A stretch of 56,044 nucleotides of DNA from a virus: IMG/VR virus record IMGVR_UViG_3300011114_001021, positions 1 through 56,044 of that record. One strand, 5' to 3'. The notes under the pieces were generated by a model. It was given only the letters and a program-made list of their open reading frames with translations. It did not search any database and was not told where the DNA came from. Shown here in pieces: positions 1 to 56,044 of this stretch; the stretch's first letter is position 1; each line of letters begins with the position of its first letter. Position numbers and translations under genes: made by a program.

Positions 1-208
1 AGCCAGAGCCATAGCCATCGCCATAGCCATAGCCATCGCCATCGCCATAGCCATAGTCAGAGCCATAGCCATAGCCATCGCCATTGCCATTGCCATAGCC
101 ATAGCCATAGCCATTGCCATTGCCATAGCCATTGCCATAGCCATTGCCATAGCCATTGCCATCGCTATGCGAGTTCTGAGAATCTTCGAAGTTGATTGCT
201 ATTTTCAT
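1..208 (-). CDS. Gly-rich GY/GN/GD-repeat protein, 3' part cut by window edge
   Basis: The ATG at 208-206 opens a frame that stays open to the window edge (69 codons). It starts MKIAINFEDSQNSHSDG and then becomes a pure glycine-alternating repeat (NGYG, DGYG, YGYG) encoded by a GCCATA/GCCATC hexamer microsatellite on the plus strand. The same EDSQNSH module followed by Gly repeats recurs in the genes at 30807-31121 and 31123-31782. No function is recognised. The C-terminus lies outside the window, so its length is unknown. Confidence 0.6.
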   Translation of the reverse strand, partial: MKIAINFEDSQNSHSDGNGYGNGYGNGYGNGNGYGYGYGNGNGDGYGYGSDYGYGDGDGYGYGDGYGSG

Positions 209-289
209 TGCAATGTCGATGTTTTTATCAATAAAAACTGTGTGAATCAAATGGGGGAGGTGCGCCTCCCCCACTGGAAACTGCGTGGC

Positions 290-676
290 TTACATCAATG
301 CATTAACCCACTTGGCTGAATTGCAAGTGATGGTATGAACCACCGTGAGCCAGTCGAACTCCACCTCACCATCGCACTTGTCGAGAACCGTAGCCTTAGT
401 CGGGCCGTTCACGAGTTCCGGAAGTCCCTTCGTAGTTCCCCACACGCGGATGTTCGAAGCGTTCGTGAGCTTGCAGCCCGTGCCGTCGTCGCGAGTGAAA
501 TAGCCGACGTAGACCCAACCACGTTGGAGGACGACGATCTTGATGTCACGCCACACCTTCTCGTCCGAGGGATTCTGCGGCTTCGAAGCTGCAGGAATCA
601 AATCCTTGCGGATGTATTTAACGCCATCTAATTCGATTTCGCTGTTCTGATTGTCCGTGCTAATGTTGTTGCTCAT
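290..676 (-). CDS. Small conserved phage protein, DUF6948-like
   Basis: 128 aa. The N-terminal 30 residues are polar (MSNNISTDNQNSEIELDGVK). The rest is a compact beta-rich domain with the pattern VYVGYF..GTGCKLTNASNIRVWG, a central Leu-Pro-Glu-Leu stretch and a terminal VHTITC strand. It resembles, from memory, the DUF6948 family of small phage proteins in which a Gly-rich strand is followed by NA-x-x-IW-x-W. The function of that family is unknown. Three direct repeats (687-731) lie just upstream of the start and may control it. Confidence 0.6.
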   Translation of the reverse strand: MSNNISTDNQNSEIELDGVKYIRKDLIPAASKPQNPSDEKVWRDIKIVVLQRGWVYVGYFTRDDGTGCKLTNASNIRVWGTTKGLPELVNGPTKATVLDKCDGEVEFDWLTVVHTITCNSAKWVNALM

Positions 677-686
677 AATGTTTTTG

Positions 687-731
687 TTTTACTATCCTGT
701 TTGTTTTACTATCCTGTTTTTACTATCCTGT
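687..731. repeat. Three direct repeats upstream of the 290-676 gene
   Basis: The 14-mer TTTTACTATCCTGT occurs at 687-700, 704-717 and 718-731, that is ACAGGATAGTAAAA three times when read toward the 290-676 gene. The last copy ends only 11 bases before the start codon. An operator array or repeated -10-like elements are both possible. Confidence 0.7.
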
Positions 732-775
732 CTGTTTACCGTTTATCTTTCACACGAAAGAAAGTGATGTCTAAA

Positions 776-1135
776 TTAAGCAATCAAATCTTTGCTGCTA
801 TGATCTGGAGCTTTAGAATTCGATTGGCAATAAGATTCCCACACCGTCAAATCCACCGCGCGCTTGCTCAAGAGCGCATATCGTTTGTGTAGACCCGCCC
901 AATAGATTTCCGTGCACTTCCTCTGCTTCGCGGTGCTATCATAGTGGTTGACGATCGTCTTCGCCGTTTTAGCGAGCCAGAGCAAAACTTTTGCTTCATT
1001 CATCGAAGGAATTCGAGACGTAATTTTCTCGAGAGGCCGCGGCGTCGAGGTTGTCGTCGAGGTTGTCGAGGTTGTCGAGGTCGCAATTTTCACCGGCTTG
1101 ACGGTCACAGGCTTAGCATGTTCTATTGTTTTCAT
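776..1135 (-). CDS. Unknown protein with Ser/Thr tandem repeat
   Basis: 119 aa. After MKTIEHAKPVTVKPVKIA comes a low-complexity TSTTSTTSTTTSTP stretch encoded by a GTTGTCGAG tandem repeat at about 1046-1082. A positively charged helical region follows (residues 45-100, many Lys and Arg, one Trp-Leu-Ala-Lys segment). No family is recognised. The repeat is prone to slippage, so the linker length may vary between relatives. Confidence 0.55.
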   Translation of the reverse strand: MKTIEHAKPVTVKPVKIATSTTSTTSTTTSTPRPLEKITSRIPSMNEAKVLLWLAKTAKTIVNHYDSTAKQRKCTEIYWAGLHKRYALLSKRAVDLTVWESYCQSNSKAPDHSSKDLIA

Positions 1136-1225
1136 ATTTGTATTCCGCGTTTTTCAATGGTGTTCAATTCACCGTGAACTCACACCAACGTGCCCCTTTT
1201 CATTGGCCACGTCTTTCTTTTGAAA

Positions 1226-1363
1226 TTATTCTACAGAATCGTCGAGCAGCTCGTCGATCTCTTTAGGATGTTGATAATTCAATTTCATGTCATCTTCGAA
1301 TCCACTCGGACATGCAAAGCCAGTTTCAATTAGAAATTTGATATATTGTAAAAATTTATTCAT
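1226..1363 (-). CDS. Small unknown protein (45 aa)
   Basis: MNKFLQYIKFLIETGF starts at 1363 and the acidic C-terminus ends with EIDELLDDSVE. It is placed a few bases after the corrected stop of the upstream gene (1379), the tight spacing usual in this genome. There is no homology that I recognise. Confidence 0.55.
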   Translation of the reverse strand: MNKFLQYIKFLIETGFACPSGFEDDMKLNYQHPKEIDELLDDSVE

Positions 1364-1378
1364 AGATGGTGTTTGAAA

Positions 1379-1691
1379 TTAGATGACCACGTTGAGATTG
1401 GCTGTCCGAACGAGTGAACCTGAAACCGAGTCCCGATTCCATTGTGCTACGCGCGTGGCGCATTGAAACAGAATCGCCGTGCTTTTTTCGAAAATGTCGA
1501 TTGGAACCATCACATCGGAAATTGGAATGTCCCGGGGCAGGATGCATCAGCTTGAGCCGAACCTCGTCTTTGAAATATACGACTTCGAGGATTCCGGGCT
1601 GAGAAGCTCGGCCGAATTTTTTTCCACAGACTTGAGGAACCTCGTAATGTTCCACTTTCTCCGCGTACGTTGATATGTTTTTCTGTTTCAT
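1379..1691 (-). pseudogene. Unknown early protein, apparently frameshifted
   Basis: From the ATG at 1691 the frame reads MKQKNISTYAEKVEHYEV to about residue 52 (EVRLKLMHP), with the segment QPGILEVVYFKDEV. It then becomes an unnatural His/Arg/Ser-rich sequence in the same frame (ending at 1356). The neighbouring frame instead gives LPRDIPISDVMVPIDIFEKS and a normal-looking protein to a stop at 1379-1381. This fits one extra base near 1535-1545, in a run of C. The gene has the same promoter cassette as 41224-41538, whose product shares the PGIL-x-VVY motif. Gene decay or a sequencing error cannot be separated here. Confidence 0.5.
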
Positions 1692-1700
1692 TCTGGTATA

Positions 1701-1764
1701 ATACTACCATGAAACAGGTGAATGTAAATAAAAAAATGAAAGTATTTTCAGGGCTGAATATCAG
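1701..1764 (-). repeat. Terminator-promoter cassette, copy 1
   Basis: Read on the minus strand: TGATATTCAGCC, a small TGAAA/TTTCA hairpin followed by seven T, then a -35 TTTACA (1728-1723), 16 bases, and a -10 TAGTAT (1706-1701). Transcription would begin near 1694, three bases before the ATG at 1691. Nearly identical copies lie at 5676-5740 and 41548-41611. Confidence 0.7.
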
Positions 1765-1802
1765 GCACTTGCAACTGCATGCAAGTCAGCAACCTTCGAC
1801 AA

Positions 1803-2444
1803 TCAGATGCTAATAGCATCTTCGGCTCGAGCCAATTTTCTATCTCGAATCGATTGACGATTGTCGAGGCGCGCCGTGCATTGATCGGCCGACATCCAAA
1901 GATCCTGCCCTTTGAGGATAGATGTGATTTCTTCGGAGGAGAGGAAATCGCGATAGGCATCTTTGAAAAGTGTTTCAGCCCACTTCGATTCAAAGGTGAG
2001 TTGGTCCATCATTTCACCACCCTTTCCAAATGTGCCACCGGAATAGTTGTGAATCATCAGAGATGCATGGGGGGAAAGCTTGTACATATCACACGCCAGA
2101 AAAATTAGTGTTGCGGCAGAAAAACATGCGCCTTCCACAGATCCGACAATCGTGCCTTCACATTCCGAAAAAGCTTGAAGAAATTGAATGGCCGTAAAAA
2201 GATCGCCTCCCATGGAATTGAAGTGAAAATGAAGGATGTCATCGGCAGTGCAATTTCGAATCATGTCAAACCATGTGGCATATTTTTCAGAACGTTCGAT
2301 TTCATCGCAGATGTAGAGGTGAATAACGCGGCCGCGATTGCGATCATCAAACACCAAATCAGATTTGTCTGTCCTTTTGTTTGAAAGAATATCAGCTATA
2401 TCTATTTCAAAATTAGAATTTGAGTGTTTTTTCATAGTCTTCAA
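1803..2444 (-). CDS. ClpP-like serine protease
   Basis: 213 aa, close to the usual ClpP length. The catalytic triad is visible: Ser109 in SVEGACFSAATLIF, His132 in ASLMIHNYSGG, and Asp187 in WMSADQC. The N-terminal half carries the strand FHFNSMGGDLFTA that lines the substrate channel in the family. ClpP-type enzymes form barrel proteases. In phages they act as head-maturation proteases or partner host Clp ATPases, and which applies here is not visible. The start overlaps the upstream nuclease gene by 32 bases, and a second Met at residue 4 is an alternative start. Confidence 0.85.
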   Translation of the reverse strand: MKTMKKHSNSNFEIDIADILSNKRTDKSDLVFDDRNRGRVIHLYICDEIERSEKYATWFDMIRNCTADDILHFHFNSMGGDLFTAIQFLQAFSECEGTIVGSVEGACFSAATLIFLACDMYKLSPHASLMIHNYSGGTFGKGGEMMDQLTFESKWAETLFKDAYRDFLSSEEITSILKGQDLWMSADQCTARLDNRQSIRDRKLARAEDAISI

Positions 2445-3153
2445 TGATTGCTAAAAGTGATGGAACCCAACGATCCCTGTCTTCAATAAAAATTAGTGGT
2501 TTTTTCTCGCCTACAACCGTCATGAGTGTCACGAGCTTAGTGATTGGAATTTTAGTTCTCTCCTCGAACATGATTGCATATGCACATTCCTGAATGTAAT
2601 AATCCTTGATATCTTTAGCCGTCTTTACACGCGAAGATGTTTTAAAGTCGATGATTGCAAGCTTGCCATCATATTCAGCAATTAAATCCACGCGGCCGGC
2701 AACTCTCAGATGTTCCGAGAATAGCGGTTTTTCCTGCATGCGAATTTGATCGACATGGAGATTCAATGTTTCTTCGAGCGCTCCAAACATTGCGATCGAA
2801 TCTGGCATGTCAGTATTCTCGAAAATAACATTCTCGTTTTCTATGTATCGTTGAACGATTGAATGGAGAGATTCACCTCTATTACACGCAATCGTAGAAA
2901 TTCTCTTGGCTTCAGTCTCTCCAACGAATTTCTTCCAAGCTTCAAGACCCGGTTTTTTGCGATGACCCAAGACTGTCGTGATAGATGGAAAGGTTTGAAA
3001 TTTCAAACCAGTAGTTGGAATGACGTACTGTCTTCGGCCACCTACTTCAAGAGTTTCCAGATCATCATATCCGAGATTAAGTGGAACGTGCTTAAATGTT
3101 TTTTTCCTCTCGAATTGAAGGAGATTGGATTTAAAGCTCACAATTTTAATCAA
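2413..3153 (-). CDS. PD-(D/E)XK nuclease (RecB/Cas4-like exonuclease)
   Basis: 246 aa. The nuclease core is clear: GRVDLIAEYDGKLAIIDFKT, giving Asp156 and the D169-F-K171 pair. It is followed by a YYIQECAYA helix matching the Q-x-x-x-Y motif of RecB-type nucleases. An SITTVLG segment near residue 57 is also typical of phage exonucleases of this group. It probably degrades or processes DNA ends during replication or recombination. It is translationally linked to the ClpP gene downstream and the zinc-ribbon gene upstream (ATGA overlap at 3150-3153). Confidence 0.85.
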   Translation of the reverse strand: MIKIVSFKSNLLQFERKKTFKHVPLNLGYDDLETLEVGGRRQYVIPTTGLKFQTFPSITTVLGHRKKPGLEAWKKFVGETEAKRISTIACNRGESLHSIVQRYIENENVIFENTDMPDSIAMFGALEETLNLHVDQIRMQEKPLFSEHLRVAGRVDLIAEYDGKLAIIDFKTSSRVKTAKDIKDYYIQECAYAIMFEERTKIPITKLVTLMTVVGEKKPLIFIEDRDRWVPSLLAIIEDYEKTLKF

Positions 3154-3407
3154 TAATGATCGACCATAGAATTCTTTCCAGCATACCGATCGATTTTCTT
3201 GAGGACATCATTCCAACCATTTCCAGCGCGGCGAATGGTAGTCTTACTGCCTTCGTAGGAAATTGAAGGAGATTGAATTATGCGTTCAATTTTTCCAATT
3301 GCATTGCAAAGAGGGCACGGTTTTTGCTTTGCCGTATCGCGTTGCACGATAATGACATTCAGTTCAAACGATTTATTACACGCACCGCATTCATAATGAT
3401 ATGTCAT
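3150..3407 (-). CDS. FmdB-like zinc-ribbon protein
   Basis: 85 aa. It begins TYHYECGACNKSFEL and contains CPLCNAIGKIERI, so two C-x-x-C knuckles about 20 residues apart form one zinc ribbon. The layout matches the small FmdB family of putative regulators common in T4-like phages. Its target is unknown. Confidence 0.75.
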   Translation of the reverse strand: MTYHYECGACNKSFELNVIIVQRDTAKQKPCPLCNAIGKIERIIQSPSISYEGSKTTIRRAGNGWNDVLKKIDRYAGKNSMVDHY

Positions 3408-3425
3408 AATATTGTTCTATCGCCC

Positions 3426-3641
3426 CTAGACCCTTTTAAAATTCTGAAGAAATTCTTCTTTCGACGAAAGCCATGAGAATGAATCGTCGACTTGAGTAAA
3501 GACATTGATTGCAGTCGATGCAACGAGCTCGTCTGGTTGTTCGCGGATATCGATGAGTGCAAATTTTCGACCACGAGCTTCAATAGGAGCTTGCCCCATG
3601 TATTGCCACGCCGAATTCAATTTGAGAGGCGAATTGTTCAT
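3426..3641 (-). CDS. Small unknown protein (71 aa)
   Basis: Starts MNNSPLKLNSAWQYMGQAPI and is 71 aa. It lies between a DUF6433-like gene and a zinc-ribbon gene with almost no spacing, which supports real coding. No motif is recognised. Confidence 0.55.
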   Translation of the reverse strand: MNNSPLKLNSAWQYMGQAPIEARGRKFALIDIREQPDELVASTAINVFTQVDDSFSWLSSKEEFLQNFKRV

Positions 3642-3643
3642 CG

Positions 3644-4081
3644 TTATACAATGCCTGGAATAGCTTCACGCACCATCGAAAGATTGAGAGCGGGCCACTT
3701 TTCCTGCAGCTTACGATCTTTAGCTAGGATTAGAACCTCAGCTTCACGCTCGTTAAGCGATTCTAAAATGCCTATGAAACGCTGATTTTTTTCGGATGGT
3801 GTGATTTTCTTATTTCGCACATCCAGCTCTAGAAGTTCTGGAATTATATTTCGAGTCCTGGACATCGACATGTCGGGATCGCCATTATCCCGATGAAATT
3901 TAGGAATTCCTGCAGGAAGCTCCAATTTTGCATCGGGTCGATAATTGATTTGAAGAATACTGTTCAATTCAAAACATCTAAATTGAGCCAGTTTAATTTT
4001 CCTACTTTGATAGTTAGGTTCACGCATCGCGCGATCTAGCATTTCAAATACGAGAGTGGGTTTCTGTTGAGTTGCATTCAT
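3644..4081 (-). CDS. DUF6433-like T4-type phage protein
   Basis: 145 aa. The pattern is characteristic of a protein family frequent in T4-like phages, as I recall DUF6433. It starts with a FEMLDRAMREPNYQSRK helix, then LNSILQINYRPDAKLELPAG, a central LLELDVRNKKI helix, and ends LNLSMVREAIPGIV. Related proteins have the same order: helix, ILQ-N-x-P, LP-x-G, then REA-x-PGL. The function is unknown. Confidence 0.7.
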   Translation of the reverse strand: MNATQQKPTLVFEMLDRAMREPNYQSRKIKLAQFRCFELNSILQINYRPDAKLELPAGIPKFHRDNGDPDMSMSRTRNIIPELLELDVRNKKITPSEKNQRFIGILESLNEREAEVLILAKDRKLQEKWPALNLSMVREAIPGIV

Positions 4082-4096
4082 ATTATATCTTATCTA

Positions 4097-4798
4097 TTAG
4101 ACTTTAACGATTCCGCTTTTAACCGCTTCGGCAGCTTGCGAAAGATTGTAATTGTAGTTGAAAATTCCGATATGTGAGATTTGACGTGAAAGCTCATGAT
4201 CACACCACACATCGATGCCATGGGCTCGGGCTTTGGCACAGAAGTAATAATCTTCGCCGACTTCAGAATTATGATCAGCCGAATATTCGAAAATGTAATG
4301 AGGAGCGGGAAGACGCTCGTAGACGGAACGATGAACAAGCATCATGCCATGGGGAAGACAATCGACCTTTTCGAGGGGAGGAGAATCGTCTGTCGTTTCA
4401 AATATGGTAGTCTGGCCAGGTTTTCCATTCATGGCCGTAAAATGCGGATTTGGAAAATATCGTTTTCGATAGTTCGCACCTACAAGTGGGACGCCACGAT
4501 TTAGAAGGCGAAGACAGGCATCTGGAGGAAACGCCATGTCCGAATCAATCCACCACGCATAATCACAATTCGATTTTAGAAAGTGCCCGACTAAGTTGCG
4601 TCGAGCGATTGTGATGACAGAAGATGTTTCAAACGTTGAAGCAACGCCGATACCATTGGCAACTAGCGATGCCGATCCCATCGCTAGGTAGTAGGCGAAT
4701 TGCGAATGAACATAATCGCCCGATGGAACGAGAGTCATGACCGAAATAGGTTTACGCGGCTCTTGTGGTGCAGGATTTCCAGATGTGTGTGATGGCAT
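4097..4798 (-). CDS. GT-A type glycosyltransferase
   Basis: 233 aa. The N-terminal strand PISVMTLVPSGDYVHSQFA leads into a Rossmann-like half. Residues 80-90 (YAWWIDSDMAF) supply the D-x-D metal/nucleotide-sugar motif, and GVPLVGANYRKRYFP follows. GEDYYFCAKARAHGIDVW near residue 185 matches the acid-base ED motif region of such enzymes. Acceptor and sugar are unknown. It stands apart from the large glycan cluster at 41.8-49.4 kb. Confidence 0.8.
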   Translation of the reverse strand: MPSHTSGNPAPQEPRKPISVMTLVPSGDYVHSQFAYYLAMGSASLVANGIGVASTFETSSVITIARRNLVGHFLKSNCDYAWWIDSDMAFPPDACLRLLNRGVPLVGANYRKRYFPNPHFTAMNGKPGQTTIFETTDDSPPLEKVDCLPHGMMLVHRSVYERLPAPHYIFEYSADHNSEVGEDYYFCAKARAHGIDVWCDHELSRQISHIGIFNYNYNLSQAAEAVKSGIVKV

Positions 4799-4816
4799 AA
4801 TTGAAGTTATGGTTTT

Positions 4817-5071
4817 CTAACAGAGTGCTTGATGCTTGGCAGATGAGCGTTCTAGATCGCAATATTTGCCAAAATGTTTATTGAAGACTTCAATCAAATT
4901 TTCATAATCTGAAAGTGTCATTTCCTTTTGAATATCCTGATAATTTAACTTGAGTTGAGAGGATAAATTTTTAGCATATCCCAAGAGAGCATATGCATTT
5001 CCACTTGGCCCATCGATATCGATGACTAAGCGCGGCTTTGGGGCACGATGATCTTTAATTAAAATAGCCAT
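4817..5071 (-). CDS. Small conserved phage protein (84 aa)
   Basis: The segment PRLVIDIDGPSGNAYALLGYA followed by a helical DYENLIEVFNKHFGKYCDLE is a pattern I recognise from many T4-like and other large phages, annotated there only as hypothetical. No catalytic motif is visible. Confidence 0.6.
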   Translation of the reverse strand: MAILIKDHRAPKPRLVIDIDGPSGNAYALLGYAKNLSSQLKLNYQDIQKEMTLSDYENLIEVFNKHFGKYCDLERSSAKHQALC

Positions 5072-5085
5072 AGCTGTTCTTCAAA

Positions 5086-5433
5086 CTATTTGAAATAGGC
5101 GATGTAGAGACGCTTGCCTATCACGGCTGTCATATACTGTTCACATAGAGAAGTTGTCTGAGGTTCCGACATATATGATCTGTTAATCTTACCGACGATG
5201 CGCTTGACGGTCAAATCGGATATGTCGCTATCCTGCATATATCCTCGGGCTCCTCCGCGAGCTCGGTATTTCGAAGCATAGCTATGTTTTCCCGAGCATC
5301 CACAGCAACACGCGCCAGTCTTACCAGAATAGACTGAAATGACATCGTCGACGTCGACAACAGGAACATCAGTCCACGTTTCTCTCATAGGCTTCTCAGA
5401 CTTTTTCTTCAAGGTTTTTGGGATTTTTTTCAT
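5086..5433 (-). CDS. Small Cys-rich unknown protein
   Basis: 115 aa with a basic start (MKKIPKTLKKKSEK). The signature VISVYSGKTGACCCGCSGKH at about residues 32-51, with four Cys in six positions, suggests a metal site. Similar Cys clusters occur in uncharacterised phage proteins. It sits directly downstream of the lipoprotein gene. Confidence 0.6.
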   Translation of the reverse strand: MKKIPKTLKKKSEKPMRETWTDVPVVDVDDVISVYSGKTGACCCGCSGKHSYASKYRARGGARGYMQDSDISDLTVKRIVGKINRSYMSEPQTTSLCEQYMTAVIGKRLYIAYFK

Positions 5434-5451
5434 AATATAGTGGTGTAGAAT

Positions 5452-5643
5452 TTAGTGATGATTGAATCGATGGGGCTCGCACCTACGAAATATCGGCGAT
5501 TGATATATGTATACGGGCGACGGAGCATACCAAATTTGAGATGTTGGATAGGTATAAACTGAGCTCGTTTCAACGAAGCCGTATCCACCCACGCATCCCG
5601 AACACACAATTGCGCCGGCGATTATAGAAATTAGATTTTTCAT
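5452..5643 (-). CDS. Small predicted lipoprotein
   Basis: 63 aa. A Lys-containing start (MKNLIS), a hydrophobic stretch (IIAGAIV) and a lipobox-like CSGC ending at residue 17 predict export and lipid attachment at Cys17. The mature part is Tyr/Pro-rich (SSVYTYPTSQIWYAPSPVYI). Outer-membrane spanin subunits and superinfection-exclusion lipoproteins have this size, but nothing distinguishes them here. An early promoter lies 33-60 bases upstream. Confidence 0.65.
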   Translation of the reverse strand: MKNLISIIAGAIVCSGCVGGYGFVETSSVYTYPTSQIWYAPSPVYIYQSPIFRRCEPHRFNHH

Positions 5644-5675
5644 TTGTTTTTAATGTCTTATTCGATTACGATATC

Positions 5676-5740
5676 AGTATACCAAGAATTTTGAGGATGT
5701 AAATAAAAAAGTGAAAGTATTTTCAAGGCTTAATATCAAG
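5676..5740 (-). repeat. Terminator-promoter cassette, copy 2
   Basis: Same arrangement as 1701-1764: TGATATTAAGCC, a TGAAA/TTTCA hairpin plus T run, -35 TTTACA (5703-5698), 16-base spacer, -10 TATACT (5681-5676). It ends the GIY-YIG gene (its stop TGA is the first base triplet of the cassette) and drives the lipoprotein gene. Confidence 0.75.
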
Positions 5741-6179
5741 CACTTGCATGAAGAGCTGCCAGATGTGCTCTTCGAACTCGAGCCGACACCCATTCGTTGT
5801 AGAATTCTGAAGGCTTCAAGAGACAATGACGAGAGAAGATTTCATATGTTTCCCAATACGAACAATGAGCTTTCATTGCACAGACGTGAAGAATTTCCCT
5901 TGAAAATGCATCGGCGCCATGGACATCAACATCTTTCTGTACAGCATCTGATGAGCCTCGATATTCCTTCCAATTTGATTCAACTTTGAACTTCTTCCTC
6001 TTCCCCTTGACTTGCTTGGATTTCGAGGACCAAAAGCTTTTCTTTCCAACATATTTCTTTCCAGAAATTTTATTGGTAATGATGTAAACAAATCCTTGAA
6101 TATTTTTAGGATCTGCATCGGATGGAAGGAAAAACTCTTTGCCTTGATATATCCATTGAATCATGCATATACTTATCAT
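5736..6179 (-). CDS. GIY-YIG endonuclease-like protein
   Basis: 147 aa from the ATG at 6179, chosen because it forms an ATGA overlap with the preceding gene; an ATG at 6188 is also possible. The motif GFVYIITNKISGKKYVGKKS is the GIY-YIG core in the Y-x-I...Y-V-G form. The downstream SSDAVQKDVDVHGADAF and SYWETYEIF (catalytic Glu candidate) segments fit the Seg-like family seen in cyanophages. It may be a free-standing homing endonuclease or a repair nuclease. No mobile intron is visible next to it. Confidence 0.75.
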   Translation of the reverse strand: MISICMIQWIYQGKEFFLPSDADPKNIQGFVYIITNKISGKKYVGKKSFWSSKSKQVKGKRKKFKVESNWKEYRGSSDAVQKDVDVHGADAFSREILHVCAMKAHCSYWETYEIFSRHCLLKPSEFYNEWVSARVRRAHLAALHASA

Positions 6180-6358
6180 TCTCCACAATCTTCATCGGCC
6201 GTAGATCCACAGAACGGACAGAGATTTGGAAAATGTTCATCCTCATCGATATCGGTTTCGAAATCTTCCTGAGGATCATATTCCCGAGTCTGGGAAATTT
6301 CTGTCCATCTAATGCGATATGAAATATTGCAACCCGAACAATAAAAAGAAGCTTTCAT
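6176..6358 (-). CDS. Small zinc-finger protein (60 aa)
   Basis: Two knuckles are visible, YCSGCNISY at residues 6-14 and LCPFCGSTADEDC near the end. A very acidic linker (DPQEDFETDIDEDEHF) separates them. It lies 6 bases after the nrdA stop and overlaps the GIY-YIG gene start. The role is unknown. Confidence 0.65.
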   Translation of the reverse strand: MKASFYCSGCNISYRIRWTEISQTREYDPQEDFETDIDEDEHFPNLCPFCGSTADEDCGE

Positions 6359-6364
6359 AGTTTT

Positions 6365-8017
6365 TTAGGCCTCACAGGATGCACATGTCAGGAGATTCCT
6401 GGAAAGTTCCGTCGATGGATTTGTGCCCCTCTGATAATACAATGTCTTGATCCCCTGTTCCCAAGCAAAAATTAGAAGCTGATTTACGTCTTTCACTGGC
6501 ATTTTCGGATGAATCATTAGATTGATTGACTGTGATTGATCGATGAACTTCTGTCTTCCGATGGCCTGAATTACAATTTCCCTCTGGGAGATCTCACCGA
6601 AGGTCTTGAACACGGCTTTTTCCTCGATCGATAGGAATTTGAGGTGCTGAACTGAGCCTCCCTTGGTTAGGATAGAAGACCACGTTTCTCTATCATTCCT
6701 CTTGTATTTATCGAGGACGTCCATTAGAAATGGATTCTTGAATGTAAATTTGCCCTTGGCCAGATCTTTGACGAAGTAATTTGAATTGAGAGGCTCGACG
6801 GATGGTGAAACCTGGCCAAGGATGAAGGAAGAGGAAGTTGTCGGTGCAATGGCCATCAGTGTCACATTCCTCCTTCCAATTCCCTTGAGCAGAGGTGGTT
6901 CGCCGAACATCACGGCCAGTTTTTTCGAAGCTTCCAAAGCTTTCTTCGAAATGTTTGAATGGATAGTTGTATTAAGCAACTTAGCTTCCATCGATTCAAA
7001 GGGTATCATTTTCGATTGAAGAAATGAATGCCACCCTAGGACACCGATTCCAATGGCTCTTTGATTGATGGCGAAATTGCGAGCCGGAGTCATGAAAGGA
7101 ATATGTTCCGTTTTATCGATAAACTCCGTCATGACAGCATCGAGAAACATGACTAGTATTTCAACAGCGTCGGTATTCACCCAGTTCTCATAGGTGAGCA
7201 GATTCATGGAGGATAGATTACATACGAAGGATTCGTCCGGAGCTGAGGAGAGGGCGATCTCACTGCAAAGATTAGATGCGTGGATAGACTTTCCATTCTT
7301 CTTATACACCTCCGGAGCTCCTCGATTGACCGTATCGGTAAAGAAGAGGTAAGGATATCCACTTTCGAAACGTTTCTGAATGATTTTCCCCCAGACCTTG
7401 CGCTTCTCTTTATCTCCTCCAATCATGGATTTCATCCACTTGTCGGTAATTGTAACCCCCATCGAAAGATGTTGAATAGGATATCCATCATCTCGAATCT
7501 GAAGGAATTCGAGAATGTCTGGATGTTCAATGGGAAGGTAAGCGGCAAAGGAACCTCTTCGAACATTTGACTGTGATACGACATTGGTCAGAGTTTCGAA
7601 GAGTTCCATGAAGTGAATTGGACCATTCGATTTTCCACCAGACTTAATTTTCCCTCCACGTTCTCGAAGAGCTCCAAAATAGGCCGATGTGCCACCTCCC
7701 ATCTTAGTCATCATTCCAACCTCGGGAAGCTTAGCCAGAATTGATTCCATCGTATCATCGATGTAGGAACCAAAGCATGATATTGGCAATCCTCGTTCTA
7801 GGCCAAAATTTGCCCAGATAGGAGAGGAAAGCGAATAGAATCCTCGAGACATGTAGTCTTCGAATTTGGCGCCAAAGCCTGGTATCTTCAGAATCTTTTC
7901 GGCCGCCATGGCAATTTCGCCAATTCGTTCTTCGGGAGTTGTGCCTTCTCGAAGGTATCCACGTTCAAGGAAAAGCCGCGCATCATCATTTAACCATTCA
8001 AAGGTTTTTTTATTCAT
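6365..8017 (-). CDS. nrdA: Ribonucleoside-diphosphate reductase, alpha subunit
   Basis: 550 aa class I large subunit that reduces NDPs to dNDPs with NrdB. The redox-active cysteines are seen in GLPISCFGSY (near residue 80) and VCNLSSMNL. The radical-site NLCSEIAL holds the catalytic Asn, Cys and Glu. The radical-transfer tyrosines are in KTLYYQRG, and the C-terminal shuttle is CASC. Typical enzymes, such as those of E. coli and T4, have about 750 residues. The N-terminal ATP-cone region that would give dATP regulation is absent, as in compact phage versions. It is 6 bases downstream of nrdB, so one operon. Confidence 0.95.
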   Translation of the reverse strand: MNKKTFEWLNDDARLFLERGYLREGTTPEERIGEIAMAAEKILKIPGFGAKFEDYMSRGFYSLSSPIWANFGLERGLPISCFGSYIDDTMESILAKLPEVGMMTKMGGGTSAYFGALRERGGKIKSGGKSNGPIHFMELFETLTNVVSQSNVRRGSFAAYLPIEHPDILEFLQIRDDGYPIQHLSMGVTITDKWMKSMIGGDKEKRKVWGKIIQKRFESGYPYLFFTDTVNRGAPEVYKKNGKSIHASNLCSEIALSSAPDESFVCNLSSMNLLTYENWVNTDAVEILVMFLDAVMTEFIDKTEHIPFMTPARNFAINQRAIGIGVLGWHSFLQSKMIPFESMEAKLLNTTIHSNISKKALEASKKLAVMFGEPPLLKGIGRRNVTLMAIAPTTSSSFILGQVSPSVEPLNSNYFVKDLAKGKFTFKNPFLMDVLDKYKRNDRETWSSILTKGGSVQHLKFLSIEEKAVFKTFGEISQREIVIQAIGRQKFIDQSQSINLMIHPKMPVKDVNQLLIFAWEQGIKTLYYQRGTNPSTELSRNLLTCASCEA

Positions 8018-8023
8018 TACGAT

Positions 8024-9004
8024 TTAATCAAATAAGTCTTCTTCTCCATATGACTTGTCATTTTTCGAATATTCGATTGGCCGCCGGGAAAAGAAATCGG
8101 TAGCCGTATTGCCGAGGACATCTTCTGAAAACCAAGTTGTCTTCTCAATCAACGATATATCTATATCTTCAAAAACCGGCTTGATGCCAATTTGAATCAG
8201 AGAATCATTCAGACGGTTCTTGATAAAATTCTTTACAATGTCAGAGGTTAAATTTTCTGACCTATAATTGTTTAACGACCAATCAATTATCTTCGCTTCG
8301 GCTTCATATGCTTCGATGCATTCCAATCGGATTTTTTCAATGAGCTCATCGTCGAAGAGTTCAGGATGTTCCACTCTAATGACATTGATCAGTTTCATTC
8401 CAGCCATGGCATGGAGAAGTTCTTCCCTCGAAGTATATGCCACTTGCTGAGCCGTATCTTTCAAGACGTTCTTAAAGCGATTGAAGTAATTGATTGTGTA
8501 GAACTGAGAGAAGAGCGACACGTTTTCGACGTAGAGGGTAAAAAGAACTAAAGAGTATACGTATTGCTTCCTGGCATCCTTGTAATGCTTCTTCAAATAC
8601 TTTCGAAGATACTTTACTCGATTCTGAATTATATCGAGTTTCAAATTCTCTTCGAAGATGTGTTCCATGTCGAGCACCTTCAAGAGCCGCTCATAGGCAT
8701 TGTTATGAATAACTTCAACGTTGGCCATCACGTAGCCCATATCGACAATCGATGGATGGGGAAGATTTTCACCAATCTTGGCCCAAAATGTTTTGACAGC
8801 AACTTCAATCTGAGCAATTGCAGAAAGAGACCGCGTAATCATTTCCCTTTCCTGATCATTTAGATTTACCTTGAAATCCTGAACGTCAGATTGAAAATTG
8901 AATTCTTTGTCGGTCCAGCATCCATTATGCATAGCATTGATGAATTCGGTTGTCCACGGATAGTGATCCGGCTTCCGATATATCTGTTCGTCGAATATTG
9001 GCAT
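8024..9004 (-). CDS. nrdB: Ribonucleoside-diphosphate reductase, beta subunit
   Basis: 326 aa. Ferritin-like helices carry metal ligands in IAQIEVAVK (Glu67), ANVEVIHNNAYERLL (Glu97, His100 and candidate radical Tyr104) and the second pair in SREELLHAMAG. It generates the radical used by NrdA. The early promoter at 9129-9157 and a late-type TATAAATG at 9111-9118 lie upstream. Confidence 0.95.
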   Translation of the reverse strand: MPIFDEQIYRKPDHYPWTTEFINAMHNGCWTDKEFNFQSDVQDFKVNLNDQEREMITRSLSAIAQIEVAVKTFWAKIGENLPHPSIVDMGYVMANVEVIHNNAYERLLKVLDMEHIFEENLKLDIIQNRVKYLRKYLKKHYKDARKQYVYSLVLFTLYVENVSLFSQFYTINYFNRFKNVLKDTAQQVAYTSREELLHAMAGMKLINVIRVEHPELFDDELIEKIRLECIEAYEAEAKIIDWSLNNYRSENLTSDIVKNFIKNRLNDSLIQIGIKPVFEDIDISLIEKTTWFSEDVLGNTATDFFSRRPIEYSKNDKSYGEEDLFD

Positions 9005-9110
9005 AAAATACTATATATCACAGATTGGAATTTTAGTGCACCTATTTTTACGTTTTATCCATCCTTCTTTTATTCTTTTACACTGTTCTTCGAAGATCAT
9101 AGAGTGATTC

Positions 9111-9118
9111 CATTTATA
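9111..9118 (-). promoter_or_regulatory. Possible late promoter before nrdB
   Basis: TATAAATG on the minus strand, one mismatch to the T4 late consensus TATAAATA, about 105 bases before the nrdB start. Confidence 0.35.
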
Positions 9119-9128
9119 CTAGAACAAG

Positions 9129-9157
9129 ATTCTACTGTACGTGGAAGTAAAAGTAAA
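9129..9157 (-). promoter_or_regulatory. Early sigma70-like promoter for nrdBA
   Basis: -35 TTTACT (9157-9152), 17 bases, -10 TAGAAT (9134-9129). It follows directly after the terminator of the upstream late operon. Confidence 0.7.
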
Positions 9158-9190
9158 CAAAAAAAATGCAAGGAGGTTAGTCCTTGCATT
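9158..9190 (-). terminator. Rho-independent terminator after the 9223-11451 gene
   Basis: Perfect 9-bp stem ATGCAAGGA/TCCTTGCAT with loop CTAACC, followed on the minus strand by eight T. It ends the late operon 33 bases after the stop codon. The loop sequence is shared with the terminator at 19009-19040. Confidence 0.9.
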
Positions 9191-9222
9191 TGAATAAGAG
9201 CATTTTATTTCAAACAACTCAT

Positions 9223-11451
9223 CTAATGTGGCCGCCAATTTGGCTTAATTGCAAGAAATGCATCTTTAAAACGCTTAGGGAGTGAATCATTGCCGAACGT
9301 GTAGCCGAGTTCTAACTGGTGAAAAGCGTTCGCTTTCGAGCCAGATCCTCTAATCTCATCATAGAATTTATTCACATCGGCCGGTGATAATCCTTTATTC
9401 GATAAAAAAACCCTAATAGTGTCGACACTCGTTCTCCTTCCTTCGGCCGAATTAGCAAAGTCGTAATATTCTTGTGCCATAGATGTGTAATCGTCATTAT
9501 CAGCGGTAAGATGGAAAGAAGGAGTAGGAGCGGAAGCAGTCGCGGGCCCGCGCGCGGGATTGGCAACAGCCATAGATTTAGTGTCCATGTCAGCAGCTGC
9601 TGCACGACCAGCTGCCACATTTTCTGCTGAAGCTGCCACAGATGCTGCTGTGTCTGTGTTGTTCAATGCGGCTTTAATAGTATCCACGTAGCCAGTAGTA
9701 GCGGATTTCCCCTCAAAATCCCGAGCAAGTTTAATAAGGTTCTGTGGATCTTTCTCAGCTAGTTGGAGAAGTTGATGTTGATCGGCAGGATTTAAACCAT
9801 CCATCATCGAGTCTATGGAATATTTACAGTCTTCACCACTTTGACCAGCAAAAAGTTTTTTCAAGTTAGGATAGCCAGCCTCCTCCCCTGTTTGTATCAA
9901 ATTCAAATGCATTTTTAAACTTTCGACTCCGTCATCGCCGGCGGAACTGCCCCGCGTGATATTCTTGATAGCATTATCCATTGTACCATTTGCATCAATC
10001 TTAGAATAGTATTTGGAACCATTTAACTCATGCTCATGTGTGTACTCCGATGTCGCAGTCGCTGCTGCAGCTACAGGAGCGGCAGCAGCAGGAGGCGCTC
10101 CAGCAGGAGGCGTAGCAGCGTTTACAATCCCAGAACCAATCTTCGAAGCACCTTTTAGCGCCTCACCGGCGACGGCAGTCGCACCGATGGTCGCGATAGC
10201 TTTTCCTGCTGCCTTTATGCCCCCGACCGCAGCCTGCTTAGCAACCTTTCCCCATTGGAATTTACCACCGGCTTTCTTTTGAGCTATGACTTCTTTTGCA
10301 CCTGACACGGCGGTTCCGCCGATGGCGGCGACAGCTACTATACCTTTAGCCGCCGCAACCTTAGCTATCACGGCTGTTGCTAATGCGCCAACACCACCGG
10401 CGCCGACAACAGCCAAACCACCAATAGTAGCTATCAATCCTAGGCCACCCCAGAACATGATTGGATGCTTCTTGGCAAAAGCTCCGGTCTTCGAGACACG
10501 CGATTTGATTTTGTCTAAGAAACCGGGACTCTTCTTTGCTTCAGGACTATTTGCTAATTCGTCTTTAATCGATTCAGCTTCAGCTTTGGCTTCTGGCTTG
10601 TTTAAGAGCGCTTCCACTTTCTTAACACCGCCAGGACCGTTCGCGATATCGACCAACTTCTTAAAGTTTGCAGGATCGTTTTCGGCCATGGCCATTACCG
10701 CCTTCATCATCGCCTCTTGACCAACGGCTGCAGATGCGGTCTGTTGCGGCACGGGAGGAGGAGTAGACTTTGCAGAAATTACTCGAGGAGCTGCAGGAGT
10801 ATCTTGCGGCACGGGAGGAGGAATTACTGAAGGTTGTTTCGATGTCTGTTTGGCCGCTGTCTCTCCTGCCGGCGCAGCTGCGCCGGGCGCAGGCGCTGCT
10901 TCTTTTGCTTTTGCAGCAGTGCGATTTATTATTGGAGGTAGATTTGCACCCTTTCGCACGTTAGCAAGAATATCTTTGCTCTTCTGCGCGGCCGCCCCGA
11001 TGCGCGCTAACAGTCCCGAAGCCGCAGGTGCAGTACCTGTAGAACCTCGAGGTTCAGAAATTACTGGAGGCTCATCGGCACTCCTTCTTCCGAAATTCAC
11101 GGGGACAACGTTGGCCGGGGCAGAAGCGGCACGACGTGCGGCTTCTTTTGCTTTTGCTTTGATTTCTCGGGCCTCGCCCGGCAATGGTGGAAGTCCCGCT
11201 GCAGCGCGTTCACGTCTCTGCCGCGCAACATCCGCCTTAAGATCTTCAAAATCTTCGTTTAGAAGATCATGGTCTGAGATTGTCCGATGAGCGCTTTCGC
11301 TTAGTACACCTTCATTGAGAAGATTATCTACGCATGCTCGGGCTTCTTCAAGACGACGTACGTCATATTGAAAAGCCTCGCGTAAGATTTCCGTATTACG
11401 CTTACTCGCCTCCTCATTCAGGACGCGCTTAGCGGATTCATGAAGATGCAT
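9223..11451 (-). CDS. Large Ala-rich protein with hydrophobic segments, candidate internal head protein
   Basis: 742 aa. The start MHLHESAKRVLNEEASKRN resembles a T4 capsid-targeting peptide (L-N-E, then E/A). Residues about 20-110 are charged helices, and 110-290 are an Ala/Pro/Lys-rich linker with repeated IPPPVPQ and TPPPVPQQT. About 325-440 hold several hydrophobic Gly/Ala stretches (MFWGGLGLIATIGGLAVVG and similar) that could span or disrupt membranes. The C-terminal 250 residues look globular. No family is recognised. Such a mix suits a virion protein ejected with the DNA, but that is inference. It ends in a strong terminator. Confidence 0.7.
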   Translation of the reverse strand: MHLHESAKRVLNEEASKRNTEILREAFQYDVRRLEEARACVDNLLNEGVLSESAHRTISDHDLLNEDFEDLKADVARQRRERAAAGLPPLPGEAREIKAKAKEAARRAASAPANVVPVNFGRRSADEPPVISEPRGSTGTAPAASGLLARIGAAAQKSKDILANVRKGANLPPIINRTAAKAKEAAPAPGAAAPAGETAAKQTSKQPSVIPPPVPQDTPAAPRVISAKSTPPPVPQQTASAAVGQEAMMKAVMAMAENDPANFKKLVDIANGPGGVKKVEALLNKPEAKAEAESIKDELANSPEAKKSPGFLDKIKSRVSKTGAFAKKHPIMFWGGLGLIATIGGLAVVGAGGVGALATAVIAKVAAAKGIVAVAAIGGTAVSGAKEVIAQKKAGGKFQWGKVAKQAAVGGIKAAGKAIATIGATAVAGEALKGASKIGSGIVNAATPPAGAPPAAAAPVAAAATATSEYTHEHELNGSKYYSKIDANGTMDNAIKNITRGSSAGDDGVESLKMHLNLIQTGEEAGYPNLKKLFAGQSGEDCKYSIDSMMDGLNPADQHQLLQLAEKDPQNLIKLARDFEGKSATTGYVDTIKAALNNTDTAASVAASAENVAAGRAAAADMDTKSMAVANPARGPATASAPTPSFHLTADNDDYTSMAQEYYDFANSAEGRRTSVDTIRVFLSNKGLSPADVNKFYDEIRGSGSKANAFHQLELGYTFGNDSLPKRFKDAFLAIKPNWRPH

Positions 11452-11460
11452 ACTGCAAAG

Positions 11461-11835
11461 TTACGCTTTGACTTTGATCGTAGGAATCTTAGTTTCTTTG
11501 CCGAGCTCATAAAGAACCGTAATGCACTTGACACCATTCTCATGAATAAATTCTTCGAGCTCATCTTTGCTCAGAAGTAACGTCGCTTCTTCGCCATCTT
11601 TTTTACAGACGGCCACAAACTTAGGTTTGTCTGCACTTTTCTTAGGAGCTTTAGTCTTCTCAGGAGCTTCGTCGGGAACTTCTGCAGTACTATTAGGAGC
11701 CGCAGCTGGAGCCTCAGGTGCTTCAACATCCGCCGTTAATCCGGCGACGTCAATATCAGGAGGTGTGGAAACAGCCTCGCCGAGCATAACTCTTAAAGCC
11801 GAATCGGAAATAGATTTAAAGGATTTTGTTTGCAT
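11461..11835 (-). CDS. Nested in-frame internal-head-type protein (124 aa)
   Basis: An exact TATAAATA at 11851-11844 lies 8 bases before an in-frame ATG at 11835 inside the longer gene. The product would start MQTKSFKSISDSALRVMLGE followed by AVS, a textbook capsid-targeting form (L-G-E then A). An Ala/Pro/Glu/Lys-rich linker and a C-terminal domain (PKFVAVCKKDGEEATLLLSK) follow. Either two proteins are made from one frame late in infection, or two genes have fused. Confidence 0.55.
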   Translation of the reverse strand: MQTKSFKSISDSALRVMLGEAVSTPPDIDVAGLTADVEAPEAPAAAPNSTAEVPDEAPEKTKAPKKSADKPKFVAVCKKDGEEATLLLSKDELEEFIHENGVKCITVLYELGKETKIPTIKVKA

Positions 11836-12309
11836 GATACGTTTATTTATAGTTTTTTTGCTTTTAACAGATTTTCGAGAGCGAAGAGGCGCGTCAAATC
11901 CTTGAATGGCTGCAGTAGACATGTCTTCTTCATTGACATCTCCACTCTTCGAAGAAATTTCTTTCCTACCGCTGATAGCCTTCGAATTCCAGATGATGTA
12001 GAGAATGTCGTGGTAAACTCCATCGATTACCCCTTCAATCTTTACGCCATCTCTCCGACCAATTCTCTTAATCTTGGAGATTCGATCGATGAATTCTCGT
12101 AGATTCTTAGATTCGCCATCGATGAGAGTGAGATTCGAAGTATCAATATCGGCTCGATCGAGCGACGTACCAAATGATCGAGCCGTTGTATTAGATGAAG
12201 TGAAGAAGAAACCTAGATTGGCCGGTGCATATGATGCCAATTTCGAGGAATCATAGCCGCTTCCTGCAAAAGGTTTGCGTCTACCTTGATATGCAACTTC
12301 AATAGGCAT
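11461..12309 (-). CDS. Possible ADP-ribosyltransferase-like domain joined to a Lys/Ala-rich protein
   Basis: 282 aa from the ATG at 12309 (TAATG overlap with the preceding gene). Residues 1-105 begin PIEVAYQGRRKPFAGSGYDS and continue with NLGFFFTSSNTTARSFG, and end with KIEGVIDGVYHDILYIIWNS. This order (Y-x-G, F..F, GxFFTS...A..F, then a late strand pair with an I-W-N-S end) resembles ADP-ribosyltransferase-like domains of phage polyvalent proteins. The catalytic residues cannot be assigned with certainty. From residue 159 (MQTKSFKSISDSAL) the frame enters a second module with its own late promoter; see the nested gene. Confidence 0.6.
   Translation of the reverse strand: MPIEVAYQGRRKPFAGSGYDSSKLASYAPANLGFFFTSSNTTARSFGTSLDRADIDTSNLTLIDGESKNLREFIDRISKIKRIGRRDGVKIEGVIDGVYHDILYIIWNSKAISGRKEISSKSGDVNEEDMSTAAIQGFDAPLRSRKSVKSKKTINKRIMQTKSFKSISDSALRVMLGEAVSTPPDIDVAGLTADVEAPEAPAAAPNSTAEVPDEAPEKTKAPKKSADKPKFVAVCKKDGEEATLLLSKDELEEFIHENGVKCITVLYELGKETKIPTIKVKA
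11844..11851 (-). promoter_or_regulatory. Late promoter inside the 11461-12309 frame
   Basis: Exact TATAAATA, 8 bases before an in-frame ATG at 11835, so the mRNA would start at or next to that codon. Confidence 0.65.
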
Positions 12310-12680
12310 TAGATATCTTGGAGGCGTTTGACGATGCACATGTCGGATTTGACAGAGCTCATCATATTGTCTGGAAGGTAATTAAGAAAAATTAGGAATG
12401 GCTTCAGTACTTCCCACAAATTCTTTTCAATTCGAAAAAACATCATATGATTGGCCGCTGAAATTGGAAAGACGTTGTAGATTGATATGATATGATTGAG
12501 GATCAGCCTTTCGCGAATCTCTCCACATTCTATGTATTTTCGAAGAAGACGCTTAATATATTTGAACTTAGCCAGATCATCGTAGAATTCCTCGATCGAT
12601 AGGCATTGAGGATTTTGATAATGTCTAATAGCATAGGCCTCGAAGTTGCTCTCCGTAAGCTTGCCAAATAGCTTCAACAT
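12309..12680 (-). CDS. Conserved T4-like phage protein (DUF7207-like)
   Basis: 123 aa from the ATG at 12680; the longer open frame is not used because it overlaps the 12706-12957 gene. All-helical sequence with NFEAYAIRHYQNPQCLSIEE, then KFKYIKRLLRKY, then RERLILNHIISIYNVF. These blocks are familiar from T4-like cyanophage and pelagiphage proteins of unknown role, possibly DUF7207. It sits in the late operon. Confidence 0.7.
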   Translation of the reverse strand: MLKLFGKLTESNFEAYAIRHYQNPQCLSIEEFYDDLAKFKYIKRLLRKYIECGEIRERLILNHIISIYNVFPISAANHMMFFRIEKNLWEVLKPFLIFLNYLPDNMMSSVKSDMCIVKRLQDI

Positions 12681-12705
12681 AATAAAGCAAAGGGACTGAG
12701 GGCCA

Positions 12706-12957
12706 TCAATACATGAATGTAATCGGTGTGGCCAGAAGTACACCCGAGATAGACGTAAGTGTATCCCCCGCATCTTTAAAGAGATAGGTAGGTTCAGTCG
12801 TGAGAATCGTGCAAGAGGATGTATTTTGACCCAGATAATTCTTCTTCTGAATTGTGCCGATTGTCGTTGCAACGACGCGGACAAGCAACGAATCATAGAC
12901 CGTCGTTGCTGTAGATCCCAGAGCCAATTCCGAATTTATTAAATTTATTGCGCGCAT
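12706..12957 (-). CDS. Small unknown late protein (83 aa)
   Basis: Beta-rich 83-aa protein (MRAINLINSELALGSTATTV ... GDTLTSISGVLLATPITFMY) of a kind found next to tail or neck genes in T4-like phages. A late promoter variant (12964-12971) is 6 bases upstream of the ATG. No known function. Confidence 0.65.
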   Translation of the reverse strand: MRAINLINSELALGSTATTVYDSLLVRVVATTIGTIQKKNYLGQNTSSCTILTTEPTYLFKDAGDTLTSISGVLLATPITFMY

Positions 12958-12963
12958 ATGCTT

Positions 12964-12971
12964 TATTTATC
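12964..12971 (-). promoter_or_regulatory. Late promoter variant GATAAATA
   Basis: One mismatch to TATAAATA, 6 bases before the ATG at 12957. Confidence 0.5.
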
Positions 12972-12980
12972 CGAGTATTA

Positions 12981-13352
12981 CTAACCGGCCTTGTAAAGAT
13001 AGCGGCCGGTTCCAACGTCTAGAAATATATCGACCTCATTCTCAATGCCCACGTCTTTGAGATATGAGAGCTGCCGATGAGTCAGACGGGCATTTGTATC
13101 AATATCAACCAGTGTTTGATTGTGTTCATGAACCAGCCGCGCCCATCCACGTCGGCCAAGTATTTCATCGGGCGTATATGGCATGCCTCTAAGTTCTTCG
13201 GCTTCATCTCCCAAGATATCCTTGGCTACCTTCTCATGTTCCATTCTCGATCTGACTGGATATTCCTTTCCAGAAGGAGAGAGCCATCCGCCATAGCCGC
13301 GGCTTTCACAGAGACAAACATCTCGAATGGTTTGATAGAGAGTGCAGGCCAT
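12981..13352 (-). CDS. Unknown late protein (123 aa)
   Basis: Contains GYGGWLSPSGKEYPVRSRMEH near residue 19. The pattern of a Gly-Trp turn, PSGK and a His is common in short phage proteins that bind to or process head components, but no function is known. The second half includes GWARLVHEHNQTLVDID. It lies between late genes in one orientation. Confidence 0.55.
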   Translation of the reverse strand: MACTLYQTIRDVCLCESRGYGGWLSPSGKEYPVRSRMEHEKVAKDILGDEAEELRGMPYTPDEILGRRGWARLVHEHNQTLVDIDTNARLTHRQLSYLKDVGIENEVDIFLDVGTGRYLYKAG

Positions 13353-13441
13353 GATTGGAATTTAATTGTTCTTCACCGTTACTCTATAGAGATCTTTTTG
13401 ATAATCATCGATTATCGAGAAACCCGGCTACCCATACCCTC

Positions 13442-15040
13442 TTAGAGACTGGAATTGCGCCGATCGTCATTATCCAACCATTCGGCCACAAACGAAAGAA
13501 GTCTTTGAGCTTGCTCAATCTTGCTTTGAATTCCAGGAGGAGCTTCATTTTTTCGATTGATCAAACTGGCAACACGCGAAGCGGCTTCTTCACATTGATC
13601 GGCGAGTCGAGAACTTTTAGTTTCACCCATATCCTCTTTTACCGTCTTCTTTTCTTTGCTATTTTCGAGAGGCGGAAGCTTAAAATGTTTTCGAAGTTCA
13701 TCGCCATAACTGGCAATGAAATGATTGAACTGAGGCATGAGCTCAACATCGATGCCTTCTGTTCCTTGACCGGCTATCAATTGCTTCAGGGATTCGGCGT
13801 GATCATTGGCATATTGCTTATCGAAAGTGGTCATAACATCCGCATCTTCTCCGAGAAGTGCCACCATAGCCATTTCCTTCAAACGCTTAGGCATTGGTTC
13901 CGAGAAGCGCTGCTTGGCTTTAGGTTCATCGGCTCCAAGCTTTCCAGAGGGAGCCGTGTTGGCAACCTTCTCGGCGGACTGGGCACCGGATTGTTTAGAA
14001 CCAGAAGCCTTAGGATCCGAGGCGTTTCTAGACGCGGATTTTTTAATTGCCGCGGTAGTCTTAATTTCGGTTTTCTCTCCGTCAATCTCATCAATCTTAG
14101 GATTCCCCTGAGCCGAAGGAGCCGTTGCACGCTTGGCCGAAGCTTTAATCGCCGCAACATTGGCCAGATCACGCTTTTCGCCATCAATATCTTCGGCTTT
14201 GGAAAAGCTAGTGCCCATGGGCAACTTCGGTTTACAATCTCCCATAGCCTCAATTCCAGACTGATCATCTTGATTTACATCGGCACTTTTATTGACGAGA
14301 TGGGCGCCTTTGAATTTCCTTTCACCACTAGCCGCAGGCTCTTCGATACCTTCTCGCACCGTCGAACCGGCTTTATTAACGGCTTTCTGAGCTTCGAAAA
14401 AAGCTGCCATGGCCATGTTGATACGTTCGCCCCTAGATTTCCCCTTGAACTTAGCGTCATTGGAATTTATAAAATCGTTAATCCATTCGGAAGTTGGTTG
14501 GTTTGCCTTGAGTGCCTCGATAACCATTTCTTTCGACCAATCGGTCGCTTTACGGCCTTCCGAAACCAGATCCCAGTTGCTACCGCTTAAGTTAACTTCA
14601 ACATCTCCGCCATCTTCATCCGTGCAATAGGCCGTATCACCAAGGATTTCATCGACCACACACCACTTTCCATCAATACGAAGCTCAGTGCCAACAGTGA
14701 TGTCTTTATGGCCGGCTTTACGGCCTTCCGAAACCAGATCCCAGTCGCCATAGACGTCGACTTCAACATCTCCGCCATCTTCATCCGTGCAATAGGCCGT
14801 ATCACCAACGATTTCATCGACCACACATCGCTTTCCATTGACGCGAAGCTCTGAGCCAACGGAGATGTCCGAAGACTTATCACCATCATCATCATCGGCA
14901 TCATCGTCTTTATAGCCGGCCATATGATCGGCAGTATGGCCTTCAGTAGTTACGACTTTTGGCTTAAGCTTCTGAGCCGATTCATCGATGACTTGATAGG
15001 CGGCGAGGGCAATTGATTTAGTAATTTTATCGGAGAACAT
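13442..15040 (-). CDS. Large late protein with duplicated SH3-like domain, candidate internal head protein
   Basis: 532 aa. The N-terminus MFSDKITKSIALAAYQVIDE followed by SAQ fits a capsid-targeting peptide. An Asp-rich spacer leads to two near-identical SH3/KOW-like repeats (about residues 59-108 and 113-162; each with GSELRVNGKRCVVDEI or GTELRIDGKWCVVDEI, then GDTAYCTDEDGGDVEV). The duplication is visible in the DNA at about 14,550-14,870. The middle part is Lys/Ala/Ser-rich with a repeated EDIDGEKRDL/DEIDGEKTEI motif, and the C-terminus is helical. No enzyme motif is seen. Its late promoter is at 15063-15070. Confidence 0.7.
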   Translation of the reverse strand: MFSDKITKSIALAAYQVIDESAQKLKPKVVTTEGHTADHMAGYKDDDADDDDGDKSSDISVGSELRVNGKRCVVDEIVGDTAYCTDEDGGDVEVDVYGDWDLVSEGRKAGHKDITVGTELRIDGKWCVVDEILGDTAYCTDEDGGDVEVNLSGSNWDLVSEGRKATDWSKEMVIEALKANQPTSEWINDFINSNDAKFKGKSRGERINMAMAAFFEAQKAVNKAGSTVREGIEEPAASGERKFKGAHLVNKSADVNQDDQSGIEAMGDCKPKLPMGTSFSKAEDIDGEKRDLANVAAIKASAKRATAPSAQGNPKIDEIDGEKTEIKTTAAIKKSASRNASDPKASGSKQSGAQSAEKVANTAPSGKLGADEPKAKQRFSEPMPKRLKEMAMVALLGEDADVMTTFDKQYANDHAESLKQLIAGQGTEGIDVELMPQFNHFIASYGDELRKHFKLPPLENSKEKKTVKEDMGETKSSRLADQCEEAASRVASLINRKNEAPPGIQSKIEQAQRLLSFVAEWLDNDDRRNSSL

Positions 15041-15062
15041 AATAGATTATTGTTATTGAAAG

Positions 15063-15070
15063 TATTTATA
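15063..15070 (-). promoter_or_regulatory. Late promoter TATAAATA
   Basis: Exact T4 late consensus, 22 bases before the ATG at 15040. Confidence 0.75.
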
Positions 15071-15075
15071 GGTTG

Positions 15076-16077
15076 CTAAATTCCGGCTGAAGGAACCGGA
15101 AGAAGAGGAATATTTGTAATATTCGGATTTACGGGATTTACGCATATCATTTTCGGAGAATCCGTCTTTCCCTTACTCGTTTGCAATAGGTAGTAATCAT
15201 AGACCGATTGAAGTCCTGCATGGAGAGCTGCGATTTTATGTCCAACCCAGGCTGGAAATTCGGGATAATTTGGCAATGCTGCAAAGAGATCATCGGCCAT
15301 ATCGGCGATCTCGTCGAGTTCCAGACGAGTTATTTCCATGGAATCGATATCCTTTCCGCCGTCCATGCATTCAGTCAAAGGAGGCTGCTCTCTCTTTCGA
15401 GGATTTGCTCTATTGAAATCCGAGATGGCCATTTTTACTCGAGCAGATTCGGATTTCCCGGAAAATCGGCTTTGATTGGATTTCTTATATTCTTCGATTA
15501 GGTTTTCGATTAACTTCGAATTCGATGTTGCAGGAGATTTGGTAGGCACACCGCGCTGTTTGCTATCACTCTTACCATTTGCCAAGTTCTCTTTTACACA
15601 GTTGTTAACACGCTTATCACCTTTAATCTTCGTGCCCTTCTTACGGTACCCTTTCCAGCACTTAGAGTCCAATCGCTGTTTGGCTTCGTTGACTTCCGAT
15701 CCAGAAATTAGCTCCAGCTCGAAGTCATACAATTCATCCTTCGTGAGTTCTCTTGGATATTGAATCGTTCCATGCCGCGCGCGGCCGGCCGGCGGGCCAT
15801 CGCTTCCAATGATGAATCCCTTTGGCTGAGCACCCATTCCCATGGGTCGATTGCGAAGTCCATATGTCCACCGTGGGCCAGTATAATCTTCGGAGAAAAC
15901 CCTATCATCGATCGCTTCATCGAGCACTTCTTCAAGCTTATCGCCAAACGCTGCAAATGGTTCTTGTTTATTCTTGCCAGCTTTAGGTGTATTGTCAACG
16001 GCAGCTTCCACTACAAACTTAAGTGTTTCATTGAGCTTAATGAAACCCAATCGAATTTTTTCCAAGGATGTGCTCAT
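15076..16077 (-). CDS. Unknown late protein with CWKGY-type basic motif
   Basis: 333 aa. The N-terminus contains FIKLNE followed by T, a possible prohead-protease site. Residues about 65-120 have TYGLRNRPMGMGAQPKGF, then HGTIQYPRELTKDELYDFEL, a domain I recall from polyvalent and plasmid proteins. Residues about 138-160 have the motif CWKGYRKKGTKIKGDKRVNNC, repeatedly seen in structural and internal proteins of T4-like cyanophages. The C-terminal part is helical and acidic. The function is unknown; packaging in the head is an inference. Confidence 0.65.
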   Translation of the reverse strand: MSTSLEKIRLGFIKLNETLKFVVEAAVDNTPKAGKNKQEPFAAFGDKLEEVLDEAIDDRVFSEDYTGPRWTYGLRNRPMGMGAQPKGFIIGSDGPPAGRARHGTIQYPRELTKDELYDFELELISGSEVNEAKQRLDSKCWKGYRKKGTKIKGDKRVNNCVKENLANGKSDSKQRGVPTKSPATSNSKLIENLIEEYKKSNQSRFSGKSESARVKMAISDFNRANPRKREQPPLTECMDGGKDIDSMEITRLELDEIADMADDLFAALPNYPEFPAWVGHKIAALHAGLQSVYDYYLLQTSKGKTDSPKMICVNPVNPNITNIPLLPVPSAGI

Positions 16078-17123
16078 ATTTTTTTAATCTTTTCCGCGTC
16101 GACATTGGCTGGTGCTAATTTTTTATATTTCTCAAAAGCCGCCTTTATCGTGTCTTCCGCGGTGCCAGGATACATTTCAAGATGTCGAATCTTGAAAACC
16201 GGATAATTGAAGTATGGATTAGGTTTGATAGTCTCTTCATAAACTCCATCGCTTTCGTCGAGTTTCTTCTTGAATCGCTTAAAGGCTGTTTCAATTATCA
16301 GAAGTTCGGATTCATGGCCTTTAATAGGATGGAATCTCAAGAAGCTCTCAATGATAGTCCGATCAGTTTCGCGAGTTAACAGACCTACAATTTTGATAGC
16401 TCGTTCAGATATCTCAGATTTCGGTTGATTTACCTCTCTAGAATTATTGATGTAGTGTCCTCGAATTTCTTCGGGAGACCACTTATTCTCCATCGACTTA
16501 CGGCCCTTGAACCACGTAATTAACTTCCCATCTGAATCAATAGACTTCGGCCAATCTACGGCTTCATCGGGATCGGAGGTTTCGAAAGGCTTTCCGTTTA
16601 CGAAAAGCGAACCATACCTGACTTCAAGCTTGTCTGTAGCTTTGAGAGCAATTTCGACATTCTTCGATTCAATCGATTCATTTTTCTTCGAATCCATCAA
16701 TTTCGATACCTTTGCCATGAGCATTTTGCGATATAATTCAACAGAGCCATAGTTCTTGATAGCATGATCGACATCTGGATTTATAATTAACTTGTTAATC
16801 GAATCAATGTCCATTGCTCTATCATCAGCCGATTCTACCACATCATCTTTAGTATTCTTAATCTTCTTATTCCCAAGAAATTCTGAGGCTGCTTGTTTTG
16901 CTTTCATGAAAGCCAGGGGAACACCGGCCGGCGTGTGGTAGATTTCATTGCCAGATTTGGCATCCTTTGCATAATATGCCACCGTGATTCTATTCATCAG
17001 ATTGAAAATAACAAACTTCGAACCATTAGATAGAACTGCTTCCTGTGTACCTACATCTGGATCGACTGTTGTCCACTTCAAGTCTTCTTCATTGAGCTGC
17101 GTATGTGATTCGATAAAATTCAT
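16074..17123 (-). CDS. Unknown late protein, candidate internal head protein
   Basis: 349 aa from the ATG at 17123, preferred over an upstream ATG at 17177 that would overlap the nucleotidyltransferase gene. The start is MNFIESHTQLNE followed by ED. The N-terminal 90 residues look like a beta domain, with a helical middle. Repeated phrases such as SPEEIRGHYINNS and ETDRTIIESFLRF are unfamiliar. It has a four-base overlap with the next gene (16074-16077). Confidence 0.6.
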   Translation of the reverse strand: MNFIESHTQLNEEDLKWTTVDPDVGTQEAVLSNGSKFVIFNLMNRITVAYYAKDAKSGNEIYHTPAGVPLAFMKAKQAASEFLGNKKIKNTKDDVVESADDRAMDIDSINKLIINPDVDHAIKNYGSVELYRKMLMAKVSKLMDSKKNESIESKNVEIALKATDKLEVRYGSLFVNGKPFETSDPDEAVDWPKSIDSDGKLITWFKGRKSMENKWSPEEIRGHYINNSREVNQPKSEISERAIKIVGLLTRETDRTIIESFLRFHPIKGHESELLIIETAFKRFKKKLDESDGVYEETIKPNPYFNYPVFKIRHLEMYPGTAEDTIKAAFEKYKKLAPANVDAEKIKKI

Positions 17124-17127
17124 GTTA

Positions 17128-17949
17128 CTATTTATTGATGGCTTCAATATCCTGAAGCCAATGTTTTTTTGAATCATTCGTGACTAGGAAATTAGGTCCG
17201 CGCTCCATGATCTGCAGAACTTCGCCCCCCTTCAAGCGAACAGGGTCTCCAACATTAAAGATCTCTCCGCGCACGTAGGCTTCACGAATAGAGGATAGGG
17301 GCGTGAGTTGAATGTGTTCACGAAAATTAACTGTTTCCTTTAATCCCATGCGCTTACGAACAAGATTGAACGCAAAGATTGAATCATTATATCCCTTCGG
17401 AAGGCCCTTTGAAAAGGATACCAAATCTCCGTCTCGGGCAGCCTGACGCATCTTAGAAGCTGACATGCCCTCGACGGAGTCTGAGTCCGGATCGCGATCA
17501 CCGGCCGAGACTACATCGATGCCGCTAGGAAAGTCATAGAAGCTTCCATTCTTCTGCTTCTGTCCTTGATACTTCTTTAGTAGATTCGAGAAGTCATCAA
17601 CTCGATCCTCACCGACAATCAGAACGAAACGAGCAAATCCATCTTTATATGCTTTCTCGGCAACGTCAAAGATAGTCTTGATGGATTCGTCCTCGATGAT
17701 ATTACGACCATGCTTGGGAAACATCGAACGCATCAGCTTAATCTTCTCGGAATAATGAAGAGGATTCTTGTTCTCATCTGTAGACTGAGAGACGTAGATC
17801 TTATAGGCGCCAGTCGCTCTAGACGCCACAGCATTCAGAAGCTTTTCATGGCCAATCGTGGGAGGATTGAATCGACCAAAGGTGACCGTGATCTCTTTGA
17901 TCGTCGCTTCGAGGAACTGACGAAATGATTTAAGATGACTCATATTCAC
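17128..17949 (-). CDS. NMNAT/cytidylyltransferase-like nucleotidyltransferase with C-terminal SH3-like domain
   Basis: 273 aa. TVTFGRFNPPTIGHEKLL at residues 21-38 holds the (H/T)xGH nucleotide-binding motif. GMSASKMRQAA near residue 160 matches the ISSTxxR motif, and DENKNPLHYSEKIKLM fits the substrate loop of NadM/NadR-type adenylyltransferases. Residues about 225-273 (GEIFNVGDPVRLKGGEVLQI) form an SH3/KOW-like tail. The N-terminus SHLKSFRQFLEATIKE resembles a capsid-targeting peptide, unusual for an NAD-metabolism enzyme. Confidence 0.8.
   Translation of the reverse strand: MNMSHLKSFRQFLEATIKEITVTFGRFNPPTIGHEKLLNAVASRATGAYKIYVSQSTDENKNPLHYSEKIKLMRSMFPKHGRNIIEDESIKTIFDVAEKAYKDGFARFVLIVGEDRVDDFSNLLKKYQGQKQKNGSFYDFPSGIDVVSAGDRDPDSDSVEGMSASKMRQAARDGDLVSFSKGLPKGYNDSIFAFNLVRKRMGLKETVNFREHIQLTPLSSIREAYVRGEIFNVGDPVRLKGGEVLQIMERGPNFLVTNDSKKHWLQDIEAINK
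17129..17136 (-). promoter_or_regulatory. Late promoter variant AATAAATA
   Basis: Minus-strand AATAAATA overlapping the stop region of the nucleotidyltransferase gene and 5 bases before the ATG at 17123. Confidence 0.45.
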
Positions 17950-17952
17950 ATG

Positions 17953-18972
17953 TCAATTCATAGCTTTAACCATCGGCTTTGGTTTGCCCTGTGAAATACG
18001 ATCGATCGCAATGTCTTTGACTTTGACGTCCATGATGGCCATGACGCGCCCGAGTTTCGCGCCGCCGCCCGACTTGTTCGTATCCATAAAAATTATAGGA
18101 TGTTTCTTGAAATAATTATTATATGCCAGGGTTGCATACTCGAGCTCGAGCTTAGCAAATTCGCTTTTGAACTTACTTGTGCGGAGTTCATCCAAGGCCG
18201 ATGAAGGAATCGATTCACCTGCGCGTCCTGCGGGAAGATCTATATTGGCTTTGCGGCAAAGATTCATAATATTCTTAGTCGCCTCGGCCGTCTCGATCGA
18301 GATGCGGAATTCTTTGATGTAACCGCTATTGGTCTGAACCACGGCCTTGAGCTCATATGATTTATTACCCAGAGCCAGATCGCCCGATGATTCCGTGCCT
18401 GCCAGAATAACTCCATCGATCAGGTAATACATCAGAACCTCGCCAGGGCCAAAACCATGCTGCTCGCCATAACGAAAGAATGCTGAGAAATTCAGAGCCG
18501 AAGTCCGGAGGAGATCAATGGCCACATTAAGCTTCGAAGTGGCCGAATCCAGAGAATTTAATTTACGCAAAGCCATCAGCACGGGGCTCTGGGGATCGAG
18601 GTTCTTAAAGAATAAATTATTCAGGAGGTGCCGAATTTCATTTTTATGAGTCGTGCTCTTGAATCCATCGAGCGGAATATCCACGGACGTGCAAACTTCA
18701 AACTGTTTGAGCCAAACTTTATCCAGCTCTTGCTCCCCTTTAGCTTCATTCAACTTACTCGATAGACTATGATAGGCTCTAGACCTTCGCCGCTCAGCGC
18801 GCTCGATTACACGACGAGAATTCGCTTTGCGATAGGGAAGACCAGCCTCGCGAAGAGGACGACGACGCTTGTAGGTTTGTAGATTGATTAGGCCGTCATC
18901 GTCGACGTCATCAAGTGTATAGTCTACCGGTAAACGATCGTTGAATGTGCTACCTGAATTCGTGTTTCCCAT
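17953..18972 (-). CDS. Late protein with PD-(D/E)XK-like core
   Basis: 339 aa. The segment SSGDLALGNKSYELKAVV at about residue 195 has the D...(E)LK spacing of restriction-endonuclease-fold enzymes (Asp, then Glu-x-Lys on the next strand). It sits in an otherwise helical protein. The basic N-terminal 70 residues include PLREAGLP and SSKLNEAKGE, both possible prohead-protease sites. A nuclease that acts on host or recombining DNA is possible, but the fold assignment rests on one motif. An exact late promoter lies 12 bases upstream. Confidence 0.55.
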   Translation of the reverse strand: MGNTNSGSTFNDRLPVDYTLDDVDDDGLINLQTYKRRRPLREAGLPYRKANSRRVIERAERRRSRAYHSLSSKLNEAKGEQELDKVWLKQFEVCTSVDIPLDGFKSTTHKNEIRHLLNNLFFKNLDPQSPVLMALRKLNSLDSATSKLNVAIDLLRTSALNFSAFFRYGEQHGFGPGEVLMYYLIDGVILAGTESSGDLALGNKSYELKAVVQTNSGYIKEFRISIETAEATKNIMNLCRKANIDLPAGRAGESIPSSALDELRTSKFKSEFAKLELEYATLAYNNYFKKHPIIFMDTNKSGGGAKLGRVMAIMDVKVKDIAIDRISQGKPKPMVKAMN

Positions 18973-18984
18973 AAGATATACTCG

Positions 18985-18992
18985 TATTTATA
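18985..18992 (-). promoter_or_regulatory. Late promoter TATAAATA
   Basis: Exact consensus, 12 bases before the ATG at 18972. Confidence 0.8.
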
Positions 18993-19008
18993 CGATTTGC
19001 AGGTTCAA

Positions 19009-19040
19009 TAAAAACCCCATAGAGGTTAGTCTACGGGGTT
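19009..19040 (-). terminator. Rho-independent terminator after the 19054-19377 gene
   Basis: Minus-strand 11-bp stem (AACCCCGTAGA/TCTATGGGGTT, one G-U pair) with loop CTAACC and a TTTTT tail. The G-U pair makes it stable only in the minus-strand RNA. The next operon's late promoter follows immediately. Confidence 0.85.
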
Positions 19041-19053
19041 TGAAGAGAGGAAA

Positions 19054-19377
19054 TTATTTTGCTATCTTACTAACCGGTTTACTGGACCACATTTTGCAGC
19101 TCCAGTAGTTAGCTTTCCATTTAGGGCCAGGATTCTCACAGTGATGCCGCGCGCGATAGTTGCGCCGGCGCCCTAGATTATCCCGTTTGATTTCCATATT
19201 AGGATCTCCAAATCCCAATTTAATTACGTTACCCTTCTCATTGGTAACATACACTCCGAACTTCTTTGGCCCTTTCGGCGTACGAAAAGGTTTATTTAAT
19301 TCAACCTTTCGATTTTGATATTCGGCTTCTAGGAGCTCCGTGAACTCGCGGAATGTCAATAGAATTTCTTCAGACAT
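19054..19377 (-). CDS. Conserved Cys/His small protein, candidate internal head protein
   Basis: 107 aa. Blocks GPKKFGVYVTNEKGNVIKLG, FGDPNMEIKRD and RHHCENPGPK...YWSCKMW match a small domain I recall from many large phages, sometimes fused to head maturation proteases. The HC...C residues may bind metal. The N-terminus LLTFREFTELLE followed by AE resembles the T4 internal-protein leader. It ends at a strong terminator. Confidence 0.7.
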   Translation of the reverse strand: MSEEILLTFREFTELLEAEYQNRKVELNKPFRTPKGPKKFGVYVTNEKGNVIKLGFGDPNMEIKRDNLGRRRNYRARHHCENPGPKWKANYWSCKMWSSKPVSKIAK

Positions 19378-19418
19378 GTATTTTAGCCCCGGCGCGATGA
19401 ATTGAAAGTCAGAGCAAT

Positions 19419-19694
19419 TTAATTGCCTTTACGATTCTGAATGATAGTCGTAATTTCACCGAGCAGGTCGGAGATCTTCGAGAAATCACTATTGTCACCT
19501 TCGTCCTCCGACCCATGCGAATAATAGTTGCCCAACTCGGCGAAAAATTTCTCAGCTTCATTCGAGTCAAACTCTTGGAAAAGGCCGACGGCCCGATCAA
19601 CAGAATTCATATTTTCAACGAGACGGTGGCGAAGAGATTCGCCCGGGCGAGGTGTGGAAGTTATGACGGTTTTAATTGCTTCGTTGAGTTTCAT
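19419..19694 (-). CDS. Small late protein with capsid-targeting-like start
   Basis: 91 aa from the ATG at 19694 (MKLNEAIKTVITSTPRPGES), chosen because the same MKLNEAIK start opens the neighbour at 20364. The rest is acidic and helical (FQEFDSNEAEKFFAEL). A late promoter variant is 17 bases upstream. Unknown function. Confidence 0.65.
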   Translation of the reverse strand: MKLNEAIKTVITSTPRPGESLRHRLVENMNSVDRAVGLFQEFDSNEAEKFFAELGNYYSHGSEDEGDNSDFSKISDLLGEITTIIQNRKGN

Positions 19695-19711
19695 ATTTGT
19701 TAATGGTAGTC

Positions 19712-19719
19712 TATTTATG
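19712..19719 (-). promoter_or_regulatory. Late promoter variant CATAAATA
   Basis: One mismatch to the consensus, 17 bases before the ATG at 19694. Confidence 0.45.
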
Positions 19720-19725
19720 AATCCA

Positions 19726-20364
19726 TTAATCATTGAAGCCATGAGTCATAATGTCTGCCAATTCTTTGCCAGTGATCTGTTTCTGGCCATTCTTTTTTCG
19801 TTTCTGAATCATTTGCGTGACCGTGTTATAAAGAGCGGCCGTGTCATAATCGTTGGCCACATCGGCACGATCGGTTTTATATAGAATGTCATTTGCCTGA
19901 TCGATCACCTTATCAGCGATATCGCGATCGCCACTATCACCAACCTTAGTTACACCAGATGCTTTAGCATCAAATTTGCCTTGAATAGGATTTTTGAGAA
20001 ATTTAATTAAATCTGAATCGTTGATGTTAAAGCTCTTTGTGATTACTGGATTATCGTAATAATTCCTGTCGGTCGAAGACCATTTTTGAGATGTGACTTC
20101 TACTTTAATTTCAACCTCATTTTCATTATTGTTCTTCGAAATCATGACTCGAGCAACTTGTTTACCATCTTTCACGAATCCGGCAAAGATCTCCGTGACA
20201 TTGCCATTTGGCCCTTTGCCTTTAGACGGATTTGTATAGCTTCCTATTTCGCTTAACATGTCAGCGACTTTCAAGATAACGGCCGCTTCTTTCGGAGTGG
20301 TGACTGTCTTAGAAGAAAATGCTTCATTGAGTAGGACTCGTTTAATTGCTTCGTTGAGTTTCAT
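19726..20364 (-). CDS. Unknown late protein with capsid-targeting-like start
   Basis: 212 aa. It begins MKLNEAIKRVLLNEAFSSKT; cleavage after LNE would leave AFSS. Residues 60-120 look like a beta domain (EIFAGFVKDGKQVARVMISK) and the C-terminal 50 residues are helical and basic (MIQKRKKNGQKQITGKEL). No family is recognised. An exact late promoter is 30 bases upstream. Confidence 0.65.
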   Translation of the reverse strand: MKLNEAIKRVLLNEAFSSKTVTTPKEAAVILKVADMLSEIGSYTNPSKGKGPNGNVTEIFAGFVKDGKQVARVMISKNNNENEVEIKVEVTSQKWSSTDRNYYDNPVITKSFNINDSDLIKFLKNPIQGKFDAKASGVTKVGDSGDRDIADKVIDQANDILYKTDRADVANDYDTAALYNTVTQMIQKRKKNGQKQITGKELADIMTHGFND

Positions 20365-20394
20365 AATTGTTGTTGTTATTTGTTGCTGTTATTC

Positions 20395-20402
20395 TATTTA
20401 TA
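20395..20402 (-). promoter_or_regulatory. Late promoter TATAAATA
   Basis: Exact consensus, 30 bases before the ATG at 20364. The leader is made of AACAAC repeats without a Shine-Dalgarno site. Confidence 0.75.
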
Positions 20403-20505
20403 GCTTTTAAGTTTTGCGCTGATTACCCTTCACGGCATTCAAATAGAGTGAAAAGTGATAAAATGTCTTTTGCATGTCCCGGTGATGACTGGGTATTAGG
20501 AAGAA

Positions 20506-21729
20506 TTAAGATTTCTGCCACCCTTTAATTATGTCCCCCTCCGGTGAAAAATTAGCTCGACTAAATTCTTGTCTATCCACCAATTTGAGCATGTTACCTC
20601 CTATGCCTACCACATATCCTTCAGGCGATGTTTTCCTCAGTCCACTCTTCGTCTTGAGGAAAGTATTCACGCCGCCAAGCTGATTCAGCTTCGCGATCAG
20701 AATCTTTTTGGCATCGACTAGGATCTGCTGCAGCGTAAAGATAAGGACCAGGTTATTCACGTTATCGCCAGAGAAGAACTCCATGCGCGCCTGACGTCGA
20801 AGATCGACGGCTTCTTTGCCCTTAGACGTCTTCTTCTCGGCTTCTTGCTTATCGAAGCGAGCCTTCATCCAGTTCATCAAGCCAGCCACATGCTTGGCCG
20901 GATCGCCAATCTCTTGGCCAGAGCGAACCTTGGAGTTGGCATAGGTTTCTAGCTCTTGAGCCAGATCCGAGCTCGCCTCGATGGCATTCAGTGTGTTTGG
21001 AGAGATCTTGGAGAGAGTTTGATCGGCCTGCTTCAGAAGCCTATCGATCTGAGCCAGATCTGCAGGATTTATATTTGGAGCGCCGGTGCTATTGAGATCT
21101 GCCGTTTGCCACCAGACCGATGGAACTTGCTTCATAGCCTTCGCATTTATTCCAGGGACCGGTTCAAGAGAGCCAATCTTACCAGCATATGACGTATGAA
21201 AGACTACGCCGATCTTGGCCACCGATATTTTCTTGCCGATCTCCGAGTCGATCGGAACGGCATAGACGATTGTATTTGGATGGAACGTAATATATTCCTG
21301 CCCTTCGATCGTCTGGCGCGCCGTGTCTTCCGTGAACATGATGTCACCTTGAATGATTCCTCGAATGCCGAGCTTGGGCAGTTCGGCCAGAGCGACCTTC
21401 ATCTTGTTATTAAGATCTCCGGAGTCGATGGCCGCGTCGATGTCGGCCGGTGTTTTATATACCTCTGGAACCTTATTGAAGATTGATTTCTTGGCGACGA
21501 AGAATTTGCCATCCGCCACATCGATGCCGCAGAAGATTGCGGGCGCTCCATCCCACTTGACGGTCACGGACATCGGCTTCTTATTCTTGCCGAGCAATGA
21601 GTCGCGAAGTGACTTTAAAGTCTGAATAGCTTTCTTAGCACCAGAGACACCGGAATATAGGACTGAGTCCTCGACGTGCGTAAGATGTCCGGCCCCTTCG
21701 GCTAAAAGAAATTGAATAAAGCTTTTCAT
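20506..21729 (-). CDS. Ligase-fold nucleotidyltransferase-like protein (DUF6267-like) with head leader
   Basis: 407 aa. Motifs of the DNA/RNA ligase superfamily are visible in order: motif I SVTVKWDGAPAIFCGID (Lys58), FFVAKKSIFN, GIIQGDIMFTEDT (about 124-136), a GVVFHTSY strand, EGYVVGIGG (motif IV) and NMLKLVD (motif V) near the C-terminus. It probably forms a covalent nucleotidyl-lysine intermediate. Whether it ligates nucleic acid or modifies something else is open. It resembles, from memory, DUF6267 proteins of T4-like phages. The start MKSFIQFLLAE followed by GAG is a very good capsid-targeting sequence. Confidence 0.75.
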   Translation of the reverse strand: MKSFIQFLLAEGAGHLTHVEDSVLYSGVSGAKKAIQTLKSLRDSLLGKNKKPMSVTVKWDGAPAIFCGIDVADGKFFVAKKSIFNKVPEVYKTPADIDAAIDSGDLNNKMKVALAELPKLGIRGIIQGDIMFTEDTARQTIEGQEYITFHPNTIVYAVPIDSEIGKKISVAKIGVVFHTSYAGKIGSLEPVPGINAKAMKQVPSVWWQTADLNSTGAPNINPADLAQIDRLLKQADQTLSKISPNTLNAIEASSDLAQELETYANSKVRSGQEIGDPAKHVAGLMNWMKARFDKQEAEKKTSKGKEAVDLRRQARMEFFSGDNVNNLVLIFTLQQILVDAKKILIAKLNQLGGVNTFLKTKSGLRKTSPEGYVVGIGGNMLKLVDRQEFSRANFSPEGDIIKGWQKS

Positions 21730-21807
21730 TTCAGGGTGTGAATCACTTCAATCGGATTGAGCTTAGAGGCGGATTTAATGATAGAATTTAATCGATTCGT
21801 TGTCTTT

Positions 21808-21840
21808 CAAACCCCCATGGCTTTAGCCTAGGGTTGTTGA
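21808..21840 (-). terminator. Possible terminator after the 21949-22485 gene
   Basis: Imperfect minus-strand hairpin AACCCTAGGC-TAAA-GCCATGGGGGTT followed by TTG. Weaker than the other terminators, with two small bulges. Confidence 0.45.
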
Positions 21841-21855
21841 CAGTTGTTGTTGGTT

Positions 21856-21863
21856 TATTTATC
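21856..21863 (-). promoter_or_regulatory. Late promoter variant GATAAATA
   Basis: About 127 bases before the ligase-like gene start at 21729. The region between it and the gene holds only the hairpin at 21808-21840. Confidence 0.35.
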
Positions 21864-21948
21864 CGTCTAATGATCCCATCCCTCGATGACGTCTGGACTG
21901 AACTTAGTTCTCAGAATAAGCACGAGTCATAGTTGTTGTTATCTGACT

Positions 21949-22485
21949 CTATTGCTTTTTAGCGATTCTGACAAATTCAGCCGGACACTTTCTTTCACGA
22001 CCATTCTGATCATAGACAACGGAGCCAGAAGAGGTAAATCGCAGAAATTTGCGTTCACGTTCATCGCCACCGTTATACGTAACTATGATCGCATCTCCAG
22101 GTTTCGCCTTACCCAGGCTGTTCTTGTCCTGTGCATCGTAATTGGCATTCTTGATTGATGCGGCTCGAGTGGCTCTAGAAGCTTTAATATCGGCCAAATC
22201 TTTTCGAGCCGCGGCTCCATCACCACGACCAATGATTTTCGTAATAGCCGTGAGAGGTATCGTAGCGATACCCTTTCCAACAACTGAGATTTTAGCCGTC
22301 TCGATAGCACGTGCGACGACTCCAAAGTGAGAAAACTTCTTGAGCTTGATTTTTCCAGGAGTAGCACTTCCCAATTCGGCTATGGTTCCTTCCCAAGCTT
22401 GTCCTTTAAAGTCGAATTTGACTTTATCGCCGACCCGTGGGCGAATGCCTTCGAGGATGGATTGGGCCGCTTCGTTGAGTTTCAT
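21949..22485 (-). CDS. Late SH3-like protein with capsid-targeting-like start
   Basis: 178 aa. MKLNEAAQSILE followed by GIRPRVGDKVKFDFKGQAWE: a leader that fits prohead-protease cleavage, then a KOW/SH3-like barrel. The middle is basic and Ala-rich (ARKDLADIKASRATRAASIK) and a second SH3-like region (GDAIIVTYNGGDERERKFLR) ends the protein. It probably binds nucleic acid inside the head; this is inference. The late promoter is 7 bases from the ATG. Confidence 0.65.
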   Translation of the reverse strand: MKLNEAAQSILEGIRPRVGDKVKFDFKGQAWEGTIAELGSATPGKIKLKKFSHFGVVARAIETAKISVVGKGIATIPLTAITKIIGRGDGAAARKDLADIKASRATRAASIKNANYDAQDKNSLGKAKPGDAIIVTYNGGDERERKFLRFTSSGSVVYDQNGRERKCPAEFVRIAKKQ

Positions 22486-22492
22486 GCTTCAA

Positions 22493-22500
22493 TATTTATA
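22493..22500 (-). promoter_or_regulatory. Late promoter TATAAATA
   Basis: Exact consensus, only 7 bases before the ATG at 22485, predicting a leaderless or near-leaderless mRNA. Confidence 0.8.
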
Positions 22501-22846
22501 CGATTTCTTCCTTCGAAGCTTTACGAGGAGGTTGATAGTTTGGAATATGCTCGAGCACGTCCCCACGATCACAGCACGTTGAAATTGAAATGTATGCGGG
22601 AATCATCTCGTATTCGATGAGCGCCTCAGGATCTTTTTGAGTCTTGACGAATCGTGTAGGACCCATGCATCTGGCCGTAGCTCGTGAAGGACTGACGGAT
22701 TCAATTACATACTTCGATTCTTTTGTCAGGAAGAATACGTCGCCCACTCGCCTCCGCACCTGTCCAGCCGGAACATCTAGCGAATCAAATCTCGAATCAG
22801 ATTGAATTCGTTTGATTGTTTTATTAGTCGCTTTCTTTGTTTTCAT
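22496..22846 (-). CDS. Unknown basic protein (116 aa)
   Basis: Start taken at the ATG at 22846 (MKTKKATNKTIKRIQSDSRF), which avoids overlap with the protease gene; 22873 is possible. The middle resembles a small beta barrel (VGDVFFLTKESKYVIESVSP) and the C-terminus contains CCDRGD. No family is recognised. Confidence 0.6.
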   Translation of the reverse strand: MKTKKATNKTIKRIQSDSRFDSLDVPAGQVRRRVGDVFFLTKESKYVIESVSPSRATARCMGPTRFVKTQKDPEALIEYEMIPAYISISTCCDRGDVLEHIPNYQPPRKASKEEIV

Positions 22847-22860
22847 AAATCTTCCTCGAA

Positions 22861-23304
22861 CTATCTGGCCCAACTATATTTTGTATTCAAACCGTATTTT
22901 TTACACCACATCGTAAACAGACCCAATTCGCGACCATATGCTTCAATTTCAGCGGGATCGTCGAAGTAGTTCTCATTTAAACATCTCAGCTCGCTCGATC
23001 GCTGTTTATGTTCACATAGAACGAATTGCTTAACGTGAACCAATTCATGGGCAACTGCAAGAAGAAGATCGCGAATTGCAATTCCCGAATCGAATGCAAT
23101 CGTATACGAATTCAATTCAATATCCGGATCGCTGTAGGCTATCATTCCATCATTCTTCATAAGATTACGAGTCGAAATATAGTTGATGGAAATCTTGCTA
23201 GTATCGAATAAGAATTTATCCATGACGTAGTTGGTTAGAGAGCGAACATATTTCGCCTTTCGCTCTGAAAACGGAACTTCAAATGTGATTTTACTTTGGC
23301 GCAT
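22861..23304 (-). CDS. Zinc metallopeptidase-like protein (HExxH)
   Basis: 147 aa. LLAVAHELVHVKQFVL at residues 81-96 gives the HExxH zinc motif (His86, Glu87, His90). EIEAYGRELGL about 30 residues later supplies a candidate third ligand. The layout matches short SprT-like or phage metalloprotease-fold proteins. The substrate is unknown. It overlaps the preceding small gene by 14 bases. Confidence 0.75.
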   Translation of the reverse strand: MRQSKITFEVPFSERKAKYVRSLTNYVMDKFLFDTSKISINYISTRNLMKNDGMIAYSDPDIELNSYTIAFDSGIAIRDLLLAVAHELVHVKQFVLCEHKQRSSELRCLNENYFDDPAEIEAYGRELGLFTMWCKKYGLNTKYSWAR

Positions 23305-23470
23305 ATTTCTTACAGAGTTTTACGATTTTCCATTCAGGTTGAAAGTGCGTTAGCAAATTTTGAACCTGCGTTCTACTTCGCCCTTCTCCAGGACATGTCG
23401 CGCGATAGATGGCTCGAAGGGGCGGAATTTCATATTCGACATACCACTTTTCAATTTTATTCTTTTTCAT
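23291..23470 (-). CDS. Small unknown protein (59 aa)
   Basis: MKKNKIEKWYVEYEIPPLRA starts one base after the stop of the broken gene upstream (TGAAATG). It is basic and contains two Cys. A longer frame back to 23527 reads through the upstream gene's repeats out of frame and is rejected. Confidence 0.6.
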   Translation of the reverse strand: MKKNKIEKWYVEYEIPPLRAIYRATCPGEGRSRTQVQNLLTHFQPEWKIVKLCKKYAPK

Positions 23471-23471
23471 T

Positions 23472-23689
23472 TCAATAATAGACCTGAGCATTTCCGGAGA
23501 CCTCAGCATTTTCATAGACCTGAGCATTTCCAGAGACCCAAGCTTTTCCCTCTTGGCTTAGATTTAATTCCCCCTCAATCCAGCCACCAAGACACCGGCT
23601 TTGACATTGCCGAAATTCTTGAGAGCCTTGATGCGATACAGCGTCAAACCGTTGACCAGTTTCTTTTCGTTTGTGATTTCGTATTTCAT
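23472..23689 (-). pseudogene. Frameshifted beta-helix repeat protein gene
   Basis: From the ATG at 23689 the frame reads MKYEITNEKKLVNGLTLYRI, then KALKNFGNVKAG, and stops early at LRGN. In the neighbouring frame it continues LGGWIEGELNLSQEGKAW, then VSGNAQVYENAEVSGNAQVY, and stops at 23472. This is the exact continuation expected of the phage family with LGG(W/Y)IE...NLSQ and NA-x-V-x-G repeats. One base is missing near 23591-23596 (GGTGTCTTGG). The corrected product is about 72 aa, shorter than most relatives. A late promoter variant lies 5 bases upstream. Confidence 0.8.
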
Positions 23690-23694
23690 AGTAC

Positions 23695-23702
23695 TATTTA
23701 TT
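23695..23702 (-). promoter_or_regulatory. Late promoter variant AATAAATA
   Basis: 5 bases before the ATG at 23689. A TATAAT -10-like element lies about 12 bases further upstream. Confidence 0.45.
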
Positions 23703-23884
23703 CGTTCTGCTAGAGAAATTATACAGCGACCGCGAGCAAATTGACATGAGAATGTTTTCTAGGGCCACAACGACTTGCATGAATTCGTGAAAATAAACCG
23801 AAAATAAGTTTGTCCCTTGAGAATCAGAGTCTTGCGAGAGGAATGTAGAATCATTGAATATCATGGACTTGCATCAGTCGACAT

Positions 23885-23972
23885 TCTAATTGTGTGAAAA
23901 AAGACACTTTTCAGCTCTAATTATATGAAAATGCGCTTTGCGAGCGTCTGGAGAGATCTAATTGTGCGAAAA
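23885..23972. repeat. Three direct repeats in a gene-free region
   Basis: TCTAATTGTGTGAAAA at 23885, TCTAATTATATGAAAA at 23916 and TCTAATTGTGCGAAAA at 23957 (spacing 31 and 41 bases). The whole gap 23690-24017 (328 bases) holds only these repeats, promoter-like sequence next to 23702 and the terminator at 23967-23995. No ORF is convincing there. They may be protein-binding sites or origin-like iterons. Confidence 0.65.
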
Positions 23973-23995
23973 AAAGGGCTGCTTCGAAGCAGCCC
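23967..23995 (-). terminator. Rho-independent terminator after the AAA+ gene
   Basis: Perfect 20-base palindrome GGGCTGCTTCGAAGCAGCCC followed on the minus strand by seven T, 22 bases after the stop of the 24018-25535 gene. It overlaps the last direct repeat. Confidence 0.92.
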
Positions 23996-24017
23996 TCTCT
24001 GTGAAATCAAAGCAAAA

Positions 24018-25535
24018 TTACGCGTACGTCGAAATCATTCGCACCAGTTCAGCCTCAGAGAGATTGGCACCACCGGCCGCATACATGTTCAGGCCACGTG
24101 ATAACTTTCTCAAATTGGCCGTCTGTTTCGATTTTCCCTGTTTAAGAACGCCGATGACCTTCAGGCGTTCTGACTTTGAAAGAGAGAGACCAGCTTGCAG
24201 AGGAACTTTGTCGCAGATCTTTTCCATGAATTCATAGACCTCTTCGTCGGTTGGATTGATGTCAATCATGTAGGCTCGAGTGCGAATCGCGCCATCCGGA
24301 TCGAGTTTGTCCATGTTCAGATTCGAGATGAAGATGACCTTGCCGGTGAATTCAAAGTAACGAGGAATCTGACCAGCATCTAGAATCTCTTCATCCGATT
24401 GCTCACTGTCCGGATCAACGACATTGGATCCACGTTTATTCCAGACCAGCTTGCGAACTTTCTTGGTGTCCGTTGCCGCCTTCAGAATGTTGCGTGCCTC
24501 CTGATCTTTCAATGCATCATCGGAATCGTCGAACAGAATCACGCCGTCTTTGTAACGAAAGAGGAGAGTATACAGACCGGCAGGTGAAGCTGTTCCAGTA
24601 TTTTTAAAATATCCATCGCCATCTTTAAGTCCAAGTTCGTGGAGCACTTCCTCGACCGTATGGGTCTTGCCGACGCCACCGCGACCGGCAACGAAGAGAG
24701 CATTCGAGGATCCAGAAATCGTCATCTTGATAAGATGTGTCAGATCATCGAGCTGCGTGGTAAAAGGAAGTCGTTCAATTAGCTTTTCCACCTTCTGATC
24801 AGTTGCATAACGATCCGGTGATCCGCGAGAAACGGATGCGCCGGTACATCCTAAGTTAGAGAGAATCTTCGATTTGGCAATGACTAGCTCGCGAAGATCT
24901 GAAACCTGACCAGACCAGACGAATCCTTGCCCTTTCTTGGTGATGTAGTTGGGAAACTCAATGACTAGAGCGTTGAAGATAAGCTCGCCGGTTTTACGAT
25001 ATTGATCGTAGACGGATCCAGGACCATACTTCTTGAATTTGTTATCCTTAATCATCGCGATGATGCCATCGTAGGCTTCTTCGGGATGAACAGACTCGAT
25101 GAGGATGGAAGCTCGGCAGAGATCCAAAGACTCATTGAGATCGATTTTTTTAGGAGGGGTGAGAAAGTGACCAGATTTCACATCACCCTGGAGCATGTCG
25201 AGAATCACTGGAAGAATTTGTACTAGGGATAGCTCAGCATCGAATTTGACGTGAAGCGGATTTCCATCTAGCCAAACATCGGCCGAAGTAACTCCACTCA
25301 GGCCAATTGAATTGGGCGATGACCAGTTGATGCGAACCGAACTATTATCAGAAGGAATGAAAAATCGAATGCCATATCCATGTCCAGACTCAGAATTAGT
25401 AAATTCCTCGGCTTCTGGAAAATTAAAAAGATCCTTGCCGAGTTTTCGATGGATATATGACTTAATTAAAATAGCCGCCTTATGAAGGCCAGCTGGCGAT
25501 ATTCCTTCAGCGAGGTATGATTTGAATGATTTCAT
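24018..25535 (-). CDS. AAA+ ATPase with capsid-targeting-like leader
   Basis: 505 aa. MKSFKSYLAE followed by GISPAG is a near-ideal T4-type head leader. The N-terminal 130 residues form an unknown domain, and residues 150-260 are helical. The ATPase has Walker A GRGGVGKT at 284-291, Walker B GVILFDDSDD at 331-340, a sensor-like KVIFISNLN and a candidate Arg finger in AIRTRAYMI. AAA+ proteins remodel DNA or protein. Why one should carry a packaging leader is not known. A late promoter is 21 bases upstream and a strong terminator lies downstream. Confidence 0.8.
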   Translation of the reverse strand: MKSFKSYLAEGISPAGLHKAAILIKSYIHRKLGKDLFNFPEAEEFTNSESGHGYGIRFFIPSDNSSVRINWSSPNSIGLSGVTSADVWLDGNPLHVKFDAELSLVQILPVILDMLQGDVKSGHFLTPPKKIDLNESLDLCRASILIESVHPEEAYDGIIAMIKDNKFKKYGPGSVYDQYRKTGELIFNALVIEFPNYITKKGQGFVWSGQVSDLRELVIAKSKILSNLGCTGASVSRGSPDRYATDQKVEKLIERLPFTTQLDDLTHLIKMTISGSSNALFVAGRGGVGKTHTVEEVLHELGLKDGDGYFKNTGTASPAGLYTLLFRYKDGVILFDDSDDALKDQEARNILKAATDTKKVRKLVWNKRGSNVVDPDSEQSDEEILDAGQIPRYFEFTGKVIFISNLNMDKLDPDGAIRTRAYMIDINPTDEEVYEFMEKICDKVPLQAGLSLSKSERLKVIGVLKQGKSKQTANLRKLSRGLNMYAAGGANLSEAELVRMISTYA

Positions 25536-25683
25536 GTGTGCTTACGGTGTTTATGGTATTTATACACCTCACCTGCTCACTTCTAATCCATTCTCGAGCT
25601 TCTTCGCGATCCTCTTCTGTCGTCTGCATGGCAATGAAAATATCATCTAGACTCATGTCTGTCACAACAATTTCAGTTTTCAT
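25507..25683 (-). CDS. Small acidic protein coupled to the helicase gene (58 aa)
   Basis: MKTEIVVTDMSLDDIFIAMQ, then TTEEDREEAREWIRSEQ. The ATG at 25683 overlaps the helicase stop as ATGA. Its 3' end overlaps the start of the AAA+ gene, and the late promoter for that gene lies inside it. Function unknown. Confidence 0.6.
   Translation of the reverse strand: MKTEIVVTDMSLDDIFIAMQTTEEDREEAREWIRSEQVRCINTINTVSTHEIIQIIPR
25557..25564 (-). promoter_or_regulatory. Late promoter TATAAATA for the AAA+ gene
   Basis: Exact consensus, 21 bases before the ATG at 25535, embedded in the 3' part of the 58-aa gene. Confidence 0.75.
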
Positions 25684-27083
25684 ACTCTGATATTTGAAAT
25701 TGATATGCTCTTCCGACCTTTATCCCATGGTTTAATTGAATTGGATTCAGATGGAGAATCGCTTTCACTTCCAGAATCGATCATCGTCTGAGCTGATGCA
25801 TTTACATCGTAGAGGCGCATTTTCGCCTTGTCAACGCCAACGATAAACCTTTTGTTGGTAGTCTTATTTGAATATCGATTCTTCAACTGTTTCACCATAT
25901 ATTGGCCAAGCTTTTCAAGTTGTTCCGTTTCATTGATCGAAATCATAAAATCGGCCGTTCCAGTCAAAGCAAATGAATCGGCGACGTCAACCATGTCAGG
26001 ATCCGATGACTTCATTCCCCCTCGATTTACCTGTGTTGCCGTCCAGATTGGAACATTGAATTCAATTGCCAATCCGCGCAACTCTTCGGAAATAGCTTTG
26101 ACGAACGAATTAGTATTGACAGACCCCGAAAGACCTTTGATGCGAGCCGATGAGCAGATTCCAATGTAGTCGACAAAGATGATATCTGGAATAAAATTCT
26201 TCTTCATCTTGAGCTCGTTGAGGAGTGCTCGAAAATGACCAGAGTGACCGGCCGCTGTTGGATATTCTTTGATGATCAGCTTCCCCTGTGTTTTAGCGGA
26301 AATTTTCTTTATCTTTGAATCGAAGATGTCGCGAGGAAGAGATTCAATTTGATCGAGATTGACGTCAAAAAGGTTAGCATCGATGCGTTCAGCAATCCTT
26401 TCCTCTGACATTTCGAGGGTAATGTAGAGAACATTCTTTCCCTGCGAAAGGTATGAAGAAGCCAGATGACAAAGCACCAGAGATTTTCCAACATTCACAC
26501 CGGCCATGATGATGTTCAATGTTTTCTTGGGAACACCGCCACGCGTAATTGAGTTGAGCATGTTAATATCAAAGGGGAATCGCGATTCCTTCTTATGATA
26601 ATATTCATATCGAGAAGTTGCATCTGAGATATAATCATGACCTACCGACGTATCAAATGTAACAGACAGAGCCTTTTGTAAAATATCGGGAATCGATCCG
26701 GGTGCAACATCTTTACGCTTCCCATCGATAATAGCAATCGATTCCATGACGGCCAAGAATACTGACCGCTCTTGACAGAACTTTTCTGTTCGATTTAAAA
26801 GCCATTCACGATCGACCTTTTCATACTCAACAAGGCCTCCAATAATTTCTCCAGCTCGATTCTGTGATTCTATAGAACCTTTACCTCCTCCTTGAAGTTC
26901 AATTACTAGAGCCGATGGAGTTGGAAGCCTATTGTATTTAAGAATGAAATCGAGGATAAGTTCATAGACAATTCTTTCTCCACCTTCAAAATATTCAGCC
27001 TTAACGTGGGGCATCGCCTTTCGGCAATATTCCTCATCGTGGAGAAATGATTGAAGTATTATTTTCTGTAAGTTGGCTTCCAT
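25680..27083 (-). CDS. 41: Replicative DNA helicase, DnaB/T4 gp41 family
   Basis: 467 aa, matching gp41 (about 475). The helical N-domain (1-160) is followed by the RecA-like core: Walker A IMAGVNVGKS at 192-201, LYITLEMSEERIAERI (H1a), Walker B DIIFVDYIGI, and IWTATQVNRGG (H3). It unwinds DNA at the fork with the primase. The C-terminal 35 residues are a Ser-rich tail. It overlaps the upstream 27034-27375 gene by 50 bases. Confidence 0.92.
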   Translation of the reverse strand: MEANLQKIILQSFLHDEEYCRKAMPHVKAEYFEGGERIVYELILDFILKYNRLPTPSALVIELQGGGKGSIESQNRAGEIIGGLVEYEKVDREWLLNRTEKFCQERSVFLAVMESIAIIDGKRKDVAPGSIPDILQKALSVTFDTSVGHDYISDATSRYEYYHKKESRFPFDINMLNSITRGGVPKKTLNIIMAGVNVGKSLVLCHLASSYLSQGKNVLYITLEMSEERIAERIDANLFDVNLDQIESLPRDIFDSKIKKISAKTQGKLIIKEYPTAAGHSGHFRALLNELKMKKNFIPDIIFVDYIGICSSARIKGLSGSVNTNSFVKAISEELRGLAIEFNVPIWTATQVNRGGMKSSDPDMVDVADSFALTGTADFMISINETEQLEKLGQYMVKQLKNRYSNKTTNKRFIVGVDKAKMRLYDVNASAQTMIDSGSESDSPSESNSIKPWDKGRKSISISNIRV

Positions 27084-27375
27084 TTAAATTTCCAATTTTA
27101 TATTCTATAGAATCAGTTAGAATCGAAGTTAGCACATCACCGACATATCGATGGAATTTCAAATCATCTTGAAATTTTCGATTGTGCAATATTGTAAAGT
27201 GATATGAAAGTTTAATCGAATCGATTTGAGTTTCCTCACAGATGCCGACCCGATCATATTGATAGACTGTTCCTTTATACGGACCACTCAAGAGAACGAT
27301 CATTCCACATTGATCGTGCAGGGTGTTAAATACGCCGATGCGATAGTCGATGTCTTTAATCGGCTTCTGCAGCAT
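27034..27375 (-). CDS. Conserved protein between uvsX and helicase (113 aa)
   Basis: Start at the ATG at 27375 (MLQKPIKDIDYRIGVFNTLH); it overlaps the uvsX end by 20 bases. A small beta domain (LLSGPYKGTVYQYDRVGICE) is followed by a helical half. A gene of this kind is common between uvsX and gene 41 in T4-like cyanophages; its function is unknown. Confidence 0.7.
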   Translation of the reverse strand: MLQKPIKDIDYRIGVFNTLHDQCGMIVLLSGPYKGTVYQYDRVGICEETQIDSIKLSYHFTILHNRKFQDDLKFHRYVGDVLTSILTDSIEYKIGNLNGSQLTENNTSIISPR

Positions 27376-28447
27376 CCCCATCATTCGCAGAATTTGAAGG
27401 AGAGGCGAGCATTTCCGTATTGCCCAGAGAAAAGGTCGATTCAACATATTTTTTGAAGTCAGTATTATTAAAGATGACATCCCAGAAACTCTTATCGAAG
27501 GTTTGTTCTTCGCGAGTGCTTTTGGAAAGTTCTTTTTTTGTCGATGGATTGTAAGCTACATACCATCCATTCTTTGGCTTGATGACAAATCCACCGGCTA
27601 TAGCTACATCAAGGAGACCTGAATAGCGCTGAATGCCTTTGTCGAATCCAACCGTGATCATGATCTTAGATTTTTCCTTGACGAAGCGGGACTTTTCAAC
27701 ATTGATGACAAAGCGATATCCATGGAGACCCTCGTCATCTTTATCCTGCTGACGACCAAGAATCCAAATATTGTCCGCCGAATATGTTATGCCGGTGCCA
27801 CCTGACACGATCGTCTTCGAATACATTTCCTGTGTCTCATAGGTATGAGCAATTGATATCATTGAAATGTCCTTGAGCTTTAGAATCGGCGTGACCATTC
27901 GAAAGAGACCCTTCAGAGCTTTGGCTCGAGTCATGTCGGCTACAGACTTTTCATTGATCGCATCTTCAACCTCTTTCTTCGAAGCCAGATTACCAATGGA
28001 ATCAATCATGATAATTACCTTGTCTCCTCGATTCAAAGTATTCAATTGAGAAACCAAATCAAATTTAAGTTCTTCAATGTTAGTGATAGGCGAATGAAAG
28101 ACACGCGCCTCATCGATGCCAAAGGATTTGAAGTATGATTTCGGAGAACCAAATTCAGAATCGTAGAAAAGACAAACCGATTCCGGATATTTTTTCAAAT
28201 ATGCTGCGACCATTAGAAGACCAAATGAACTTTTGAAATGCTTTGATGGGCCAGCTAAAACTGTAGAACCGGAAGTAATGCCACCATCAATCAAGCCAGA
28301 AAGCGCTACATTGATCATGGGAACTTCGGTCGATACCATTTCATTTTCAAATAGATTGGAAGCTTCAAGAGTTGTAGAGAGAGCCAATTTTGAAGCCGCC
28401 CGAATTCTAGAGAGGAGTGGATTTTGCAGTGTTTTATCTTTAGGCAT
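27356..28447 (-). CDS. uvsX: UvsX, RecA-like recombinase
   Basis: 363 aa. Walker A GPSKHFKSS at 66-74 and Walker B VIIMIDSIG, with a loop region SGGTGITYSADNIWILGRQ. The divergent Walker A with His-Phe is typical of T4 UvsX. It drives strand exchange and recombination-dependent replication. An early promoter (28454-28481) places transcription start at the ATG itself. Confidence 0.92.
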   Translation of the reverse strand: MPKDKTLQNPLLSRIRAASKLALSTTLEASNLFENEMVSTEVPMINVALSGLIDGGITSGSTVLAGPSKHFKSSFGLLMVAAYLKKYPESVCLFYDSEFGSPKSYFKSFGIDEARVFHSPITNIEELKFDLVSQLNTLNRGDKVIIMIDSIGNLASKKEVEDAINEKSVADMTRAKALKGLFRMVTPILKLKDISMISIAHTYETQEMYSKTIVSGGTGITYSADNIWILGRQQDKDDEGLHGYRFVINVEKSRFVKEKSKIMITVGFDKGIQRYSGLLDVAIAGGFVIKPKNGWYVAYNPSTKKELSKSTREEQTFDKSFWDVIFNNTDFKKYVESTFSLGNTEMLASPSNSANDGDAAEAD

Positions 28448-28453
28448 AGAATC

Positions 28454-28481
28454 AATATATCATAGGTTTGTCATAAGTAAA
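28454..28481 (-). promoter_or_regulatory. Early promoter for uvsX, leaderless
   Basis: -35 TTTACT (28481-28476), 16-base spacer, -10 TATATT (28459-28454). With standard spacing, +1 falls on the A of the uvsX ATG at 28447. Confidence 0.75.
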
Positions 28482-28488
28482 CAACCAA

Positions 28489-29691
28489 TTAAAAAAATGT
28501 TTCCAATGAAGAAGCTTGTCCAGAATCAATGCTTCTTCTAACATTATCTTGAATGAGGAAATCACCAGGGTAATTATCAAGTGGAAGCTTATTTTCTAGA
28601 AACGCCTTTACCATTCGAGCCGCATGTTCAGCCGTTGTAACTGGAACATTCTGGCAGATGTGATTGAAATTCCTCTTGGCATTATGAACCTGAAAGTCTA
28701 GGGGCATTTTCATGATCGAAAGACATTCACGAACCGTGAGGAATCGATCTTCTCGATGATGGGTAAGCATCGTTGGCATGTGACCGACAAAGGCTCCGAT
28801 GATATCACATGGCACCTCAATTTGCTTTCGCATGATGTTTCCGCCCAATCCTAATTTCAAGTGAATATCAGAACATCTTTTGGCGAGTTTGGGAAAGCCA
28901 TGGGCGTCCATCCATTTTCCAACTCGAAGATAGTCATGACCGGATGCGGCTTCGATTACTCGAAGAACATTGGCCGTCCGCGTTAGCGAAGAAGCAAATT
29001 TAGCATGCGACATGCCTCCATGAATTTCTTCGAGCACGTAACGGTAATAAGGATTGTCTGAAGGTGTTTTTTCATTGAGTGTAATGACCGACATTGGATC
29101 GGCATGATGTGCCAATTTGGCGCCATCGATAGTCTCTTCGATCCGTTCATGGCAACCAGGATTGCAAGATTCCAACGTTGGAATTTTATCTCCTTGCCAA
29201 AAGAAGTAGAAAGTTCGTTCACGAACCTGTGAAAGTCCATGGGTTAAAGATCTGGTTTTGAAGATTGAAAAGGCATAACCATTCTCTCGTCCGATCCGCC
29301 GCAGACGCTCCACAACGGGTTCTCCGAGCTTGGATGCCAGCCGTGGCGCATTCTCGCCATACATTACTCGTGGCTTCATGGAAGAGAGGACGTATTCCGC
29401 GGAACGGAACATCCATTCATTCATCGGAGAATTGCCCGCGGCGGATTGAGATAGTGCCGAAAGACCTGCGCACGGGCAAGTTGTCGAAACAACATCGACT
29501 GCATGAGGATGTTTACCACCTTCATCTAGCAAAATATAGGGTACCAGATTGTCATAGTAGTTTACCAGATGATAATCATGGGCTTTGAATGGCGAATATG
29601 ACAGAAGATAGTCTGGCGGCGTGTCGAATATATTTTGAGCGGCGAGTGTCATTCCGCCGATAAGAGGAACGATTGAGGCGTGTTTAATCAT
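28489..29691 (-). CDS. C5-cytosine methyltransferase family protein
   Basis: 400 aa. Motif IV TTCPCAGLS with catalytic Cys74, motif VI YGENAPRL (113-116 ENAP), motif VIII QVRERTFYFFW, and motif IX/X region RFLTVRECLSIMKMP are visible. Motif I (PLIGGMTLAAQ) is degenerate. It should attack C6 of cytosine in DNA and methylate C5. In a phage that also encodes dCMP hydroxymethylase it may instead act as a variant base modifier, which is inference. Four-base overlap with the SGNH-like gene. Confidence 0.85.
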   Translation of the reverse strand: MIKHASIVPLIGGMTLAAQNIFDTPPDYLLSYSPFKAHDYHLVNYYDNLVPYILLDEGGKHPHAVDVVSTTCPCAGLSALSQSAAGNSPMNEWMFRSAEYVLSSMKPRVMYGENAPRLASKLGEPVVERLRRIGRENGYAFSIFKTRSLTHGLSQVRERTFYFFWQGDKIPTLESCNPGCHERIEETIDGAKLAHHADPMSVITLNEKTPSDNPYYRYVLEEIHGGMSHAKFASSLTRTANVLRVIEAASGHDYLRVGKWMDAHGFPKLAKRCSDIHLKLGLGGNIMRKQIEVPCDIIGAFVGHMPTMLTHHREDRFLTVRECLSIMKMPLDFQVHNAKRNFNHICQNVPVTTAEHAARMVKAFLENKLPLDNYPGDFLIQDNVRRSIDSGQASSLETFF

Positions 29692-30806
29692 ATAAAAAAT
29701 TCATCGAGGCCACCAGATATTTGAGTGGCTACTTCTAATTTATCCGATCTTTTTCTATCGGGGACCGGAAAATCTTGGGTGCCATTCCAATAAGGATAGA
29801 ACTCCCTGGAGAGGTGGATAGAATGAGGTTTCTCCATGAACTTAAAATCGAGCTCGCCCTTTCCATTCAAGAGATAGTCCGTCCAACGAATAAATTTAAT
29901 TCCACGCTCCTTCGAAAGCGCTTCTACATCCCGATTGAAAGTTCTACGAATAGCATCTCTCTCGTGCCATGAACCCCAGAATGGTTTGCCTTTGTAATAA
30001 CCAGTCTTTGGAAGCTTGCGCGATTCGTTTTCAAGCGGAAGCAATTCATAGATAGCCGTGTCTTTGATGGGTAACGCATCAACGGCCTGAACATATCGCT
30101 TGGCTAAAGTCGCGGCGTTTTCAAAGGCATCACCTTCCAATTGACAGAGATGATGACGTACGTCAATATTGCCAAAGTAGAATTCCGCGGAAGTTACTCT
30201 GTCGAAGGAGGTAAACTCTTCGATGAATGTATTAAGCCCCGTTGTCAATGCGCCATTCAGAGTCTTAAATGGAATGGAATTTACAGTCCATCCTGGGCGA
30301 TGCATGCAAATCGAATGGGAGTCTCCAATGACAATCCTATCCGTGATGTGTGGAAATCGAATCTTGGTACTTTCTCGGCGCATGCGCTCGAGATTTTTAA
30401 TGTCGACGTCGAGCCATTCGGCCTGAATCTCCTTCTTATTACTCGTCGCATTCTGAATGCGTTCTTCAATCATCTCATCGATCTTAGGAAAATCTATGCC
30501 TAAAGAATACACCTTGCCTTTAAATTTAGAAAAGTTTCGTATGTTCCAAGCATAGGGAAATGATTGAACACCTCCAAAGAGATTTAATGTTCCAGCCCAA
30601 TCTGAACCCCAATACACATATAGTACATCATATTCATTGTGATCTTGATGTGCCGTGCCCGCCCAATTGATATCGACGACGTCGTACTTTCCAGTCTGCC
30701 GAATCTGATCCGCATAGATGATGCCTTGGGCGGATCGATGGGATGCCAGACGAGGAACTATGGGGATGAAGGGTGCGACTACCAAAGCCTTAGATTTCTT
30801 ATTCAT
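29688..30806 (-). CDS. SGNH-hydrolase-like protein
   Basis: 372 aa. The N-terminus KALVVAPFIPIVPRLASHRS is followed at about residue 158 by RIVIGDSHSICMHRPGW, the GDS(H) block with nucleophile Ser. Near the C-terminus KPHSIHLS could provide the catalytic His. The order fits an SGNH/GDSL-like esterase fold. The substrate is unknown. Its location in the modification island suggests an acyl or sugar group on DNA bases, but capsule deacetylation is equally possible. Confidence 0.65.
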   Translation of the reverse strand: MNKKSKALVVAPFIPIVPRLASHRSAQGIIYADQIRQTGKYDVVDINWAGTAHQDHNEYDVLYVYWGSDWAGTLNLFGGVQSFPYAWNIRNFSKFKGKVYSLGIDFPKIDEMIEERIQNATSNKKEIQAEWLDVDIKNLERMRRESTKIRFPHITDRIVIGDSHSICMHRPGWTVNSIPFKTLNGALTTGLNTFIEEFTSFDRVTSAEFYFGNIDVRHHLCQLEGDAFENAATLAKRYVQAVDALPIKDTAIYELLPLENESRKLPKTGYYKGKPFWGSWHERDAIRRTFNRDVEALSKERGIKFIRWTDYLLNGKGELDFKFMEKPHSIHLSREFYPYWNGTQDFPVPDRKRSDKLEVATQISGGLDEFFI

Positions 30807-31121
30807 TCAATAACCTATTCCAAAGCCATCGCCAGAGCAAAAGTCACAATGGCCATTGCCATAGCCATAGCCATCGCCATGGCCATCGCCATCACCGGAG
30901 CCATCGCCAAAGCCATCGCCATAGCCATCGCCATCACCTGAGCCATCGCCAAAGCCATCGCCATAGCCATAGCCATAGCCCGAGCCATAGCCCGAGCCAT
31001 AGCCATAACAATAGCCATCGCCATTGCCATAGCCATCGCCATGCGAGTTCTGAGAATTTTCAAAGTTGACGGGGATTCTAGTTGGGCGAAAGACTCTAAA
31101 TTTTATTTCGCTATGCATCAT
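30807..31121 (-). CDS. Gly-repeat protein with EDSQNSH-type module
   Basis: 104 aa. The first 21 residues (MMHSEIKFRVFRPTRIPVNF) precede ENSQNSHGDGYGNGDGY and a long GYG/GDG/GSG repeat to the end. The DNA is a GCCATA/GCCATC hexamer array (about 30,850-31,042). It is packed without gap against its neighbours. Function unknown; a flexible adhesive or spacer protein is conceivable. Confidence 0.6.
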   Translation of the reverse strand: MMHSEIKFRVFRPTRIPVNFENSQNSHGDGYGNGDGYCYGYGSGYGSGYGYGYGDGFGDGSGDGDGYGDGFGDGSGDGDGHGDGYGYGNGHCDFCSGDGFGIGY

Positions 31122-31122
31122 T

Positions 31123-31782
31123 TTAAGTTATCTTAAGTTTATACGGTTTTGAAATAATCACGGCCATAAAATCTTCGGAAATTCTAGATGTTGAACCGCG
31201 AATCGGCACTAGATTGATATACTGATCAACATATTTCCACATTTTTTCATACTCTTTTTTCGTCACAAAGCCCTTAAGCTTCTTACGATGTTTTGGAGCA
31301 ATGGGAATCTGAAATTCGTGCCGCAACCGTTTGCCGCCGTCATCATAAAATGCGGGAATATTTGCCGCATTATCAGATAGTGCTCCATCATACGCATTAG
31401 TGAAATGTTCCATGATTGGATTATCATCGATCGCGACATGCAATTGAATTTCTTTTCTTATTTGAAAAGCTTCATTAAATTTTGCCACCTCCGGATGATG
31501 GATTCCCATCGATCGGTTATCGATTTTGTCTCTGAGATATTTTTCAATCTCATTGCGATCATCATATGTCAGTATGGCAAATTTAGGATTGTGCTCAAGA
31601 CAGTAGCCAAACTGATTGATTCCCAAACGCGAATAGCACTCGAGTGCATTCTGAATCGTTTGTAATCCTTCTTTGCTAATTTTAATGTTAAACATTTTCA
31701 TAATTCGATATCCTTGCCCGGTGCCATAGCCATTGCCATCGCTATGCGAGTTCTGAGAATCTTCTTCTAAAAGCTTAAGCAT
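31123..31782 (-). CDS. Unknown protein with short EDSQNSH-Gly module at its start
   Basis: 219 aa. Residues 7-25 (EDSQNSHSDGNGYGTGQGY) repeat the module of 1-208 and 30807-31121. A second ATG at 31701 (MKMFNIKISKEGLQTIQNAL) would give the protein without the module and may be the ancestral start. The globular part has no known motif (KFNEAFQIRKEIQLHVAIDD). Confidence 0.6.
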   Translation of the reverse strand: MLKLLEEDSQNSHSDGNGYGTGQGYRIMKMFNIKISKEGLQTIQNALECYSRLGINQFGYCLEHNPKFAILTYDDRNEIEKYLRDKIDNRSMGIHHPEVAKFNEAFQIRKEIQLHVAIDDNPIMEHFTNAYDGALSDNAANIPAFYDDGGKRLRHEFQIPIAPKHRKKLKGFVTKKEYEKMWKYVDQYINLVPIRGSTSRISEDFMAVIISKPYKLKIT

Positions 31783-31804
31783 AATGATATACTATACCCA
31801 TTTT

Positions 31805-32842
31805 TCAGGAAGTAAAATCTAATTCTGCACGATTGTAATTTTTATTCCAAAGATGCCGAGTCGTATGCCCATTCAATATGACTTTACCTTCAGGATGCTT
31901 GGCCAGATTAAAACAGTCGGGGAAGATCCAGTTGTAGGGGATGTGCCTGGTCGGCCGTTTTGTGCCGTGGGTGATCGCAATATGCTTAAAATTCATGCAT
32001 AATTTATCCTCTACATTGAGGAATCGCTGCCTCTGCATTGGATTGTCCGTGTGATTGCAGAAGTAATTCATCCACCTGAGCCAGTCAACGCACATTCGAT
32101 TCTTCGGAACGAATTCTCCATCCGCGTCGATTTCATACTTGCACTTGCCGTTATATTGTACACCGGTGTATTGAAGCATGCCATCGAAAAAACCTGTGCC
32201 TCCAAATAACACTGATTCCGGATCTACGAGGTACGGGCATGACATGGCCAAGTAACGCGCGGCGTTTTTGCATGGATAGAGAGGAGAACGAAATCTTTGT
32301 TCAGATTTGAAATATGCTTCAAGAATCTTGGCAAATCCCATCATCGAGTATCGTTTTCCATTCGTCAAGTGCCCCTTAAGCGCTCGCGCGGCCTGAAGCG
32401 GCCCACTCAGAAGCCATTCTTTAACGTCGGTTCCTTTTGGATAGTAAATTTGAAAGAGATCTGATCGAGCATGGCGATTTGTTTTAAAATGCTCTCGCGT
32501 AGCATCAGCACCTTTGTCCATGAGATGCATCAACGTCCCCCAATGTTCATTGGTAAATGAAAAAACAAGGGCGTAATACAACCTCTCTTCCGCATCCGTA
32601 ATCATCGACATCAAGTCAATGAAGGGATGTTCATCCCAATGAAGGCGATGGGAGAAGATCTGGAATTCATCATGAAGCAACGTATCTTCGCGCAGATCAA
32701 ATTTACCACAGAATTCAAAGAACTTCGCTTCGCGTTCATCCTGCGTCCAAGCATGCATCCACGAAAGAACCGGTTTCTTGTTGACGATTTGAATGGTTCG
32801 ATCTGTATTTGGATATTCAATATTGTTGTTCGAAGAGCTCAT
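31805..32842 (-). CDS. Unknown helical protein of the modification island (345 aa)
   Basis: Start at the ATG at 32842. Mostly alpha-helical with blocks ERLYYALVFSFTNEHWGTLM, GPLQAARALKGHL and RFRSPLYPCKNAARYLAMSC. The style recalls the large helical enzymes (glutamyl/putrescinyl-thymine pyrophosphorylase and DNA base transferase groups) of hypermodified phages, but no diagnostic motif is certain. An unrelated HNH gene on the other strand lies directly upstream. Confidence 0.6.
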   Translation of the reverse strand: MSSSNNNIEYPNTDRTIQIVNKKPVLSWMHAWTQDEREAKFFEFCGKFDLREDTLLHDEFQIFSHRLHWDEHPFIDLMSMITDAEERLYYALVFSFTNEHWGTLMHLMDKGADATREHFKTNRHARSDLFQIYYPKGTDVKEWLLSGPLQAARALKGHLTNGKRYSMMGFAKILEAYFKSEQRFRSPLYPCKNAARYLAMSCPYLVDPESVLFGGTGFFDGMLQYTGVQYNGKCKYEIDADGEFVPKNRMCVDWLRWMNYFCNHTDNPMQRQRFLNVEDKLCMNFKHIAITHGTKRPTRHIPYNWIFPDCFNLAKHPEGKVILNGHTTRHLWNKNYNRAELDFTS

Positions 32843-32845
32843 AAT

Positions 32846-32853
32846 TATAAATA
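32846..32853 (+). promoter_or_regulatory. Late promoter TATAAATA for the HNH gene
   Basis: Exact consensus on the plus strand, 59 bases before the HNH ATG at 32913. It is the only plus-strand TATAAATA found near a plus-strand gene. Confidence 0.7.
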
Positions 32854-32912
32854 GAAATGCTGATCGCGGTACGTCAATACCCACCAGCTCTACAATAACC
32901 AATTAAGCTATT

Positions 32913-33455
32913 ATGCAGCATAAAATTATTTATCATAAGCATCACATTATCCCTCGTCATATGGGAGGAACAGATGATGCGTCCAATATCATAAACCTCA
33001 CTATTGAAGAACATGCCAATGCACATAAACTTCTATATGAGAAATATGGAAAAATTGAAGATCGTTTAGCATGGCAAGGTCTTAGTGGTATGATTAGCAA
33101 AGATGATATTATTCTACAGTTAATGATTGAAAATGGTCGACGAAGCGGATTGGCATGCAAAGGAAAACCTCTTAGTGATAGAAGGAAAATCCATCTAAGA
33201 TTGGTTAATCTTGGAAAACGCCAATCCGAAGAGACTCGTAACAAAAAAAGAAAACATCTATCTAAGCGATCAGCCCAATTTCGAAATAGAATTAGAGAAA
33301 TTAGAAAATATACGGACAATTGCTGTAAAGGTGTTATAGCATACAAAATCCAATATCGCTCTATTAGAGCTGCCGCTAAAGCGATAGGATACTCCCATTC
33401 AAGTGTTCGAATGTATTGTCTAGATCCGAATAATAACGATTTCAATTTTGTTTGA
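32913..33455 (+). CDS. HNH homing endonuclease
   Basis: 180 aa and the only credible plus-strand gene. HKHHIIPRHMGGTDDASNII, then NLTIEEHANAHKLL, is the HNH core (His-His, Asn, His) at residues 8-40. A basic middle (KRQSEETRNKKRKHLSKRSA) precedes a C-terminal DNA-binding repeat SIRAAAKAIGYSHSSVRMYC (IENR/NUMOD-like). It overlaps the 3' end of the PLP-enzyme gene by 14 bases and has its own late promoter, as T4 homing endonucleases often do. The base composition is more AT-rich than its neighbours. Confidence 0.88.
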   Translation: MQHKIIYHKHHIIPRHMGGTDDASNIINLTIEEHANAHKLLYEKYGKIEDRLAWQGLSGMISKDDIILQLMIENGRRSGLACKGKPLSDRRKIHLRLVNLGKRQSEETRNKKRKHLSKRSAQFRNRIREIRKYTDNCCKGVIAYKIQYRSIRAAAKAIGYSHSSVRMYCLDPNNNDFNFV

Positions 33456-34328
33456 TATCCTTTTTCCAAGGACGCCAAGAGTCGGTTCGAGTAACAATTG
33501 ACATATCATGAGGTGTAACGTCCCGCCCAACATTCCACATCAGCCGACGCTTCTTTCCATCTTTGGGAATCACTTTCCACACTTTGGCATCGTAAGTTGC
33601 CACGGTCGGAAACGGAGGCATGTCTTCCTCTCTGGCAGCTTGGGCAAATTCTAGCGGTTCAGAAATAACCTTCGCTCGTCCTAATTCGCCGGCTTGCAGA
33701 TTTCGCGCTACGGCGATACATGTAAACTCGGCATTAGGCCAAGCGATCTGCAAAGCTCGCGCAAGCACACCGGTTGAAATTGCCACGTACACTTCATCGG
33801 GTTCAGGAATTTTCGAAGCCACATGAATGATCGCGGCCGTCGTCAGTTCATGTTTCAAGCCAAGAGGAATGAAGTATGCGCCATTCTTAGATGCCCATTC
33901 TCTGGCCCACTTATTTAAATTTGGCATCGCGGCGATTCGTTCGAAGATTGGTCGTGCCCCTCGTTCAATGCAGCATGCCTGATGAAGGGAAATCTCTTTG
34001 GATGCTGGCATGAAAAGAACAACTTGCTTGCCACTATGCCTCTTCACAACATCACAGAGAGAAACTCCGGCCAGTCCTACACGAGGCTGACAATAGACGA
34101 GTGTTTGATTTGGAATCTTTGAGCAGAGTAAATCGCCGGCGCGAGCTTTGGTTCCTACAAATCGTCGCGAACGACATCAACTCCATCATGATGAATTACC
34201 ATGGGATCTGGATTATACGGAGTCCAACCTTCACAGAGACTGAGGTAATAATCCCGCGCTTCTAGGAGTCCCATTCCCATGGGAAGATCTTTGTTATTTC
34301 CATCTATGATGTGTGTATCGTGGCTCAT
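33442..34328 (-). pseudogene. PLP-dependent enzyme gene split by a frameshift
   Basis: From the ATG at 34328 the frame gives MSHDTHIIDGNNKDLPMGMG, then PMVIHHDGVDVVRDDL, and stops at 34155. The neighbouring frame continues at once VGTKARAGDLLCSKIPNQTL, then VYCQPRVGLAGVSL, to the stop at 33442. Together they form a fold-type II PLP enzyme of about 290 aa (threonine-dehydratase/cysteine-desulfhydrase-like). The candidate Schiff-base Lys is in GTKAR and the phosphate loop in AISTGVLARAL. One base is missing near 34157-34166. A GTG at 34047 could start only the C-terminal part. PLP enzymes occur in some phage base-hypermodification islands. Confidence 0.75.
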
Positions 34329-34332
34329 AGAA

Positions 34333-34440
34333 TTATTTAGTCCCGAATAATTTTTCCCAACATGCTTTGCACATTCTAATAAGAGGAGCTATTTCAACTC
34401 CACAGAATAAACACATCCTCGATTTCTCAATCTTTTTCAT
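34333..34440 (-). CDS. Tiny zinc-finger protein (35 aa)
   Basis: MKKIEKSRMCLFCGVEIAPL, then IRMCKACWEK: two C-x-x-C knuckles. The ATG overlaps the upstream stop as ATGA and its stop is 4 bases before the PLP gene start. Function unknown; it may act with one of these partners. Confidence 0.65.
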   Translation of the reverse strand: MKKIEKSRMCLFCGVEIAPLIRMCKACWEKLFGTK

Positions 34441-35639
34441 TTGTAAATTTCAGGATCGATCCAGTCAGAATAGTCCGGATGCGTTTTGACGAGCTTGACA
34501 TATGCGGCTGGAGTTAAATTATTTGCTTTGATAACCTCATCGTAGTAGAAATTTTGATTCGAATCATTGAAGGTTTTTACGAGTCCTAGATCGAGCATCG
34601 CTCGATGTCTTCCAAATGGATGGATGATCTTCGAGGAATTGAATATCTTATCGCGGTCAAGGTGATTATATGCTTCTCCCATTCGAACATAGTTTGTCGC
34701 GTACCTGATGTAGTCACAGGCAACATCTTCAAGGTTATATGGAACTTCTCCAGTATCGAGACATGCCATTTCCATTACACAATCAAGGAATTCATTCGTC
34801 TTCATTTTCTCGGCCGGTTTAGCTAAGTAAGAAATACATTGCTCGGCATTTGAACCATAGAAGAACATTGAATCGCGCACGACATACTGAGGAAACCAAT
34901 CGGCGATATCTGCTACAATGGCTGCATATTGAAAGTGATATTGTCGAAGACCATTCTGAACATTCCAGTCAAGCATGAACTTGCCTACTTCTCGCAGTGT
35001 TCTTTTTTCCTTTGAGGCATTCAACCAAGCAAATAAATCCTTGGCCAGTCGAGGAGCATATTCGGAGAGGTAATAATCGCCTCCGCGCTTATATCTGGAT
35101 GGCGGCTTGGGAAATGCTGGAAATTGATATCCAACAGACGTGTAGAACGTGCCCTGTTCGTTCCGAACCATTTCGACCATCCGATCTATAGAGTTGGCTC
35201 GATGGAGCTTCAGAAGGAGCGTATTGTGATAACCAGAGGGCTTCTGTGCGTAATTGATACCAGATCCACATACTCTGTGGAGAATGAAAATGTAAAACCA
35301 TTCGGATGGATAAAACTCCGAAGTTTTTCCAGTCCAATTGTGGGCTACCTCATCACGCTGAGATGTAATCTTACCGGCCTTCATCTTCTCCCAGTATGGA
35401 TGTTCCGGAGTCCACCCATAGAAAACATCATTTACGATCTGGGAAAATCCTGCATACTTACGTTCGACTACATCGTAAAGCTCAACATTCTCCATCAAAT
35501 CATCTCCCATCTTTGAATCTGTGTGGAGAGTCATGCCGTAGGGAGGATTCTTCGAAGTATTGCAAAGATCTTGCTGCTTCTTAGCCAGATTGTAATATCG
35601 AAGAAAGTCTGAGTAGTATGGAGTTGGTGTGATCTTCAT
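34437..35639 (-). CDS. Unknown protein of the modification island (400 aa)
   Basis: Large, mostly helical and aromatic-rich. Notable blocks: YPSEWFYIFILHRVCGSGIN, KPSGYHNTLLLKLHRA, YAPRLAKDLFAWL and IIHPFGRHRAMLDLGLVKTF. It is coupled to the dCMP deaminase gene (overlap 35636-35639) and the zinc-finger gene. It could be a DNA-base transferase or pyrophosphorylase, by context only; no motif proves it. Confidence 0.6.
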   Translation of the reverse strand: MKITPTPYYSDFLRYYNLAKKQQDLCNTSKNPPYGMTLHTDSKMGDDLMENVELYDVVERKYAGFSQIVNDVFYGWTPEHPYWEKMKAGKITSQRDEVAHNWTGKTSEFYPSEWFYIFILHRVCGSGINYAQKPSGYHNTLLLKLHRANSIDRMVEMVRNEQGTFYTSVGYQFPAFPKPPSRYKRGGDYYLSEYAPRLAKDLFAWLNASKEKRTLREVGKFMLDWNVQNGLRQYHFQYAAIVADIADWFPQYVVRDSMFFYGSNAEQCISYLAKPAEKMKTNEFLDCVMEMACLDTGEVPYNLEDVACDYIRYATNYVRMGEAYNHLDRDKIFNSSKIIHPFGRHRAMLDLGLVKTFNDSNQNFYYDEVIKANNLTPAAYVKLVKTHPDYSDWIDPEIYK

Positions 35640-36088
35640 GCTAAAATTTCATCATATTGAATACCCACCTCATTGAAAAGATTGCGCGTAAACTGACATG
35701 ATTCTTTCCATCGTTCCGGAACGTTCTGAATGGGAATGACAACTCGTCTGATGCCAACTTGAATGATACCCTTGGCGCACTCTCCACATATTGGAAGTCC
35801 GATAACATAGAGAGTTGCACCTTTCAAAGAAATGCCATGAATCGTTGCATTGTAAATAGCATTCATTTCCGCATGAATCATGAATTTGTACTTCATATCT
35901 CGATCATCGAGCCGTTCAGATAATTCATCGATGCCACGTGGAAATCCATTATACCCAGTCGCTAGGATTTTTCGATCGTAGACGGCGATAGCACTCGTGC
36001 GAGTGGATGGATCTTTTGACCATGATGCAATTTCCTTGGCCAGGCAAAGAAATCGAACGTCCCATTTATTATCCGGAGGTATGTTCAT
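35636..36088 (-). CDS. cd: dCMP deaminase
   Basis: 150 aa zinc enzyme that converts dCMP to dUMP. IHAEMNA (His72, Glu74) and PICGECAKGII (Cys101, Cys104) are the zinc and proton-shuttle residues. NGFPRGIDEL matches the dCMP-binding loop of T4 Cd. It overlaps the hydroxymethylase gene by 20 bases, so the two are made together and balance dCMP and dUMP pools. Confidence 0.92.
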   Translation of the reverse strand: MNIPPDNKWDVRFLCLAKEIASWSKDPSTRTSAIAVYDRKILATGYNGFPRGIDELSERLDDRDMKYKFMIHAEMNAIYNATIHGISLKGATLYVIGLPICGECAKGIIQVGIRRVVIPIQNVPERWKESCQFTRNLFNEVGIQYDEILA

Positions 36089-36776
36089 GGTCGAAAAATT
36101 TCTGGATTAAGTGATAATGTTTCGAATAGATGTGCAGTGAACCCACATTCCAATAGATATTGCCCAATTCAACTCGATCAGATTCCAACACCAGAGAATT
36201 GTAATCATCTATCAAATCATTTAGAACGTGATAAGCCCAGGCTCGATCATTTTTATATCCATAGACCAGATCATTGCTCCTCATCGAAACGGATGCATGC
36301 ATTTTTCCATCTCGAATTAAATATTGAACGGCATTGGTGCACATGAAATCTGACATGCCATCCCGACAGAAATCAGACTGCATCTCCGGACGAGTGTAGA
36401 TCATGCTCGCTCTTCGAGTATTTCTATCATTTAAAAGTGCTTCAAGGCAATGATTATACTGATATCCATTCGACTCTGACCACACACACCAGCCGTAATT
36501 CGAATTGATCAACCCACCTTTCGAAGCAACATCTTTCCAGATTTTCGGAACTGTTCCCGGAATATCACTGATAGACAAAGATTGCGATTTATACCACGCA
36601 ATCTCGCGATCGATGTAGTTCATATCTGGATCGCCAAAGATAGAATTCTCATCGGCGATAAATGAAGCATTGATAATTTCCAGAACCGTTCCACCACCTT
36701 TATCATCGATCGAATTACCATACCGCAAAAGTTTTAAAAACTCAAGCCGAATGTCATTAACAAAATTCATATTCAA
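36069..36776 (-). CDS. 42: dCMP hydroxymethylase (T4 gp42-like)
   Basis: 235 aa, thymidylate-synthase fold. Catalytic Cys146 is in DFMCTNAVQYLIRDGKMH. MRSNDLVYGYKNDRAW corresponds to T4 gp42 MRSND...GYRND, where the Asp (here Asp177) selects dCMP and a thymidylate synthase has Asn. IYWNVGSLHIY near the end is another family signature. It makes 5-hydroxymethyl-dCMP from dCMP and methylene-THF, so the genome is predicted to contain hydroxymethyl- or further modified cytosine. It is slightly shorter than T4 gp42 (246). Confidence 0.88.
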   Translation of the reverse strand: MNMNFVNDIRLEFLKLLRYGNSIDDKGGGTVLEIINASFIADENSIFGDPDMNYIDREIAWYKSQSLSISDIPGTVPKIWKDVASKGGLINSNYGWCVWSESNGYQYNHCLEALLNDRNTRRASMIYTRPEMQSDFCRDGMSDFMCTNAVQYLIRDGKMHASVSMRSNDLVYGYKNDRAWAYHVLNDLIDDYNSLVLESDRVELGNIYWNVGSLHIYSKHYHLIQKFFDHEHTSG

Positions 36777-37198
36777 TGATTGTTGCCACGCTTTGGACGA
36801 TTGAGGAAGTCATGATTTAGATTCTGACCATCCATCTTTTTACGGCACCATGCAACAATAAAAGAATAGTAGTTAATGGCGTCTTTTGCCGAATCTTCAA
36901 TCGATTCAAAATTTGGCTTATACTCAGGATCGTGGACCATTGCAGCGATGACGGATTCCATTCGAAGCTTCTTGGCATGAATCAGGTCCATGATAGTTCC
37001 AACGCCATTCGGATAATAGTCGGCCTGTTTAATTTTCGAATGATCATTTTGATAATCGATAGATTTACGTTGCTGTAACGCAATACATTCGCCGAGAACT
37101 TTGACCGATTCGGATTCTTCATTTACCAAGTCGCGAGGCTTTGCAAAGTTAGCCAGTATTTTAGATTCTATAGAGATGCCAGGCAGTTTATATTTCAT
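36773..37198 (-). CDS. DUF1599/Nmad1-like nucleotide-modification associated protein
   Basis: 141 aa. ECIALQQRKSIDYQNDHSKI, then ADYYPNGVGTIMDLIHAKKL and NFESIEDSAKDAINYYSFIV reproduce the DUF1599 (Nmad1) pattern: a K-S-x-DY-x-N-D turn and NFES-x-ED. That family is linked by context to modified-nucleotide metabolism. It overlaps the hydroxymethylase start by 4 bases and is first in the operon, behind an early promoter. Confidence 0.75.
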   Translation of the reverse strand: MKYKLPGISIESKILANFAKPRDLVNEESESVKVLGECIALQQRKSIDYQNDHSKIKQADYYPNGVGTIMDLIHAKKLRMESVIAAMVHDPEYKPNFESIEDSAKDAINYYSFIVAWCRKKMDGQNLNHDFLNRPKRGNNH

Positions 37199-37207
37199 AT
37201 TCCATTA

Positions 37208-37236
37208 AATATACAGAGAATTGAGGTAGTTGTAAA
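37208..37236 (-). promoter_or_regulatory. Early promoter for the nucleotide-modification operon
   Basis: -35 TTTACA (37236-37231), 17-base spacer, -10 TATATT (37213-37208). Predicted +1 is about 3 bases before the ATG at 37198. Confidence 0.75.
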
Positions 37237-37295
37237 TCCTTTAATTTCAAATGAGTTACTTATTTTACAAATATTCGAGATGATGAAAAGCCTGA

Positions 37296-37856
37296 TTAGA
37301 ATATCTTCAGGAATCGTTCAATCCTCCAGAGAGGAAACTTAGATCCGAATCGGCGAATCTGGCGAAAAATGAAGTCGATCGTGTTATTATATGGATTCCA
37401 CAAATATCGCGAGTGCCACGTCTTTTGAAAGGCCAGATATGCATCGAGCTTGTGTTCCTGTTCCAGGCGAATTTTTTTAGATTCCGTGTTATCCGTCGCT
37501 TGAAATTTAGCTAGGCGGATCGATTTAACATTTCCACCGACGACTTTGGCGACAAATTCAATCCAGTAATCGAATCGATTTTCTGGCATTTCCTGAGATG
37601 AAATGAATTCGTAGAAGTGAATATCGCCGAAAAATTCGTCCATTTCACACGTAAAATCTTTATTGAACACGTCATCGTGCTCTAATATAATTCTAAGTTT
37701 TTTATCGTTGCCAATAGAATAATGATTGAGCGCCGACGCTAGACTCTTAGTCTGATATACCCGCGAATTGAAATTTACATCTTTCAATTCCATCGGATCT
37801 TTAATCTTTGGAAATTTGACTTTAGTTTCACAGATCAGTGTATCGTACATGCCCAT
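37296..37856 (-). CDS. Unknown conserved phage protein (186 aa)
   Basis: Starts MGMYDTLICETKVKFPKIKD, then VYQTKSLASALNHYSI. The opening GMYDTL...QTK is a recurring pattern in small phage proteins of unknown role. The C-terminal half is basic and aromatic. Confidence 0.6.
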   Translation of the reverse strand: MGMYDTLICETKVKFPKIKDPMELKDVNFNSRVYQTKSLASALNHYSIGNDKKLRIILEHDDVFNKDFTCEMDEFFGDIHFYEFISSQEMPENRFDYWIEFVAKVVGGNVKSIRLAKFQATDNTESKKIRLEQEHKLDAYLAFQKTWHSRYLWNPYNNTIDFIFRQIRRFGSKFPLWRIERFLKIF

Positions 37857-37910
37857 ATATTTTTATAGTTAAGTTGTGTGTTTGGAAAGTGTGTTTACTA
37901 TTATTTGCTA

Positions 37911-38150
37911 TCATACTGATCGGCAACACCCATCGCAACCGTGCACGGTCAGATATTCATGGCCTATTTTGATTAGATAGGCCACATCATCTGGATCTGG
38001 ATGACCGATGCCATGTGGACAAATGCGTTCCATGACTCCCTTATCGGCGCGCCAGTTTTGTGGCCAAGTCTTCATGTGATGGTCTGATGGATTGTGAATG
38101 CAACAATGCTGACCACTACATTGCGTCTCAGAGTGTGTTTTCAATATCAT
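37911..38150 (-). CDS. Small Cys/His-rich conserved protein (79 aa)
   Basis: CSGQHCCIHNPSDHHM, then RICPHGIGHPDPDDVAYL and HGCDGCC: eight Cys and eight His, pointing to metal binding. I recall the motif order from many phage and bacterial hypothetical proteins. It is adjacent to the tRNA cluster. Confidence 0.65.
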   Translation of the reverse strand: MILKTHSETQCSGQHCCIHNPSDHHMKTWPQNWRADKGVMERICPHGIGHPDPDDVAYLIKIGHEYLTVHGCDGCCRSV

Positions 38151-38192
38151 AATGTTAATTGCGGGTAGCTCGGCTAAAAAATTATCCTAAAG

Positions 38193-38267
38193 TGGAGCCA
38201 GTTGTCGGGATCGAACCGACGACCTACGGTTTACAAAACCGTTGCTCTACCACTGAGCTAAACTGGC
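38193..38267 (-). tRNA. tRNA-Thr (TGT)
   Basis: 75 bases with encoded CCA. Acceptor GCCAGTT/AACTGGC, D arm TAGCTCAGTGGTAGAGCA, anticodon loop TTTGTAA (TGT), T arm with GGTTCGATCCC. Confidence 0.95.
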
Positions 38268-38271
38268 AAAT

Positions 38272-38345
38272 TGGAGCGAGTAGAGGGAATCGAACCCCCG
38301 TAGCCAGTTTGGAAAACTGGAGCTCTGCCATTGAGCTATACTCGC
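38272..38345 (-). tRNA. tRNA-Gly (TCC)
   Basis: 74 bases with encoded CCA. Acceptor GCGAGTA/TACTCGC, anticodon stem CCAGT/ACTGG with loop TTTCCAA (TCC), T arm GGGGGTTCGATTCCC. Confidence 0.95.
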
Positions 38346-38367
38346 CATGCTCTCAGCGCCGAGATAT

Positions 38368-38526
38368 TTATCTCTCCATAGGGCGTGATGGGCGATTATA
38401 TCGAAGATCGGATTTATTTAAGACATATGCATTATTTAGAATCTTTCTTTCCCACTCAGTCAAATTGACTTTTTTAAAAGTCTCGCCGGATATCGTATTG
38501 ATTAACGTATAATTTTCTGTTTTCAT
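38368..38526 (-). CDS. Small unknown protein between tRNAs (52 aa)
   Basis: MKTENYTLINTISGETFKKV, then NLTEWERKILNNAYVL. An open frame fills the space between tRNA-Gly and tRNA-Met. Its composition looks like real coding and not a shadow. No known family. Confidence 0.5.
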   Translation of the reverse strand: MKTENYTLINTISGETFKKVNLTEWERKILNNAYVLNKSDLRYNRPSRPMER

Positions 38527-38533
38527 CGTAAAT

Positions 38534-38608
38534 TGGTTGACTCAGTTGGACTCGAACCAACACTCGTCGCGTTATGAGCACGCTGCTTCGCCTTTAAGCT
38601 ATGAGTCA
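38534..38608 (-). tRNA. tRNA with CAT anticodon (Met or Ile2)
   Basis: 75 bases with encoded CCA. Acceptor TGACTCA/TGAGTCA, anticodon loop CTCATAA, T arm GTTGGTTCGAGTCCAAC. The anticodon stem has one mismatch. With a second CAT tRNA at 40235-40310, one of the two may be an Ile2 tRNA whose C34 becomes lysidine; this cannot be decided by eye. Confidence 0.9.
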
Positions 38609-38652
38609 ATTAAACAAACCGCTCTGGACATTGAGCTGCAGGAGCCGTAAAT

Positions 38653-38740
38653 TGGTACCGGTGGCCGGACTCGAACCGGCATGACATTTTAAAGTCAATG
38701 GATTTTAAGTCCATTGTGTCTACCATTTCACCACACCGGC
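38653..38740 (-). tRNA. tRNA-Leu (TAA)
   Basis: 88 bases with encoded CCA and a long variable arm, as expected for Leu. Anticodon loop CTTAAAA (TAA), acceptor GCCGGTG/CACCGGT with one G-U pair, T arm GCCGGTTCGAGTCCGGC. Confidence 0.93.
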
Positions 38741-38745
38741 TTTCT

Positions 38746-39762
38746 TCATCGATCTTCACAATTGATCTTGCCAGACATTTTTTCCTGAAGGGATTGGATG
38801 TCCGCATCGACCATCAGACGTGCGAGGTCGGCGCATTTCGTCTTCGGCTCCCAGCCGAGTTTCTGCTTCGCCTTGCTGTAATCGCCGATGAGCAGCTCCA
38901 CTTCAGCGGGACGGAAATAACGCGGATCAATCTCGACATGTTTGTTCCAGTCGAGACCGGCGTGGCCGAAGGCAATTTCCAAAAATTCGCGGATACTGTG
39001 CGTCTCGTTCGTGGCCACGACGTAATCATCCGGCTGTTCCTGCTGAAGCATCAGCCACATCGCCTCGACATATTCCTTCGCGTAACCCCAGTCACGCTTG
39101 GCGTCGAGATTGCCGAGGAACAGCTTGTTTTGCAGACCGGCCTTGATGTGGGCGATGGCCCGGGTGATTTTGCGCGTCACAAAAGTTTCGCCGCGCCGGG
39201 GCGATTCGTGGTTGAACAAAATTCCGTTGCTGGCGTGCAGGCCGTAGGACTCGCGGTAGTTCACCGTGATCCAGTAGGAATAAACCTTCGCGCAACCGTA
39301 GGGGCTGCGCGGATAAAATGGCGTCGTCTCCTTCTGCGGCACTTCCTGCACCAGACCGTACATCTCGCTCGATGACGCCTGATAAAAGCGCGGCTTGAGT
39401 CCCGTCTCGCGGATCGCCTCCAGCAGCCGCACCGTGCCGGTGGCGGTGATGTCGGCGGTGTACTCCGGGCTGTCGAAACTGACGCGGACGTGGGATTGCG
39501 CGGCGAGATTGTAAATTTCCTCCGGCTGAATTTTTCCGAGCAGCCGCGCTATCGCGCTGCCATCGCTCAAATCGCCGTAATGCAAAAACAGCCGGGCCTT
39601 GCTGTCGTGCGGGTCGCTGTAAATATCATCGAGCCTTCCGGTGTTGAAGGTGCTGGCGCGACGGATGAGGCCGTGTACTTCATAACCTTTGCCCAGCAAA
39701 AGTTCGGCGAGATAGGAACCGTCCTGTCCGGTGATGCCGGTGATGAGTGCTTTTTTGCCCAT
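38746..39762 (-). CDS. gmd: GDP-mannose 4,6-dehydratase
   Basis: 338 aa. N-terminal [15 protein letters not shown] is the NAD(P)-binding Gly motif. ASSSEMYG holds the catalytic Ser/Thr-Glu region, and [20 protein letters not shown] supplies the Tyr-x-x-x-Lys pair. The gene is far richer in G+C than everything around it and uses GCG/CTG/GCC codons, so it looks recently acquired from a GC-rich bacterium. It makes GDP-4-keto-6-deoxymannose, precursor of fucose or rhamnose-type sugars, and may serve the glycan cluster at 41.8-49.4 kb. Confidence 0.95.
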
Positions 39763-39794
39763 ATTTTGTCTATTAAGTTAACGGGGTTATAGAA

Positions 39795-40225
39795 TAGGGA
39801 GATTGCAGCCGGATATAAACCGACATCTTCAGCTTAGAAAGCTGATGTTTTTACGAAGGGTGACCTCAGTCGCGCCCGCCTCTGCCGAGGCGTTTCATTC
39901 GTATTTTAAACTATGCAATCAAAGTGCGGTCCCAGTGCTTATTCCATGTCGGCGTCTTTTCGATTCCGATGGGCTCAAGTCATGAATTTCGCTGTAGCTC
40001 ATCATGATCTCTTACCAGCTCTTGGCATCGCGACCGCCTTACGGAGGCTACAGTCACTGAATCCACTGGGACCTGTCAGTCAGTCTCTCATGCAACTCAA
40101 TGAGAAGCAAGGATCTTAGAGATTGCTGATCTGACAAAATTATTAAGCCGAATTGAGGTAAGTCTAGGGACGACGACCCCATCCCCCTAGAACCGGGGCA
40201 TGAAGCCCCTGTCCCTCAATCCAGC
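39795..40225 (-). ncRNA. Candidate large structured RNA between gmd and tRNA
   Basis: No convincing gene occupies this stretch, but at least nine perfect stems are visible. They include 39928-39937 with 40064-40073 (10 bp), 39801-39807 with 39914-39920 (7), 40152-40158 with 40214-40220 (7), 40163-40169 with 40185-40191 (7), 40195-40199 with 40205-40209 (5), 40074-40079 with 40131-40136 (6), 40086-40091 with 40100-40105 (6), 39877-39882 with 39887-39892 (6) and 39830-39835 with 39839-39844 (6). The minus strand is preferred because a late promoter and tRNA-Met lie just upstream. Position next to phage tRNAs recalls the large ornate RNAs GOLLD and ROOL, but I cannot match it to either. Confidence 0.6.
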
Positions 40226-40234
40226 AAATCAAAA

Positions 40235-40310
40235 TGGTAGCGGGTGAGGGATTCGAACCCTCGATCTCAACGTTATGAGCGTTGCGAGATAACCAACTTC
40301 TCTAACCCGC
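40235..40310 (-). tRNA. tRNA-Met (CAT)
   Basis: 76 bases with encoded CCA. Acceptor GCGGGTT/CACCCGC region, anticodon stem CAACG/CGTTG with loop CTCATAA, T arm GAGGGTTCGAATCCCTC. The late promoter TATAAATA at 40319-40326 predicts a transcript that starts almost at the mature 5' end. Confidence 0.93.
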
Positions 40311-40318
40311 GTTAAATT

Positions 40319-40326
40319 TATTTATA
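40319..40326 (-). promoter_or_regulatory. Late promoter TATAAATA before tRNA-Met
   Basis: Exact consensus, 8 bases upstream of the tRNA 5' end. It would also transcribe the structured region 39795-40225 and gmd. Confidence 0.7.
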
Positions 40327-40358
40327 GGCGGCAGCTTTAGATTTGCCGAGCATTTTTA

Positions 40359-40892
40359 CTATGCAATCCAAGCTGGAACCTCTCGGCGTTTCCAAGAAAA
40401 TAGCTGTCTCTTCTCGCCGAGGTAGTAATTTCTATATGATTTAATCGAATCACCGAATACTTTGTATTCTTCGGGCATAGCCGGAGTCGGCTGTGTAAAT
40501 GAGCCTTCGACAATATTCTTTGGCGCGCAACTCAAATCTTTCGTCAATCTACTAGTAGCGTGAACCTTACCATATCGGTGCGTGTATTCTTCCATCAGAG
40601 AGACAAACATCTCGAATAGCCACGCATAATTAGAAGAACTATGCCTTGCCCAAATAGCCGAAGGATGATTGACGTGCGTGGCAGAATACAGACTTGATTC
40701 CCGATTATCGGGAATGCTGTATCGAGTTTGCCTTCGTCCAGTTTTGCTAATCCCTAGGGATTGAATTCCATCCAGAACTCTATGGGAATTCGAAAGCAAT
40801 TGAGCATATTCGAGAATCATTTTCACGCAATGTTTATCAACGTGCATCTTTGCACAGTCTTTTACATCATGCTCTAGATAAAATATGTTCAT
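40359..40892 (-). CDS. Conserved phage protein with HVDKHCVKM motif
   Basis: 177 aa from the ATG at 40892 (MNIFYLEHDVKDCAKMHVDK, then HCVKMILEYAQLLSNSHR). This start motif and the later HPSAIWARHSSSNYAWLFEM are shared with an uncharacterised family found in cyanophages and other T4-like phages. It is helical with conserved His/Lys; an enzyme is possible but the role is unknown. A highly structured 5' region (40908-41028) lies 16 bases before the start. Confidence 0.7.
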   Translation of the reverse strand: MNIFYLEHDVKDCAKMHVDKHCVKMILEYAQLLSNSHRVLDGIQSLGISKTGRRQTRYSIPDNRESSLYSATHVNHPSAIWARHSSSNYAWLFEMFVSLMEEYTHRYGKVHATSRLTKDLSCAPKNIVEGSFTQPTPAMPEEYKVFGDSIKSYRNYYLGEKRQLFSWKRREVPAWIA

Positions 40893-40907
40893 ATCATTCA
40901 AAGAGAA

Positions 40908-41028
40908 GAGAGTCGCAAGATAGGCACCATGGATCGCGATTCCGAAGGGTGACACTATCAGTCATTCGGCCGCTCACTATCAATACATACATCTCATACG
41001 AATCAGTATGCACAGATTTGCGACTCTC
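40908..41028 (-). ncRNA. Candidate structured RNA element, possibly a 5' leader
   Basis: An 11-bp perfect outer stem (40908-40918 with 41018-41028) encloses GATAG/CTATC (40919-40923 with 40977-40981). That holds CCGAA/TTCGG (40942-40946 with 40965-40969) with an inner TGAC/GTCA. A separate hairpin CATAC/GTATG (40995-40999 with 41006-41010) completes a multi-branch fold of 121 bases. It ends 16 bases before the ATG at 40892, so it could be a cis-regulatory leader or an independent RNA. The rest of the 40893-41223 gap has only a doubtful 78-codon frame (40894-41130). Confidence 0.55.
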
Positions 41029-41223
41029 AAAATTGTAATCGAGGTTCATTGATTCTACTTTTGGACTTCTGCACGCTCGATAAACATGCTTTCCATAGAT
41101 ACGCTCTTTTCGATTTCTCGGCCGTGGCAATCTACACGGTTAGGATTATTTGAATTCTATTTAGTTTCAGCCTCGCCTCATCCCGTTCGTGTGTTTGCTC
41201 TTGGCCCACCGGAATTGAGCAGC

Positions 41224-41538
41224 TTAGCGCGCCCGAACATCCATGACTTTGGCGCGGACCATTCGAACCGCACCGCGGTGAGGCGCATAATGCCCAGTCT
41301 CCGGGCAACGATAGTGAACGCGATATCGAATCGTCGGATTGAGCGATTTCAAGGCTTTCAAAATATTGCGGCCGTCGACATCATTCTTGAGTTTCATAAG
41401 CGCGTTCGAGGTACCGCGGCCTCGATAGACCACATTCAGAATACCTGGGAGCGAAGCATCTTCGAAATAAGTGGCGCGATTGCTTCGATGATAGACCAGC
41501 CGCCGATCTCGATTTCCATTTTCAATTTCTTGTTTCAT
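41224..41538 (-). CDS. Small basic unknown early protein (104 aa)
   Basis: Starts MKQEIENGNRDRRLVYHRSN and contains LPGILNVVYRGRGTSNALMK and a C-terminal YRCPETGHYAPHRGAVRMVR. It shares its promoter cassette and a PGIL-x-VVY motif with the frameshifted gene at 1379-1691, so the two may be distant paralogues. Strongly basic; it may bind nucleic acid. Confidence 0.6.
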   Translation of the reverse strand: MKQEIENGNRDRRLVYHRSNRATYFEDASLPGILNVVYRGRGTSNALMKLKNDVDGRNILKALKSLNPTIRYRVHYRCPETGHYAPHRGAVRMVRAKVMDVRAR

Positions 41539-41547
41539 TCTGAGATA

Positions 41548-41611
41548 ATACTACCATGAAACATGTGAATGTAAATAAAAAAATGAAAGTATTTTCAGGG
41601 CTGAATATCAG
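41548..41611 (-). repeat. Terminator-promoter cassette, copy 3
   Basis: Nearly identical to 1701-1764: TGATATTCAGCC, TGAAA/TTTCA hairpin, T run, -35 TTTACA (41575-41570), 16 bases, -10 TAGTAT (41553-41548). Predicted +1 is 3 bases before the ATG at 41538. Confidence 0.75.
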
Positions 41612-41675
41612 GGCTTTGCGCATGCGCGGCAAATTCGCTGCCAATATAACCAGTTGAACCGAATAATATGATCAT
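41595..41675 (-). pseudogene. N-terminal stub of a Rossmann epimerase/dehydratase
   Basis: A 26-codon frame from the ATG at 41675 reads MIILFGSTGYIGSEFAAHAQ and then stops within the cassette. FGSTGYIG is the NAD(P)-binding start of SDR-type sugar epimerases. The rest of such a gene (about 300 aa) is absent, so this is a truncated remnant at the edge of the glycan cluster. Confidence 0.5.
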
Positions 41676-41723
41676 AACTTATTTTCATTCCGCCACATCG
41701 CTCACCAAATTCATTCTGATATA

Positions 41724-41751
41724 AGAATACCATGTTCCGATTGAATGTACA
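41724..41751 (-). promoter_or_regulatory. Early-type promoter before the truncated epimerase
   Basis: -35 TGTACA (41751-41746), 16-base spacer, -10 TATTCT (41729-41724). The CATGG before the -10 matches the other cassettes. Confidence 0.55.
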
Positions 41752-41769
41752 TCTGAAAGATGAAGAGAA

Positions 41770-42495
41770 TTACGATGTCAATAATTCTTGAGGAATAAGA
41801 AAATATTCAGAAAATCCTTTAGGCTTTTCGCATAATTGAAGTGACACACGATCTATGCATACATATCCATTTTGAGAAAACTTATCAAAGTCAAATCCGC
41901 CATTTTCTTTTTCCACAAATCCAGGATAGTCTTCGATGAATAAAAGGTTTTCTTTTTCTCCTTGATGCATCGACAATTGAAAGATTGGTCTAAAAGTAGT
42001 AAACATGTATTCACACGTCTTCAGGACTACCGATTCCATACCTTCGATATCGATTTTGATCAGTTTCGGTATAGGCAAAGAATGTTCTTCTATTAACTTT
42101 GGAATGGTACGATAGCTTATTTTTTGCACTGGCATTTCCCTGATGAGTTGACCGGGAGTTCCGATACAGTCACAGAATTTTGTAAATACCTCGTCTTGAT
42201 TTTTCTCATGTAGTGCCATGAGAATTGTTTTGACATTTGCATAGTCCTGTACATTTTGACGAAGTGCATCAATATTTCTTTCCGATCCTTCGATAGCAAT
42301 TACATTATATCCTCGCGCGGCAAAATATACAGATAGCACCCCTCGAAATGCTCCGATATCATATACCGTGTCTCCTTCTTTTAGAAATCTATCATAGATC
42401 TCAGGGCGAATTGAATTTGTCTGTTCTTCGATGTCATTAGGCTGTACATTAACTACTTGCCTGACTCGCTGCATCGCTTCGTAATGTGTCATCAT
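41770..42495 (-). CDS. FkbM-type methyltransferase
   Basis: 241 aa. GDTVYDIGAFRGVLSVYFAA is the SAM-binding motif I, VIAIEGSERNIDAL motif II, and IPKLIKIDIEGMESVVL the FkbM hallmark (Asp-I-E-G). It probably O-methylates a sugar. It is the last gene of the glycan cluster; a second FkbM gene lies at 43817-44371. Confidence 0.85.
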   Translation of the reverse strand: MMTHYEAMQRVRQVVNVQPNDIEEQTNSIRPEIYDRFLKEGDTVYDIGAFRGVLSVYFAARGYNVIAIEGSERNIDALRQNVQDYANVKTILMALHEKNQDEVFTKFCDCIGTPGQLIREMPVQKISYRTIPKLIEEHSLPIPKLIKIDIEGMESVVLKTCEYMFTTFRPIFQLSMHQGEKENLLFIEDYPGFVEKENGGFDFDKFSQNGYVCIDRVSLQLCEKPKGFSEYFLIPQELLTS

Positions 42496-42508
42496 TTTGA
42501 TTGATAGT

Positions 42509-43399
42509 CTATCTGATTAAGAAAGACAAATATGGTTTAAGTGTTCGATAATAGTATTCAAAACATTTTTCAGGAGTATGATTGGCATTGTAGTCATCAA
42601 ATGAACGCTGTGCGAGAGACACATATCTATTCTGATCGAGCATATATCGGATCTTCTCCTCTGCGTCTTGAAAATCGTCGCGAATAACGCAGTATTCTTT
42701 AAATGGCATTGCGTCATTCCTTACAGATTTATTTCTCATCTGAGGCATGATGATCGCGGTTTTAGTTGATGCTAATTCCCAGATCCTCCATGAATCATAT
42801 GAATTACCGAAATAATGAAGGCCAATCTTAGAACGATTGATCGCTTCAGCAAATTCTAATGATGGCTGATCTCCAGTGGGCTGAGGAGACACGGAGATGT
42901 ACCAACGCAAGTCACTCATTGCGCCTTGAGCAAGATTGACGATCTTTTCGACAAACGGAATCCGCCGAGCATTTGTTATTCCACCAATGAAACACACATC
43001 GATGTCTTTCGTATATGCCGCATTAAAGCGTGAAGGAATAGGAAAATGTATCGGATGTACTACACAGTGTCTAGGATTGCGAGTCTGATCTGTGTACTCT
43101 CGATGCATCACAACATCTGGCTTACGATCTGACCAGTGCTGAATATCTTCAAAGTCTGTGTCGTCATGTTGAATCAGAATAGAGTCTTGAAAGTGTTCAT
43201 TGATTAGACGATTCGTGATTGGAATAGTCCAATCTTCATGAAGATATAAAAATACTGCGCGGTATTTGTCTTTTGGAACAAATGACGTAACATTCCTTTC
43301 ATCGACGAAGTCACACGAGTATCCTAGTTTCTCAAACGACTTAAAGATGAAAGTCGAATTTGGCACCCATGAATAGTTAAAGAATAAAAAATCTTTCAT
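42509..43399 (-). CDS. GT-B glycosyltransferase-like protein
   Basis: 296 aa. Two Rossmann-like halves are suggested: SILIQHDDTDFEDIQHW in the first, and DIDVCFIGGITNARRIPFVE then SKIGLHYFGNSYDSWRIWE in the second, with a C-terminal AEEKIRYMLDQNRYVSLAQR helix. This matches spore-protein CgeB/family-4-like glycosyltransferases. Donor and acceptor are unknown. Overlaps the next gene by 4 bases. Confidence 0.75.
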   Translation of the reverse strand: MKDFLFFNYSWVPNSTFIFKSFEKLGYSCDFVDERNVTSFVPKDKYRAVFLYLHEDWTIPITNRLINEHFQDSILIQHDDTDFEDIQHWSDRKPDVVMHREYTDQTRNPRHCVVHPIHFPIPSRFNAAYTKDIDVCFIGGITNARRIPFVEKIVNLAQGAMSDLRWYISVSPQPTGDQPSLEFAEAINRSKIGLHYFGNSYDSWRIWELASTKTAIIMPQMRNKSVRNDAMPFKEYCVIRDDFQDAEEKIRYMLDQNRYVSLAQRSFDDYNANHTPEKCFEYYYRTLKPYLSFLIR

Positions 43400-43809
43400 T
43401 TATATTTAAGAGGATAATCCGTACATATGCCTTTGATATCCGGAAGATCTTGGGCGTAATGATGCATCACCGTGATTCCATTCTTTATATATACATTAGG
43501 AAAGCACCAGATATGCCCCTTACTTGTCAAAGTCATCTTATCCTTGTCGTGCCAGAACCAATTGATATCGAGCGTAGAAGCATATTGGGCCGCCTCAGTA
43601 TTCTTACAATGCACCCAGAGATTTTTATTGAAGAAATCTGAATCAATTTGATATTGAGGACCATCATGACCAAGGAATAGTTCTCCATTTATTCTCCAAA
43701 GATCGATTTCGACCTGATGGATCAGACTTATCTCAGAGACGTGATCTGGATTGTTCTCGAGGCTTAAGTCGCGACCGTTTATATTGCCTCTATGAGATAT
43801 GACGAGCAT
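43396..43809 (-). CDS. Glycerophosphodiesterase-like protein
   Basis: 137 aa. ISHRGNINGRDLSLENNPDH, then QVEIDLWRINGELFLGHDGP reproduces the GDPD start (HRG...EN, E-x-D...HD). It is much shorter than typical enzymes (about 250 aa), but the His and metal-binding acids are present. It may release or transfer glycerol-phosphate units of a glycan. Confidence 0.75.
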   Translation of the reverse strand: MLVISHRGNINGRDLSLENNPDHVSEISLIHQVEIDLWRINGELFLGHDGPQYQIDSDFFNKNLWVHCKNTEAAQYASTLDINWFWHDKDKMTLTSKGHIWCFPNVYIKNGITVMHHYAQDLPDIKGICTDYPLKYK

Positions 43810-43816
43810 TTGAGTG

Positions 43817-44371
43817 TTATTCTTTTACGGCTAGCGTATTACCTCCATCCAATACATTCACCCGATAGTTATATGATTTTAACTTATCTCTAAGCTTTTC
43901 ATTATATTCATGAGAATGTTCATGCTCAAAAAAGATTTCGCCAATCTTAACTCTATCAAAATCCAGAGCCAATAAAATTTTAGCATCATATCCTTCGGTG
44001 TCAATAAAGAGATGAGAGATCTCTTTTATCTCAAGAGAGTCAATGACAGTATTGAGGTCTAAGCATGGCAAATATATCTTTTCAGATTCCTTATATCCCA
44101 TACGATTCAATACGTGCGCCTCGATCAGACTAGCATGAGACTCGCAACCATTCTTTGGAAGAAAGAAACTCGTTATCCCACATCTATCACTGATCGCTAC
44201 GTTGACCGATATGAGTCGATCTCCTAAAAAGGCATAATCGTTTTTTGCCTTCTCCGTATATTTACTTATAGCATCGATAATAACAAATTTCTCGATATTT
44301 GAGATATTGTTTTGTATGAATTGAGTAACGTGATCATTGCCGACGTGACAACCTATTTGAATAACATTCAT
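43817..44371 (-). CDS. FkbM-type methyltransferase, second copy
   Basis: 184 aa. NVIQIGCHVGNDHVTQFI is motif I and ISHLFIDTEGYDAKILLALD the Asp-T-E-G FkbM hallmark. It is shorter than the 241-aa paralogue and starts directly at the SAM motif. Confidence 0.8.
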   Translation of the reverse strand: MNVIQIGCHVGNDHVTQFIQNNISNIEKFVIIDAISKYTEKAKNDYAFLGDRLISVNVAISDRCGITSFFLPKNGCESHASLIEAHVLNRMGYKESEKIYLPCLDLNTVIDSLEIKEISHLFIDTEGYDAKILLALDFDRVKIGEIFFEHEHSHEYNEKLRDKLKSYNYRVNVLDGGNTLAVKE

Positions 44372-45295
44372 TTATTTTTTTTTATTTTTTATCCTAGGAT
44401 TTTCGTTTAAATACCAATCTTCCCATTTCATCGGTTGATGACATTGATTGGTCCCTTCTGGTATACCAGGAGAAGAGATTCCTCCACCATCAACGTGAAG
44501 TGAAATACTATAATCACAAATACTAAGCTCTGGAAAATTTTTAGAGATATCGATGCCTCTATGCTCTAAATACATCTCACCGAATTTTGCAATTACGCCA
44601 CTTAGTAGTCCGTCCTGAAGTCTATGTCTATCGGCTTCACCTTTCCAGCATGCGCGCTCAATCACTCTCGAATATTCACCAATCGATATTAAACTATGAT
44701 CTTCTAGGTATTTAATCATTTGCTTCAAGCGCTTGAGATGGATGATCAATGTTCCAGTCGCGCTAGTATAGCCTTTTACGGTAATAGTACCACTTCGTGT
44801 TGAAATATCAAATGGCTTATAGAGATACTGACGATTTTTGCAGTCTGTACCAAACCAACGTGCCATTTCATTTGGAAGATCATTATATACTCGATGAATT
44901 CTAGATTCATGTTCATCTGGAATATCCGTGCCGGCTATAGCTATACAGTGTTGCGCCGAATCAAATACATCGACTACGTCTTGAAGCCAGTCCTTTCTCC
45001 AATAGTAATCGGCTTCCATGATGCATACAATATCAGACTCGTCGTCAGACATGATCATATCATATATCCTTTCGAATGTGGGTCCAACACCAGCATTCTT
45101 TCCGGTCAATAGTAGATCTACATTTGGATGATTAGCGTGAAAATTCAATAAGAACTGTTTAGTCTCTATATTTGATGAATCATCAATGATTTGAATACGA
45201 TTTGGCTTGATATCAGAATTGTTTAGAGCCGTCGCCAAACTATTCTTAAAGACTGCCAATCTATTATAGGTTGGCATATAGAATGTAATATTCAT
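44372..45295 (-). CDS. Family 2 glycosyltransferase
   Basis: 307 aa GT-A enzyme. NITFYMPTYNRLAVFKNSLA at the start, IQIIDDSSN, GKNAGVGPTFERIYD, and IVCIMEADYYWRKDWL (acidic metal motif) follow the GT2 order. The C-terminal region is Pro/His-rich. Part of a tight cluster; the next gene begins one base away. Confidence 0.85.
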   Translation of the reverse strand: MNITFYMPTYNRLAVFKNSLATALNNSDIKPNRIQIIDDSSNIETKQFLLNFHANHPNVDLLLTGKNAGVGPTFERIYDMIMSDDESDIVCIMEADYYWRKDWLQDVVDVFDSAQHCIAIAGTDIPDEHESRIHRVYNDLPNEMARWFGTDCKNRQYLYKPFDISTRSGTITVKGYTSATGTLIIHLKRLKQMIKYLEDHSLISIGEYSRVIERACWKGEADRHRLQDGLLSGVIAKFGEMYLEHRGIDISKNFPELSICDYSISLHVDGGGISSPGIPEGTNQCHQPMKWEDWYLNENPRIKNKKK

Positions 45296-45301
45296 AAGAG
45301 A

Positions 45302-46039
45302 TTAAAGGATTTCAGTCCAGCTATGTTTGAGCTTAAATTTGGCATCATCCTTTTTGCTGTACCGATGATAAAATAGATTTCCTCTAAAGTCAAATGAATT
45401 TACCACGTGAATGAATGAGCTGTCGATGCAGTGAATCTCTTCAGCATTCTCAATTACTTTAAGGTAGTCAAATACATTATCGGTCATTCCTGGAGCAGCA
45501 ACAATCATACGCAATTTTCCATAAGATGGTATCTTATCAAAATTCATTATGTTTCCTCTTTCTGGAGAATGATGCACAAAGATATATTTTTGGTTGATAT
45601 TTAATTTATTATATAGGGCTTCTTCTCGACCAAAATCACGATCGACATAAAAATTGGTCCATCGATTTGAAAAGTCATATGCGTATTGCTTATAGAAGAT
45701 TTCATCAAATCCGAGTGTAGGATTCTGAAGCTTTAATGTATAAAAGAACTCTCGCCCTATCTTCAACATTGGCATAGAAATAAATCTAGAATTTGATCCA
45801 AATTTCTCATGATCTGGAATAGAATCGAGCACCATCGGATTATCTTCGATGATACGCTCGACGGTCAAATTCTTTAAGTCTCTATACATAAAAGACACGG
45901 ATGGAACATTCGTCGGAGTAGCGGCCAAATAAAAATGCGTCTGAGGATGTGTCGCGCAAATATATCTGACAAGAGCATTACATATGATATGATCTCCAAG
46001 ACCATATTGTTGATGAATGACGATATCTTTATGTAGCAT
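45302..46039 (-). CDS. GT-B/heptosyltransferase-like protein A
   Basis: 245 aa. Starts with HQQYGLGDHIICNALVRYIC and has VSFMYRDLKNL, then a C-terminal AEEIHCIDSSFIHVVNSF. The G-L-G-D start plus the late D-S-S-F/H motif resembles GT9-type (heptosyltransferase-like) folds. A clear paralogue is at 47402-48079. Confidence 0.7.
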   Translation of the reverse strand: MLHKDIVIHQQYGLGDHIICNALVRYICATHPQTHFYLAATPTNVPSVSFMYRDLKNLTVERIIEDNPMVLDSIPDHEKFGSNSRFISMPMLKIGREFFYTLKLQNPTLGFDEIFYKQYAYDFSNRWTNFYVDRDFGREEALYNKLNINQKYIFVHHSPERGNIMNFDKIPSYGKLRMIVAAPGMTDNVFDYLKVIENAEEIHCIDSSFIHVVNSFDFRGNLFYHRYSKKDDAKFKLKHSWTEIL

Positions 46040-46040
46040 A

Positions 46041-47402
46041 TTATTTCTGATTTTCTAGATATGCTCTCAAGTCTTCAGGAGTTCCAAGACCCCACATCTT
46101 TTCAACTAGAAAATTCAATACTCGTTTGCCATCTTCGAAAGCTTGATTGAATACTGGACATACATAAAATTCATTATTCACTCTAATATTTCGCGCAATC
46201 ATCTGCTCAGCATATTTTACGAAGTCAGATCCATGTTTCCAATAGTAATAACCGACCGTAGCGTTATCGGATATAGGATTCTTTTCAGCGACTTCAGTAA
46301 CCATGCCAAGTTCATTTACTCGAGCAAATGACCATTTTGGATGAGTCGACTTAAATGTAACGATGCCTCCATCTGCATCATTCTCTTGCATCTTATATAA
46401 AAACTCTGTAGAATTCCATTCAACAAATTGATCAGAATTTGCAAATAGCAATGGAGCGTCTGAATCGATATGAGTCTTTGCCATCAGTGCTGAACAGGCA
46501 GCTCCTTCTGTAATTCCCTCAACCTCTATGACTTTGGCTCCTGGCGTGATGAGATTGAGTAGCGTATCTAAATTGTACTTTTCACGATGCGCCTTTTGAA
46601 CAATGTAGATGTAGTTGGCTTCGATGCTTAGATTGTCGACGACGACCTGAATCATCGGTTTTCCATTGACGTCGATAAGAGGCTTTGGAAAAGTATATCC
46701 TGCTTTTTCAAATCGGCTCCCAGCACCTGCCATTGGAATAAGTACATTCATCTTTTTGTCTACCCATTTTGGATTACAACTAAACATAGTATTATTTATG
46801 TGTGATCGAATGTTTTCATATGTGACATCTTTTGGACTAGTGATGCGCATGACAGCCGCACCACTCTGACTTGCAGCTTTGAGTCCATATGGAGAATCTT
46901 CGAGTATTAAGACTTGTTCAGGCGTATATCCCATAGTCGATATAGCTTTCCAATACATCTCTGGATGAGGTTTACTATTTTGTACATCTTCATTTGAAAG
47001 AATCAAATCGAAGTATTCGATTATGCCGAGTTTAGATAAGATCGTCAATACGGTCTTTCGAATGGAATTAGAACAGCACGCAATCTTATATCCTTCTCGT
47101 TCTAATCTAGAAAGACAATCAATGAGTTGATGATCGTATACAGTGTTCTTTAAAAGTTCTAGAGTCACCTTTTGTTTTTTTTTCCATACGGATCGATGTG
47201 CTGCTACTGGAAGATTTTTTTCATTAGTTAGTATATCTAACTTCTGATTGGTCTTAAGTCCATCATATTTGCTCAAATGCTCAGGCCATGAAATCTGATA
47301 TTGCGATTCAAGTGCTTGATTTAGTGCAGAATAATGCATGAGCTTTGTCTCGATGAGTACGCCATCGAGATCAAAAATGATTAGTTTAGTTTTATCGTTC
47401 AT
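46041..47402 (-). CDS. HAD phosphatase fused to sugar-nucleotidyltransferase
   Basis: 453 aa from the ATG at 47402 (TAATG overlap with the preceding stop). Residues about 5-205 form a HAD/phosphoglucomutase-like domain: IIFDLDGVLIETKLMH, CCSNSIRKTV, KPHPEMYWKA and ILEDSPYGLKAA. Residues about 218-453 are a nucleotidyltransferase: NVLIPMAGAGSRFEKAGYTF, PKPLIDVNGKPMIQ, then GTPEDL at the end. Together they could dephosphorylate or isomerise and activate one sugar. The fusion of two consecutive activation steps is uncommon. Confidence 0.85.
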   Translation of the reverse strand: MNDKTKLIIFDLDGVLIETKLMHYSALNQALESQYQISWPEHLSKYDGLKTNQKLDILTNEKNLPVAAHRSVWKKKQKVTLELLKNTVYDHQLIDCLSRLEREGYKIACCSNSIRKTVLTILSKLGIIEYFDLILSNEDVQNSKPHPEMYWKAISTMGYTPEQVLILEDSPYGLKAASQSGAAVMRITSPKDVTYENIRSHINNTMFSCNPKWVDKKMNVLIPMAGAGSRFEKAGYTFPKPLIDVNGKPMIQVVVDNLSIEANYIYIVQKAHREKYNLDTLLNLITPGAKVIEVEGITEGAACSALMAKTHIDSDAPLLFANSDQFVEWNSTEFLYKMQENDADGGIVTFKSTHPKWSFARVNELGMVTEVAEKNPISDNATVGYYYWKHGSDFVKYAEQMIARNIRVNNEFYVCPVFNQAFEDGKRVLNFLVEKMWGLGTPEDLRAYLENQK

Positions 47403-48079
47403 TATACAAATTGCCAATCTTTCTTAGAGATGTGTCCACTTAAAACCGGCTTTGGATTTAATTTATTGTGATAAAATAGTTTTGCTTGTGAAGTCTCTAG
47501 AGATTCACAGATATGCTTAAAAGAAGAATCCACACAATGCAGCTCTCGAGCTTTTTCAATAAGAATGGAATAGTCAAAAATGTTATGTGAATATTCAGGC
47601 TTGACTTCTATTCTTTTCAATGATGGATCTATGCATACATCATCGATGCGCTGGATGCCATCGCTGGCAAACCCATGAATGAGTGCGTATGGTTCATTAT
47701 TCGGATTCAGTCTACTATATAGATCCAATTCAGAATCTGAATCACGTCTTATATGAAATTGAGACCAACGCTTTTCAAAATCGATTCCACATTGAATATA
47801 AAATGATTGATCCCATGTGACTCTATATGCCTGAATCAAAAAACTACAAAATGCAAATCCGATTCGAAGACATGGCACATTATACTTAAATGCTTCTTCA
47901 TCATCTTTGATTCCTATCAAATTCAAATTCTCTAAGTCTCTATACATATATGAGACACTATTGAGATTTTGATGTTTACAGAATAATCCAATAGGATGAT
48001 TTGATTTACAAAAGTCCCGCACAAGTCCATTGCATACTATATGATCGCCCAGTCCTAGATGATGATGTATGTAGAGCAT
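47402..48079 (-). CDS. GT-B/heptosyltransferase-like protein B
   Basis: 225 aa paralogue of 45302-46039: HHHLGLGDHIVCNGLVRDFC, VSYMYRDLENL, and ARELHCVDSSFKHICESL align without large gaps. The two copies flank the HAD-nucleotidyltransferase gene, suggesting duplication within the cluster. Confidence 0.7.
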   Translation of the reverse strand: MLYIHHHLGLGDHIVCNGLVRDFCKSNHPIGLFCKHQNLNSVSYMYRDLENLNLIGIKDDEEAFKYNVPCLRIGFAFCSFLIQAYRVTWDQSFYIQCGIDFEKRWSQFHIRRDSDSELDLYSRLNPNNEPYALIHGFASDGIQRIDDVCIDPSLKRIEVKPEYSHNIFDYSILIEKARELHCVDSSFKHICESLETSQAKLFYHNKLNPKPVLSGHISKKDWQFV

Positions 48080-48081
48080 TG

Positions 48082-48708
48082 CTATTGAGAGGGTATGTTA
48101 TTGATAAATGGTTGTCCGACAAACGTACCACCATTTAAGATGGGCTGATGCATAGGAAACGGCTTCTTCTCGTAGAATGGATCATGAACACATACGTCAT
48201 TGTTCATGAATGGATATAAGTGAGCTAAGAACTGCTCGTCGCAGCCATATGATCCCCATTGATTCCATAGATCGATCAATGGAATGATCTTAAGAACATT
48301 AACACGTCCTCCCCACATGCCTGCCTGAATCGGCTTATTGTGATGAGGATGGTCGCGCATGAAGTGATATGTCTTACCAGTAGAGATCCACTCATCTACA
48401 GCAGCGCGTTCACGCCAGTTTAATCGAGAATCACAATCGCGAATCAGAAAGCGATTGACCGAAACATCATCATGCACTCGAAATCTCCATGAAGAACCAT
48501 AGAACGGTCCACGATCATTTGACATCAGATGAATGTCCACTCCATAGACTTCTTGAAATTTCAATCGCGTGTCAGTTGGAACCGTTTCATCACAGTAGAG
48601 ACGAAGCTTCCATTCAGGATAGATCAATGGCTGCAGTTTGAAGTTCTCTTCCGCGCCATTTAAGTACTTCTCTCCAGATCCCCACAGACTAAATGCAATT
48701 ACATTCAT
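48082..48708 (-). CDS. Glycosyltransferase-like protein (GT-A)
   Basis: 208 aa. The start NVIAFSLWGSGEKYLNGAEE, then FLIRDCDSRLNWRERAAVDE with a D-x-D, then YGCDEQFLAHLYPFM (acidic) fit small GT-A enzymes acting on surface glycans. It ends two bases into the next gene. Confidence 0.75.
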   Translation of the reverse strand: MNVIAFSLWGSGEKYLNGAEENFKLQPLIYPEWKLRLYCDETVPTDTRLKFQEVYGVDIHLMSNDRGPFYGSSWRFRVHDDVSVNRFLIRDCDSRLNWRERAAVDEWISTGKTYHFMRDHPHHNKPIQAGMWGGRVNVLKIIPLIDLWNQWGSYGCDEQFLAHLYPFMNNDVCVHDPFYEKKPFPMHQPILNGGTFVGQPFINNIPSQ

Positions 48709-49433
48709 TGATTCTTAGAATTAAGGATAGCCATGCCAAGATCATTTTGCCAAATCTGTTCGCCGAGGAATCCGATCTGACCTGTATTCTTATCTTTACG
48801 ACAGCGAAGAAAGAAGGTTGTCATACGCTGAATGACATTGATGTCATCGAGCTCCATTACCGCACGTACGAGTGTCTCGTGATGCATTGGGCAACCTATA
48901 TCGAATAATTGTTGATGCTTATCGAAACATGTCATATATGACTTTGCCGCAGAATTGCCCATGATCGCAAATCGATCATTGACTCCAGAGAACGTAGACC
49001 ACCAAGGTGTAAGACAATCTTTGTCGCCGATCTTGGAATAGTCAGGCGCGATGAACTCTTGAAACCATAGATCAGGTCGAAGACGAACGATGATATCAAA
49101 TTCTTCAAGACCTTTTTCCTCTTGAAAAAATTCCCATCCACGCTTAAGTGACCAGTGTTGACGATAAAATCCTTGAGCTCCACCTTCAAAGCCGTAACCA
49201 GAAAACATCAGTTGATTAAAATTCGACGGCTCTTGAAATACTGGATCTTTGACGCGCTCAAACTTAAGAGGATAGTTTTTGCCTATTGCTTTTAACGTTT
49301 CTGAATCTGAGTCATCACAGATCGATGCAAAGAACGTAGGATTTGGTAGCTTACGATACACATACCAATTCTGATTCGCATGAACGTGCGCAAATGATCT
49401 GGCTTGTCCTGTAATAATAACGGCTGTTTTCAT
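48705..49433 (-). CDS. Glycosyltransferase-like protein (DUF-type, TGQARSF start)
   Basis: 242 aa from the ATG at 49433. TAVIITGQARSFAHVHANQN at the start and FDIIVRLRPDLWFQ in the middle (R-x-R-x-D) are typical of uncharacterised phage and bacterial glycan enzymes with a GT-A-like fold. Activity unknown. Confidence 0.7.
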   Translation of the reverse strand: MKTAVIITGQARSFAHVHANQNWYVYRKLPNPTFFASICDDSDSETLKAIGKNYPLKFERVKDPVFQEPSNFNQLMFSGYGFEGGAQGFYRQHWSLKRGWEFFQEEKGLEEFDIIVRLRPDLWFQEFIAPDYSKIGDKDCLTPWWSTFSGVNDRFAIMGNSAAKSYMTCFDKHQQLFDIGCPMHHETLVRAVMELDDINVIQRMTTFFLRCRKDKNTGQIGFLGEQIWQNDLGMAILNSKNQ

Positions 49434-49437
49434 AAAT

Positions 49438-50388
49438 TTATTTAGCACCTCTCAGAGCAAAGGTTATGGCTCGAGATGCTTCGGTTTCCATTCCACGATT
49501 CTTATACCATGATCCAGTATCTCGATCAAGTTCACGGCATAAACTCGCGATCTCCGTCGCCGTGATTGGATATCCTTTTCGTATAGCCGTCGCGGCGATT
49601 GACGACATGATCTTATACATTAGACCATACCATCCGGTCGATGAGATTGATTGATACTGCTGAATCAAATGCCTCTTCACAAAAGGACAATTTCGATATG
49701 ATGTCCAAGAATACTTATATGAGTTAGTTAATCGACTCTTCTGATATTTTTCAATGGACTTCTGCACATGTTCTGGAAGATTATCTAGAATGCCAGGCTG
49801 CGCTTTCTCGATGTAGAAGTATTTTGACATCAGCTCCGCAGGATTTAAAATAGGGGCTTCTCGATGTGAGAAAATAAAGTTATGTGCATCTGGATACTGC
49901 GCAGGCACGTAATACATTCGAGAAAGATCTTTGGTCTGCGGATCGGCCAAAGACTTAAACTGTTTGTTCAGAGCAAACCAGAAATGCCGAATCTTCTCGG
50001 CCGGCACAGAACATGTTAGAGGAAGAACTACTCGAAACTTAGGATGCTCTTTCTTTGAAGATGCCGATGAATAACAAACGTGCCGGCATCCTTTAAAGGC
50101 CGCGATCGCATCTTCGAATCCACCAGTCGGATACTCATCGACGTCGATCGCGGCCCATCCTCCCCAGCTTATCACGTTTGCATTGGCACGAGTCATTCCA
50201 GCCTGAAACGTAGCTGGAGTGATGAGTGGAGATGCATTCGCATTAAACTTCTCGTCTTTTCGAGGCTTGTAGCCAGGAGCCTTTGACAGATTATATAGAA
50301 GATCTTCGAGCTGATCGAACGATTCAAGCTCCATCTTGCGATGGGTCTTATTATCGAAGATCGACTTAAATATTGTCAGTGCTACCAT
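49438..50388 (-). CDS. AEP-like primase-polymerase
   Basis: 316 aa from the ATG at 50388. WGGWAAIDVDEYPTGGFEDA supplies the paired Asp, and YSSASSKKEHPKFRVVLPLT the S...K-x-RVVLPL block. KDLSRMYYVPAQYPD matches the third motif of archaeo-eukaryotic-primase-fold replication proteins. The C-terminus is helical. It would prime replication for the nearby polymerase in place of a gp61-type primase, which I do not see in the window. Confidence 0.7.
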   Translation of the reverse strand: MVALTIFKSIFDNKTHRKMELESFDQLEDLLYNLSKAPGYKPRKDEKFNANASPLITPATFQAGMTRANANVISWGGWAAIDVDEYPTGGFEDAIAAFKGCRHVCYSSASSKKEHPKFRVVLPLTCSVPAEKIRHFWFALNKQFKSLADPQTKDLSRMYYVPAQYPDAHNFIFSHREAPILNPAELMSKYFYIEKAQPGILDNLPEHVQKSIEKYQKSRLTNSYKYSWTSYRNCPFVKRHLIQQYQSISSTGWYGLMYKIMSSIAATAIRKGYPITATEIASLCRELDRDTGSWYKNRGMETEASRAITFALRGAK

Positions 50389-50428
50389 GTGCAACTAATG
50401 TACTTCAGATTGAATCAAATGTACAGCT

Positions 50429-50851
50429 TTATTTTTCAAAAGCCTTTGGAATGATTCCATGATTGCTTTTATGGGATGGTCCTTGCCAGCCCGTCGGCTT
50501 TATCAAATCTGGAAGTCCAAATGGATTCGGGCGTGAGGCTTTGATGCCAACTTCTTTATTCATATTAGCCACCAGAACTTCATGCCAAGCTTTATTCGCA
50601 TCGACGCCATAGGCTTCTAAGGTACCGATGGCCACTACACAGAGATCAATGAGCGCATCAACAATCTCTTCAGAATCATGATTTTCAATAGCCGCCATTC
50701 CTTCAGAGAGTTCTTCTTGAAGAAAATCAAATCGAAATTTAAGATACGCATTAAGTTTTTCAGAATCAAATTTCGCCGTCGCAATCGTCACTCCATACTT
50801 CTCATGCATGCGCGCAATATCTTCTGGCCAGTTCGTATTATTACTATTCAT
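50429..50851 (-). CDS. MazG-like NTP pyrophosphohydrolase
   Basis: 140 aa, all-alpha. FDFLQEELSEGMAAIENHDS, then EIVDALIDLCVVAIGTLEAY and KAWHEVLVANMNKEVG are the E-E-x-x-E and E-x-x-D metal-binding helices. Phage MazG-like enzymes hydrolyse dNTPs or (p)ppGpp-type nucleotides, and the substrate here is unknown. Confidence 0.8.
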   Translation of the reverse strand: MNSNNTNWPEDIARMHEKYGVTIATAKFDSEKLNAYLKFRFDFLQEELSEGMAAIENHDSEEIVDALIDLCVVAIGTLEAYGVDANKAWHEVLVANMNKEVGIKASRPNPFGLPDLIKPTGWQGPSHKSNHGIIPKAFEK

Positions 50852-50857
50852 ATTGTT

Positions 50858-51076
50858 TTATTCCAGACGGAGATTGTTTTCTTCAAGTGCAGTATAAAGC
50901 AACTCGCGCGTTACGGTAAGCGCGTGTACCGACTCAGCCGACAGATCGCTATATTTAAGTTGATCGCGCAGATGTTTAGCAACCATGTCGACAACGGCTT
51001 TCCAGCCGCCCGCATCGGTAGCCGTCAAAAATTCTTTATTGTCTTCAGGTAGATTGAATTCGAGTATTGCTTTCAT
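50858..51076 (-). CDS. Small conserved phage protein (72 aa)
   Basis: MKAILEFNLPEDNKEFLTAT: this opening (a strand ending F-N-L-P-E-D) recurs in many large phages next to DNA-metabolism genes. The rest is helical. Function unknown. Confidence 0.65.
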   Translation of the reverse strand: MKAILEFNLPEDNKEFLTATDAGGWKAVVDMVAKHLRDQLKYSDLSAESVHALTVTRELLYTALEENNLRLE

Positions 51077-51107
51077 ATAGTTGTTTAGTTGATGTTTTCA
51101 TAATAAA

Positions 51108-53663
51108 TTATCCAAAGAATTCTTCGAGACTTCCACCATCTTCCGACGTCCACCCAATTGATTTCAAGATAATCTGGAGAGGTTCAAGGAAAGTCTTCTC
51201 AAACTGTTTGTCGTAGTCAACATATTTATGAAGACCGAACTCTAAAGGCAGGTCCGTTACGGCTGGAAACGATATCACGTTTTCTTGAAGTTCATTTGGC
51301 ACTCTAAGATAGATGAATCGGATTTTGTCTCCGGATTGAATTTTACGACAGCTCGATGAAAGTCCTTTAGCTTCTATCAAATGATTGTGGAGCAGAGAAC
51401 CACGGACATGAATTGGCGTGCCCTTCTGATAAATCTCAGATTTACTTTCCCAACTATCGATATCTGAAACTCCTCGAGGAAAGGCTACTTCAACTGGCCG
51501 CAACTTTGAGAAGCGCTCCTTGAATTCGGCGATTGAATCCTGAGTCTTTTTCTTATCGCCCGTCATAATAATCTTGAACATGCGTTTCATTTCTCCACGG
51601 CATATTGCGGGGGTCGAAGACTTGATGGCTTCAATGCCCATGATCTTCAACTTGGGTTCTGAATATCGAAGACCTTCATTATCCAGAACATTGAGAATGT
51701 AACGCTTCTTAGCCGTCCATACCGCGCGATCCGCGATAGCCTCGCGCTTCATGACCATCCGATTTGTGTAGGCACATGTAGCCAGAGCAAACTTATTGAA
51801 TACCGATTCGAGTTCTGGAGCAATACCCTTCTCATAGAACTCATCGAGAAACTTGATCGGATCATTTGGATTGAATTTCCCAATGACATCCGCCAGAGTC
51901 ACATATACGGAATCGGTGTCAACGGCCAACACTCGATCTTTATCCGTGCCCACTATTTTTGATACGTACCGATTGACCGCACCTTCGGCCAGTCGAATCG
52001 CCGCCTGGCCGGAGAGAGTAACGGCTTTGGCAACTTCGATGTTGAAGTAGCGGAAATATTTGTTTCCAATAGCCCCATAGAGACTGTTGAGAAGAATTTT
52101 GATAGCCAGCTGTTCCGTATCAAGTTTGGTGATTGTTTTTTCAATAGAGACGCGCTCAATTGAATCCTTTGCCAATGCTTCCAATTTCTTTTTATAGCCG
52201 CCAGCTTCCTTCTTAACCTTCACACGACGATCATAGAGCTCTTCGATGAGAATCGGAATGATGCCCTTGATGTCTTTACGAAAACATGCACCATTGGCGG
52301 CCACACAAATTTCAGGATCTTCATCGAATAACGCTTTACCATTCAGAACCCGATCAACGATTATGTCCGGATTCACATCCATTTTAGTCTGTGCGATGTA
52401 AGTCTCGGGCGACATATTATATTGCACGATCAGATTTGGATATTCTGAATTGACGTCTGATGAAACTACCCACGCGTGCATTCCTTCTTGCACATCCTTC
52501 ACGTAACCGCCAGCATATTGAGCGACATGGGCAGGAGGCTCAGGTTGGAATGGAACGATGATGTTTTTATTCGCGAGCTTTCGATAGACGATTGCATCCC
52601 AGATCGCTGTCGTTCCTAGTGTGTCCGCGTAGTTCACGCCACCCATGTAAGCCATCATCAATACGAGTTGAATGAGGCCGAGTTTCTCTTCGAGGCGATC
52701 GACAAGTTCAACATCGACGATATTATAGTTAATGAAGTTCTGATGGTCCGCGTGATATAAATCATCAAGCGTGCCTTCATATTCAAGTTTATTTGCATCT
52801 AGAACAACTTTGGCAATATGATTCAGAGTATATTGTTCTTGTGCTCCATATGTGTAAGCAAACTTCTGAAAGAGGTCCATGTAATCGAGCTGCTGAATTC
52901 CAACGAGCTCACACATTAGCTGTGCTTTCCCTCGGAGCTTCACCTCTTTCCTTTCAACTAAGTTCCATGGACTCATCATTCTGGCTGCCTCATTGCCGCC
53001 GAGATTTGTGATTCGAGTGACTAGATATGGAATATCAAAGGCTCGAACGTTCCAACCGGTGATAATATCCGGTGAATTGTCCGGATGAATCCACCAACGA
53101 AGAAAATCTTCGAGCATCTGACCTTCAGTTTTAAACTGACGATAGTCGATTGCATATCGTGTTGTGATAGCCTTCGAAGAGTCGTAGGGTTTCAAACCCC
53201 ACGTATGACACGTGTTATCTGTTGAATTCTTTACCGTGATAGCCGTGATTGGATTTTTAGCTTCATCGACTTCAGAATAACCCCATGCTTCTTTACCCAC
53301 CTCGATGTCGAGTGTGCAGATTCGAATAAGCGCTGGAAGATATGGAACCGTCAGCGGAAATTGGGAGTAGATGAATGCTGGAATGTGCCGATCATTTCCA
53401 TACACTTTAAAACTTGGAACATCTTTATACGTCTCAACAAACTTTCTAGATTCGGACATCGAATCGAAATGCATTTCCTCAACTGGCGTGCTATCGAGCG
53501 CTCGAAGCTTTGTCCTTGAAGGATCTTTAGATTCGAGGTAAAAAGTCGGACGATATCGAACCTTCTCTTGAACTCGATTTCCCTTTCTATCATAACCACG
53601 AACCAGCAGCATATTCATCGACCTGGCAACAGACGTGTAAAATTGAAGATCTAGTTTAGGCAC
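51108..53663 (-). CDS. 43: Family B DNA polymerase (T4 gp43-like)
   Basis: 851 aa (T4 gp43 898). The exonuclease domain shows DIEV near residue 119 and NVRAFDIPYLVTR, and the polymerase motifs are SSDVNSEYPNLI, KILLNSLYGAIGN and VDTDSVYV. The N-terminal PRxxPTFYLE region is the usual starting domain. It replicates the phage genome with proofreading. The promoter at 53670-53697 puts +1 on the ATG. Confidence 0.95.
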   Translation of the reverse strand: MPKLDLQFYTSVARSMNMLLVRGYDRKGNRVQEKVRYRPTFYLESKDPSRTKLRALDSTPVEEMHFDSMSESRKFVETYKDVPSFKVYGNDRHIPAFIYSQFPLTVPYLPALIRICTLDIEVGKEAWGYSEVDEAKNPITAITVKNSTDNTCHTWGLKPYDSSKAITTRYAIDYRQFKTEGQMLEDFLRWWIHPDNSPDIITGWNVRAFDIPYLVTRITNLGGNEAARMMSPWNLVERKEVKLRGKAQLMCELVGIQQLDYMDLFQKFAYTYGAQEQYTLNHIAKVVLDANKLEYEGTLDDLYHADHQNFINYNIVDVELVDRLEEKLGLIQLVLMMAYMGGVNYADTLGTTAIWDAIVYRKLANKNIIVPFQPEPPAHVAQYAGGYVKDVQEGMHAWVVSSDVNSEYPNLIVQYNMSPETYIAQTKMDVNPDIIVDRVLNGKALFDEDPEICVAANGACFRKDIKGIIPILIEELYDRRVKVKKEAGGYKKKLEALAKDSIERVSIEKTITKLDTEQLAIKILLNSLYGAIGNKYFRYFNIEVAKAVTLSGQAAIRLAEGAVNRYVSKIVGTDKDRVLAVDTDSVYVTLADVIGKFNPNDPIKFLDEFYEKGIAPELESVFNKFALATCAYTNRMVMKREAIADRAVWTAKKRYILNVLDNEGLRYSEPKLKIMGIEAIKSSTPAICRGEMKRMFKIIMTGDKKKTQDSIAEFKERFSKLRPVEVAFPRGVSDIDSWESKSEIYQKGTPIHVRGSLLHNHLIEAKGLSSSCRKIQSGDKIRFIYLRVPNELQENVISFPAVTDLPLEFGLHKYVDYDKQFEKTFLEPLQIILKSIGWTSEDGGSLEEFFG

Positions 53664-53669
53664 TTGATC

Positions 53670-53697
53670 AGTATATCATAAAGGTCTGTGAAGTAAA
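53670..53697 (-). promoter_or_regulatory. Early promoter for DNA polymerase, leaderless
   Basis: -35 TTTACT (53697-53692), 16-base spacer, -10 TATACT (53675-53670). +1 falls on the A of the ATG at 53663. The -35 and spacer lie inside the 17-bp hairpin at 53680-53722. Confidence 0.8.
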
Positions 53698-53722
53698 CAA
53701 CCAAATTACTTCACAGACCTTT
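53680..53722. terminator. 17-bp perfect inverted repeat, terminator or operator
   Basis: 53680-53696 pairs perfectly with 53706-53722 around a 9-base loop. It may terminate transcription from the 53806-54183 gene (minus tail is TTTATG, weak) or from the plus strand (tail ATTTTTA). It also overlaps the polymerase promoter. Confidence 0.65.
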
Positions 53723-53805
53723 ATTTTTACGATGATGCGCTTTTACTGATCGGTGAAAGAACGCGGTTTCAGTAAACTATTTCTCGAGGAATTTGAATTC
53801 GAATA

Positions 53806-54183
53806 CTAGTATTGGGAAATACTTTTGAAAAGTTTTTGCCAATCACTCGGCATATCTTCAAATTCAATCACGTAAGCTTTGATGTAAGGTATCTTATTAT
53901 TGATTGCTTTTTGCAAACGATGATGACCATCTGGAATTTGATATCTGCCGGCAGTTTTTTTTAAGACGATGATCGGATAATCCAGGTTGGATTTTTCAAT
54001 TCTGTCCAACACATGAGGAAGAGTTTTGTACTTATGAGCGGCATACGGTTCAAGGATCTCCACGGCAATTTCTTGTACTGGCACCGGCTTTCGTTTAATT
54101 AGATCAAATACATCTTTTATAGTCACAATGACCACTCTGTCGTCAATGACGTCTTTCCAATAGGCATATTCCCAATTACTCAT
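53806..54183 (-). CDS. ParB/sulfiredoxin-like domain protein
   Basis: 125 aa. DYPIIVLKKTAGRYQIPDGH, then HRLQKAINNKIPYIKAYVIE is the ParB N-terminal (D-G-x-H-R) nucleotide-binding motif. In phages such small ParB-like proteins may be CTPases, kinases or nucleases. No partition system is visible here. Confidence 0.8.
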   Translation of the reverse strand: MSNWEYAYWKDVIDDRVVIVTIKDVFDLIKRKPVPVQEIAVEILEPYAAHKYKTLPHVLDRIEKSNLDYPIIVLKKTAGRYQIPDGHHRLQKAINNKIPYIKAYVIEFEDMPSDWQKLFKSISQY

Positions 54184-54222
54184 ATAAGTGTCATATATTA
54201 AAACATTTCGCGCCGCTTCGAC

Positions 54223-55368
54223 TCAGTAAAACTTGGAGACAGCAACTTTGCCATGCTTGTAAAAATCATGTTGACCGATCGTATATGTTTTTTCAAATTG
54301 ATTGGCCCATTTGGGCATCGCCAACTTTGGATTGAAGTAGAAGTCGCTGCCTCCAGTGATGTCCTGCAGCTTACCATCTTTAGCCTGCTGAATCAAAAGC
54401 ATAGCATCTTTCCAACGAGCATGAGCTTTCGCTTTGTGCACAACAAACTTGATCTGATCACGTTTTCCATTCCACATCGAAAACTGATATGGTTTAAGAC
54501 AGACGGCGCCAACTTTGGAGAAGTCGCCCCGAGCACGATTCATGATGACATTGGCGACGGCTTGCATGCCTTTAATGCCTTCACCGCCAGCTTCTCCAAT
54601 TAAAGTGGAGGCAAAGATATTCATATTCTCAGTCTCCGAGCGCACAATAGGCACGCTAGCACGTGCTGCAGGACGTGCTGCAGGACGTGCTGCAGGACGT
54701 GCTGCAGGACGTTTGACAGGCACTGTCATGCTGGCTCCAGACGCATCTGGAAGAGCTCCAGGGCCTGTCAGGGCTCCCAAGGCCATCATTCCACCTGCTA
54801 TTCCAGCTCTCCAGTTCTCCCCCAGGCTCTTTTTGTCCTGAGGCGATTGCATATACTGCTTCAGCTCAGAAATCGTTCTGAGAGCGTCCTGGTGATGAAT
54901 TCCTATGCCTCCACGGCTTTTCCAAACTAGGATGTTTTCCTCCAGATCATCGATTAAAATATACCCGGGCTTGGCCCAGTATTTTTTATCTGTTCCACGA
55001 TCGGCTACGATAACCTCGATGGAACCTCCAAGTTCTCTGGCACACCATGCTTTTTTTCCTATCTGGGCGAGATTCCCGGTCCGAGAAGTCGCTCCAGCCG
55101 AAAGAATTATAGGATTGAATTGACGTATAAATTCCCAAAGCTTATGTCCATCGGAAAGCCATTCGAGATTTTCCCACCAAGTAGATCCACCATGATTTAT
55201 CAGGCGCCAAACTTCCTCGAAGCCTAAATCACGAAGCGCATCATTCCAATCCTTTCCTCCGGAAAGCTGTCGAAATGCTCCGAGGAAATCAACTAGAACA
55301 CCATCCAAATCGCAATAGATTTTCAAATCTGAGCTCGAATTCTCTGGCGACAATTTAGACGTATCCAT
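54223..55368 (-). CDS. HAD hydrolase fused to SleB-like cell-wall hydrolase
   Basis: 381 aa. Residues 15-170 are a HAD-like domain (IYCDLDGVLVDFLGAF, PIILSAGATSRTG, and YILIDDLEENI). A linker of Pro/Ala/Arg repeats (PAARPAAR) from a 12-base repeat (54661-54708) follows. Residues 248-381 are a SleB/hydrolase-2 domain: FASTLIGEAGGEGIKGMQAV, ANVIMNRARGDF, with catalytic Glu in GEAGGEG. The pairing of a nucleotidase-like domain with a peptidoglycan hydrolase is unusual. It is preceded by a late promoter variant (55377-55384), so it may be a virion lysin. Confidence 0.85.
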   Translation of the reverse strand: MDTSKLSPENSSSDLKIYCDLDGVLVDFLGAFRQLSGGKDWNDALRDLGFEEVWRLINHGGSTWWENLEWLSDGHKLWEFIRQFNPIILSAGATSRTGNLAQIGKKAWCARELGGSIEVIVADRGTDKKYWAKPGYILIDDLEENILVWKSRGGIGIHHQDALRTISELKQYMQSPQDKKSLGENWRAGIAGGMMALGALTGPGALPDASGASMTVPVKRPAARPAARPAARPAARASVPIVRSETENMNIFASTLIGEAGGEGIKGMQAVANVIMNRARGDFSKVGAVCLKPYQFSMWNGKRDQIKFVVHKAKAHARWKDAMLLIQQAKDGKLQDITGGSDFYFNPKLAMPKWANQFEKTYTIGQHDFYKHGKVAVSKFY

Positions 55369-55376
55369 TATGGTAT

Positions 55377-55384
55377 TTATCGCT
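55377..55384 (-). promoter_or_regulatory. Late promoter variant GATAAATA
   Basis: 8 bases before the ATG at 55368. Confidence 0.5.
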
Positions 55385-55390
55385 GTCGAA

Positions 55391-55849
55391 TTAAAGTTTT
55401 CTTTTTACGCAACCAATTTTATACTTCGGAATCAAACTCCAATCGCTTTTTTCCTTATGGGAAATAATTTTAATTTGTCGAAGAGATGATCTTTGCTGCA
55501 TTTCTGATGGCTTTACAATTGTGAGCAATCCCCAATCTGAAAGCAATTGAGCGATCGTATTTCGCCGGCCCAAATCATCGATGCTGAAATCTGATGGCTT
55601 ACCATCTAGCATGAACAGTTCTTTGAAGTGAACAATGACGTAGCGCCCTTGCTTATGTAGAATATGGCATGACTGATAGAGAGTGTTGACTTCACGTTGA
55701 GATGCAACACCAATTCGAGTAAGGGTTTCTCGAATTTTCAGAAAATCGTCTGGCTCATCGAATACCACCTCCAACATAGTCTGTGGAGTCCACGGCGCCA
55801 GACCTTCCGATATATCGGACAATTTAGCGCTCATTGAAAGATAAGCCAT
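55391..55849 (-). CDS. regA: RegA-like translational repressor
   Basis: 152 aa. The core matches T4 RegA closely: EVVFDEPDDFLKIRETLTRI, LYQSCHILHKQGRYVIVHFK, MLDGKPSDFS, RRNTIAQLLSDWGLLTIV and the C-terminal WSLIPKYKIG. RegA binds mRNA starts to repress many early genes. Initiation at Met1 gives 24 extra residues relative to T4; the ATG at 55777 (MLEVVFDEPDD) is the alternative. A late promoter variant lies at 55871-55878. Confidence 0.92.
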   Translation of the reverse strand: MAYLSMSAKLSDISEGLAPWTPQTMLEVVFDEPDDFLKIRETLTRIGVASQREVNTLYQSCHILHKQGRYVIVHFKELFMLDGKPSDFSIDDLGRRNTIAQLLSDWGLLTIVKPSEMQQRSSLRQIKIISHKEKSDWSLIPKYKIGCVKRKL

Positions 55850-55870
55850 AACGAAATTTCATTATGACAG

Positions 55871-55878
55871 TATTTATC
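55871..55878 (-). promoter_or_regulatory. Late promoter variant GATAAATA before regA
   Basis: One mismatch to the consensus, 21 bases before the ATG at 55849. Confidence 0.45.
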
Positions 55879-55884
55879 TATTGG

Positions 55885-56044
55885 CTATTTTCCACCGATA
55901 TCCATCGATTGCCTGAGCAGAGCCAATGAAGCCGGCGAAAATAGGTGAAGGACATGCCGAGCTTTGTCAGAAGAATATCCATAGGCTCGCTTGATTAGAG
56001 CTAGATCATCGGGCTCTTCATTCTTGAACCACTTCGAAAAACGT
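55885..56044 (-). CDS. 62: gp62-like clamp-loader small subunit, C-terminal part
   Basis: The frame enters from the window edge and stops at 55885-55887. The last 52 residues include RFSKWFKNEEPDDLALIKRA, then YGYSSDKARHVLHLFSPASL. This fits the C-terminus of T4-like gp62 (K-R-x-x-K-W, then YxxSxxKA), and gene 62 lies directly upstream of regA in T4. The start is outside the window. Confidence 0.6.
   Translation of the reverse strand, partial: RFSKWFKNEEPDDLALIKRAYGYSSDKARHVLHLFSPASLALLRQSMDIGGK

Follow-up and report, generated by a model that had tools for sequence, protein, structure and literature searches.

The nearest described analogues of the RNA reported here are T4 RNA C (species 1) and RNA D (species 2), small structured RNAs that adjoin the phage tRNA genes, where RNA D and RNA C come after tRNA-Arg. 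Both are late RNAs confirmed by Northern blot, and their function is not known (PMC9697503). GOLLD and ROOL likewise occur in phages and prophages in proximity to tRNAs and adopt elaborate folds. GOLLD RNAs are encoded in both phages and prophages, with GOLLD env-38 located downstream of tRNA-Met and its expression rising at lysis (PMC12286853). A further comparison is offered by the permuted tmRNA (RF04321) of T4-like aquatic phages, which has a tRNA-like part and lies downstream of the phrog_624 gene; among L003-L081, it is found 0.9-3.5 kb downstream of that gene at 37 of the 65 related loci with enough flank (cf. PMC9004378).

The locus described here is contained in a window of 56,044 nucleotides, meaning the whole stretch of DNA that was analysed, which is a partial environmental phage record carrying T4-type genes. 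Its DNA polymerase is nearest to those of T4-like phages, and it also encodes ribonucleotide reductase. Within this window, a tRNA gene and a sugar gene enclose a genuine folded RNA, some 430 bases long and hitherto uncatalogued (Table 1). The structured region is flanked on one side by a phrog_624 gene and tRNA-Met, and on the other by a gene that presumably encodes GDP-mannose 4,6-dehydratase (gmd). A conserved RNA fold, its strand, the adjacency of every copy to a tRNA gene and a late promoter box in both the window and the relative L002 have been demonstrated. It is probable that the RNA represents a new family of structured phage RNAs, expressed late, co-transcribed with tRNA-Met and probably processed into one or more stable RNAs. 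The gmd-like gene looks GC-rich relative to its surroundings, possibly reflecting recent acquisition.

Table 1. Features of the structured RNA locus and its flanks, in minus-strand order (5' to 3').
Feature	Position	Strand	Evidence
phrog_624 gene	40359-40955	minus	Context
T4-type late promoter box TATAAATA	40319-40326	minus	Box excess in window; kept in L002
tRNA-Met (CAT), presumed first element of the transcript	40235-40311	minus	ARAGORN; Rfam tRNA 62 bits
Domain A, three-way, 12-bp closing stem	40147-40225	minus	Fold -44 kcal/mol; L002 alignment
hp1 hairpin	40074-40136	minus	Covariation; model R2 matches 56-70 bits
Core, multi-branch, 10-bp closing stem	39928-40073	minus	4 compensated closing-stem pairs; model R1 172-182 bits
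tRNA-like cloverleaf	39801-39920	minus	Fold, strict descriptor; Rfam tRNA 20.6 bits
gmd-like gene (presumably GDP-mannose 4,6-dehydratase), next downstream	38746-39762	minus	PHROG nucleotide-sugar epimerase

The late promoter box is real as a class, with eight copies in the window against 2.4 expected, seven of them on the minus strand. Both the box and tRNA-Met (97% identical between the two records) are kept in L002; the box is absent from the 9.8 kb of L083 examined. Of what marks T4 RNAs C and D, late expression as a stable RNA beside tRNAs, the window sequence shows a late box and an adjoining tRNA. An 11-mer (GATTGCATAGT) occurs twice about 450 bp apart, once where the phrog_624 gene ends (40359-40370) and once at the 5' terminus of the tRNA-like domain (39909-39920), though this may be chance.

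The structured RNA belongs to the minus strand. The fold of this strand reaches -165.9 kcal/mol (z -4.71), which none of 100 shuffles equalled; the plus-strand fold has a z of -1.96 and was equalled by three of 100. Of 126 folds computed for 430-nt segments sampled from both strands across the window, only two scored better, and both of these stretches (1-430 and 30601-31030) are simple DNA repeats coding for glycine-rich proteins. The repeat proteins concerned (1-195 and 30807-31121, both minus strand) are products of a repeated gene and have tails of the form (GYG/GDG/GNG)n and near-identical leaders (NFE.SQNSH.DG), and their DNA repeats fold strongly.

Downstream of the late box and tRNA-Met, the RNA comprises four folded domains. 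Three elements of the original prediction were recovered where it had placed them: the three-way domain by fold analysis, the 10-bp closing stem (39928-39937/40064-40073) and the tRNA-like domain by folding combined with a cloverleaf descriptor. Domain A is just 62% identical between the window and L002, with one inner hairpin swapped for a different one in the latter. The hp1 hairpin, which has a 3-nt CAA bulge and a conserved asymmetric internal loop (ANGAUCCU), is common to the window, L002, L083, L099 and L103. It abuts the 10-bp stem of the core with zero gap. The core also occurs in L002 and L083, and its interior is nearly invariant; its inner helices are only predicted, since they barely vary among the three core sequences available.

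The fourth domain folds as a cloverleaf with several departures from an ordinary tRNA. It has a 7-bp acceptor (GAUUGCA/UGCAAUC) followed by UA at positions 8-9, a D stem (GUUU/AAAC; 39911-39908/39850-39847) enclosing a 57-nt D-loop with two hairpins, and an anticodon arm (UCAGC-UUUCUAA-GCUGA) that presents an Arg-like UCU anticodon. These are followed by a 4-nt variable loop (AGAU) and a T arm (GUCGG-UUUAUAU-CCGGC) with the degenerate loop UUUAUAU; CCA is not encoded. The domain fails as a tRNA on account of its sub-cut-off Infernal score (20.6 bits in the window and 18.9 bits in L002, against a cut-off of 29 bits), its 57-nt D-loop, its abnormal T-loop and the lack of an ARAGORN call. Applied to the whole window, the strict cloverleaf descriptor finds the domain and two ordinary tRNAs only, and none of 1500 shuffles of the region contains such a cloverleaf. 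Within the 1.17 Mb examined, it is the sole cloverleaf with a large D-loop, and the reversed control gave none. The domain is found in the window and L002 only, the latter breaking one anticodon-stem pair (U-A to C-A). Descent from a known phage tRNA was sought by sequence, and there was no clear parent. A cloverleaf carrying a 57-nt D-loop is unusual in its own right.

Relatives of the RNA differ in how many of these domains they share. L002 is the one full-length relative, with all elements in the same gene order and a phrog_624 protein 81% identical to that of the window. Identity between these two records is 93-94% in hp1, the core and the tRNA-like domain, compared with 57-66% in two of the four spacers. 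L083 is a more distant relative (phrog_624 41% and ribonucleotide reductase 81-88% identical to those of the window) and carries hp1 and the core only, at another locus, which adjoins tRNA-Thr and is separated from phrog_624 by about 5.6 kb; the tRNA-like domain was not found in this record. Its core interior is nearly unchanged, and its closing stem is altered on both sides, from GGUCCCAGUG/CACUGGGACC to UGCCUCGGUG/CACCGAGGCA. Two related tRNA-rich phages, L099 and L103, have hp1 embedded in a different RNA, which lies between tRNA-Ala and tRNA-Ser and forms a four-way junction of roughly 120 nt. All copies immediately follow a tRNA gene: tRNA-Met in the window and L002, tRNA-Thr in L083 and tRNA-Ala in both L099 and L103. 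Across 24 whole virus records, model R1 matches L002 and L083 only. Distant blastn searches of INPHARED (50,697 phage records) and PLSDB (72,556 plasmids) returned no relatives, and a scan of 84,980 genomes with the hp1 pattern gave a single match, a chance one inside a protein gene. L084-L087, several further candidate loci and the bacterial L113 were considered as relatives and proved to be chance matches.

Covariation among homologues, the lack of which had been named as refuting the original prediction, is real. In the alignment of the window, L002 and L083, compensation on both sides is seen at 8 of 64 pairs, a count reached by none of 500 shuffles, and four of these fall in the closing stem of the core. 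Paired cells make up 99.5% of this alignment and drop to 28-42% when the partner is slid as a control. The hp1 alignment draws on five records that give four distinct sequences, and 4 of its 12 pairs show compensation, which 6 of 500 shuffles reach; the hp1 covariation score is reached by none of 500. The region is also noncoding as had been claimed, and the second refuting condition, a conserved coding frame, does not apply: plus-strand ORFs (60 and 68 aa) are split into several frames in L002, and 1-2 nt indels occur within the core.

Comparison with catalogued RNAs agrees with the initial view that this is not a recognised one. Searches of the RNA in the window and in L083 against Rfam 15, at gathering thresholds and to E 10, yielded no family beyond the sub-threshold tRNA similarity, and so no match to GOLLD, ROOL, tmRNA or the group I intron. 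Bacterial Y RNA (YrlA) is a noncoding RNA with a tRNA-like module; it gave no Rfam match, and no TROVE/Ro protein occurs in the nine partial records searched. No tmRNA model, one-piece or permuted, matches the available sequence of the window, L002 or L083, and ARAGORN reports none in the window; the window RNA differs from the permuted tmRNA in having another fold and no tag peptide. Group I introns gave no match to the Rfam core models to E 10, and inspection by eye shows the R/S pairing of an intron core to be missing. A hammerhead was likewise considered by eye and rejected, its hammerhead-like GAAA being AAAA in relatives. T4 RNA C resembles the window RNA in ending in a T-arm-like hairpin, but its T-loop is canonical, and the same 7-bp acceptor cloverleaf does not follow from its annotated ends. 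Homology to RNAs C and D was not detected, blastn of the region against phages giving no match to the T4 tRNA region and the hp1 model R2 having none in T4, which lacks hp1.

These observations are consistent with the following route for the proposed late RNA family. RNA polymerase would start at the late TATAAATA box, so the transcript would begin near the 5' end of tRNA-Met. It would read through domain A, hp1, the core and the tRNA-like domain toward gmd, and host or phage tRNA-processing enzymes may cut at tRNA-Met and the tRNA-like domain, leaving one or two stable RNAs comparable to the late RNAs D and C beside the T4 tRNAs. The conserved working part would be hp1 with the directly adjoining core, in which outer-stem pairing is kept by compensation and the loops and core interior are near-constant, as expected of a surface for a conserved partner. 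This partner would most likely belong to the translation or tRNA machinery, because a tRNA gene immediately precedes every copy. Possible roles of the tRNA-like end are protection of the RNA and mimicry of tRNA-Arg(UCU).

Several other readings of the locus can be weighed against a processed late RNA. The region could be a cis-acting leader, akin to a riboswitch or RNA thermometer, controlling the next gene downstream. The window domains end 38 nt before gmd, and in L083 an ORF starts about 10 nt beyond the core, whose closing stem holds GAGG, a possible ribosome site (8213-8235), making local regulation possible in that record. However, the downstream genes differ between copies (gmd, an ORF without a family, and another tRNA in L099/L103), hp1 lies between two tRNAs in the last two phages, and in the window the core is separated from gmd by the tRNA-like domain and by a spacer of weak conservation; control of the next gene is improbable. 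About equally improbable is a new member of the GOLLD/ROOL kind, which would assemble with copies of itself. Both the setting in a phage next to tRNAs, down to tRNA-Met as for GOLLD env-38 (PMC12286853), and a self-complementary AUCAUGAU within the core are compatible with such assembly, and the earlier likening to GOLLD and ROOL stands as far as setting goes; it fails for sequence and fold, since those RNAs are longer, the window RNA being about half the size of GOLLD or less, and their Rfam models are unmatched to E 10.

Some nucleases cut the anticodon loops of tRNA-Arg, and the cloverleaf might act as a decoy that soaks up such tRNA-cutting host defence enzymes through its Arg(UCU) anticodon arm. 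The arm is intact, with U33, UCU and A37, on a body unlike a normal tRNA in its T-loop (UUUAUAU), its 57-nt D-loop and its lack of CCA. Yet no such domain turned up in L083, the L002 anticodon stem loses a pair and a decoy would account for only one of the four domains; this is slightly less likely than either the leader or the self-assembling RNA. Least likely by some distance is a decaying, no longer functional remnant of a tmRNA, tRNA array or intron. This would fit the occurrence of tmRNA at 37 of 65 related phrog_624 loci and its absence from the available window, L002 and L083 sequence, but it is disfavoured by the strong constraint on three domains relative to the two divergent spacers, by compensation in the stems, by the failure of tmRNA and group I intron models to match up to E 10, and by the absence of a visible tag frame.

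If the processed late RNA is correctly identified, it adds a compact further family to the phage RNAs, with a covarying module in phages without detected protein similarity; comparison of the window with 20 kb of the L103 record detected none. RNAs of such a kind are missed by Rfam and by annotation. To our knowledge, T4 RNAs C and D, GOLLD and ROOL are tRNA-adjacent phage RNAs still without a known function, and the approximately 45 nt of hp1, or the 209 nt of hp1 plus core, would provide a small, defined bait with which to fish for a partner. A more tentative reading, which we regard as possible and somewhat doubtful, is that hp1 is a portable RNA module whose conserved partner takes part in translation or the handling of tRNA, carried next to tRNAs on varied scaffolds by phages without detected protein similarity. 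Such a module would represent a new class, a late phage RNA acting on host translation or tRNA-defence machinery. In the window hp1 is joined to the core and the tRNA-like domain with its giant D-loop. The L099 record, which provides one of the other hp1 copies, holds 15 tRNA genes in 7.5 kb (1-7554), with HNH endonuclease genes interspersed among them.
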